From positions 1 to 45,134 of the forward strand of contig JANYLN010000048.1 of assembly GCA_025357795.1 (NCBI GenBank): a stretch of DNA of 45,134 bases. Reading direction: 5' to 3'. The position numbers and the translations under genes were made by a program. Under the pieces are notes generated by a model. The model searched no databases, was not told where the DNA came from, and saw only the letters and a program-made list of their open reading frames with translations. This DNA is from Planctomycetota bacterium. Its GTDB lineage: Bacteria; Planctomycetota; Phycisphaerae; UBA1845; JANYLN01. This document shows positions 1 to 45,134 of the stretch, piece by piece; position 1 is the stretch's first letter, and each line of letters opens with the position of its first letter.

Positions 1-336
1 CTGGCCGCCGGATTGAGCCTCTACTACCGCGGGCTCGGCAATGTCTCTCCCCTGCCCCAGAACCCGGCTACCCCTTTGCAGGCCGCCGCCGACCCTGGCC
101 TGGACGACTTCACCGCCAGCCTGCCGGCCGTGCTCAATGACGACCCCGCCATGCAGCAGCTCGGCAGCGAACTCAAGGACCTCGAATCACAGACTTCCAA
201 CAGTTGGAATACCGGCCCGGCCCCAACCGAACGACCCTCCCCCTCGGCCCGACAGACCAACGACCTCTCAACGGACCGGTCGCTGGCCTGGCAACCCGCC
301 AACGGCACCGACCTCGAACAGTGGAGTAACGGATGA
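1..336 (+). CDS. hypothetical protein, 5'-truncated by window edge
   Basis: Frame 1 is open from base 1 (LAAGLSLYYRGLGN...) to TGA at 334-336; overlaps the next ATG. Confidence 0.55.
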   Translation: MAAGLSLYYRGLGNVSPLPQNPATPLQAAADPGLDDFTASLPAVLNDDPAMQQLGSELKDLESQTSNSWNTGPAPTERPSPSARQTNDLSTDRSLAWQPANGTDLEQWSNG

Positions 337-1073
337 ACCCGCAACCGACCCGACATCCCGACGAACCTGCAAACCCCCGACATCCTGGCGGATGGGCAAG
401 ACGCGGAATCCGCCTGACCCGTACGGCAGCGCTCGCATTGGCGCTCAGCACGCTGCTCTCGTCGCAGGTGGCGTTTGGGCAATACCCCGAGACGACCGAT
501 TCCCCGCAAGCCCCCGCTTCCCAGCCTGATGCGGCCCCGTTGCCCTCCTCGACGGGCCTCGACGGCCAGATTGGGGAGGAACCCGACGGCCACGCTACCC
601 TCCCCAAGGAAGAACCGTTGCTGCAAATCCTCGGGCAGTACTATCCGGAAAAGCTTCACCAGCTTCACGATCTACGGGCCAAAGATCCCCACAAGTTTGC
701 CCAGGTTGAACGTCAGATGCGTCCCTGGCTCCACGAACTGCGCGAAGCGGGCGCCCAGAACCCCGAACTCGCCCACCTGATGGTTCGCATGCATCGCAAC
801 GAGATGGAAATCCGCGAGTGGCAGCAGCAGTACCGCTCCGCCGACCCAAAGCAACGCAAGGCCCTCTCCGACCAAGGCCACAAACTCGCCGAAGCCCGCG
901 TGGACCTGCGGATCCAACGCGACCGCCTGCGGATCCAGATCTTCGAGAAGCGGCTGCAGACCCTCAAAATGGGCCTCAGCGAACGCGAGGCCCATAAAGC
1001 CCGCATCGTCGACCGCGAACTCGAGCAAATCAGCGCCGCCGGGCCGGACCATGCCAACCGCTCCGTCCCCTGA
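333..1073 (+). CDS. hypothetical secreted/coiled-coil protein
   Basis: ORF starts with an ATGA overlap to the upstream frame; hydrophobic signal-like segment (TAALALALSTLLSSQVAFG) then charged helical region. Confidence 0.6.
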   Translation: MNPQPTRHPDEPANPRHPGGWARRGIRLTRTAALALALSTLLSSQVAFGQYPETTDSPQAPASQPDAAPLPSSTGLDGQIGEEPDGHATLPKEEPLLQILGQYYPEKLHQLHDLRAKDPHKFAQVERQMRPWLHELREAGAQNPELAHLMVRMHRNEMEIREWQQQYRSADPKQRKALSDQGHKLAEARVDLRIQRDRLRIQIFEKRLQTLKMGLSEREAHKARIVDRELEQISAAGPDHANRSVP

Positions 1074-1117
1074 AACGCCCCCAAACGACCGAACCGCCGG
1101 CGCCGCTGGCCAGCACG

Positions 1118-1782
1118 ATGCAGACGATCCCTCCCTTTGGACTCCACAGTACATGCCCTATGTGCTTCAATCTGAAGTGTCACAATGATGTGTTAATTAT
1201 CGGGCTGCCGGAGCCATGGCTGGTAGCCCCGAGCCTTGGCGCGATCGATGTCACGGTCTCGTCGAACAAGGCGAGCATCGCCGTCGGCGAGATGGCTACG
1301 ATCTCACTCATCGCTATGAGCACGAGCGTTGGCGTTTCTGGCATCGCCGCGATGGGCGGCAGCATCACTGGCGCCTCCACCGACGTTGGCGGTCTTGGCG
1401 ATCTGAGCAGCGATGGCTTCGCTTGGGTGCCCACGTTCTTCTCGCCCACGTTCCCCGGGGTGACTGGCACTTCATTGGCCAAAGGTAGCTGGGGCAACTT
1501 CGGCTCCGGGCAGACCGCGTTTCCGCCGAGCAACCTCTACGGCAAACTCGCCCCGGTTGTCCTGGCGACCTACACCGTCACCGGCGTGAGCCCGGGCGTC
1601 GTCACCCTGAGTTCGCCAAGGCCACCGTCGGTGGCTTCACAAGCCCGGCCGAGACCAACAAAGCCATCGTCGTGGGCACGAGCGGCTCGGTTCTCGTCAC
1701 CGTGACGGCCGTTCCGGAGCCGGCCACGATGGTCCTGATGGCCCTCGGCGGTCTGCCGGCTGCCCGTCGTCGCAGCCACTAA
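1118..1782 (+). pseudogene. PEP-CTERM sorting-domain protein, frameshifted and lacking a clear signal peptide
   Basis: Frame of 1118..1705 encodes IDVTVSSNKASIAVGEMATISL...; after about 1610 the homologous-looking frame shifts to EFAKATVGGFTSPAETNKAIVVGTSGSVLVTVTAVPEPATMVLMALGGLPAARRRSH*, a PEP-CTERM tail. Confidence 0.65.
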
Positions 1783-2002
1783 GAATCTGTGGATGCAAAC
1801 GCGGCTTGCTGTCTGAGCCGCGGGCTGTAACAGACGCAAACAAAAAAGGGTCGTGATCCGCTACGGGTCGCGACCCTGTTGCTTCTGGCTTTGCGCCACA
1901 CTCCCGGGAAAAACCCGGGCCCTGCCTCTGCCCCCCCGCGGACGCTATACTGCTCCAGTCTTTTGCCGCCCGCCACACGCGCGGGCATCCAAGGAGAATC
2001 TC

Positions 2003-3682
2003 ATGCGTTTGCGGACTGTCTTGCTCGCCATCGTGGCCGTGTCGGCCCTTCTCGCCCCCGTCCGGGGCCAGTCCCTCCCCGCTACCCAGCCCGACACCAC
2101 CCCGGTCTTCCACTTCGCCGCCATCACCGATACCCACATCGCCCACCCAGCCGAACTGGCGAAGTTCCGCAACTTCCTGCTGACGATCCGGGACGCCAAA
2201 CCCGACTTCCTGCTGATCCTCGGCGACGTCTGCGGCCACGCCCCCGAATACCTCCCCCAGATCCGCGAGGTCATCGAGCACAGCGGCCTGACCGTCTACG
2301 TCATTCCCGGCAACCATGACGACAACTACGGCAAGAACAATGACTGGTTCAACACCGCCTTCAAGCCCAACTACACCTTCGACCACAAGGGCTGGCACTT
2401 CGTCATGAGCGACAGCCAGTCCCCACCCCCCGCCGATTGGCTGCCTGCCCAGCTCGCCGCCCCCGCCAGCCAGCCGACCGTCTACTGCCAGCACTACCCC
2501 CCGGCCCCCAAGCAGACCCCCGACGACCTGCCCTGGGCCGAACTCGCCAGACACCCCAACGTCAAGACCGTCCTGACGGGCCACTGGCACCAGCGCAACT
2601 CCGGCCGGATAGGCCCGGTAGGCTACGAGGTCCTCGCCAACTGCTTCTTCACGAGCCAGCCCAAGGACGGCCACTACTACCTCGTCGATGCCCTGCCCGA
2701 CGGCCGCACCCGGATTAAGGAGTACCCGCTCAATAACCTGAAACTCCGCGAACCCGCCGACGCCGTCCCCTCCGTGACCGTCCGCCAGCCGCACGACGGC
2801 GACATCCTGCGCAACGGCACCCTCTTCGCCGGCGCCGCCACCGATGACAAGGCCCTCAAGCGGATCGAGTACAGCATCGACTTCGGCGCCTGGCAGCCCG
2901 CCAAGGGCACCCGCTCCTGGGAGTTCAAACTCAACACCGAATCTCTCGCCGATGGCCATCACCTCTTCCGCGTCCGCGCCATCGACTCCGCCGACCAGGC
3001 CACGATCGACCTCGGCACCGTCCTGGCAATGGTCGAGAACCACCCGCCCCAGCCTGGCCGCGTCTTCCGCCTCCAGCAGGGCCTCGAAGGCTACCAGGGC
3101 TGCCGCGACGCCACCGTCCGTAAGCCCGACAGCCCCAAGAGCCCCTCGGGCGAGGAAGGCAACGCCACCGACCTCGAGTGCTGGACCAGCAAGGATGGCA
3201 AGGGCGAGTTCTGCGAGTTCTACATCCGCTTCGACCTCGCCAAGGCCGGCATCCCCGCCGGCGCCACCATCAAGCGCGCCACCCTCACCCTCTTCGGCAG
3301 CCGGCAGAACCAGGTCGACGACCAGGGCAAACTCTGCCGCTACTTCCTGGGCGTGCTCGCCGAGCCGTGGAAAACACCCATGACCTTCCAGACCCGCCCT
3401 GCCCAGCCGGCCTGGTTCTCCCCACTGGAGCTCGACCCCAAGCCCGCCCTGACCGGCGCCTGGCCCTACCTCGGCGGCCGCCAACTGCCCATGCCGCCCC
3501 AGCCCGTGGTGATAGACCTCACCCCGCTCCGCGAGACGGTCCAGCACTGGCTGGCTGATCCTGCAAGTAACCACGGACTGGTCGTCTCCCCCGCCGGCGG
3601 CCGCACCTATAACATGTCCACCAAGGGCACCGGCTACGCCATCCCGACGCTCCGTCCCAAGCTGGAGATCGAGATCGAATAG
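2003..3682 (+). CDS. calcineurin-like metallophosphoesterase with C-terminal DNRLRE-type domain, secreted
   Basis: MRLRTVLLAIVAVSALLAPVRGQ signal peptide; AAITDTHIAH, LGDVCGH, GNHDDN, TGHWH motifs; C-terminal FYIRFDLAKAGIPAGATIKRATLTLFG. SD-like aaggagaa upstream of ATG 2003. Confidence 0.85.
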   Translation: MRLRTVLLAIVAVSALLAPVRGQSLPATQPDTTPVFHFAAITDTHIAHPAELAKFRNFLLTIRDAKPDFLLILGDVCGHAPEYLPQIREVIEHSGLTVYVIPGNHDDNYGKNNDWFNTAFKPNYTFDHKGWHFVMSDSQSPPPADWLPAQLAAPASQPTVYCQHYPPAPKQTPDDLPWAELARHPNVKTVLTGHWHQRNSGRIGPVGYEVLANCFFTSQPKDGHYYLVDALPDGRTRIKEYPLNNLKLREPADAVPSVTVRQPHDGDILRNGTLFAGAATDDKALKRIEYSIDFGAWQPAKGTRSWEFKLNTESLADGHHLFRVRAIDSADQATIDLGTVLAMVENHPPQPGRVFRLQQGLEGYQGCRDATVRKPDSPKSPSGEEGNATDLECWTSKDGKGEFCEFYIRFDLAKAGIPAGATIKRATLTLFGSRQNQVDDQGKLCRYFLGVLAEPWKTPMTFQTRPAQPAWFSPLELDPKPALTGAWPYLGGRQLPMPPQPVVIDLTPLRETVQHWLADPASNHGLVVSPAGGRTYNMSTKGTGYAIPTLRPKLEIEIE

Positions 3683-3745
3683 GGTTCCCAATGCCATGGC
3701 CGTTGTGCCTGCCGGTGTTGCCGTCGCCTTAGTTCGTAGTCCAGG

Positions 3746-3830
3746 CTTGGCACCCGCGCCGTATCTTTGTTTGACGAAAGGCTGTTCGAGTTCCCGCTTC
3801 AGCGGGGCCGTGGCTGTAACCGTTGTTGTT
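3746..3830 (+). repeat. dispersed repeat family R2, copy 1
   Basis: cttggcacccgcgccgtatctttgtttgacgaaaggctgttcgagttcccgcttcagcggggccgtggctgt is nearly identical to 13037-13117. Confidence 0.85.
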
Positions 3831-3990
3831 CCCCAAAACCCCCGAACAGGCTTGCCTGGACGCCCGCCGCCCCCACCCAATCCGCCTCCACCGCAATAAA
3901 CCCCCGCTGGAATTTGCGGCAAACGCCCCGCCTCAATTACAATGCCTCCCGGTGCCCAACCCCATACGTACGAGGCACGGAGGCCCAACT

Positions 3991-5346
3991 ATGAAACCTG
4001 CACACACTAGACATGACAGCAATATGACCCCCTGGCGACACTTGGCCCGCACGGCACAGTCCGCCGCGATCTCCGCACTGGCCTCCGCCGCCCTGCTGCT
4101 GGCCGGCTGCGTGCTCCACCCTGCTGGCCCGACCGTTGCGCAACAACCAGCCGGCGCCTACCAGCCCGCCGCCACGCAGGATGCCGCCGCCTCCGCCCCG
4201 ACGACCCAGACCCAGCCCGTAGCTGACGCGGCCCCGACCGACCCCGCCGACAAGCTCGCCCAGGAAGTCCAGCAGTACGTCAGCAACCTGCCCATGGACG
4301 ACCTGCAGGCCCGGCTCAACCACCGTAGCATCACCCCCGACACCCAGCCGGCGCCCATCGAGCCGGCCGCCGTCGAGCAGGCCGCCCCGGCACCGACCGC
4401 GGCCCCCAGGCACATACCCCTGCAGCCCGAAATCGTCGTGCCGCCCGCCCAGCCCGAGCGGGCCAGGCCCACAGCCCAGCCGCAACCCGCCGAGCCGGCC
4501 AAACCCGTAGCCCCCCAGGATACCCAGATCGTAGATATCGAGATCAGCCCCGCCGCCCTCGCGCCGATCAAGTCAGCCGACCCAGCCGCCAAACACCCGG
4601 CCAACCAGCCCGCCAGCGTCAAGTCCAACACCGGCTCGTCCGCCGGCGACCTGAAGGACCTGCTCGACCATCTCCGCAAGGAGGCCGCCAGCCGCCCCGA
4701 CTCCGTCGGCTCCGCCCTCCGCCTCCGCCTGGCACAGTGGTCGCTCCTGGGCCAGATTCCCACCGGTGAGGATTGGCCCCTCCAGGATGCCGAGAAGCGC
4801 CGCTTGGCCGAGTCCGTCTGGCAAGTGCTCCAGGTCGTCTCCAAGGCCGACACCAAGTCCCAGCGGGCCGCCGGCGAGGAGTTCGAGAAGGCCCTCGAAT
4901 CGCTCAACGAAACTCTCCGCCAGGTCCAGCCGCTCAAGATCCCCAGCGCATCGCTCTGCTGGTCGGTCCAGAACTTCGGCCACTACGAGGCCCTGCCCGA
5001 GCCGTGGAAGTTCCCTGCCGGCATGACCAGCATGGTCGTGCTCTACTGCGAACTCGCCGGCTTCCGCAGCGAAGCCCACCCCGAAAAGCCAGGCTGGTAC
5101 CACACCCTGCTGGGCGAGCGCCTCGCAATCCTCACCTCTGCCGGCAAGGAGATCTGGAACTACGACGAGCCCAGCATCGAGGACCTCTGCCGCCGCCCCC
5201 GCCGCGACTTCTTCGTCACCAAGAAACTCAAGATCCCCGGCAACCTCCCCGCCGGCGACTACGTGCTGAAGGTGACCATCCGCGACCAACTAGCCAACCG
5301 CATCGCCGAAACCAACGTCCCCTTCGAGATCGCCCCCGCGCAGTAA
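3991..5346 (+). CDS. hypothetical lipoprotein, Pro/Ala/Gln-rich N-terminal half
   Basis: ATG 3991; ISALASAALLLAGCVLHPAG lipobox-like; open to TAA 5344-5346. Confidence 0.7.
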   Translation: MKPAHTRHDSNMTPWRHLARTAQSAAISALASAALLLAGCVLHPAGPTVAQQPAGAYQPAATQDAAASAPTTQTQPVADAAPTDPADKLAQEVQQYVSNLPMDDLQARLNHRSITPDTQPAPIEPAAVEQAAPAPTAAPRHIPLQPEIVVPPAQPERARPTAQPQPAEPAKPVAPQDTQIVDIEISPAALAPIKSADPAAKHPANQPASVKSNTGSSAGDLKDLLDHLRKEAASRPDSVGSALRLRLAQWSLLGQIPTGEDWPLQDAEKRRLAESVWQVLQVVSKADTKSQRAAGEEFEKALESLNETLRQVQPLKIPSASLCWSVQNFGHYEALPEPWKFPAGMTSMVVLYCELAGFRSEAHPEKPGWYHTLLGERLAILTSAGKEIWNYDEPSIEDLCRRPRRDFFVTKKLKIPGNLPAGDYVLKVTIRDQLANRIAETNVPFEIAPAQ

Positions 5347-5488
5347 CGCACCGTAGGGCTGATCTTCCAGGTGTCTTCTGCGTGCCACCGGCGGTCGTAG
5401 ATCCTGAGCCGGTCGAAGGGCTTGCCCGCCAGCGCAGCAGCCAAACGGCCCTGACCGTTGTCTCTCGGAACCCCGACGTTCCTGCCCC

Positions 5489-6262
5489 TCACCACCCATG
5501 TACCGCTCGCCCCACGAACAGCCAGCTCAGCAGGAACACCATCCGTCCCACCAATCCGCTGACCAGGATCGTCGTGGCGCTCTGCCCGTTCCACCGCAGC
5601 GCCGTCGCCATCGCCGTGACGTACACGCTCACGAACACCGCCAGCGAGATCGCCAAGCCGATGATCCAATTGCCGTCCCGGCTGCAGTAGATTGCACTGA
5701 TCACCGCCACCGGCACAAACCCCAGAAAGATCTGCCGCGGGCTCCCCTGCCCCGCGATCCGCTCCGCCGGATCCTTCTGGCTCGTCGCCTGCACCCGCGC
5801 CCGCCCGATCCCCGCCGCCAGCACCATCGACCAGCACGCCCACAGCGGCATCAGTACCAGCGGCCGAAATACAGGTCGCGGATACAACCGGCGCAGATGC
5901 CACCGCCACCCGCTGGGCCACCACTCCACACCCGTCGGCACCGCCAGCAGCAGCCCATACAGTGCCAGCACCAGCACCACCGCCGCCAGCACCCCGTACA
6001 CACAGATGTCGGTCCGCGACGTCTCCAGCCGCCTGTCATCCCGACACGCCAGCGACTCGCTCATGCGGATGCCCGCCAGCACGAACCGCCCGCTCAGCAC
6101 ACAGTCGCCCACCACCACCGCCAGCACCGGCACCACGCGCAGACTGGCATACTCGCCGAACATCCGCCACGCCCCCGCGAACAGCACCGTCCAGATCAAC
6201 CCCAGGATCATCCCCAGCCAAGGCAGCGCCCACAGGATATCCCGCGCCGATACCGCCTGCAC
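5489..6262 (-). CDS. multi-pass membrane protein, unknown function; N-terminus uncertain
   Basis: Several hydrophobic segments (ILWALPWLGMILGLIWTVLFAGAW, VYGVLAAVVLVLALYGLLLAV, WIIGLAISLAVFVSVYVTAMATAL). Frame stays open upstream of the GTG at 6262 with no ATG seen. Confidence 0.65.
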   Translation of the reverse strand: MQAVSARDILWALPWLGMILGLIWTVLFAGAWRMFGEYASLRVVPVLAVVVGDCVLSGRFVLAGIRMSESLACRDDRRLETSRTDICVYGVLAAVVLVLALYGLLLAVPTGVEWWPSGWRWHLRRLYPRPVFRPLVLMPLWACWSMVLAAGIGRARVQATSQKDPAERIAGQGSPRQIFLGFVPVAVISAIYCSRDGNWIIGLAISLAVFVSVYVTAMATALRWNGQSATTILVSGLVGRMVFLLSWLFVGRAVHGW

Positions 6263-6455
6263 CGACGGCCCCGCGTACGCCGGCCCGACGCTGGCCCACG
6301 CCGCCCATAACGCCCGCCGGACACGCCGAACCCCGCCGCCCGAATCGCTCGGCGAGGCAACGTTTGGCTCATTGAGAGATGGATCGTTCGTGATAAAGGC
6401 CCTCGGTCCTGTGGACGTGTGCAGCGCATCCCCTGCGCGCTGTAGACTTCGGTAC

Positions 6456-6480
6456 CCCCCAAGCGTCGTCCGCTTGGGGG
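6456..6480 (-). terminator. hairpin between eda and the membrane-protein gene, candidate terminator
   Basis: CCCCCAAGCG tcgtc CGCTTGGGGG: perfect 10-bp stem, 5-nt loop, just downstream of the minus-strand eda stop. Confidence 0.55.
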
Positions 6481-6497
6481 TGTTCTTGCCGTTGCCG

Positions 6498-7169
6498 TTA
6501 CACCGTCACCTTCACCGCCGCCGGATTCCGAGCCTCCTGCACCGCCCGGATGAACGCCGCCGCCGTCTGCTCGATGTTCGCCCAATTCTTGCCGTCCAGG
6601 TCCTTCTTGCTCACCAGCGAGCCGCCCACGCCGATGCACGTCGCGCCGGCCTTGATCCACTCGCCCGCGTTCTTCAGATCCACGCCGCCCGTCGGCGTCA
6701 GCTTCACCTGGGGCAGCGGCCCCTTGACGTCCTTGAGGAACTCCGGCCCCAGCTTCGTCGCCGGGAACACCTTCACCACGTCCGCCCCCGCCTGCCATGC
6801 GTTCAGGATCTCCGTCGGGGTAAACGCCCCCGGCACCACCGCCCTGCTATACCGCCGGCACAGCGTGATGATCTCGGGATTCAGAATCGGGCTGACCACG
6901 AACTCCGCCCCCGCCAGAATCGCCGCCCGCGCGGTCTCCGGATCCAGCACCGTCCCCACCCCGATCACGCACTGCCCGCCAAATTCCTTCGTCGCCCGGG
7001 CGATCACGTTGATCGCGTCCGGCGTCGTCATCGTCACCTCGATGCACGTCACGCCCCCTGCCTTCAGCGCCCGGCACACGTCCATCAACTGCGTCGGGTC
7101 GCTGGCACGAATCACCGCCACCACGCCCGTCTTCTCCATCTCGCACAGAACCTGCTCGCGACTGGCCAT
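6498..7169 (-). CDS. eda: 2-dehydro-3-deoxyphosphogluconate (KDPG) aldolase
   Basis: MASREQVLCEMEKTGVVAVIRA...GVTCIEVTMTTPDAI...VIGVGTVLDPETARAAILAGAEFVVSP...VVPGAFTPTEILNAWQAGADVVKVFPA...LTPTGGV. Confidence 0.92.
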   Translation of the reverse strand: MASREQVLCEMEKTGVVAVIRASDPTQLMDVCRALKAGGVTCIEVTMTTPDAINVIARATKEFGGQCVIGVGTVLDPETARAAILAGAEFVVSPILNPEIITLCRRYSRAVVPGAFTPTEILNAWQAGADVVKVFPATKLGPEFLKDVKGPLPQVKLTPTGGVDLKNAGEWIKAGATCIGVGGSLVSKKDLDGKNWANIEQTAAAFIRAVQEARNPAAVKVTV

Positions 7170-7215
7170 TCTATTGTCTCCTGATTCCGTCTGGATTATC
7201 CGCAAAAGCCCCATT

Positions 7216-7245
7216 GTACTTTGCCGCGATGGCCCGGCAAAGTAC
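7216..7245. promoter_or_regulatory. perfect inverted repeat in divergent eda / GH38 intergenic region
   Basis: GTACTTTGCCG cgatggcc CGGCAAAGTAC: 11-bp arms, 8-nt centre. Confidence 0.5.
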
Positions 7246-7259
7246 TATATGAACCACAC

Positions 7260-7435
7260 GGGCAACGAGCCAGGGCAATCGCATGTACGTGTGGCATGGC
7301 CATCCTGGCCATGAACATCCCAGGCGTCCCACCCGTAGCGGCCTGAAGGGCCGACAGAATCGTGCTCCTGATGCCCGTGTTACTCACGGGCAAGATGCCC
7401 GTGCCACGACATGCGATTACCCTGGGCAACGAGCC
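7260..7435. mobile_element. MITE-like element (7272-7423) with terminal inverted repeats and 12-bp direct flanks
   Basis: Left end AGGGCAATCGCATGTACGTGTGGCATGG; reverse complement of right end AGGGTAATCGCATGTCGTGGCACGGG; flanked by GGGCAACGAGCC at 7260-7271 and 7424-7435. No transposase inside. Confidence 0.75.
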
Positions 7436-7448
7436 CTGGAGGCAAACC

Positions 7449-10187
7449 GTGAGCCAAACACCCCTACCGTCCGTCGAACGTAGCGACAAGGACCGTACTG
7501 TCCTCATCGTCCCCCACACCCACTGGGACCGCGAATGGTACTGGTCCCTCGCAACCTACCGCCACCGCCTGATCGACATGCTCGACGATGTGATAGACCG
7601 CCTCTGCCGTCCCGACGACCCTGACGGCCTGCCCGTCTTCTGGCTCGACAGCCAGGTCGCCCCCCTGCTCGACTACCTCGAAAGCAAGCCCGAGCAGGCC
7701 GAGCCCCTCCGCCGCCTCGTCCGCGAAAACAAACTCCGCATCGGCCCCTGGTTCATCCAGGGCGACGAGCACCTCGTCGATGGTGAATCCTGCGTCCGCA
7801 ACCTCCTGCTAGGCCGCTTCCACGGTGCCGCCTTCGGCCCGCTCCAAACGGTAGGCTACGTCCCCGACCAGTTCGGCCACACCGCCCAACTGCCCCAGAT
7901 CCTCCGCAAGGCCGGCATCGACAACGCCGTCTTCTGGCGCGGCATCGTCGACCAGCAGCAAAACCGCCTCACCTGGCGCGGCCCCGACGGCTCCGAGGTC
8001 CTCGTCCTCTGGCTCCAGGACTCCTACGCCAACGCCATGGAAATGCCCGACGACCTCGCCAGCGCCGTCGCCAAACTCAAGCAAGCCATCGCCAAGGACC
8101 GCCCCTTCAACGCCGACGGCGTCCGCCTGCTGATGGCCGGCGTAGACCACGCCCTGCCCGCCCCCCTGGCCAAACAAGCAGCCGCCGCTCTCGCCAGCGA
8201 ATGGGCCCTCCCCGTCCGCATCGCAGGCCTCGACGAGGTGATCGCCGAAGCCCGTCGCGCCGCCCCCGCCAACCGGCCGACGCTCCAAGGCGAACTGCTC
8301 TACAGCCCCCCGCTCTACGGCTGCTGGACCAGCCGTATCAACCTCAAGCAGGCCAACGACCGCGCCAGCCGCCTCCTCGAGACTTGGGCCGAACCCCTCG
8401 CCGCCCTCGCCCTCTGGCACGCCGGCATCGACCTGCGAGCCGAACTCCGCACCGCTTGGCGCCACCTCGTGCTCAACCACCCGCACGACAGCATCTGCGG
8501 CTGCAGCATCGACGAGGTCCACCGCGAGATGATGCCCCGCTTCGAGGCCGCCCAGACCATCGCCTGCAACGTCGCCACCCGCGCCGCCCAGGCCCTACAG
8601 CTCGCCGCCGCCTTCCCCCACCGCAAACTCGACGTCCTCAGCCGCTCGATCGACTGGATCCAGGACCGCCCCCCAACCTGCCTGACCCTCTGGAACCCGA
8701 CGGGCCGCCCCATCGCCGAAACCTTCCTCGCCGAAATCCTCTGGCCCGACCAGGTCGCCGGCCTGCGGATCACCGACGCCGCAGGCCGCGTCCTGCCGAC
8801 CCAGGTCATCGAGCAGGAACCGCACGGCTTCCGCCGCTGGCGCCCCAACGGCAACCCGACCCGCCATAAGGGCCTCCGCTTTCTCCTGGCGATCCAGCCC
8901 GCCGAGCCCCTCCGCGCCTGCGGCCTGACCGCCCTGCAAATCGAGCCGACCGCAGGCCCTGCCCAGCTCGACCACACCCAGCAAACCGAGCGGACCAGCC
9001 ACCGCGCCGAGACCGCGCTAGCCGCCGTAACCGTCACTCTCAACATTCTGGAAAACGACACCCTGCGCCTCGAAGTCCACCCCGACGCCTCCTGCGACCT
9101 GCTGCACAAGCCCACGGGCCAGACCTTCCGCCGCCTGTGCACCCTCGCCGACTCCGGCGAGGCAGGCGACTCCTACACCCACATCACCCCCGTCCGCGAC
9201 GAGCAGGTCCTCCCCGAACCGGGCGCCACCGCGCTGACGATCTCCGGCCCGCTGTTTTGCCAGATCGAAGTCCGCACGAAGATGCGCCTCCCCGCCAGCC
9301 GCTCCGCCGACAAGCGGGGCCGCTCCCCGCGCCGCACCCCCTGCCCCGTCGTCGTCCGCTACAGCCTCGCCGCCGGCTCGCCCTATGCCCACGTCGAGAT
9401 CGACTTCGCCAACCGCGCCCGCGATCACCTGCTGCGCGCCCTCTTCCCGACGAACCAGCCGCATGCCGCGGCCGGCTTGTCCGCCACTGCAGCCCATGAC
9501 CACGTCGCCAGCGTCCCCTTCGCCGGCCTCAAGCGCAGCCCGCTGCCCGTCGAATGGCAACAAACCGATCGAGGCCAGACCCCCCTCTGGCCCGATGGCT
9601 GGCCCCAACTGGGCTGGATCGACCTGCCCGCACCCGGCGCCAGCCTCGCTATTGTCGCCCCCGGCACGCCCCACTACGACATCCAGCCCGATGGCACCTG
9701 CCGCGTGAACCTGTTGCGGACCTTCGGCTACCTCATCTGGGGTTGGGAGCCGATGTACCCCACCCCCCAGGGCCAATGCCCGGGCCGGCACCGTTTCACC
9801 TTCGGCCTCTACCCCCACACCGCCGACCACGTCGCCGCCCAGGTTGACGCCATCTCCCAGACCGTCGCCCTCGCCCCCCGCGCGATCCTGGGCCAGCCGC
9901 TCCCAGCCGCACTGCTCGAGAATCCCGTAGTCTCTCTTTCCCCGACCGCCCTCCGCGTCACCGCCCTCAAGCCCGCCGACCAGGGTAACGCCCTCGTCCT
10001 CCGCATCCTGAATGACACCGACCAGCCCGTAGACGCAACCATCCAGGTGAACCTCCCCTTCACCCGGATCATCGAAGCCGACCTGCTCGAGCAGCCCCTC
10101 GCCGCCAACCGCCTGGCGCGGACACCCACCGGCGTGACCCTGCCGATGCAGCCCTACGAACTCGTAACCCTGCTCCTGGAGCGATGA
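7449..10187 (+). CDS. glycoside hydrolase family 38 alpha-mannosidase
   Basis: TVLIVPHTHWDREWYWSLATYRHRLIDMLD...DSQ...GPWFIQGDEHLVDGESCVRNLLLG...YVPDQFGHTAQLPQIL. GTG start at 7449 with CTGGAGG SD; upstream ORF portion is MITE sequence. Confidence 0.9.
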   Translation: MSQTPLPSVERSDKDRTVLIVPHTHWDREWYWSLATYRHRLIDMLDDVIDRLCRPDDPDGLPVFWLDSQVAPLLDYLESKPEQAEPLRRLVRENKLRIGPWFIQGDEHLVDGESCVRNLLLGRFHGAAFGPLQTVGYVPDQFGHTAQLPQILRKAGIDNAVFWRGIVDQQQNRLTWRGPDGSEVLVLWLQDSYANAMEMPDDLASAVAKLKQAIAKDRPFNADGVRLLMAGVDHALPAPLAKQAAAALASEWALPVRIAGLDEVIAEARRAAPANRPTLQGELLYSPPLYGCWTSRINLKQANDRASRLLETWAEPLAALALWHAGIDLRAELRTAWRHLVLNHPHDSICGCSIDEVHREMMPRFEAAQTIACNVATRAAQALQLAAAFPHRKLDVLSRSIDWIQDRPPTCLTLWNPTGRPIAETFLAEILWPDQVAGLRITDAAGRVLPTQVIEQEPHGFRRWRPNGNPTRHKGLRFLLAIQPAEPLRACGLTALQIEPTAGPAQLDHTQQTERTSHRAETALAAVTVTLNILENDTLRLEVHPDASCDLLHKPTGQTFRRLCTLADSGEAGDSYTHITPVRDEQVLPEPGATALTISGPLFCQIEVRTKMRLPASRSADKRGRSPRRTPCPVVVRYSLAAGSPYAHVEIDFANRARDHLLRALFPTNQPHAAAGLSATAAHDHVASVPFAGLKRSPLPVEWQQTDRGQTPLWPDGWPQLGWIDLPAPGASLAIVAPGTPHYDIQPDGTCRVNLLRTFGYLIWGWEPMYPTPQGQCPGRHRFTFGLYPHTADHVAAQVDAISQTVALAPRAILGQPLPAALLENPVVSLSPTALRVTALKPADQGNALVLRILNDTDQPVDATIQVNLPFTRIIEADLLEQPLAANRLARTPTGVTLPMQPYELVTLLLER

Positions 10188-10299
10188 CCGCCCTGACTGC
10201 CCCAATCCCGATGCGCCACCGTTCGCCCTGCCGGGCCCCGCGCCCTATCATCTCGTGAGCGCGCTGGCCCTAATGGTCTGACGCCCAAGGAGACGCATC

Positions 10300-10746
10300 A
10301 TGCAGACACTGCAGGCAACGCTATCTCTGGTAGGCCGCATCCTCCTCGCGGCCATCTTCGTCATCTCCGGCATAGGCAAGGTCATAGCCGCCGAAGGAAC
10401 CCAGCAGCACATGGGCGCCGCCGGCCTCCCCCTCGTGCCCGTACTCTACGTCCTGACGGTCATCGTCGAGATAGGAGGCGGCCTCATGATCGTACTAGGC
10501 TGGAACGCCCGCATCGCCGCCGTCATTGTCTTCCTGTTCCTGATCCCCGTGACCCTTACGTTCCACACCCACTGGGAAACCCCCGACCAGAAAATGATGC
10601 AGCTGGGCCAGCTCTACAAGAACCTCTCAATCATGGGCGGCCTGCTGCTGCTCGTCGCCTTCGGCCCCGGCCCCCTCAGCGTGGATGGCCAAGCCCCCCG
10701 CATCACCCGCGCCGAGCGACGCGAACAAACTCGCCCCCACATTTAG
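10300..10746 (+). CDS. DoxX family membrane protein
   Basis: LLAAIFVISGIGKVIAAEGT...LYVLTVIVEIGGGLMIVLGWNARIAAVIVFLFLIPVTLTFH; SD aaggaga upstream. Confidence 0.85.
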   Translation: MQTLQATLSLVGRILLAAIFVISGIGKVIAAEGTQQHMGAAGLPLVPVLYVLTVIVEIGGGLMIVLGWNARIAAVIVFLFLIPVTLTFHTHWETPDQKMMQLGQLYKNLSIMGGLLLLVAFGPGPLSVDGQAPRITRAERREQTRPHI

Positions 10747-10775
10747 CCGGCCCGCTCGCGGGCCGCGTGTTCGCC
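10741..10775 (+). repeat. hairpin repeat family R4, copy 1 (contains doxX stop codon)
   Basis: atttagccggcccgctcgcgggccgcgtgtt matches the reverse complement of 40944-40974; CGGCCCGC TC GCGGGCCG hairpin at 10748-10765. Confidence 0.75.
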
Positions 10776-10893
10776 GTGGTTCTGGCCGTTGCCACCCGCA
10801 ACCCGGAACCCGTTTCCCTCCCCCGCCTATGATGATAAAGAGCCCGCCCGCCACGCCGGGCCGTCCCATACATCGCAGCAAACGAGGCGTACC

Positions 10894-13020
10894 ATGACCG
10901 ACTCGCCCCATCAGCCCGCGCCCGCCCAACCCCCAGGCCGCAACCGCCTCCGCTTCGAGCAGAGCCCCTACCTCCTGCAGCACAAGGACAACCCCGTTGA
11001 CTGGTACGCCTGGTCCGACGAAGCCTTCGACACCGCACGCCGCGACAACAAGCCCATCTTCCTGTCGATAGGCTACTCCACCTGCCACTGGTGCCACGTC
11101 ATGGAGCACGAGTCCTTCGAGGACCCCCAGGTCGCCTCCCTCATGAATGACACCTTCGTCAACATCAAGGTCGACCGCGAGGAACGCCCTGACCTCGACG
11201 CCGTCTACATGGCCGTCTGCCAGATGCTCACCCGCAGCGGCGGCTGGCCCCTCACCATCGTCATGACCCCCGACCGCAAACCCTTCTTCGCCGCCACCTA
11301 CATCCCCAAACAAACCCGGTTCGGCCGCACCGGCATGCTCCAACTCGTCCCCAAACTCCGCGAGATCTGGCAGACCCGCCGCCATGACGCCGCCCAATCC
11401 GCCGACCAGATCCTTGTCGCCCTGCAGGACACCGAAAAGGCCGCCCCCCCAGCCGACGCCCTCTCCCTCGACACCCTCACCGCCACCTGGCAGCAGATCA
11501 GCGAGCATTTCGACCCCGTCTACGGCGGCTTCGGCCAGGCCCCCAAGTTCCCCTCGCCCCACAACCTGCTCTTCCTGCTGCGCTACTGGAAACGCACCGC
11601 CAACGACCAGCCCCTGCTCATGGTCGAAAAAACCATCCAGGCGATCCGCCGGGGCGGCGTCTACGACCAGGTCGGCCTCGGCATGCACCGCTACTCCGTC
11701 GACCGCGAGTGGCGAGTCCCCCACTTCGAAAAAATGCTCTACGACCAGGCCCTCTACGCCATGACTTGCGTGGAAACGTATCAGGCGACCGGCAAACGCA
11801 TATATGCGGACATCGCCCGCGAGGTCTTCACCTACGTCCTGCGCGACATGACCGACCCCGCAGGCGGCTTCTACTCCGCCCAGGACGCCGACAGCGAAGG
11901 CGTCGAGGGCAAGTTCTACGTCTGGACCGAGGCCGAGATCCGCCAGCTCCTCACCCCCGAAGAAGCTGCCCTCGTGATCGAGACTTACAACGTCCGCCCG
12001 GACGGCAACTACCACGACGAAGCCTCAGGCGAGTCAACAGGTTCTAATATTCTGTATCGTTCCGACCCGATGCAGCCCGAGGACGAGATCATCATCACGA
12101 CCCGCGACCCCGCCGACTTGCCCCGGCTCGAACAGGCCCGCCAGAAACTCTTCGAAGCCCGCGAAAAACGCATCCACCCCGGCAAGGACGACAAGATCCT
12201 GACCGACTGGAACGGTCTTCTCATCGCCGCTCTCGCCCAGGCCGCCGCCGCCTTCGACCAGCCCGAATATGCCCAGGCCGCCGGAACCGCCGCCGATTTC
12301 CTCCTCGATCGCCTCCGCACCCCCGCAGGCCGCCTCCTGCACCGCTATCGCCAGGGCCACGCCGGCATCCCCGCCAACCTCGACGATTACGCCTTCCTCG
12401 CCTGGGGCTTGATCGAACTCTACGAAGCAACCTTCGACGTGCAGCGACTCCAGACCGCCCTGCAGTTGACCGACGACATGATCCAGCACTTCTGGGACCC
12501 CGACGCAGGCGGCTTCTTCTTCACCCCCGACGATGGCGAGCCGCTGCCGATCCGCCAGAAGCCCGTCTACGACGGCGCGGTCCCCTCCGGCAACTCTGTC
12601 GCGATGTACAACCTGCTGCGCCTCGCCCGCCTGACAGGCCGCACCAACTACGAGGAAAAGGCCGCGCACCTCAGCCGCCTCTTCGCCCCCCAGGTCCGCC
12701 ACGCCCCCCTCGCCTACACCCAGATGCTCGTCGCCATCGACTTCGCCATAGGCCCCAGCTACGAAGTCGTCATAGCCGGCCCCTCCAACGCCCCCGCCAC
12801 CCGCAAAATGCTCGCCGCCTTGGCAGGCCGCTTCATCCCCAACAAGGTGGTCCTGCTCCGCCCCACCGACCAGCCCGCCCCCGCCATCACCCAACTAGCC
12901 CCCTTCACCGCCAACCAGACCACCTCCGATGGCCGCGCCACCGCCTACGTCTGCGAACACTTCCACTGCCACAAGCCCGTAACCGACGTCCAGCAGATGC
13001 TGGACCTGCTGCACGCCTGA
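10894..13020 (+). CDS. thioredoxin domain-containing protein, DUF255 / YyaL family
   Basis: [61 protein letters not shown]...[23 protein letters not shown]. Confidence 0.93.
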
Positions 13021-13036
13021 ACAGGCCTTATCCTTA

Positions 13037-13117
13037 CTTGGCGCCCGCGCCGTGTCTTTGTTTGACGAAGGACTGTTCGAGTTCCCGCTTCAGCGGGTCC
13101 GTGGCTGTTGTCGTTGC
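13037..13117 (+). repeat. dispersed repeat family R2, copy 2
   Basis: cttggcgcccgcgccgtgtctttgtttgacgaaggactgttcgagttcccgcttcagcgggtccgtggctgtt; begins about 17 bp after the preceding stop. Confidence 0.85.
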
Positions 13118-13329
13118 TCAATGCCGTTGGCCTGCTGGACGACCGGTAATCTGTGCCCGCATGCCCCGGCGCAGCCGCCGAACCGTCGTTGCTATACCGA
13201 CAGGAGACAAACCCGCGATGCGAAAGGAAAGGAACCGGATCATCCCAGATCGCGACATCTGTAGCGGTTGCCGTTACCCGACCCCCAAACCCCAACCCGA
13301 CCCCCAACCGCCGCCGCCGGCCCCCACCC

Positions 13330-14151
13330 CTACGGCACCACCACCGCATCCTTGACCACCACCCGCAGCCGCGCCAGATCGATGCACGCATCCTTGTACG
13401 TCGGGTACCGCCCCACGTAGATCACGTACCGCGGCTCCTGCCCGACGATCGTCATTGACCGCCGCGCATCCAGCCCGCTCTGGCGCAACCGCCCCACCTG
13501 CACGTCCGCGTTCTTGACCTGGCTGTACATGCCGCACTGGATCGAGAAGAACCGCCCCGGCCACGCCAGCCGCCGCTTCGCCAGCGGCGAATAGCTGCTG
13601 CTCGGGTAACCATCCACCACCCGCGCCAGACAGATGCGAGCCTCGTCCCACTGCCCGATCCGCTGCAACGCAATCGCATACCGGTAGTAGATCTCATCCT
13701 TGGGAGGCTGCTCATCCAGCCCCACGATCGCCTGCCGGTAGTGCTCCACGGCCTTGATCGGCTTGTCCTGCATCATCGCGACATAGCCCAGGATCGCATG
13801 CACCTTCGCGGTCAGGTCCTTCCGCTTGGAGTACTCCAGCGCCCGGCTGAAGTCCGCCTCCGCGCTGGCATACTGCTTCTGCTGCACCCGCGCCATGCCC
13901 CGCAGGTAGTACGCCTCCGCCACCACCGGGGTGTTGTGGTACTTCTCGATGAAGACCGCCGCCTGGTTTTCCGCCTGCGGCCAGCGATTGCTGTTATAGT
14001 CGGCGTTGGCGGACTCCAGCAGGTTGACCGCATCGGGCGAGACCGTCACGCACCCGCCCGCAACAAGCAGGTACAGCCCCATTCCCAGTGTCAAAAATGC
14101 AGGTACCGACAACGTACGAACCAGCTTGATAGCGCGCATATCCATCCTCAT
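13330..14151 (-). CDS. TPR-repeat lipoprotein with C-terminal SPOR-like domain
   Basis: LVAGGCVTVSPDAVNLLESANADYNSNRWPQAENQAAVFIEKY... TPR helices; C-terminal FFSIQCGMYSQVKNADVQVGRLRQSGLDARRSMTIVGQEPRYVIYVGRYPTYKDA. Confidence 0.8.
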   Translation of the reverse strand: MRMDMRAIKLVRTLSVPAFLTLGMGLYLLVAGGCVTVSPDAVNLLESANADYNSNRWPQAENQAAVFIEKYHNTPVVAEAYYLRGMARVQQKQYASAEADFSRALEYSKRKDLTAKVHAILGYVAMMQDKPIKAVEHYRQAIVGLDEQPPKDEIYYRYAIALQRIGQWDEARICLARVVDGYPSSSYSPLAKRRLAWPGRFFSIQCGMYSQVKNADVQVGRLRQSGLDARRSMTIVGQEPRYVIYVGRYPTYKDACIDLARLRVVVKDAVVVP

Positions 14152-14360
14152 TGGTCGCCTAGACTTCCACATTAGTTCGACGCCAACGGCCCATAAACTT
14201 GAGCCTGCCGGGCTGCCGGGGCTGCCCGCCACCCCGGCCGAGCCCCGCCGAACTGCCCTGGAATCGCATCGGGTGCTGCTACAACCGGACATCCTTGTCA
14301 CGCCGGACGTGCGCACCTGTACAATAGAGTAGCGAAGTGCAACCGTGAGGGAAGCTTATC

Positions 14361-15845
14361 ATGCTTCTGGACGCCCTGCGAGTAACCGCGGGTAAGTACC
14401 ACAATCGACTCGCCGTGACCGACCCCTTCGTGCAGTGGGACTACAGCCGCCTCGTGCTCGTCTCCGCCACGTTGCGGGACGTCATCCACTCCAACACCAA
14501 GGCCCCCAATGTCGCCCTCCTCCTGCCCTCGACAGGCCTCTTCGCCGCCAGCTATTTCGGCGCCCTCTGGGCGGCGAAGGTCCCCGTCCCGCTGAACTTC
14601 CTGCTGACCCCCCGCGAGATCCAGGCGATCATCGCCGACGCCGGCCTCGACCTCGTCCTCAGCGTCACCCCCCTCAAGGAACAGGCCCAGGCCTGCGGCT
14701 GCAAAGTCATCTACCTCGACCAGCTCAACCTCAAGGCCCGAGCCATCTGGCGCCACCTCCGCACCCTGCCCCGCCTGCCCCGCCTGCAGGACGATGACGT
14801 CGCCGCCATCCTCTACACCTCCGGCACCAGCGGCCAGCCCAAGGGCGTCTGCCTCACCCACCGCGGCATCTACGCCAACAGCCAGGGCTGCCTCCAACAC
14901 GCCCGCATTGACTCCGACCGCCGCTTCCTCGGCGTGCTGCCGCTGTTTCACACCTTTGGCCTGACCGGCCTGATGGTCCTGCCCCTGACTTTGGGGGCCA
15001 CCGTCCACTACCTGCCCCGCTTCCAGCCCGCCCATGTCGTCCGCGCAATCGAGGAAAAGAAGATCGATATCGTCATGGCCGTCCCCAGCATGCTCGCCAC
15101 CATCGCCCGCCTCAAAGACGTCCGCCCCGAGCAGTTCCGTTCGATCTACCTGATGATATCAGGCGGCGAACCCCTCCCGCGGAACGTCTTCGACCTGGTC
15201 CACAAGAACCTCGGCCTGACGGTCTACGAAGGCTACGGCATGACAGAGACCAGCCCCGTCATCGCCATCAACATGCCCTGGAAGCACAAGCCCGGTTCCG
15301 TCGGCACGCCCATCCCCGGCGCACACGTCCGCATCGTCGATGACGCAAACCGCCCCCTGCCCGCCGGCGCCACCGGCAACATCCAGGTCAGCGGCCCCAT
15401 CCTCATGAAAAGCTACTACAACAAGCCCGACTGGACCCGCGACATCCTCGACGACCAGGGCTGGCTCCACACAGGCGACATGGGCAACATCGACGCCGAC
15501 GGCTTCGTCACCATCTCAGGCCGCAAGAAAGAGATGATCATCATCGCAGGCGAGAACATCTTTCCCGCCGAGATCGAACGCATCCTCGAGATGCACCCCG
15601 CCGTCGCCCAGGCCGCCGTCATAGGCCGCCCCGACCTCACCCGAGGCGAGGTCCCCATCGCCTACATCCTGCCGCACGACGGCGCCACCGTCACCGATAT
15701 CGAACTCCGCCACTTCTGTCGCGACTCCCTCGCCGCCTACAAGATCCCCCGCGAGATCCACATTACCACCGATATGCCCCGCGGCCCTACCGGCAAGATC
15801 CACAAGCGCAAACTGCGGGAGATGCTGAAAACCGTTACGGGCTAG
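14361..15845 (+). CDS. AMP-binding long-chain acyl-CoA synthetase family protein
   Basis: AAILYTSGTSGQPKGVCLTHRGI, YGMTETSPVIAIN, GWLHTGDMGNIDADGFVTISGRKKEMIIIAGENIFPAEIE, PRGPTGKIHKRKLRE. Confidence 0.93.
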   Translation: MLLDALRVTAGKYHNRLAVTDPFVQWDYSRLVLVSATLRDVIHSNTKAPNVALLLPSTGLFAASYFGALWAAKVPVPLNFLLTPREIQAIIADAGLDLVLSVTPLKEQAQACGCKVIYLDQLNLKARAIWRHLRTLPRLPRLQDDDVAAILYTSGTSGQPKGVCLTHRGIYANSQGCLQHARIDSDRRFLGVLPLFHTFGLTGLMVLPLTLGATVHYLPRFQPAHVVRAIEEKKIDIVMAVPSMLATIARLKDVRPEQFRSIYLMISGGEPLPRNVFDLVHKNLGLTVYEGYGMTETSPVIAINMPWKHKPGSVGTPIPGAHVRIVDDANRPLPAGATGNIQVSGPILMKSYYNKPDWTRDILDDQGWLHTGDMGNIDADGFVTISGRKKEMIIIAGENIFPAEIERILEMHPAVAQAAVIGRPDLTRGEVPIAYILPHDGATVTDIELRHFCRDSLAAYKIPREIHITTDMPRGPTGKIHKRKLREMLKTVTG

Positions 15846-15931
15846 CGGGCGTATGCCGGCGGAGTCATCTGTGCGTGGACCCTTCCCAGCCCGCCGCGTC
15901 AGCACGGCTGTCTTCGCCGTTAGGTCAGATT

Positions 15932-16031
15932 CAGTTTGTGTGTAGCGCCAGGCATTTGGGTGCCATGGTCCTGCGCCGTTGCAGGACCATGCTGTCGCTC
16001 CCGCTAGAGATAATCTGAAAACGCTCTGGCC
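15932..16031 (+). repeat. ~100-bp dispersed repeat family R3, copy 1, with hairpin
   Basis: Matches 19501-19600; CATGGTCCTGC gccgtt GCAGGACCATG hairpin at 15964-15991. Confidence 0.88.
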
Positions 16032-16062
16032 GTCCACGTAGTCCCCAGCGTTCCCAAGAAAA

Positions 16063-16094
16063 ACCCCCGCGATCTCAACCGATCTCGCGGGGGT
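16063..16094 (-). terminator. Rho-independent terminator for the DEAD-box helicase gene
   Basis: Minus strand: ACCCCCGCGA-loop-TCGCGGGGGT followed by TTTTTCTT. Confidence 0.75.
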
Positions 16095-16146
16095 CCTCAT
16101 TTTCGCCGTTGCCATTACTCCGCCCGGCTGTTACTCAGCATTGCTG

Positions 16147-17841
16147 TTATTCATTCGCAGAAAGCCGACTACCACGCCGCGCCGTCCGGAACTTGCTGCC
16201 CAGCGTCTTGCAGGGCGGCCGATTCGGAATCCCGCCCCGCCCGGGCCGCGCCGTCACCGGCAACGCATACCGCAGCGGAATCACCGGGAAATCGCGACTC
16301 TTGGTATCCGTCACGTACCCCGCCGCCTTGGCCTCCGCCAACCGGGCCTGTATAGGCGACTTCGGCTCAGCCGGCTTGCCAGCCGGCGCACTCATCGGAG
16401 CCGCCGCAGCCGCGACCTCCGCAGGCGAACGATACCCCCCGTCCGCCGCCTTCTCGTCAGCCCCGTGATCCCGACGCTCCCCGCCGCGGTCTCCGCGCTC
16501 CCCGCCGCGCCGTTCCCCGCGATCCCGACCGCCACGGTCTCCGCCGCCCCGCCGATCCCGGTCTCGACCCCCGCGGTCCCCACGATCGCCACCCTGGCCA
16601 GGCCGCTGATCGGGCCGCCGCTCGGGTCGCTGATCGGGCCGCTGCTCGCCAACGCCCGCCGGCTCCTCCTCGGGCTCTTCCTCGACCACCGTGATCTCGT
16701 GTACCTCCGGCGTCACCCCCGCAGCGGCGTACATCTCCTCCAGCCGCCCGCGCTGCCCGCCCTCTACCAGCGTGATCACCCGCTTGAGGTTCGCCCCCAG
16801 CCGCACCAGCCGGCAGACGTAATCCGCATACACCTCCACCCCAGGCAGCGGACCGAAATGCGCCAGCAGACCCACGTGCGGCAGGTCGATCGCCCGCGTC
16901 ACCATCTCCGCCGCCACCCAGACCACCGCATCCTGCCGATCCGGCTTGGCAGGCGGCTGCGCCCGCCCCGTCCGCCCGCCCCGCTGCGCCAGCTTCGAGG
17001 CCTCCTCATCCATGCTCATGACCGTCTGCCCGGCCCGGCGCAACGCATCAGCCACCTGGCGCACATCGTCGCGCCGGCTGGTAATCACGATCGTCGCCGC
17101 CGGATGCACCGCCTGGATCCGTTCCACCAGCAGCCCTACCTGGTACCGCTGCGGCCCCAGAACCAGTTCGTGAACCGCAGTACGAAGCCGCTCTTCAGGC
17201 TGCTCATACCCGATCCGCTTTGGCTCGACCAGGTACTTCTCCGCCAGCAGCTGGATCTCCTCATCGACCCCCGCCGTTACCCAGATCAGCTGCCGACCAT
17301 GCGCCAGATGCTGCATCAGCCGCCGTATCGGCTCCAGATGCCCCGAATTCAGCAACCGATCCATCTCATCAAACACGACAAACTTGATCGTCTTGATGTT
17401 CAGGGCCCCACGCTCCAGCATGTCCAGTAGCCGGCCAGGCGTCCCGCTGATGACCTGAACATTCTGGTCCAGCTCGCCCTCCTGCTGCTCGACCTCCGCC
17501 CCCGGATGCAGCGCCATCGAACGCAGCCCCTGATCACCCAGCAGCTTGCGGCACTCCCCGCTGATCTGCATCGCCAACTCCCGCGTGGGCGAGATGATGA
17601 TCGCCTGCGTCGAGCCCTGCAAATCGATCTGATGCAGGATCGGCAGCAGGTACCCCAGGGTCTTGCCCTGCCCCCGCCGCGCCCGCACCACCACATCGTG
17701 GCCTTCCAGAATCGGGCGGATCATATCCCGCTGCAATTCCGTCGGGGCATCGTAGCCGCTGCTCGCCAGAGCCTTTGCCAAGGTCTCATTGAGCCCGAGT
17801 TCGGTGAAAGTCACACTGTTGCTATTCCGTTCTTCTTGCAT
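16147..17841 (-). CDS. divergent DEAD-box-like RNA helicase with Arg/Gly/Asp-rich C-terminal region
   Basis: FTELGLNETLAKALASSGYDAPTELQRDMI (Q motif), ARRGQGKT (I), TPGRLLDML (Ib), VFDEMDRLL (II variant); C-terminal RPDQRPGQGGDRGDRGGRDRDRRGGGDRGGRDRGERRGG. Confidence 0.88.
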   Translation of the reverse strand: MQEERNSNSVTFTELGLNETLAKALASSGYDAPTELQRDMIRPILEGHDVVVRARRGQGKTLGYLLPILHQIDLQGSTQAIIISPTRELAMQISGECRKLLGDQGLRSMALHPGAEVEQQEGELDQNVQVISGTPGRLLDMLERGALNIKTIKFVVFDEMDRLLNSGHLEPIRRLMQHLAHGRQLIWVTAGVDEEIQLLAEKYLVEPKRIGYEQPEERLRTAVHELVLGPQRYQVGLLVERIQAVHPAATIVITSRRDDVRQVADALRRAGQTVMSMDEEASKLAQRGGRTGRAQPPAKPDRQDAVVWVAAEMVTRAIDLPHVGLLAHFGPLPGVEVYADYVCRLVRLGANLKRVITLVEGGQRGRLEEMYAAAGVTPEVHEITVVEEEPEEEPAGVGEQRPDQRPERRPDQRPGQGGDRGDRGGRDRDRRGGGDRGGRDRGERRGGERGDRGGERRDHGADEKAADGGYRSPAEVAAAAAPMSAPAGKPAEPKSPIQARLAEAKAAGYVTDTKSRDFPVIPLRYALPVTARPGRGGIPNRPPCKTLGSKFRTARRGSRLSANE

Positions 17842-18006
17842 TTTCGCTATACCTGTTTTTTTCGTCGAACGTGGTGCCGGAAAACGAACACTCGCATTCT
17901 ATTTGGATGCCAAAAGAATGCCAGTATTCTAGCGGGCCAAGCCGATAAAGATGAATAGCTCGTATACGCAATAAGTTTCCGACATTCCAATATACGATAG
18001 GTCAGG

Positions 18007-19329
18007 ATGGCCGCTATGTATAGCCACAGGGACGTCGTTGCCCAAGTCAACGTCGATGCTCTGCTCCATAACGTGGCTGTGTTGCAGAAACAGTGCCAGC
18101 CAGGGGTTCGCATCTGTGCCGCCTTGAAGGCGAACGCCTATGGCCACGGCGTACGCGTCGTCGCCCCCGTCCTCGCCGCCGCCAGCCCCGTCAGCATGGC
18201 CGCAGTGGCCACTCTCGGCGAGGCGATCGAACTCCGCGAACTCGGATGGGCCAAACCCATCCTGCTCTTCGGTCCGATCTTCTCCGACGGCGGCCTCGCA
18301 GGCCGCAAGGACCGCCTCCGCGCCGTCCTCGACTACGACCTCACCGTCACCGCCGTCGACTTCTACGGCGTTCGCGACCTCGCCCACGAGGCCCAACTTC
18401 AAAACAAAATCGTCCGCTGCCACATCAAAATCGATAGCGGCATGGGACGCATGGGCATCTCCCCCCCCAGCGCCGTTCAGCTGGCTGAGCGCCTCCACTC
18501 CCTGCCCAACCTCAAAGTCGAAGGCATCTACACCCACTTCGCCACCGCCGGTGAGACCGATAAATCCTACTGCCTCGAGCAGCTGCGGATCTTCAAGGAA
18601 ACCGTCGCCGCCCTCCAGGCCGCCGGCGTCCGCCCCTGGCTCGTCCACGCCGCCGCCACTGGCGCCCTGCTCGACATCCCCGAAAGCCATTTCGACATGG
18701 TCCGCCCCGGCATCGGCCTCTACGGCCTCTTCCCCAGCGAGCAGATCCGCAACAAGCCCGACCTCCGACCCGTTCTCAAGGTCGTCAGCCGCCTCGTCCT
18801 GGTCAAGCAGATCAAGGCCGGCCAGACCGTCGGCTACGGCCAGACCTGGCACGCCCCACGCGACAGCGTCGTCGGCATCGTGCCCATAGGCTACCACGAC
18901 GGCTACGTCCGCTCCCTCAGCAACCGCGCCGTCATGACCATTCACAATGCCCACGCCCCCGTGGTAGGCCGCATCAGCATGGACCAGACCATCCTCGACC
19001 TGACCGATGTCCCCGGCGCGATCGTGGGCGACCCCGTCACCGTCATCGACGATGACCACGCCGCCCCCAACAGCGTAGTCAACCTCGCCCGGATCATGCA
19101 GACGATCCCCTACGAGGTGATCGCCCTGCTCGGCAATCGCGTCGCCCGCGTCGCCTACACTAGCGATACCCCCGCCCAGAAGTTCGAGACAATTAGCGCC
19201 CTGGAGGATTCCTCCCTCACCGGCGCCGCCAGCCTCGATGACTCGTCCCTGCTGGGCACCCCCAGCCCGACGACCACCCCGCACCTGGCCAACCCCGCTG
19301 CCCACCAGGTCCTGGGCAACCGCTCCTAG
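18007..19329 (+). CDS. alr: alanine racemase
   Basis: VNVDALLHNVAVLQKQ...ICAALKANAYGHGV...KIDSGMGRMGI...VEGIYTHFATA...VRPGIGLYGLFPS...GYGQTW...VPIGYHDGYVRSLSN...VVGRISMDQTILDLT. Confidence 0.95.
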   Translation: MAAMYSHRDVVAQVNVDALLHNVAVLQKQCQPGVRICAALKANAYGHGVRVVAPVLAAASPVSMAAVATLGEAIELRELGWAKPILLFGPIFSDGGLAGRKDRLRAVLDYDLTVTAVDFYGVRDLAHEAQLQNKIVRCHIKIDSGMGRMGISPPSAVQLAERLHSLPNLKVEGIYTHFATAGETDKSYCLEQLRIFKETVAALQAAGVRPWLVHAAATGALLDIPESHFDMVRPGIGLYGLFPSEQIRNKPDLRPVLKVVSRLVLVKQIKAGQTVGYGQTWHAPRDSVVGIVPIGYHDGYVRSLSNRAVMTIHNAHAPVVGRISMDQTILDLTDVPGAIVGDPVTVIDDDHAAPNSVVNLARIMQTIPYEVIALLGNRVARVAYTSDTPAQKFETISALEDSSLTGAASLDDSSLLGTPSPTTTPHLANPAAHQVLGNRS

Positions 19330-19500
19330 AATTGACAAGTCTCGCCGCCACGCCAGGCCGCGAGCAACCAAACCTATACAAGCCCGTTTACCAATCGCCG
19401 GCGTGCCCCTCGCACGCCGGCCCCTTTTTGCCGATCCACCCGCCCCAACCGCCAGGCCGCCTCCGGCCTCCCCTTCGCAGTCCAGGCTCTAGATCGGATG

Positions 19501-19600
19501 CCGTTTGTGCGTAGCGTCAGGTATTTGGGTGCCATGGTCCTGCGCCGTTGCAGGACCATGCTGCCGCTCCCGCTAAAGATAATCTGAGAACGCTCTAGCC
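19501..19600 (+). repeat. ~100-bp dispersed repeat family R3, copy 2, with hairpin
   Basis: cgtttgtgcgtagcgtcaggtatttgggtgccatggtcctgcgccgttgcaggaccatgctgccgctcccgctaaagataatctgagaacgctctagcc; hairpin 19533-19560 identical to copy 1. Confidence 0.88.
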
Positions 19601-19664
19601 CGCGCCGTGTCGTTGCCGTTGCTGATGTTGCCATCCTCCCCGCAGCCCTGAACCTCGCCCCCCC

Positions 19665-20402
19665 TCACCCCGGCTTGCACCCCAGCACCTCATTGTCATA
19701 TTTCGCCGTCACCTGCTGCCCGGGCGGCACAATTAAGAAGTCCTCATCCCACCGCCCGTCCAGGAACCGACTGATCAGCCCCAGATCGCTCGGAATCTCC
19801 TCGTACTTCCACTGGTTGCTCGCCGCCACCTTCTGCACGAAGTCCCGGTAATACGGAATGTCCCCCACATTCGTATTGATAAACGCCGCCCGGCTGTACT
19901 CGTTCGTCCAGGCGCTCTCGACCTCCATCAAATACTGCGCATTGTCCTCGCCGTACTTCTGCACATACTCCGCGAACCGCCGCTCCGCCGCCGCATTCTG
20001 CATCAGCGTGCCGTACGGATTGCCCTCGCGACTCTCCTGCCGAACGATCCACCCCGCACTGTAGTAGTACGTCCCCGGCTCCCGAACGAACTCCTCGTTG
20101 TACCGCTGCCGGCTGCCCAGCAGCACCGTAATGCAGTCGTGCGCCTTCGGAAATACCAGCGGCGTCTGCCGCGCGGTAATCCCCACCACCGCTCGGCTGC
20201 ACAGGCAGTAGCCCACCAGAATCGCCCCATACACCCCCGCCGGCACCGCGTCGATCCGTGCCTGCAGCTCGGTCCGCAACTCGTCCGGCTTTTCATGCAG
20301 CCCGAACGGCAGGAACTCCACTGACAACTCGCTCTTGCCCTGCTTGACCGCCTGCTCGAACTCCGGCTTGAACACCTCGCATGAGAGCAGCTTCAACTTC
20401 AT
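19665..20402 (-). CDS. DUF1638 domain-containing protein
   Basis: MKLKLLSCEVFKPEFEQAV...LVGYCLCSRAVVGITARQTPLVFPKAHDCITVLLGSRQRYNEEF...PGTYYYSAGWI. Confidence 0.85.
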   Translation of the reverse strand: MKLKLLSCEVFKPEFEQAVKQGKSELSVEFLPFGLHEKPDELRTELQARIDAVPAGVYGAILVGYCLCSRAVVGITARQTPLVFPKAHDCITVLLGSRQRYNEEFVREPGTYYYSAGWIVRQESREGNPYGTLMQNAAAERRFAEYVQKYGEDNAQYLMEVESAWTNEYSRAAFINTNVGDIPYYRDFVQKVAASNQWKYEEIPSDLGLISRFLDGRWDEDFLIVPPGQQVTAKYDNEVLGCKPG

Positions 20403-21033
20403 AATCGCTATTGCCCCTGCGGCCCACGCCGCCATTCAACCCTATCTCGCTCATAAGCCCGTCCCATCCCATCGGCCGCCATCATACCCGCTCAGCAGCC
20501 TTCAACTCCGCCACGCCGTTCCGCCTGGCGGTCCAGCCCGCTCCAACCCCTAGCCCATCTTACTCCCTGGCATCAGCCAATACTTATTGAAATACTTTTC
20601 TTGGCGACGATTACTACCCGCACGCTCCCGCAACGTTGACAGAAATGGCATACCCCGCTATACGTACTCCAAGCGTACAGCAGGACGAAAACGTGCTGTT
20701 GCACCGGGCGAATCCCTTCCCAGGCAGGTTAGACAAATGCGACAGAGCTACCATCCACAGGGGGCACTGCGCCGTGTCTTTTCGGTTGTTGTTGTGATCA
20801 GGTACCCTGCGACGGCACACCCCGATAGCCCCCGCCAGGCATGGTCGGAGGAGCTTGTCATTCCGAGGCCCTGCCGTGGCCGTGCTCCGGTTGTGTGCCC
20901 CCGCATCAGGTTCCGCCAACAGCCCAAGCGCCGCAGGCACTCCGCCTCCGGCCCCACGCCCACCCTTGAGGCTGTTGTCGCTCAGTTCTGCTGTTCATCC
21001 GCGTTCATCTCTGGCTGCCGTTGCCGTCGCCCC

Positions 21034-22812
21034 TCAGTCCTTCTGCCCCTTCGCTGCCAGCATCTGCTCCCGGAACGCCACCCACCGTCGCGCCGCCTGG
21101 TCCTTCGCCTGCCCCGTCTCCGCCTGCACGTAGTCGCTGTGCACCGCCATCACCTCAGTATACCGGATGGAGTAATGAGGCTGGTTGCCTGCCAGCAGCC
21201 CCTTGGAAATCTCCCGATCCCGCTTGAGGATCTCCTCCCGCGCCGCCGCCCACTCCCCCGCCGGGATCCGCTCCACCTCGTCCAGGAGTTTCTGGTACTC
21301 CCCCGCCGTCTCCCACCCCGCCCGCGCGTTGACGTGCCAGTGGAACACCCGCTGCAGCTTCTGCACGTGCAGCTCCGTCGCCGGATCGAACTTCAGGCAC
21401 GATCCCACGAAGTAGTTGTCCATCGCGTCCATTTTTCTGTAATCGATCAGCCCCCCCAGCCGGCAGATCTCATACGCCTTGGTCCCCGCGAACGGGAAGA
21501 AGATCGCCCAGCGCATCCGCCCGGGCCGGATCCGCGCGCACAGGTCGATCGTCTCATCCATCATCGCCCGCGTCTCAAAGGGCAGGCCGAACATCACGAA
21601 CGCGCTGCTGTGCAGGTGGTAGGCATCGCACAAGCCGAACGCGTCGATGATCTGCTGATTGCTCATGTGCCGGTCGAGGATCTTGCTCCGCTGCCGAGGC
21701 GAACCGCTCTCCAGCCCGAACTTCACGATCATGCACGGCGCCTCCGACAGCGCCTTCGCCATCGGCTCGGTAAAACTCTGCACGTGCGCGTTGACCACGA
21801 ACGGCGTAGCGATCCCCGCATCGCGGTACGCCTTGCAGAAGTCCACCACGTACTTCTCGTCCAGCGTGAACAGGTCGTCGTCGAAGATGAACATCTGGAT
21901 GTACGGATGGCGATCCTTGAGCGACCGCACCTCCGGGATGATCCGCTTGACCTCGTACCGCCGCAGGTACGCCGCCCGCGTCTGCCCCCCCTCCGCCTGG
22001 TAGCGGTCCGACACCTCGTGGTTCAGGCAATAACTGCACCGGTACGGGCACCCTCGGCTGGTCAGAATGCTCTGCCAGCCGTTCTTCTGCTTGAGCATCG
22101 GCTCCAGATCGAAGATCTCGTAGTCCTCCGCGGGCAGCTGGTTCAGGTCCGGGTACCGCCCCACCGCGTTCCGCCGGTACGTCCCATCCGCCAGCCGGAT
22201 GCAGAAATTCGGCGTCTCCAGCACCGCCGGGTCCTTCCGCTCCAGCCGATCCACCAGCACAGGCAGCGCCTCGTCGCACTCGCCCACCCCGACGTAGTCC
22301 CACACCCCGTACGCCCGCCCATCCTCGAGCACCTGCTGCGTGCGCATGATCGTGTGTACGCCCCCAATGACGATCGGCACCCTCCCAATCTCGCCCGCTC
22401 CCCATCTGGCGGCGCCGTCGGTGGCGCTTTCGCTCCCGACATCAGCACCCAGCCCAGCCCGCCCATCCAGCCCAGCTTTACGCTGCCACCGCGTGGCCCA
22501 GACCTGTTCAGTGGCGCCGTTGGTGGCATACCCGCCGGCTCCAGTTTCCTGGCCGCCGCCCCGGATCGCCCGCGCCAGTTCCAGCGCATACCGATACTGC
22601 TGGCTCATCACACTGAAGGCAATCAGGTCAGGCCGCAACTCGCCAATGCGTCCGATAATCTCCTCTTGGCTCGGTACAGGCCCGAACGCCTCGTTGATGT
22701 TCATCAGGCTCGTGCGATGCCCCCGCGCCTTGAGTGCCCCCGACAGGCAGGCGATCCCGTGACTGAAACCCTCTTCTGCATTGAGGTTAGGCCAGATGAA
22801 CAGTACGTGCAT
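21034..22812 (-). CDS. B12-binding domain radical SAM protein carrying an in-frame repeat-derived insertion
   Basis: MHVLFIWPNLNAEEGFSHGIACLSGALKARGHRTSL; ILTSRGCPYRCSYCLNHEV (CxxxCxxC); VPIVIGGVHTIMRTQQVLED. Insertion QETGAGGYATNGATEQVWATRWQRKAGLDGRAGLG... at 22391-22544. Confidence 0.9.
   Translation of the reverse strand: MHVLFIWPNLNAEEGFSHGIACLSGALKARGHRTSLMNINEAFGPVPSQEEIIGRIGELRPDLIAFSVMSQQYRYALELARAIRGGGQETGAGGYATNGATEQVWATRWQRKAGLDGRAGLGADVGSESATDGAARWGAGEIGRVPIVIGGVHTIMRTQQVLEDGRAYGVWDYVGVGECDEALPVLVDRLERKDPAVLETPNFCIRLADGTYRRNAVGRYPDLNQLPAEDYEIFDLEPMLKQKNGWQSILTSRGCPYRCSYCLNHEVSDRYQAEGGQTRAAYLRRYEVKRIIPEVRSLKDRHPYIQMFIFDDDLFTLDEKYVVDFCKAYRDAGIATPFVVNAHVQSFTEPMAKALSEAPCMIVKFGLESGSPRQRSKILDRHMSNQQIIDAFGLCDAYHLHSSAFVMFGLPFETRAMMDETIDLCARIRPGRMRWAIFFPFAGTKAYEICRLGGLIDYRKMDAMDNYFVGSCLKFDPATELHVQKLQRVFHWHVNARAGWETAGEYQKLLDEVERIPAGEWAAAREEILKRDREISKGLLAGNQPHYSIRYTEVMAVHSDYVQAETGQAKDQAARRWVAFREQMLAAKGQKD
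22391..22544 (-). repeat. dispersed repeat family R1, copy inside radical SAM CDS
   Basis: Minus strand: ctggagccggcgggtatgccaccaacggcgccactgaacaggtctgggccacgcggtggcagcgtaaagctgggctggatgggcgggctgggctgggtgctgatgtcgggagcgaaagcgcc; matches 25001-25349 and 40362-40450. Confidence 0.88.
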
Positions 22813-22991
22813 AACTCACCGCTCTCCAGGTCCCGCCCGCGTAACACCCACCAGCCAAGCCATTTTACGACCCCCGCACGAATCAGCCAGCTGTGGACTA
22901 GGATATAGCAAGGGCCGATAGTCTTACTGGATAGTCTCGGTCTACTGGACGGTGGCCAGACCCGGTACGTCCCTAGCGCGGGAGCCGCACC

Positions 22992-24725
22992 ATGTTTATA
23001 AGACAGCCGAATCGAATCAGACCCATGACGCTAAACCTCCTTGGCATCGGGACTTGTCGAGCCGCACTCGCTGTCGTCCTGCTCCTGGCCGCTCAGGCCG
23101 TCACAGACGCCCAGGTCCGTCAGGTCCAGACCGGCAACGCCCTCGATGCCAACCCCCAGATAGGCAGCGGCGGCTACAACACCGTCCGTCCCGTCACCAG
23201 CGGCCTCAACGGCAACCTGATCATGTCCGGTAATGTCACCGCTGGCCGGTCGTTCCAGGGCTTTAGCCCCATCTCCAACCCCAGTACCCTGCAAACGACC
23301 ATCCCCAGCGCAAACCTCTCGAACTTCATCCGCGACTCCGTCGGCCTCCAGTCCATCCAGAGCGGCCTGTCGACCTACAGTCCCAGGCCCTACTTCGATC
23401 CCTCCCAGACCGCCATAACCACCGGCGCCATCGAAAGCTTATCCCTTTTGCCACGGGACCTTAACGGTTCCTACCGCGCAAGCCAGTACCAGTACCAACT
23501 GCCCGTGGCCCCCCTCAGTTCCATCCAGCGGATAGGCCAGGCCCTCCCGACCGGCCTGCCCTACGCCGCCCCGGGTTGGGAACCCGCCGGCATCGGGATG
23601 TTCAACCCCGAACTGCTGGCGACCAGCCCAGGCCAGATCAGCCGCAACCCCCTTACCCCGTACTCAGTTAGAACGCGGCTGGAAGGCACCGAGTCTGGCC
23701 GTGACACTACCCAGGCAGGCCAGCAGGTCGACCCGGGCGAGCGCCTGGCCCAGCCCGGTACACTCCGCCTGCCCGATCTAGGCACCCTGCCCGACGCGCA
23801 GCCGGCCCAGCCGAACGAGACAACGCCCGAAACCGCGGGCCAGCCTCAAATTGCGCAGATCACTCGCTCCCTCAGGCCCAACACAGGCCGACAGCCAACA
23901 GGCGGCCCGATGAACCAACCCGCCCAGCAGGCAGCCGATCAGACCGGCTCCAGCCTGCTGACCCAGATGCAACGGTACTCTGGCGCCCAGCAGTCAGCCG
24001 TCTCCGGCACCGAGCCCCAGCAGCAACCCCAGGGCAAGCCCCTGACTCAACCCCAGCAGCAGCCGCTCGACCTCAGCGTCGCTACCGCAGGCCAGCGCCC
24101 GACCGACGAGATACGTCTTATAAAACCAGGCGCAACCCCCCTGCAACGTGAACAACTCCGCGCGGACATAGGCCGCGAGCAGGCCTCTCGCCTCGTCGAG
24201 CAGCGCCTCCGCATGCCCATCCGCTCCCTGGCCGGCGCCCGCCAGACCCAGGCCGACCAGCTGCTCGCCCAGGCCGAAGACCTCATGCGTAAGGGCGATT
24301 ACTACCGCGCCTCCGAAACCTACAACGGCGTGATCACCGCCGCCCCGGATAACGCCCTCGCCTGGCTGGGCCGGGCCAACGCCCTCCTCGCCGCAGGCGA
24401 GTACCTCCGGGCCTACGTGGCCCTGGACCGCGGCATCAGCCGATTCCCACAGATCTTACAGTTCGACTACGACCTGCCGGCCCTCATCGGCAACAAGGAC
24501 ATCCTGGACGTCCGCCGCGCCGAACTCGAGAAGATCCTGGCCGCCAACCCCGATCACCGCCTCCGCTTCCTTCTGGGCTACCTCGAGTACTACAGCGGTC
24601 CGCGCGACGTCGGCCTGCAGACCATCCAGCAGGCCGCCCAGGCCGCCCCAGCCGACACCACGATCGGCCAGGCCTACCAGATCCTCAAGCAGCGCAGCGC
24701 CGCAAGCCAACCAGCGAGGCCATAA
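22992..24725 (+). CDS. secreted TPR-containing hypothetical protein, Gln/Pro-rich
   Basis: Signal-like LLGIGTCRAALAVVLLLAAQAVTDA; C-terminal TPR-like QLLAQAEDLMRKGDYYRASETYNGVITAAPDNALAWLGRANALLAAGEYLRAYVALD. Start could be the ATG at 23025. Confidence 0.72.
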   Translation: MFIRQPNRIRPMTLNLLGIGTCRAALAVVLLLAAQAVTDAQVRQVQTGNALDANPQIGSGGYNTVRPVTSGLNGNLIMSGNVTAGRSFQGFSPISNPSTLQTTIPSANLSNFIRDSVGLQSIQSGLSTYSPRPYFDPSQTAITTGAIESLSLLPRDLNGSYRASQYQYQLPVAPLSSIQRIGQALPTGLPYAAPGWEPAGIGMFNPELLATSPGQISRNPLTPYSVRTRLEGTESGRDTTQAGQQVDPGERLAQPGTLRLPDLGTLPDAQPAQPNETTPETAGQPQIAQITRSLRPNTGRQPTGGPMNQPAQQAADQTGSSLLTQMQRYSGAQQSAVSGTEPQQQPQGKPLTQPQQQPLDLSVATAGQRPTDEIRLIKPGATPLQREQLRADIGREQASRLVEQRLRMPIRSLAGARQTQADQLLAQAEDLMRKGDYYRASETYNGVITAAPDNALAWLGRANALLAAGEYLRAYVALDRGISRFPQILQFDYDLPALIGNKDILDVRRAELEKILAANPDHRLRFLLGYLEYYSGPRDVGLQTIQQAAQAAPADTTIGQAYQILKQRSAASQPARP

Positions 24726-24767
24726 ACCTTTAGGCACGAATTCCTGGGGGGGGAGGGAGAACCGATC

Positions 24768-24893
24768 GTGACTTCCAAACAGCGTCTGTTGGCCGTTCTG
24801 CGGGGCGAACGGCCGGACCGTGTGCCCGTCAGCACCTACGAACTCAACGCCCACCATCCCGACCACTTCGAAAACCGCGAACCGTCCTATAAC
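24768..24893 (+). pseudogene. N-terminal remnant of a uroporphyrinogen decarboxylase (URO-D/MtaA-like) family gene
   Basis: MTSKQRLLAVLRGERPDRVPVSTYELNAHHPDHFENREPSYN resembles URO-D-family N-termini, then loses resemblance and runs into repeat sequence. Confidence 0.65.
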
Positions 24894-25000
24894 CGTCAAC
24901 GTCCCGCTCACCCCCCAAACCGAAGCGAACTACCTAGCTACAGAAATTTGCAAGCCATCGCCCAAAACACCGGGAGCCGGAGCGGTCTTTCGGACAGCCA

Positions 25001-25349
25001 GTGGGTGCCACCAACGGCGCCACTAAACAGGTCTGGGCCAAGCGGTCGCAGCGTGAAGCTGGGCTGGATGCGGGATCTGGGCGGGAGCGATGAGGTGAAT
25101 TCCGGACACGGGGTGGGTGCCACCAACGGCGCCACTAAACGGGTCTGGGCCACGCGGTGGCAGCGTGAAGCTGGGCGGGATGGGCGAGCTGGGCTGGGTG
25201 CAGATGCCGGGGCGAAAGCGCCACTTCCGGCGCCACTCGACGGCCGCGAGGCGGTGCCGGGCTGACGGTGGGCGGGTGGTAACTGACCGGGGAGCGGGAA
25301 TTCGGATACGAGGCGGGTGCCACTAACGGCGCCACTGAACCGCTAACAA
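25001..25349 (+). repeat. cluster of three partial/complete R1 units
   Basis: gtgggtgccaccaacggcgccactaaac at 25001 and 25113; gcgggtgccactaacggcgccactgaac at about 25313; shared downstream gtctgggcca..cggt.gcagcgtgaagctggg and upstream gaattc.gga.acg. Confidence 0.88.
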
Positions 25350-25633
25350 GGCGACCAACCACGCCAGACAAGGATGCGGGGAGAAACGGACACAAGGGGA
25401 CAGAAATGGCGATGGTCGAACGGTTTAGGAGACGGTCAGGGCGCAGCCGGGAGGTATGGTCGACGGGATGGCGGGGGGCCGGAATGGCTATAACACTATA
25501 ATGCGAGGAACGGCCGCCTGTTCTGTTGGCGTCTTCCGGATTACGCCAAAGGAGATGGTGTTTCCGGTTATTTCACAAATATCATATTATTGTCCCTGGC
25601 TAGTCCCCGTTATTCCGGATAGGAGTTCATGCC

Positions 25634-26116
25634 ATGACAACGATTGACCCCATGACCATCGTCAACAATGCTGTCACCAAAGGCGAACTGGACAAGCTTC
25701 TTTTGGGAGCGCCTGAGTACTGCTACCGCTCGCGTATGTCGCCTGCGCCCGGAAATACCGATCTGACGGAATTGCTAGATGTGCTTTACGAGCGATGGAA
25801 CCCCACAGACAGGGAAAGAGTGCGGGACGACTTGGTAAAGGCCCTGTATGCGATTGTTGAAACGTATGAAGGGCTAGGACCGGTTGCGACGTGCGTTCTC
25901 ATCGAGTCGTCGTGCAGGGCGGAAAACAGCCCAATGTTGGGCTTGCCACTGGACGATCTTGCCAACAAGCTACGCAGCGGAATCGAGCGGTTCCGCTCTC
26001 GCCTTGAGAAAGATAAGACCGGCGAAGGCAGTGAATGGCCGGATGGTCGGTTGGGCGAGTTCCGGCGGCTAAGTCGAATTACGGTAGAGCTTGGCGGGCC
26101 GTCATTCTGCGAATGA
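25634..26116 (+). CDS. hypothetical protein
   Basis: 160-codon ORF preceded by taggag; codon usage less GC-extreme than neighbours. Confidence 0.5.
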   Translation: MTTIDPMTIVNNAVTKGELDKLLLGAPEYCYRSRMSPAPGNTDLTELLDVLYERWNPTDRERVRDDLVKALYAIVETYEGLGPVATCVLIESSCRAENSPMLGLPLDDLANKLRSGIERFRSRLEKDKTGEGSEWPDGRLGEFRRLSRITVELGGPSFCE

Positions 26117-26275
26117 CGTGATTCCGGCAACGAGTGATGACCCCGAATCTTTCAGGCGTGAATCCGCCATTCTGAGGTACAAGACATGAAGACGAAGCCA
26201 GACTTTTTTTTGTCCGCAGGCGGCGAGGTTACGGGAGACCTAGCTACCCCGCGCGCCTGCTGGACAAGAGGCCGC

Positions 26276-26584
26276 ATGAATGACCAGATTCGTGACGATC
26301 ACATGCTGATCGAGGTTGAACCGCCAATCATTGGGCAGACCTACGGGCTTGGCGGGCGGGACATCACGAATCTGATTCTTTCCGCGCGTCATCAGGGCGA
26401 TACGCTTTTTCCAATCAAGGAATGGCCTTGCCACGTCTACGTTGCCCGAATATTGGACGACAGCATTATGAAGACGCTGATCTTCACAAAAGAGCAGGTG
26501 GAAGTAATCGCTTGGGGCATGATCTTCCCCACCGTTGAAGAAGCGAATGCCCTAGCGAAGGAATCCGTTAGAAATGTCACCTGA
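26276..26584 (+). CDS. hypothetical protein
   Basis: ORF MNDQIRDDHMLIEVEPPIIGQTYGLGGRDITNLILSARHQGDTLFPIKEWPCHVYVARIL...; ORF track extends to 26186. Confidence 0.5.
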   Translation: MNDQIRDDHMLIEVEPPIIGQTYGLGGRDITNLILSARHQGDTLFPIKEWPCHVYVARILDDSIMKTLIFTKEQVEVIAWGMIFPTVEEANALAKESVRNVT

Positions 26585-26858
26585 ACCATCACCAAAGAAC
26601 GTTGCTGCATTCCGCGTCCCGGCAGTGCGTTTTGTCGGTGAGCAAGACGGGCCACCCGAACGGCTTCTAAAGGATCGCCTCTGTGAGTTGTTCCGCCAGG
26701 ACAAGGCCATAAGCCCCGCTTACTTGGCCAGGGCGGATATTGGCGGGCCGAGAATCGGGGCCATCACTGATTACGGAGGCAGACAGATAGATGACGCACT
26801 CGTAAGGGCCACGGGGTCAGGCCATGATCGTCACCGCCATGCATGCCAAGAGGGTTGA
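26574..26858 (+). CDS. hypothetical protein, possibly SseB C-terminal-like fragment
   Basis: Overlaps upstream stop; VRFVGEQDGPPERLLKDRLCELFRQDKAISPAYLARADIG resembles the SseB C-terminal style; end looks degenerate. Confidence 0.35.
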   Translation: MSPEPSPKNVAAFRVPAVRFVGEQDGPPERLLKDRLCELFRQDKAISPAYLARADIGGPRIGAITDYGGRQIDDALVRATGSGHDRHRHACQEG

Positions 26859-27007
26859 GATGCCCGATGTCCCGAGCCGCTGGCGCATAGATCACCTTCC
26901 AGTCGAGCATCCTCGCCAGGCCAGGTTCCGCGCCGTGCAGGAGCCCGTCCGGACCGGCGATCATGAGACTGATTTTCCGCACGCCGATTAAACAGCCATA
27001 ACAAGAA

Positions 27008-27041
27008 AACCCCCTCCCAGCCATTCCGGCTGGAGGGGGTT
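27008..27041 (-). terminator. Rho-independent terminator for the PEP-CTERM gene
   Basis: Minus strand: AACCCCCTCCAGCC ggaat GGCTGGGAGGGGGTT followed by TTCTTGT; one-nt bulge in stem. Confidence 0.8.
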
Positions 27042-27073
27042 CTATACTGCTTCAGATACAGAAACTTCTTCGC

Positions 27074-27871
27074 TTATGCACGACGACGCAGCAGGGCCAA
27101 GCCGCCAAGGGCGAGCAAGGCCAACGAGACAGGCTCAGGCGTGTACGCAACAAATAAGGCCGGACGGGTCGTGGTGTCAGAGTTCCGGTTGGTATACCAA
27201 GCGCGGTTGCCGACCGTGCCAGTATAGGTGGCGTTGCCGCCGACCGCCCAACCGTAATTGGACATCGTGCCGTTGACCATCGCCTGCAAATCAGCCGTCA
27301 CATCGAAAATACTGGGCTTACCGGTCGCGAGCGGCTGCGTAGCGCCGCTGCCGGTAACCTTGGTGGGTGTGCCGAGGTCAGCTGCGCCGAACTGAGCATT
27401 CGAGGCCGGACCCCACGTGAGGCCCGTGGCAGGGTTATTCGGGCCCGCCATTGTCGCCACACCCTGGGTCCAGTTGTGTGTCACGACGGGCGCAATGTAC
27501 TCCGGATCGGTATTGCCGTTAGTTGCGTAAAGCCGGATCTGCGCCTTTGAGATGGTCGCACCAGCCGGGATGCTCGACAGATCCCATTTGAACAATTGAG
27601 CGGTATCGCCCGTGCCCGCGACCGCGGCAGGCCCCACGTTGTTCGGGTTTCGCAGGGCAGCCCCATTGGCGGACATCTCGCACATGTCCATGGTCACCTG
27701 CACCACGTTGGCTGCACCGGCCGTCTTGAAGTCGGTAAACAGGTTTGTGGTGTACGACATGTTAATGTCGGCGCCCGATTTGAAGATCGAAATAATCGGC
27801 GCCGCTTGGGCCAAGCCCGCACTGACTACCACTAAGGCTGCTACTGCTAAGAACACAATTGTTTTGCGCAT
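27074..27871 (-). CDS. DNRLRE-type domain protein with PEP-CTERM sorting signal
   Basis: MRKTIVFLAVAALVVVSAGLAQA signal; FKWDLSSIPAGATISKAQIRLYATNG; C-terminal TPEPVSLALLALGGLALLRRRA; SD ggaaaggga. Confidence 0.85.
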   Translation of the reverse strand: MRKTIVFLAVAALVVVSAGLAQAAPIISIFKSGADINMSYTTNLFTDFKTAGAANVVQVTMDMCEMSANGAALRNPNNVGPAAVAGTGDTAQLFKWDLSSIPAGATISKAQIRLYATNGNTDPEYIAPVVTHNWTQGVATMAGPNNPATGLTWGPASNAQFGAADLGTPTKVTGSGATQPLATGKPSIFDVTADLQAMVNGTMSNYGWAVGGNATYTGTVGNRAWYTNRNSDTTTRPALFVAYTPEPVSLALLALGGLALLRRRA

Positions 27872-28219
27872 AGCTCCCTTTCCTCCAAAAAACAACTCCA
27901 TGACATGCGTACATTTCAACCGCTGAGCCACATTCGAGCATTTTATGTTCCGCTGGTCAAGGGATTTTCAGGCTGACGCACAGATAAAGTGCTTATTCCT
28001 GGTATGTAGTTAGGTTGACTCGCCCCTCAGAATAGCCCACGCGTCGAGAATGTTCGCAAGTCTTTAAAGATCAAATTGTTATATCATTCTTCTCTTGTTT
28101 TCTCGCGGGTTTTTTGTAAACTTATTAACGTTGTAACATGCCGTGGACAAGGAGGTTAGCGAGCAAATGCGATACCCTGTCGATCCTCGACAAATGACCT
28201 TGTCGAGCCCGCCTCGGTG

Positions 28220-28384
28220 ATGTTTTCCCCCATAACGATCAAGTACCTGTCTTGGGACTGGCCGGGGGTGTTTCGGCATCCAATGCTGCACCTGATGCCG
28301 GCGGTTGCGCTGGGCGAGCATTTTGATGCGAAACTGGGTTGCCCGACGAAAGAGCTCTATCGCATGGCGGGGGCAGCCTTGTAG
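28220..28384 (+). pseudogene. possible N-terminal fragment of a transposase
   Basis: MFSPITIKYLSWDWPGVFRHPMLHLMPAVALGEHFDAKLGCPTKELYRMAGAAL* resembles N-termini of some transposases from memory (DWPGVFR...LMPA..LG..F....G.PTKELY.MAG). Confidence 0.4.
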
Positions 28385-28758
28385 CCGGCCTCCTCCACAA
28401 CGCTTTGGATCCTCGCGTCGCTGGGGGCGTCCTGGGAAGCGACGGTCACGCAGGCCTTCTTCTCATCAAAGGAAACCTTGGCGGATTTGACGCCTGGCAG
28501 GGCCGACAGGCTTTGCTGGATCTTGCCGGCGCACATCTGGCAGTACATGCCCTCGATCTGGTAGACACGGGTGTTCGCATGGGCCGGTTGCGTGGCTGCG
28601 GGTCGGGTCGACGCAGGTGTCTTGGTCGCCGGCTGCGTGGCGGCATTCTGCGCCAGAACTGATGCGCCACCCAGGCAGATGATCAAGACCGCCGAGGTGA
28701 TCATGAACCCTGCCGCCAACAGAACCGCCTTAGTGGTCGGACCGCTTGCTTTGTACAT
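28357..28758 (-). CDS. heavy-metal-associated (HMA) domain protein
   Basis: N-terminal hydrophobic segment; YQIEGMYCQMCAGKIQQSLSALPGVKSAKVSFDEKKACVTVASQ (GMxCxxC). Confidence 0.85.
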   Translation of the reverse strand: MYKASGPTTKAVLLAAGFMITSAVLIICLGGASVLAQNAATQPATKTPASTRPAATQPAHANTRVYQIEGMYCQMCAGKIQQSLSALPGVKSAKVSFDEKKACVTVASQDAPSDARIQSVVEEAGYKAAPAMR

Positions 28759-29200
28759 CGTGATTGTCTCCGATGGTTAACGCATTGCCGGCTGCCAGTC
28801 GCGAACGTCTCAGCCGATGATATGCATGCTGCGGCCAGGATCGCCACGGCCTATAATCCGAGAGTCTGCCCCAAGGCTGTGCGGCCTGGAGCATGCGGGA
28901 ACCCTTGCATACGGGTTCAAGCGGGGAAGGAAGAGATCCCGATGAATATTGTGCCGCGACGGCGAACCCCTCACTCGCCGCAACGGCCTGTACAACTCTC
29001 CCTGTAGCAACAGGTCCCACGGCCAAAAAGCCGCGGGATTTGTTGTTAACAGGCCCCCACCCACTGCGCACCGCTCCTGCGACAGTTCGTTCGCCTCGGG
29101 CACAGGGATGCTGGCAGGCATACCATTTAGCAGGTGAAACTGATCGAATCTACAGAATGCAACCGCCCTGCACGGGCGATCACGCGGGAGGTTCCATCCC

Positions 29201-32200
29201 ATGGCAGAAGACAAGAGCCGCGACTCGAATGCCCGTGACGTTCCCGCCGATCCCAATCCTCCAAACCCGCCTCGCGAGCCGAACCAACCGCGACGTCGCC
29301 GGCGATGGCCGTACATCGTGGGCTTCGTCTTGCTTTGCATCATCATCGGCCTGGTGGTGATGGCGGCCGTGCTGCCGACGGTGATCAGCAGTGACTACGG
29401 CACGCGACAGCTCGTCGCGATGGTGAACCAGCGTCTGCGCGGCACGGTAAAGGTCCAGAACATGAATCTGTCGTGGTGGCGTCCCTCGCAGTTGCAGGGC
29501 GTGGCGCTGCTGGATGCCAAAGACCGGCAGGTCCTGAGCGTCCATCGCGTGGTGGTGCAGACGGGCCTGTGGAACATCGTGCGTTCGCCGATGTCCTTCG
29601 GCCAAGTGGATCTCGAGCAGCCCAACGCGATCGTCTACCTGCAGGAGAATGAGTCCCCCTCGCTGGTCCAGGCGGTCGAGCCGCGCCAACCGGCCGCGAC
29701 CCAGCCTGCGAAAGAGGAAAAGACTGGTCCGCCCCCGGCGCCTAAGGGCCAGTTGGTCATCCACAGCGGCAACGTGCGCATCATCAAACCAGACGGCCAG
29801 GAACTAGGCGTCACCAACCTCAATGGGCAGGTGACACTGGATACCCTGGACAACATCCAGGGACAGTTGGCGGCCCAGATCGCTCAAGGCGGTCAGCTCC
29901 AGGCTCAGGCCAACGTCAAGAACCTCGTGGCCGGTGGCAAGATCGACATCAACCAGGCGACGGGACAGTTCGCCTTCAACACGGACCAACCGGTGGCGCT
30001 GGCCCCGCTGCTGTCGTTCTTTGACCAGCCGGGCGTACACGGCCAGGCGAACCTGAACGTGCAGGGCCAACTAGATCGCGGCGCGTTGCAGGCGGACCTC
30101 AAGACGCAGATCAACGAGTTCTACACGCAGCCGAAGCAGCCGCGGGGCGAGCAGGTTGTCCAGCCGCAACCGATTGACCTGGGATTGGTTGCGCAGGTCC
30201 GCCGGTTGGCAGACCAGAAGATCGACGGCAACATGAACCTCACGGGCGGGGCCGGCACAGCCAAGGCGCAGTTCGCCTATGCGCCGACCACCCAGACTGT
30301 CGGGGCAGGCGAGCAACCCACCCGCGTCACCGGCGAGGACCTGATGTCCCTGCTTCTGACAGGCAAACGCGTGGCCTTGCCGAGCGTGCAGGCGACAGCG
30401 GAGGCGAACCTGAACCTGCAGGCACTGGCCGGGGCGATCCCGAGCCTGCTGCGGATCCAGGAGGGTGTGGAGATCACCAGGGGTGAGCTGCAAATCCCCA
30501 ACCTGCAGGTCCATACACAGCCTGACCTGGCGGCGGTCGTCGCGGTGCGGGTGGTCGATCTGACTGCGACGCGCAACGGCCAGCCTGTTGACTGGCAACC
30601 GATCGTGCTGGACGTCAATGCCCACGTGGTGCCGAACGAAGGGTTGCAGGTCGAGCGAGGGCAACTGCAGTCGGGCTTCGCCCAGGCGAATGTCCTGGGA
30701 AATCCGGCCAATCTGAATGGGCGGTTCGACGCGGACCTCGCCAAGCTGGATCAGCAACTGCGGCAGTTGGTGGACCTGGGCGATGTCCGGATGGCGGGCC
30801 GAGTGGATGGCCGCTTCACGGTCGCTCGCGAGAACGAGAACGAGGTCAAGATCACTTCTAACATCAAGGCCGCAGACCTTCGCTACATCTCAGGCGACAG
30901 GCAGCTCAACGTCCAGCAGGCGACACTGAATCCCAATGCCTCGCTCCTGCTGGCCAACCAGAGCCCGCAGCGAGTCGTGCTGCACAGCCTGGATGCCAAC
31001 GTCGACCAGCGGATCACGGCGGCGGCGGACGGCTGGTACGACTTGACGAGCAAGGCCTGGAAGACAGACGTGACTCTCCAGCAGGCGCAGCTGCCCTACC
31101 TGGTCAGCCAGGCCCGGGCGCTGGGCGTGCGGGCGTTCGATCAGTACGAGGGGTACTCCGGAACCATCTCGGACCTGCAGTTGACGGCAGGGTACAACCC
31201 GCAGACCGAGGCGATCGCCTCCAGCGGCAAGGGCACGCTGGCAGGGCTGAGCGTCAAGGGGCAGCCTGTCGCCGAGAACGTCGCTTTGCAGTGGCAGGAG
31301 GCCCAATATTCCACCAAGACACAGCAAGCTCGCCTTGCCAGCGCCACGCTCAAGGGCGACGACTTCGCCAGCCTCAACGCGGAGGACTTCCAGTACCAGT
31401 CGGGCCAGGCCCTGCGGCTGAGCGGCCGGGTCAAGGTGGTCGCGGACGTCGCACGGACACTCGCGGCCGTCTACATGCTGACTGGCCAGCAGCAGGCGCC
31501 TGCGATTGCCGGACAACTGAACCTCGCGAGCAACATGCAGACCCAGGGCAACGTGGTGAGCTTGGCCGGCGAGGCCACCGTCGACAACTTCCAGGCTGGC
31601 ACGGGCAAGGAAGCCTTCCGGCAGGAGCAGGTGCAACTGGTGTATGACACGCAGATCGACAACAGCAACGAGACCATCGCCCTGCGGCAGGCAAAACTGA
31701 CTTCGGCACCACTGACCGCCAGCCTGGCCGGCACGGTCCAGCAGTTCCGTACGCGGCAGGTACTGAACCTGCAAGGCAACTACCAGGCCAGCTGGGACCG
31801 CATCATGCCGCTCGTGCACGAGTTGGCACCAGCGACGGCCAAGACGGTGGACTTGAGGGGCAAGTCCGAGAGCCGGTTCACCGTGGTCGGCCCCGCCTGG
31901 CAGGAAAATGTCCAGCCGCCGTACCGCGGCGTGACGGCGGAAGGCTTCGATATCGGCTGGCAGGACGGCCTGGTCTACGGCATAAAACTCGGCCGAGGTG
32001 TGCTCTCACCGCGGCTGGCGGATGGCCGACTGGTGCTGCCGACAGCGAGCATCCCGGCCTCGGGCGGCACGATGAACATCAGCGGCACGGTGGACCTCAC
32101 GCAACAGACGCCGCAGTTGCGGATCCCGGGACAGCTGCAACTGCTGGACAACATCAACCTCAACAGCGAGATCGGTCGGCAACTGCTCAGCTACGTCAAT

Positions 32201-33094
32201 CCGCTGTTCGCGGATGCCACCGGGCTGGATGGCCGCGTCTCGTTGGTGATCCAGGACATCGACCTGCCGCTGGGCGAGGCGATCAAGCAGACGGGCAGCG
32301 GACGCGGCCAGATGAACATGCAGAACGTGCGCGTCCAGCCGACCGGCGCATTTGGCCTGCTGGTCCAGATCGCCGGTGCCGCCGGCCAGGGCAAGCAGGG
32401 CCGGGGCCAACAGGGGTCCTTGGGGGCGCTGGGCGAAGCGGGGCAACTCGGCCGTCTTGGCCAACAGGTGCCCCAGGGCCAGATCGACCAGCAGGGCGCG
32501 GTGGACATCCGCATCGGCAACCCCACGTTCGTGATCAGCAACGGCCGGATCACCTATGACAACTTCGCCTTGACCTTCGCCAACGGGGTCGAGATGGTCT
32601 TCTCGGGCTGGGTCGGTTTCGACGATACGGTCATGATGTACGTGGGCATGCCTGTTACAGCCGGCCTGCTGCAACAGGCGGGCGTGAAGGGCCCGGTCGC
32701 CCAGTACGCGAGCGTCCTGGGCAATGCCCGAATCGACGTACCGCTGGTCGGCTCGCGCACGAATCCGCAGCTGGATTTCGCGCACATCAAGATCCAGCCG
32801 CTGGTCGCACAGGCCATCCGCGAGCTCGCCAAACAGGGCATCCGCAGCGCCGTGCCTGGCGGCCAGTTCCTGCCGCTGCCGGGCGAGAAGCCGCCGCAGC
32901 AGGGCCAACAGCGCGAGATTTTGCCGGGCGTGCCGGTGCCGCAATTGCCAGGGTTGCCCGGTCCAGATCGCGAGCGCCAGCAGGAGCCGCCCCCGCAACA
33001 ACAACAGCAGGACCAGCAGCAGGATCAGCAGCAGCAACAGCGGCAGCCCGACCATCCGATCGAGGACCGACTGCGGGGCATCTTCGGACGGTGA
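29201..33094 (+). CDS. large AsmA-like/TamB-like membrane-anchored protein (1297 aa) with C-terminal poly-Gln tract
   Basis: One N-terminal TM (WPYIVGFVLLCIIIGLVVMAAVLPTVI) then long beta-rich repeats; QEPPPQQQQQDQQQDQQQQQRQ tail; SD gggagg. Confidence 0.75.
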   Translation: MAEDKSRDSNARDVPADPNPPNPPREPNQPRRRRRWPYIVGFVLLCIIIGLVVMAAVLPTVISSDYGTRQLVAMVNQRLRGTVKVQNMNLSWWRPSQLQGVALLDAKDRQVLSVHRVVVQTGLWNIVRSPMSFGQVDLEQPNAIVYLQENESPSLVQAVEPRQPAATQPAKEEKTGPPPAPKGQLVIHSGNVRIIKPDGQELGVTNLNGQVTLDTLDNIQGQLAAQIAQGGQLQAQANVKNLVAGGKIDINQATGQFAFNTDQPVALAPLLSFFDQPGVHGQANLNVQGQLDRGALQADLKTQINEFYTQPKQPRGEQVVQPQPIDLGLVAQVRRLADQKIDGNMNLTGGAGTAKAQFAYAPTTQTVGAGEQPTRVTGEDLMSLLLTGKRVALPSVQATAEANLNLQALAGAIPSLLRIQEGVEITRGELQIPNLQVHTQPDLAAVVAVRVVDLTATRNGQPVDWQPIVLDVNAHVVPNEGLQVERGQLQSGFAQANVLGNPANLNGRFDADLAKLDQQLRQLVDLGDVRMAGRVDGRFTVARENENEVKITSNIKAADLRYISGDRQLNVQQATLNPNASLLLANQSPQRVVLHSLDANVDQRITAAADGWYDLTSKAWKTDVTLQQAQLPYLVSQARALGVRAFDQYEGYSGTISDLQLTAGYNPQTEAIASSGKGTLAGLSVKGQPVAENVALQWQEAQYSTKTQQARLASATLKGDDFASLNAEDFQYQSGQALRLSGRVKVVADVARTLAAVYMLTGQQQAPAIAGQLNLASNMQTQGNVVSLAGEATVDNFQAGTGKEAFRQEQVQLVYDTQIDNSNETIALRQAKLTSAPLTASLAGTVQQFRTRQVLNLQGNYQASWDRIMPLVHELAPATAKTVDLRGKSESRFTVVGPAWQENVQPPYRGVTAEGFDIGWQDGLVYGIKLGRGVLSPRLADGRLVLPTASIPASGGTMNISGTVDLTQQTPQLRIPGQLQLLDNINLNSEIGRQLLSYVNPLFADATGLDGRVSLVIQDIDLPLGEAIKQTGSGRGQMNMQNVRVQPTGAFGLLVQIAGAAGQGKQGRGQQGSLGALGEAGQLGRLGQQVPQGQIDQQGAVDIRIGNPTFVISNGRITYDNFALTFANGVEMVFSGWVGFDDTVMMYVGMPVTAGLLQQAGVKGPVAQYASVLGNARIDVPLVGSRTNPQLDFAHIKIQPLVAQAIRELAKQGIRSAVPGGQFLPLPGEKPPQQGQQREILPGVPVPQLPGLPGPDRERQQEPPPQQQQQDQQQDQQQQQRQPDHPIEDRLRGIFGR

Positions 33095-33274
33095 CCCACG
33101 GCGGGATCACGGGCAGGGGAAAGGAGGGCTGGGCCTGATGCCGGTTCTTGGGAGCCAGGCGGGCGGGCAGCCTGACACCGGCGGATGCGCTCTGGCAAGA
33201 AAACACCGCCCGCAGGCAACCGTCTGCATAGACAAACCATCCCTTTGTTCATGGTTCCGGCCTTGGCCGCACCA

Positions 33275-34924
33275 TTACCGTTGCTGTTTCCTGACCCGTC
33301 GTCGCTCCCCTGCCGCCTCTGTCGTTGCCATTGCCGTCCGCCGGCACGGGCCCGCAGGGGCCTGTTCAATCACCAGGTCGCGCCCAAAGACTTTCTTGAA
33401 GACCTTGCCGTGGTTCTGCACGCCCCAGACTTCCAGTTGGCAATCCTCCTTCGCGTGGATCTCCAGCAGGACGTCGCGCCGGCCCTTCGCCCACAGGTGC
33501 GCGCAGCGGACCACGCCCATGTGGCTACGGTCGAGGCTCTCCGCCAGGCGCAGCAGTACCGACAGCACGCGGACGATCTGCTGGCTGGAGGGGTCCATCT
33601 CAGCCAGGGCCGGGTGCTTCTTGCGTGGCACGTTGCGGCGGTGAAACAGCGTACAGTTGGCGACGATCGCGATCTCCGTCTCGTCAAAGCCCAGCAGGTC
33701 GGCATGGCGAATGAAGTATGCCGAGTGGACCTCGTGGTCGCCGAAGGACAGGAACGTGCCGATATCGTGCAGCAGCGCGGCAAACTCCAGCAGGTCGCGC
33801 TCCCACTTGCCCAGGCCGTGCAGTCCGGCCTCGCGCGCGGAATCGAACAGACCCAGCGCCAGCCGGGCTACGTTGCGGGCGTGCGGCTCATCGAAACCGC
33901 AGGTGTGGCCCAGTTGCAGCACGCTATTTTCGCGGAAGGTCATCTTGTGCAGCAACTGAGCGTGACGTCTGCGCGAGAGGTGGTCAAGCGGCAAGCCGTC
34001 TCGCATGGAGCGCTCGCTGATCTGCAGTTGCTTGAGGCCCAGTTCCTCCATGAACGTCTGGAGGATCGCGGCGCCGGGAATGATGATGTCCGCCCGTTCG
34101 GGATTCAGGCCCGGCACCTTGCGGCGCTCCGCAAGGTTCAGCGAGCAGAGATGCTCGACCACCTGCACCAACTGCTCGAGCGTCAGCAGGTCGCGCCGGC
34201 GAGGCAGTCGGCCGTTGAGACGACGCGACGCAATGTCCGCCAGGTTGACCGCGGTGCCGGAACTGGCGATGCCCAGGTCGGGCTCGCATTGACGGACATG
34301 TTGGAAGACATGCACGGCCGTGTTGTGGACGTACCCCTGGATCTCCTTGTAGCGGCCCCGGCTGACAGGTCCGGTCTCGCTGGGCTTGAAGAACATGTTC
34401 TGCAGGCGGATCGCCCCCAGCCGTAGCGTGTCGAGGTAGCGGTAGCGGTGCTGGTCGCCGACGATGACCTCGGTGCTGCCGCCGCCGACGTCGATGAAGA
34501 CCGCCTGCCGGTCGGCAAGGTTCGTGCCCGACGAGACCCCCAGCCAGATCAAGCGGGCCTCCTCCTTGCCGGAAACCACGCGAATGTCGAGGCCGGCCTC
34601 CTTCTTGAGCCGATTCAGGAACAGCCGGCGGTTGCGGGCCTCGCGGGTCGCGGCGGTGGCGACGGCGATGATCTCCTTGGCGCCGAACGAACGGGCCATC
34701 CGGGCGAACCGGCTGCAGACCTGCACCGCCCGCTGCATCGCCGTAGCGGTGAGCCGGTGCAGGGCAAACTCCCCTTCGCCCAGCCGGACGGTCTCCTTCT
34801 GCTGGGTCAGCGTGGTGAACGTGTGATTCGGGTTGATCCTCGCCAGCAGCAGGCGAGCCGAGTTGGTGCCGATGTCCATGAAGGCAACGACAGGCTTCTT
34901 GCGAGCGTCTACGCGGGATGCCAT
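33275..34924 (-). CDS. Ppx/GppA phosphatase family protein with C-terminal HD-like domain
   Basis: FMDIGTNSARLLLARI; IDVGGGSTEVIVGD; LRLGAIRLQNMF; ASSGTAVNLADI; LLHDIGTFLSFGDHEVHS. Confidence 0.92.
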   Translation of the reverse strand: MASRVDARKKPVVAFMDIGTNSARLLLARINPNHTFTTLTQQKETVRLGEGEFALHRLTATAMQRAVQVCSRFARMARSFGAKEIIAVATAATREARNRRLFLNRLKKEAGLDIRVVSGKEEARLIWLGVSSGTNLADRQAVFIDVGGGSTEVIVGDQHRYRYLDTLRLGAIRLQNMFFKPSETGPVSRGRYKEIQGYVHNTAVHVFQHVRQCEPDLGIASSGTAVNLADIASRRLNGRLPRRRDLLTLEQLVQVVEHLCSLNLAERRKVPGLNPERADIIIPGAAILQTFMEELGLKQLQISERSMRDGLPLDHLSRRRHAQLLHKMTFRENSVLQLGHTCGFDEPHARNVARLALGLFDSAREAGLHGLGKWERDLLEFAALLHDIGTFLSFGDHEVHSAYFIRHADLLGFDETEIAIVANCTLFHRRNVPRKKHPALAEMDPSSQQIVRVLSVLLRLAESLDRSHMGVVRCAHLWAKGRRDVLLEIHAKEDCQLEVWGVQNHGKVFKKVFGRDLVIEQAPAGPCRRTAMATTEAAGERRRVRKQQR

Positions 34925-36258
34925 TGAATGTCCAACTTCCGGTCAAAGACCTTCTCGAACAGGCGGCCCTTCTTGACGGCCTGGTCGCGTTCTTCGTCCA
35001 GTGCACGATCGGCCACGCAGTCGATGGTAACGCGATCGGACAGGATGCGGCAAGCGAGGTCCCGCACGCGGTCCTCGTGCATCACGTCCAGGGAGTCCGC
35101 CACCCGCAGGATCGCCGAGAGGGTGCGCACAACCTGCCGGTCGCGATCGCCCAGCAAACCGTAGGGCTCGTGCTTCTTCTTGGGAGCTGCTCGTCGATGG
35201 TAGCGGGCGATGCAGCCGATGATCTGGCGCTCCCGGCCGTTGAACGGCAGCAGCGGCGAATCGAGGACGATCCGCAGGGCGGTCTTGTGATGCTTCTTCT
35301 GCCCTTCGATCCAGCCGATGTCGTGCAGCAGCGATCCGCAATGCAGCCAGAAACGCCCCGGCTCCCCCATCTTGTGCAGCGAGTGCAATTGCTCGAAGAG
35401 CTTCAGCGCCAGCCGCGTAACCTGGTGGGTGTGTCCCTCTTCGTACTTGCAGACTCGCGCCAGTTGCAGCACGCTGGCCAGCCGCGGGTTTTGGTCCTCG
35501 GCCGGCGGTTCCCCAACCGGTTCGGCTTCTTTCTTGGTCTCCTGGATCACGTCGTCGAGCCCTCTTCCGCGGATGATCATCTGGATGAACAGTTCCGGCA
35601 GACGGCGTTTGCGCATCGCGTCGACAGTTCGCTGGATGTCGTAATCGAGCCGGTAATGCCGTACCTGGAGCCGTCGCGGCGAGATCTCCAGCACGGCGTA
35701 GCAGGCTCGCGGGTCGCCGTCGTCGGGCCGCCCCACGCTGCCGGTATTGATAAACCACGTGCCGTCAATCTTGCGGACGAACGGCACGTGCGAATGGCCG
35801 AATATGATGATATCGGCCTTGGCCATCTCCGCGAGTTCCCGCAGCCGCTCCTGGGGCGTATCCGGCTCGAGGTGTTCGTCGGGCGAAGCGGGGCCGGCGT
35901 GCGTCAGGAGGATCCGCTTGCCGGCCACTTCGAGCCGGTACTCCTGCGGCAGGCCTTGCAGGTACTTGCGGCTGGCCTTGGACAGATGGTCGTAAGCCCA
36001 AGCCTTGGCGAGAGCCTTTTCGGATTTCTTGGGCTTGCTCTTTTGGGGACTGGCCAGGACATCGACGTCATAGTTGCCCAGGATGCTGACGGCCTTGGCC
36101 TTTCGCAGCAGGCGGACGACCTCGTCGGGGTGCGGCCCGTAGCCGACGAAGTCGCCGATGTTCCAGATCGCCTCAGCCTTCTGGGCGCGGGCGTGTTCGA
36201 GGACGGCCTCCAGGGCCGGCAGATTCGCGTGCATATCGCCAATGAGTGCGACCTTCAT
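34909..36258 (-). CDS. calcineurin-like phosphoesterase fused to a Ppx/GppA-type HD domain
   Basis: MKVALIGDMHANLPALEAVLEHA, NIGDFVGYGPHPDEV, LGNYDVD, LLTHAGP, FGHSHVP; C-terminal LLHDIGWIEGQKKHHK...IARYHRRAAPKKKHEPY...LSAILRVADSLD. Confidence 0.92.
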   Translation of the reverse strand: MKVALIGDMHANLPALEAVLEHARAQKAEAIWNIGDFVGYGPHPDEVVRLLRKAKAVSILGNYDVDVLASPQKSKPKKSEKALAKAWAYDHLSKASRKYLQGLPQEYRLEVAGKRILLTHAGPASPDEHLEPDTPQERLRELAEMAKADIIIFGHSHVPFVRKIDGTWFINTGSVGRPDDGDPRACYAVLEISPRRLQVRHYRLDYDIQRTVDAMRKRRLPELFIQMIIRGRGLDDVIQETKKEAEPVGEPPAEDQNPRLASVLQLARVCKYEEGHTHQVTRLALKLFEQLHSLHKMGEPGRFWLHCGSLLHDIGWIEGQKKHHKTALRIVLDSPLLPFNGRERQIIGCIARYHRRAAPKKKHEPYGLLGDRDRQVVRTLSAILRVADSLDVMHEDRVRDLACRILSDRVTIDCVADRALDEERDQAVKKGRLFEKVFDRKLDIQWHPA

Positions 36259-37256
36259 GCCGAAGGCTCCTGCCCGGGCGGTGGCACTGGCGGCTCGGAT
36301 TGCTCCTGCGGCGAGACCATCCGGTACATCGCGACCCAGGTATCCTGCTGGCGCAGCTGCTGCCAGAAGGCGACGAAGTCGCGGTAGCACTCATCCCGAT
36401 GGCACTGTCGCTTGGTTCGCAGATGGTCGATCCCCGGTACCAGCCGGCCCATCGTCCGAGCGTCTCCGAAGTATTCTACGGTCCGTTGCCGCTCCTGCTC
36501 CACAAAGGACGGCAGCCAGGCGATCCAAACGTCGCAGTCGTGCAGGTCGCCCAGTTGCTGCTGCACCTGCTTGAGCGATCGCAGGATCGAGTCGAAGTCC
36601 TCGCCGTACAGCGGCCGGAAGATCTCCACCGCGTAGCGGAGATGCTTTGCGGCGATCCGCATGGCGTGCAGCTCCAGGATCCGCTGCGGCTGCTCGATGT
36701 AGGGCTCGTACGCGAGCATCGCTTCCAGGCGCTGCGAGATCGCGCGGCTAGCCCGGCGGCGAATGCACGGGTCATTCAGGTCGACGCGGCTGAGTTGGCC
36801 ACGGGCCAGCACCGGCCCCAGGATCGCCTCCATCTCCCCCAGGGTGCCACTGCTATCCAGCGGGTCGAGCGCCGCGACCATGTCGTCCTGCAAGGCGCGT
36901 CGTTTCTGCCGCAGCCGCAGCAGCAGGCGTTTGAGGCCGGGCAGCAGCCGGCGATCCGTTACAGACTTGAGGAAACCCTCGACGAACTCGACGTGGACAT
37001 CGGTATCGCGAGCCTCCCCCAGCGCCCGCGTCACCCGGCGGATCGCCTTGCGCCAGGTCCGGGCCTTCTTGCCAGGCAGGCAGTCCACGAAGAGTTCCAG
37101 GACGGTCCGCAGCCGACGGGAGGCAACCCGCATGTCGTGCACGGCCTCGACGTCGCGGTTGTCGCGAACGGCCTGGGCATGGCTCGCCGCGGCGTCCATC
37201 CGAATGAGGATAGCTTGGGCACCGAAGCAGCACTCGACCTCGTTGGGACTGGCCAT
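36255..37256 (-). CDS. CHAD domain-containing protein
   Basis: VEAVHDMRVASRRLRTVLELF; LHAMRIAAKHLRYAVEIF; LKQVQQQLGDLHDCDVWIAWL. ATGA overlap with the phosphoesterase gene. Confidence 0.93.
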   Translation of the reverse strand: MASPNEVECCFGAQAILIRMDAAASHAQAVRDNRDVEAVHDMRVASRRLRTVLELFVDCLPGKKARTWRKAIRRVTRALGEARDTDVHVEFVEGFLKSVTDRRLLPGLKRLLLRLRQKRRALQDDMVAALDPLDSSGTLGEMEAILGPVLARGQLSRVDLNDPCIRRRASRAISQRLEAMLAYEPYIEQPQRILELHAMRIAAKHLRYAVEIFRPLYGEDFDSILRSLKQVQQQLGDLHDCDVWIAWLPSFVEQERQRTVEYFGDARTMGRLVPGIDHLRTKRQCHRDECYRDFVAFWQQLRQQDTWVAMYRMVSPQEQSEPPVPPPGQEPSA

Positions 37257-37285
37257 GACATTTGTCCGAAAGGTTATCTCCGAGG

Positions 37286-37324
37286 GCGTCAGCCAACAAC
37301 CAACCGCTGACAACTGACCACTAA
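37286..37324 (-). repeat. GTCAGTTG-rich intergenic repeat-like sequence overlapping the ppk1 stop codon
   Basis: Minus strand: gttagtggtcagttgtcagcggttggttgttggctgac; internally repetitive; contains the TAG stop of ppk1. Confidence 0.5.
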
Positions 37325-39513
37325 CTCTCGGGGGAAATCCGCAACCGCGGCTCGACTTTCTCGCTCACGGCGTGGCGTTTGCGGGTCCGTTCCATCAGGG
37401 CTTGCTGCGAGCCGATGGCCTCCAGTTCCGGGGTGTCTGGCGCCGGGGTTCGCTGCGTATAGGTACCGTCCGACTGCATCTGCCAGGCTTGTCGCTGGTC
37501 GTGCAGGACAATCTGCAACGTCTCCCAACACTTCTCGCGCAGGGCCCGGTCTTCGACCGGCGTGATTGCCTCGACCCGCGCCAACAGATTGCGATACATC
37601 CAGTCGGCGGAGCCGATGTAGAACTCGCCGTCGAGCGGGTCAGTGGCCCCGTTGCGGAAGTAGAAGATCCGCGAGTGTTCCAGGAACCGCCCCAGGACGG
37701 AGATCACGCGGATGTTCTCGCTAAGACCGGCCACGCCAGGCTTTAGGCAACAGACGCCGCGGACGATCAGGTCGATCGGCACGCCCGCCTGGCTGGCCTG
37801 GTAGAGCGCCCGGCAGATCCGGCGGTCCTGCAGGCTGTTCATCTTGGCGACGATCTGGGCGGGTTGGCCGGTGAGCCTATTCTGCGTCTCCCGCTCGATC
37901 ATCTCGAGTAGCCGCTCCTGCAGGTTGATCGGGGCAACGAGCAGTTGGCGGAAGGATTGTTTGACGCTTCGGCCGGTCAGGTAGTTGAACAGCTCGGCGA
38001 CATCCTCGGTCAGTTCGGGCCGGCAGGTCAGGAGGCCAAAGTCCGTGTATAACCTGGCCGTCTGCACGTTGTAGTTGCCGGTGCCGATGTGGGCGTAACA
38101 GCGTAGGCCGTCGGGTTCCTGGCGGACCACCAGCACGATCTTGCAGTGGGTCTTAAGGCCCACCAGGCCGTAGACCACGTGGATACCTGCCTGTTCTAAC
38201 ACGTGTGCCCAGTAGATGTTGCGCTCCTCGTCGAAGCGGGCCTTCAGTTCGACCAGGCAGGCGACCTGCTTGCCAGCCTCGGCGGCACGGATGAGCATTT
38301 GGATAAACGGACTCTCGTCGCCCGTCCGATAAACTGTCATCTTGATCGCCAGCACGTTAGGATCGTCCGCCGCTGAGCGGATGAACCGCTCGACGCTGGC
38401 GTTGAAGCTTTCGTAGGGGTGATGCAAGAGGATGTCGCCGCTCCGGATTACGCTGAAGATGTCGGCCTCTTCGTCGGCGAGTCTAGTGGGCACGACGGGC
38501 GTGAAGGGCTTGTAGCGGAGTTTCGGCAGGTTCAGCCTTGCGACGGTCCGCAGGCTGCCGTAGTCCAGCAGAGCCGGCATCTCGTAAATGTCACTTTCTG
38601 TCACGTGCAGTTCCTGGGTGAGCAGATGGCGAAGCCAGGGGTCGGGCGCGGCGCCGAGTTCCAGCCGGACAATCTTTTCGAACCGGCGGCGTCGGAGTTC
38701 CTCCTCGATCATCGCCAGGAGGTCCTCGGCGTCCTCCTCGTCGCGATCGACATCGGCGTTACGCGTTACGCGGAAGGACATTACGCTGAGCACCTGCATG
38801 CCCGGGAACAACTGGTCCAGATTGTGACGAATCAGGTCGGTAAGGTTGACAAAGCGGAATCGGCCGTTGGCTGGTTCGGCGTCCAGCCGGACCCACGCCG
38901 GCAAGACCTGAGGCACCTTGATCCGGGCGAAGAGGTTTTCTTCGCGGTCGGGGTGGCGGAGGGTCACGCCCAGGGAGAGCGACAGATTTGAGATGAAGGG
39001 AAATGGATGGCCCGGGTCGACCGCCAGGGGCGTGAGCACGGGAAAGACGCTGGCGTGGAAGTACTGGGCGGCGCGGGCGCACTCGGCTTCGGTCAGATCT
39101 TGCCAGTCCAGCAGGAAGACGTCGTGGTCGGCCAAGGCTGGGCGGATCAGTTTCGTATAGCACTCGGCTTGCTGCATAATCATTGGCAGGACGGCTTTGC
39201 GGGTTGCTGCCAGCTGCTGTACGGGGGAAAGGCCATCGGGCAGGGAGGCGACTATCCCGGCGGCGATCTGGCGTTTCAGGCCGCCGACGCGTTTCATGTA
39301 AAACTCATCCAGATTGGAGGAGAAGATCGCCAGGAAGTTCAATCGCTCCAGTAGTGGAGTGCGTTCGTCGATTGCTTCGTGCAGGACGCGGCGGTTGAAC
39401 TCCAGCCAGCTGAGTTCGCGGTTGAGGAACTGATCGCTGGCAACGCCGTCCTGGGCGACCGCGTCGGCAGTTATCTGCCGGCTGATCTTCTCGGTTCCGG
39501 ATATTACACTCAC
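37321..39513 (-). CDS. ppk1: polyphosphate kinase 1
   Basis: FLNRELSWLEFNRRVLHEA, FLAIFSSNLDEFYMKRVGGLKRQ, ILLHHPYESFNASVERFI, AIKMTVYRTG, ELKARFDEERNIYWAHVLEQAGIHVVYGLVGLKTHCKIVLVVR, AHIGTGNYNVQTARLYTDFGLLT. Confidence 0.97.
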   Translation of the reverse strand: MSVISGTEKISRQITADAVAQDGVASDQFLNRELSWLEFNRRVLHEAIDERTPLLERLNFLAIFSSNLDEFYMKRVGGLKRQIAAGIVASLPDGLSPVQQLAATRKAVLPMIMQQAECYTKLIRPALADHDVFLLDWQDLTEAECARAAQYFHASVFPVLTPLAVDPGHPFPFISNLSLSLGVTLRHPDREENLFARIKVPQVLPAWVRLDAEPANGRFRFVNLTDLIRHNLDQLFPGMQVLSVMSFRVTRNADVDRDEEDAEDLLAMIEEELRRRRFEKIVRLELGAAPDPWLRHLLTQELHVTESDIYEMPALLDYGSLRTVARLNLPKLRYKPFTPVVPTRLADEEADIFSVIRSGDILLHHPYESFNASVERFIRSAADDPNVLAIKMTVYRTGDESPFIQMLIRAAEAGKQVACLVELKARFDEERNIYWAHVLEQAGIHVVYGLVGLKTHCKIVLVVRQEPDGLRCYAHIGTGNYNVQTARLYTDFGLLTCRPELTEDVAELFNYLTGRSVKQSFRQLLVAPINLQERLLEMIERETQNRLTGQPAQIVAKMNSLQDRRICRALYQASQAGVPIDLIVRGVCCLKPGVAGLSENIRVISVLGRFLEHSRIFYFRNGATDPLDGEFYIGSADWMYRNLLARVEAITPVEDRALREKCWETLQIVLHDQRQAWQMQSDGTYTQRTPAPDTPELEAIGSQQALMERTRKRHAVSEKVEPRLRISPES

Positions 39514-40207
39514 GGATGTCTACCTCTGGTCTGACACGTAAGGTTTTGCTGGCCAATGCTTTTCGAAACTGGCTGGCCAGCAGGGGTCTTCCGTGCGGCC
39601 AGTTAAGTATTATAGCCTGCAAGGTGTTGGGTCAGCCACACAATGAGGGCGGGCTGTGGCTGGTGCTGTCCAGCCGGGGGGGGTAAATCGGGGATCAGTT
39701 GGACGGAGCAGCCTACCAGGACGATCGAGCCGAGGTTCTCCTGGACTGCGCCGCGGACGAGGTAGGGACCGAAGCGGCCGAAGGTACCGCCCAGTTGCTT
39801 GTAAACGTCCGGGAAAAGCACGACTTCCACCAAGCCCCAGCGGTCCTCCAGGGTGATGAATTGCATCATATCTCGTTGGCGGGTAACGGCTTTGCGCGTC
39901 GCCACGATGATACCGGCGACGAACACCTGGCGACCGATAAAACCTGCCAAATCGATACTACGGACGATATCCTGGCCTGCGAGGGTGTCGGCCAGGATCG
40001 CCAGCGGGTGATTGGCTGGCGAGAACGTCAGGTACTGCCGCTCGAGTTCCCTGAGGCGGGCGGTCTGAAGGCGGATCGAGAGTTGCCAAAGCATGGCTGG
40101 GCGGCTGGGCCCGAGGCCGTCGCATGCCCCGGAGAAGATCAGCGCGCGGGCCTCCTCGCTGGACATGCGGACGCGGCCAAGCGGTCCGATAAGCTGGAAA
40201 AATGCCA

Positions 40208-40223
40208 CAAGTGGCGCCACTTG
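40208..40223. repeat. 16-bp perfect palindrome at the second dnaE frame break
   Basis: CAAGTGGCGCCACTTG; flank ggcgccacttgacggtcgcg resembles ggcgccactcgacggccgcg at about 25229-25248. Confidence 0.7.
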
Positions 40224-40361
40224 ACGGTCGCGGACGTGTTCTGGGCCGATGCCGGGCGGTCCTGGACGATCGCGAGGGCGGTCTTTTCCGAGAGGTTGCG
40301 GATCTGGCGGAGGGCCACGCGGATGCCGATGCAGCGAAGGGCTGGAACGGCGGCGGGTTCT

Positions 40362-40450
40362 GGAGCCGGCGGGTATGCCACCAACGGCGCCCGTGAAGAG
40401 GTTCCGGCCAGTTGACCGCCGCGTGAAGCTGGGCTGGATGGGGGAACTGG
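40362..40450 (+). repeat. dispersed repeat family R1, copy in dnaE remnant (antisense to dnaE)
   Basis: ctggagccggcgggtatgccaccaacggcgcc is identical for about 32 nt to the radical SAM copy; gcgtgaagctgggctggatggg also shared. Confidence 0.88.
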
Positions 40451-40943
40451 GCAGCGCTGGGCAATGACTCGCTGAACGGCGCTGGAGGGCCTGCTCGTAG
40501 AAGGCGACGGCGCCGTAGAGGTTGTCATAGTCGGCCAGGCAGACGGAGGACAATGTCGATCGGCGGGTCCAATCGAAGAGCGCGTCCGGGCGGATGAGTC
40601 CACAGCCTAGCGACCAGCCACTACATGCGCGTACGAACATCTGCCCTTCTCCACGAGCCGGCCAAGGGAGCGTCCGAATCCGCTTGTACGGTCTACTTAC
40701 GAATGCCCGACAGCCGTCATCTTGCGCCGGCAAGAGGTGTTTGGTATACGTTAGGGTATCGACTGGATCGGGGAATTTCAAGAGGAAAACGGGGGGATGG
40801 GGCTGGAACAGTCGTAGCACAACAGAAACAACAAGCACAACAACAGCAAGAGCAGCCACCGATGAGACAAAGGGCACGGGAACGGCAGTAACCACAACAA
40901 CGCCACGGATTTACACGGATAACAACGGCAACGGCAACGGCAA

Positions 40944-40974
40944 AAACACGCGGCTCGCAAGCGAGCCGGCTAAA
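40944..40974 (-). repeat. hairpin repeat family R4, copy 2
   Basis: aaacacgcggctcgcaagcgagccggctaaat; CGGCTCGC AA GCGAGCCG hairpin at 40951-40968. Confidence 0.75.
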
Positions 40975-41030
40975 TGGGGGAGGCAGAAAAGGTACCTGAC
41001 ACCTTTTCTGTTTCGGCACACCATGAAAAG

Positions 41031-41061
41031 ACGCCGCGGGCACATCTCGTGCCCGCGGCGT
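41031..41061 (-). terminator. Rho-independent terminator for the dockerin-protein gene
   Basis: Minus strand: ACGCCGCGGGCAC gagat GTGCCCGCGGCGT followed by CTTTTC; perfect 13-bp stem. Confidence 0.82.
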
Positions 41062-41122
41062 TGGGTTGGTTGGTGATGCTCTCGCGGCCCTGGGTTGGCG
41101 GGGCGGGCGAGGCTTGGTGGCG

Positions 41123-42070
41123 TCAGTACTTGCCGAAGTAGTTGGTGAGCGTGAGCAGGTCCATCACGTCGATGGAGTTGTCGCCGTTGAAGTCGCACGT
41201 GGCATCGTAGCCGATCTCGCCCTGGCTCAGACCCCAGGTGCCCGCGAAGGTCAGCAGGTCGATCACATCGACGTGGCCATCGGCATCGACGTCGGTCGGG
41301 ATCTTGACGTAGACGTCGAAGAAGCCGAACGGGGCGTCGCTTTCGACGCTGGAGTCCTGCACGACGCAGATGGACTTGATCAGATTGTTGCCGTTGGCGA
41401 GGACCTTGATGAACGGGGCGTACATGCTGCCGCAGGCCACCTGCGTGTACTGCGCGGTGGCATAGGTGTCGGTCTCGCCGAGCACGCCGACCCAGACCTT
41501 GCGGGACTGGAGCACCATTCTGTTGTTGTCGTCATCGAGGGCCCAGGGGAACCCCCACTGGTTGGAGTTGGTGGCAATGAACACGCCGGCGGCCTTCATG
41601 GGGTCGTCGAAGACGAACTGGACGGCGGTGTACTCATAGCCGGCAAAGCGACCGACGCGGGGAATGTGGGCCGGGAAGCGGTTGTCCACCGGCGCCTGGT
41701 TGATGTTGGTGAACAGGCCGCTGTTGGGATCGGTTAAGGTCAGCACGCCGGTGACCTTGAAACCGCCGGCAGCCCACTGGCCCTGGTAGTCGACCGGGTT
41801 GATGGTGATGTTCGGGGCGGTCAGCGGGAAGGTCAGCCAGTTGCGGTCGGCCAGGGCATAGCCGGTGCTGAAGGCGAGGTTGGCGTAGTTGTCATAGAGC
41901 AGGCAGGCGCCACCAAAGTTGGCGGCTGCGGGCGGCGAAAAGACCGTGATCGGTTGGGGGCCGGGCACATCGGAGAGTGCCACGTCCGTTACCGAGACCA
42001 GCGCACCGGAATAGCCGAATGCCACGGATGCCGCGACTGCCAGCACGATTGCTGCGAAGACCTTTGTCAT
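41123..42070 (-). CDS. secreted protein with C-terminal dockerin type I-like repeats
   Basis: MTKVFAAIVLAVAASVAFGYSG signal; DVDADGHVDVIDLLTFAGTWG...CDFNGDNSIDVMDLLTLTNYFGKY duplicated Ca-binding motif. Confidence 0.88.
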   Translation of the reverse strand: MTKVFAAIVLAVAASVAFGYSGALVSVTDVALSDVPGPQPITVFSPPAAANFGGACLLYDNYANLAFSTGYALADRNWLTFPLTAPNITINPVDYQGQWAAGGFKVTGVLTLTDPNSGLFTNINQAPVDNRFPAHIPRVGRFAGYEYTAVQFVFDDPMKAAGVFIATNSNQWGFPWALDDDNNRMVLQSRKVWVGVLGETDTYATAQYTQVACGSMYAPFIKVLANGNNLIKSICVVQDSSVESDAPFGFFDVYVKIPTDVDADGHVDVIDLLTFAGTWGLSQGEIGYDATCDFNGDNSIDVMDLLTLTNYFGKY

Positions 42071-42460
42071 GACCTCTTCCTCCTCTTAGGAACAGTGAAA
42101 CACCAGATCCTCTATGGGACGCCTGCTTGCCCAGTGCCGAGCAAAGGGCATGGCTTTGACATATATATAGACGACAGGCGCGCTCAAGGCTGTCAAACCC
42201 TCGTCTGACCATCGTACGAAAAGGGAAGAACCCAGGTACGATGCGTCGAATGGAGATTAGCGTAACATCCAGCAGAATACTAGGCAAGGTTTTTGTGTTC
42301 ATTTGCCAGGGGAATTTGGGAGTTTTCGTGCATGACCCGAGCGAATCGACGTCCTTGGTTCGGACCAGCTCCGAGATGTGGTCGGGGGTCAGCTATCGGA
42401 AATTGCAGCCAAGCCCTAGGATACCCGATAAAGGAACTACGTGTATACACGGAGTACAAC

Positions 42461-44176
42461 ATGAACCAGCCAACTGCCAAGAAGATGCCATCGGATCTGG
42501 AGATTGCCCATAGTGCGAAGCTGCGCCCGATCCAGGAGATCGCGGGGCCGTTGGGGCTGCAGGAAGACGAGTTGGAGCACTACGGCCGATACAAGGCGAA
42601 GGTGAGCCTAGCGGCGCTGGAGCGGCTGGGGGGGCGGCCCAACGGCAAGTACATCCTGGTGACGGCGGTGACGCCGACGCCGCTGGGCGAAGGGAAGACG
42701 ACGACGACGATCGGGCTGGCGCAGGGGCTGGCGCACATCGGCCGGAAGGCGGCGGCATGCATCCGGCAGCCTTCCCTGGGGCCGGTGTTCGGCATCAAGG
42801 GCGGGGCGGCGGGGGGCGGCTACAGCCAGGTGGTGCCGATGGAGGACATCAACCTTCATCTGACGGGGGACATGCACGCGGTGAGCAGCGCCCATGCGCT
42901 GCTATCGGCGATGGTGGACACGCTTCTGATCAAGGGCAACCCGGCGAAGCTGGATCCGACGAAGATCACGTGGCGACGGTGCGTGGACATGAACGACGGG
43001 GCGCTGCGGAACATTGTTGTCGGCCTGCAGGGCAACGGGATCCCGCGGGAGACGGGCTTTGACCTGACGGCGGCCAGCGAGGTGATGGCGGCGCTGTCGC
43101 TGGCGACGAGCCTGAAGGACCTGCGAGAACGGCTGGGGCGGATCATTGTGGGTTACAACCACCTGGACCTGCCTGTCTCGGCGGAGGATCTGAAGGCGGC
43201 GGGGGCGATGACGGTGCTGCTGCGGGATGCAATCAAGCCGAACCTGATGCAGACGCTGGAGCACGTGCCGACATTCGTACACTGCGGGCCGTTCGCCAAT
43301 ATCGCGCATGGCAACAGCAGCATTCTGGCGGATTACATTGCATTGAAATGCGCCGACTACGTGGTGACGGAGGCGGGGTTCGGCGCGGACATGGGGATGG
43401 AGAAGTTCTACAACATCAAGTGCCGGGTCAGCGGACTGGTGCCGGACGCGGTGTGCATGGTGGCCACGGTGCGAGCGTTGAAGGCGCACAGCGGGCGGTA
43501 CCGGGTGATCGCGGGGCGGCCCATCGATCCGAAGCTGTTCGAGCCGAACGCGGAGGCGCTGCGCGAGGGGCTGCCGAACCTGATCAAGCACCTGGAGAAC
43601 ACGCGGCACTTCGGCGTGCCGTGCGTGGTCGCGGTCAACAAGTTCTCGACCGACAGCGAGGAGGAGATCCAGGCGCTGCGCGAAGGGGCGGAGATGGCTG
43701 GGGCGCTGGAGGTGGTAGTCTGCGAGGGGCACGGGCAAGGCGGGCCGGGGGCGGCAGCGCTGGCGGAGGCGATGGTGAAGGCGTGCGAGGCGCCGCGGGA
43801 GAAATTCCGGTTCCTGTACCCGCTGGACTGGCCTATCCAGCGGAAGATCGAGACGATCGCGACGACGATTTACGGAGCCAAGGGCGTGCGATTCGAGAAG
43901 GCGGCCAGCGCGGCGATCGACAAGTTCACGAAGCTGGGGTGGGAGCGGCTGCCTATCTGCATGGCGAAGACGCAGTATTCGTTCTCGCACGATGCGAGCC
44001 TGCGGGGGCGGCCCAGCGACTTTGTCCTGCCGATCCGGGACATCCGCATTTCGGCGGGGGCGGGGTTCCTGTATGCACTGTGCGGGGAGATCATGACGAT
44101 GCCGGCGTTCGGCAGCAAACCGGCGGCGCAGGTGATGGACATCGATGAGGCGGGGAATGTGCAGGGGTTATTCTGA
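42461..44176 (+). CDS. fhs: formate--tetrahydrofolate ligase
   Basis: KYILVTAVTPTPLGEGKTTTTIGLAQGL, CIRQPSLGPVFGIKGGAAGGGYSQVVPMEDINLHLTGD, VTEAGFGADMGMEKFYNIKCR, LPIRDIRISAGAGFLYALCGEIMTMPAFGSKPAA. Confidence 0.96.
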   Translation: MNQPTAKKMPSDLEIAHSAKLRPIQEIAGPLGLQEDELEHYGRYKAKVSLAALERLGGRPNGKYILVTAVTPTPLGEGKTTTTIGLAQGLAHIGRKAAACIRQPSLGPVFGIKGGAAGGGYSQVVPMEDINLHLTGDMHAVSSAHALLSAMVDTLLIKGNPAKLDPTKITWRRCVDMNDGALRNIVVGLQGNGIPRETGFDLTAASEVMAALSLATSLKDLRERLGRIIVGYNHLDLPVSAEDLKAAGAMTVLLRDAIKPNLMQTLEHVPTFVHCGPFANIAHGNSSILADYIALKCADYVVTEAGFGADMGMEKFYNIKCRVSGLVPDAVCMVATVRALKAHSGRYRVIAGRPIDPKLFEPNAEALREGLPNLIKHLENTRHFGVPCVVAVNKFSTDSEEEIQALREGAEMAGALEVVVCEGHGQGGPGAAALAEAMVKACEAPREKFRFLYPLDWPIQRKIETIATTIYGAKGVRFEKAASAAIDKFTKLGWERLPICMAKTQYSFSHDASLRGRPSDFVLPIRDIRISAGAGFLYALCGEIMTMPAFGSKPAAQVMDIDEAGNVQGLF

Positions 44177-44301
44177 CGATAGTTGCCGGTAAGGGTCCGT
44201 ACCGGAACAACTTCGCCGGTGGCTGGCCGCCGAAGCCAAAGCGGCGTCATGGCCACCGCACTCCATAGGCGCCGAACGGCGGACTTATTCCTGCCCGGAC
44301 C

Positions 44302-45033
44302 CTAACGGCCTCGCTCCTGGGCGGAGTCGCGGGGGCGCCGGCGGAGCAGGATTGTGCCGGCGGCGGCGAGCAGGGTCAGGGTCAGGGGCTCGGGGGCGAC
44401 GAGGATGAGGGCCTGGCCTATGGCGCCACCATCGGCGAGTCCGAGGGTGCTCTGGCGGGAACCGAAGGCATCGGTCTGGAGCCAGATCGTGGCGGAGTAG
44501 TTGGCTGGGCCGATGACGGTCCCGGTGGTGCCGATGCGCCAGTCGAACTCGAGCAGGCCGTCCGGACCGCGGAAGATCTGGTAGGGATCGCCGGTGGTCC
44601 ATTCGGGGGTATCGTTGGTCCCGGAGAGGCCTTGGCCGTCCGAGCCGGCGTCGGTGATGGCTGGGGCGAGCCAGTCCTGTTTGAGGAAGCTGGCGGCAAC
44701 GATCACCGGATCGTTGCCTGGACCGTCGTTGCGGAAGACGTAGGTGAAGGTCCGGCTGCCTGCAGGGTTGCGGTAGGCGCTGCTGGTGATGGTGCCGTGA
44801 AAGCCGGGGCCTTGGGGCGGCGACTGGATGGTCGAGGTCAGTTCGGCCTGGAGGTTGGCCGGGATGCAGCAGGCGGGCAGCTGGGTGCTGTAGGCGGTGC
44901 TGCCCGGGGGGACGAACCCGGGCTTGTACAGCGTACCGCCCAGCGGCAGAGCTACGGTAGCGAAGGCTGACGATGCCGTCAGCAGGCCGACTGCAACCAT
45001 TAACACAAATAGTCCTCTCGTCCGGTCTGACAT
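44302..45033 (-). CDS. PEP-CTERM sorting-domain protein
   Basis: MSDRTRGLFVLMVAVGLLTASSAFA signal; C-terminal APEPLTLTLLAAAGTILLRRRPRDSAQERGR. Confidence 0.82.
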   Translation of the reverse strand: MSDRTRGLFVLMVAVGLLTASSAFATVALPLGGTLYKPGFVPPGSTAYSTQLPACCIPANLQAELTSTIQSPPQGPGFHGTITSSAYRNPAGSRTFTYVFRNDGPGNDPVIVAASFLKQDWLAPAITDAGSDGQGLSGTNDTPEWTTGDPYQIFRGPDGLLEFDWRIGTTGTVIGPANYSATIWLQTDAFGSRQSTLGLADGGAIGQALILVAPEPLTLTLLAAAGTILLRRRPRDSAQERGR

Positions 45034-45134
45034 GCAAAGCCCCCTTCTACTGTGACTGGCTGATCCGCCCCTGTGCGCGGATCAGTTGAGATGCCCGCTT
45101 CCATAGCCTGGCCGGTATTGCCAGGTGTTGGCTG

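What the first reader, a model, noticed from the sequence alone, without database searches (positions are those of the whole stretch)
22391..22544. Dispersed repeat (R1) inserted in-frame into the B12-binding domain of a radical SAM gene
The protein reads ...YALELARAIRGGG-[QETGAGGYATNGATEQVWATRWQRKAGLDGRAGLGADVGSESATDGAARWGAGEIG]-RVPIVIGGVHTIM.... B12-binding folds normally pass from this helix to the VPIVIGG strand through a short loop. Here about 55 extra residues match non-coding repeat copies elsewhere in the window, and the reading frame is kept through the whole gene. This resembles the behaviour of Rickettsia palindromic elements (RPEs), which insert in-frame in ORFs. I know of no such description for this lineage, though I cannot search.
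Basis: partly seen in the sequence, partly recalled or inferred. Interest (0 to 1): 0.9.

Follow-up and report, generated by a model that had tools for sequence, protein, structure and literature searches.

The report
Genome-wide repeat inserted in-frame into proteins

Summary
Observation confirmed. The radical SAM/B12 gene (window 21034-22812, minus strand) carries 55 residues that five close homologues lack. The block (22390-22557) is one copy of a repeat family with 131 matches to its 18-bp core in this 3.5-Mb genome. It was not found in 396 other genomes of the class, in IMG/VR, or in the plasmid and phage records searched.

It is not a single accident. Length-verified in-frame insertions occur in seven more conserved genes (IspA, MurF, SelA, ProS, GGT, an ActB-like protein, DUF3179), and a dozen further ORFs carry copies. 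Five of six reading frames are used; the sixth contains a stop codon. The RPE comparison therefore holds for behaviour. Membership fails on structure: no palindrome, no terminal inverted repeat, no conserved frame.

Two properties were not anticipated. The core is about 1% divergent where its flanks are 12-27% divergent. Its strand follows the local G-rich strand at 72 of 82 loci, and at all 21 intragenic loci examined, whatever the gene orientation.

Best explanation: a lineage-specific, non-autonomous mobile repeat, probably inserted with replication-fork polarity, tolerated as a translated surface loop. The mobilising enzyme, translation and fork coupling are inferred. New variant of a known kind.

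The parts
21034..22812 (-). Radical SAM / B12-binding protein gene (592 aa) that hosts the insert; the CxxxCxxC radical SAM motif is intact
22390..22557 (-). Repeat-derived in-frame insert (aa 86-141; 55 aa net against homologues)
   Evidence: BLAST coverage against other genomic copies; absent from five homologues; net length
22511..22528 (-). 18-bp core TGCCACCAACGGCGCCAC, read as A-T-N-G-A-T in this gene
   Evidence: 131 genomic matches
22411..22433 (-). Right-hand module GCGAAAGCGCCACCGACGGCGCC, similar to the left core (both contain GCCAC..CGGCGCC)
   Evidence: compare copies
24973..25140 (+). Two non-coding copies in tandem (112-bp period; cores 25006-25023 and 25118-25135)
25285..25340 (+). 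Partial copy (core 25318-25335)
40343..40455 (+). CCCG-subfamily copy between fragments of a decayed DNA polymerase III alpha-like gene, where frame is not kept

Best explanation
The 55-residue block is one copy of a lineage-specific, non-autonomous dispersed repeat (about 40-170 bp, modular, with an 18-bp core). The repeat has spread through this planctomycete genome and also lands inside genes. GC-rich composition leaves four to five of its six frames free of stops, so insertions whose length is a multiple of three are often translatable. Selection then leaves those that sit in permissive loops or tails and are translated as an extra surface segment. (Shown: repeat identity, insertion relative to homologues, frame retention, use of five frames and both orientations.) The near-invariant core and the fixed orientation relative to the G-rich strand suggest that the core is recognised by a trans-acting enzyme that inserts single-stranded DNA at replication forks, as IS200/IS605 transposases do. 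(Inferred: no mobilising enzyme was found. That the peptide is actually made is also inferred.)
For: Homologue-verified insertions: radical SAM 55 aa; IspA ~37, MurF ~22-26, SelA ~40, ProS ~74, GGT ~66 aa; ActB-like ~17 and DUF3179 ~50 aa. The blocks missing from homologues coincide with the repeat-derived DNA in each gene. Pfam identifies the hosts. Among copies with coding signal on both flanks and the same strand, 13 keep phase and 2 do not (P = 3e-5 against 1/3); by inspection the two exceptions lie near gene ends. Frames used are ATNGAT, LPPTAP, VAPLVA, GAVGG and WRRWW; the sixth carries TGA. Core: 131 copies; the longer 23-mer is in 0 of 396 other genomes of the class. Core mismatch rate is 1.1% against 12-27% for flanks in copies anchored on an independent central 20-mer; 68 of 78 such copies have an exact core. 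Motif strand is G-rich at 72/82 loci (P = 1e-12) with genes split 39/41 in orientation, and at all 21 intragenic loci listed.
Against: No transposase or recombinase is linked to the repeat: five Y1 transposases exist but none lies next to a core. No target-site duplication or DNA-level empty site could be defined. Four core copies (HEAT, SucA, GT2 and a rhamnogalacturonan-lyase-like gene) show no clear net length change against homologues, which simple insertion does not explain. The orientation bias may partly reflect a G-rich target preference, because many ordinary G-rich words here are 75-88% on the G-rich strand. There is no transcript or protein evidence.
Confidence: 0.72

Rival explanations
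1. The 18-bp core is a functional, polar DNA site (like an uptake, segregation or recombination signal) kept by selection and spread by biased gene conversion or transformation. In-gene copies are sites where the motif arose or was converted in situ, and long inserts are secondary.
For: The core is about ten times more conserved than its flanks. Solo cores sit at unchanged length in HEAT, SucA, GT2 and a lyase-like gene. Strand polarity is strong.
Against: It does not explain 17-74-aa repeat-derived insertions at eight genes, 112-bp tandem arrays, or the spread of long flanking sequence.
Confidence: 0.18
2. The insert is removed after transcription (an intron-like or translationally bypassed element), so the protein is normal.
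For: Conserved, normally essential genes carry it. Group II intron 3' ends lie beside many repeat arrays.
Against: Copies with two coding flanks keep phase (13 of 15); removal at RNA level would not need that. The repeat does not fold better than shuffles (z -0.21, 1.47, -0.05). No group II domain was found in the window-gene copy. Lengths and ends vary.
Confidence: 0.06
3. Assembly artefact: repeat sequence wrongly placed in genes of a fragmented metagenome assembly.
For: 338 contigs, 87.9% complete; repeats lie at several contig ends; GC skew changes abruptly at the 25-kb array.
Against: Eight or more independent contigs keep the frame and homology on both sides of inserts of different length and frame.
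Confidence: 0.03
4. The block is an old, lineage-typical extension of these proteins, unrelated to mobility.
For: Only one genome of this family was drawn, so the age cannot be set.
Against: The same DNA occurs in unrelated genes, both orientations and five frames, and between genes.
Confidence: 0.01

Closest known systems
Rickettsia palindromic elements (RPEs)
   Same: About 100-150-bp dispersed repeats, lineage-restricted, found between genes and in frame inside many conserved genes (19 reading frames in the first report, as reviewed in PMC2229807; also PMC10969869).
   Different: RPEs are palindromic with terminal inverted repeats (PMC2229807). This repeat shows neither, uses five frames and both orientations, has a near-invariant 18-bp core, and follows the G-rich strand.
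GTAG/CGTC-tagged REPs and RAYT-mobilised REPs
   Same: Short repeats, often in clusters, partly inside ORFs where clusters can encode 43-82 aa (PMC3733652); present in the PVC group.
   Different: REPs are 20-40-bp palindromes tagged GTAG or CGTC and often near RAYT genes. The core here is not a palindrome, and no Y1 transposase lies beside a copy.
MITEs (Correia/NEMIS, ERIC)
   Same: Non-autonomous repeats that can fuse in frame with genes (PMC2229807).
   Different: No terminal inverted repeats found; target duplication could not be tested.
IS200/IS605-type single-strand transposition (mechanism analogy only)
   Same: Orientation of these elements follows the direction of replication because the lagging-strand template is targeted (PMC5371812).
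   Different: No transposase linked, no terminal hairpin shown; the G-rich strand is only a proxy for replication direction.
DNA uptake sequences (from general knowledge, no paper consulted)
   Same: Invariant short core in and between genes.
   Different: Here the core is carried within long repeat units and inserts, in far fewer copies; competence genes were not examined.

Membership tests
Rickettsia palindromic element (RPE) | In-frame insertion inside conserved protein genes, absent from homologues | tested here: met
   Eight genes verified against homologues
Rickettsia palindromic element (RPE) | Palindromic, stable stem-loop with terminal inverted repeats | tested here: not met
   Fold z-scores near or above zero on both strands; no inverted-repeat pairing within a copy in the repeat search at 30 nt or more
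Rickettsia palindromic element (RPE) | A conserved peptide per family (preferred frame) | tested here: not met
   Five frames, both orientations
Rickettsia palindromic element (RPE) | Insert translated and protein active | not testable with these tools
   Needs proteomics or enzyme assay
REP / RAYT element | 20-40-bp palindrome with GTAG or CGTC tag | tested here: not met
   Core and consensus sequences show no tagged palindrome
REP / RAYT element | Associated RAYT (Y1) transposase flanked by the repeat | tested here: inconclusive
   Five Y1 genes in the assembly, none flanked by the core; assembly incomplete
MITE | Terminal inverted repeats | tested here: not met
   The two end modules are in direct, not inverted, orientation
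MITE | Target-site duplication | not testable with these tools
   No DNA-level empty site; nearest homologues about 65% identical at protein level
Group II intron / self-splicing element | Conserved catalytic domain in the insert | tested here: not met
   Rfam group II matches lie beside some arrays (L009, L027), none in the window-gene copy L001
DNA uptake sequence | Short core far more conserved than flanks, in and between genes | tested here: met
DNA uptake sequence | Preferential uptake by competence machinery | not tested
   Would need experiments; competence genes not searched

The most novel reading that the evidence does not exclude
A previously undescribed class of non-palindromic, replication-polar mobile repeat, recognised through an 18-bp core by an unknown enzyme, that repeatedly writes new peptide segments in five frames into essential proteins of a planctomycete, sometimes by replacing rather than adding sequence.
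Probability: 0.3. Interest if true: 0.88.

Novelty: new variant of a known kind. Interest (0 to 1): 0.73.

Why it matters
In-frame insertion of mobile repeats into conserved genes became known as a Rickettsia peculiarity, in obligate intracellular parasites, although later surveys found in-gene REPs elsewhere. An independent, non-palindromic case in a 3.5-Mb genome from another phylum, hitting enzymes that are normally essential such as prolyl-tRNA synthetase and MurF, would show that this route to new protein segments recurs. The strand polarity and the invariant core give two handles on how such elements move.

Tried and rejected
Palindrome/RNA structure: rejected. Unusual freedom from stops: rejected, since dinucleotide shuffles of the consensus give at least four open frames 38% of the time. 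Composite transposon between divergent arrays: rejected, the DNA between arrays on C85 and C72 carries unrelated ordinary genes. Y1 transposase neighbours: none carries a core. Reverse transcriptase: none detected with PF00078 in the assembly, although two intron copies retain ORF-like sequence upstream of D5. Multiple replication origins as a reading of the many GC-skew switches: considered and not adopted, because rearrangement or misassembly at repeats explains them more simply. Core orientation explained by its own composition: rejected, GCCACC is only 24% on the G-rich strand; a G-rich target preference remains possible. AlphaFold of the window protein: the insert (about residues 87-137) has the lowest confidence, but the model is mediocre overall (pLDDT 60.5, six sequences), so it is weak support for a disordered loop. 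Matches in viral contigs, plasmids and phages: none.

Full report
What is there. The window is contig C302 of a fragmented genome, apparently metagenome-assembled (3.54 Mb, 338 contigs, 87.9% complete). No other genome of its family appeared among the relatives drawn; the nearest are in the same order. The closest homologues of the radical SAM protein are in Phycisphaerae/Planctomycetota MAGs. The radical SAM/B12 gene at 21034-22812 (-) is intact for 592 codons. Five homologues align along its length and lack one block. Between LAR and VPIVIGG they have 8 residues and the window protein has 63, a net insert of 55.

The repeat. A search of the genome with the block gives 58 scored matches. The core pattern TGCCACYAACGGCGCCAC gives 131 matches at up to two mismatches, against 1 for the reversed control. 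Copies come as short units, as about 110-170-bp units ending in a second, similar module, and as tandem arrays with a 112-bp period. The longer 23-mer core occurs 97 times here and in none of 396 other genomes of the class. It is absent from IMG/VR, and the consensus has no match in plasmid or phage records.

In-frame insertion is a genome-wide habit. Codon-usage scoring of flanks and ORF reconstruction showed about twenty ORFs that read through a copy. Pfam names most of them as conserved families. Homologues from relatives of the same order show clean length differences at the repeat in IspA (~37 aa), MurF (~22-26), SelA (~40), ProS (~74) and GGT (~66), and in an ActB-like protein (~17) and a DUF3179 protein (~50). 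Repeat-derived DNA maps onto the blocks that homologues lack. In-frame copies without a verified length difference occur in ZnuA, ChbG/YdjC, DnaK (C-terminal tail), ScpB, DinB and PheS (N-terminal regions), a YhdP/AsmA-like protein, a LysM protein and one unnamed ORF. In HEAT, SucA, a family-2 glycosyltransferase and a rhamnogalacturonan-lyase-like protein the core is present but length is not clearly changed, which is unexplained.

Frame and removal. Of copies whose two flanks are both coding on one strand, 13 keep phase and 2 do not (P = 3e-5 against one third); by inspection the two exceptions lie near gene ends. Five of six frames of the repeat are used; the sixth has a TGA. Frame freedom itself is no more than the GC-rich composition gives. 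The repeat does not fold better than shuffles. Phase retention argues for translation rather than removal at RNA level, but no transcript or protein was seen. A useful contrast lies in the window itself: the copy at 40343-40455 sits between fragments of a decayed DNA polymerase III alpha-like gene (PHP, helix-hairpin-helix and OB-fold pieces, in different frames), where frame is not kept. The domain matches there are weak, so this reading is tentative.

How it may work. Two properties point to a recognised, polar element. First, in copies anchored on an independent central 20-mer, the core differs from consensus at 1.1% of positions while neighbouring stretches differ at 12-27%. The stretches examined were mostly fetched through the core, but a genome-wide search for the central 20-mer found 80 sites, and 68 of 78 scorable sites have an exact core; six more are one CCCG subfamily. 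Second, with repeats masked, the core lies on the locally G-rich strand at 72 of 82 loci (P = 1e-12), although genes around it are split 39 to 41, and third codon positions of genes on both strands show the same skew. All 21 intragenic loci listed agree. Replication-coupled insertion of single strands, as known for IS200/IS605 elements (PMC5371812), would give this. A target preference for G-rich DNA would give part of it, since many ordinary G-rich words here are 75-88% on that strand. No enzyme was linked to the repeat.

Comparison with what is known. In behaviour this matches Rickettsia palindromic elements (PMC2229807, PMC10969869) and in-gene REPs (PMC3733652). It fails the palindrome, inverted-repeat and preferred-frame criteria, so it is filed as a new variant of a known kind and not as an RPE. 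Searches of the open-access library found no description for this lineage, which covers only part of the literature.

Limits. One fragmented genome, no reads, no close sister genome, no RNA or protein data. Insert lengths for SelA and MurF depend on alignment in variable regions. The age of the insertions cannot be set.

Noticed in passing
window 24000-26500; also contigs C3, C12, C245, C329: GC skew is strong (about -0.25 for the first 24 kb) and switches abruptly, in the window between a minus-strand core (22511) and plus-strand cores (25006 on). Most contigs with two loci show a minus then a plus core. Rearrangement or misassembly at repeats is the simplest reading; multiple origins was not adopted.
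   Followed up: partly
L009, L022, L027, L168-L179: 10 of 12 group II intron D5 copies lie directly downstream of the repeat array, joined at a CTGGGCTGG-like stretch; the other two (C133, C221) retain ORF-like sequence upstream of D5. No reverse transcriptase was detected in the assembly.
   Followed up: partly
window 39603-40895 (-): Remnant of a DNA polymerase III alpha-like gene (PHP, HHH and OB pieces, weak matches) with repeat copies at its internal junctions.
   Followed up: partly
window 3746-3825 and 13037-13116; 15921-16031 and 19490-19600: Two other dispersed repeat families, each two copies at about 90% identity.
   Followed up: no
window 10736-10771 and 40945-40980: A 36-bp pair in inverted orientation (89%) containing the hairpin-like GCCGGCCCGCTCGCGGGCC; a related motif (GGCTGGCAAGCGAGCCGGCTAAATGGGG) occurs in L006.
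   Followed up: no
window 24768-24900: An ORF start resembling a uroporphyrinogen-decarboxylase/methyltransferase N-terminus by eye, apparently cut short just before the array at 24973; Pfam found nothing.
   Followed up: no
L072 (ScpB), L049: Two copies of the core inside one ORF, both readable in frame.
   Followed up: partly
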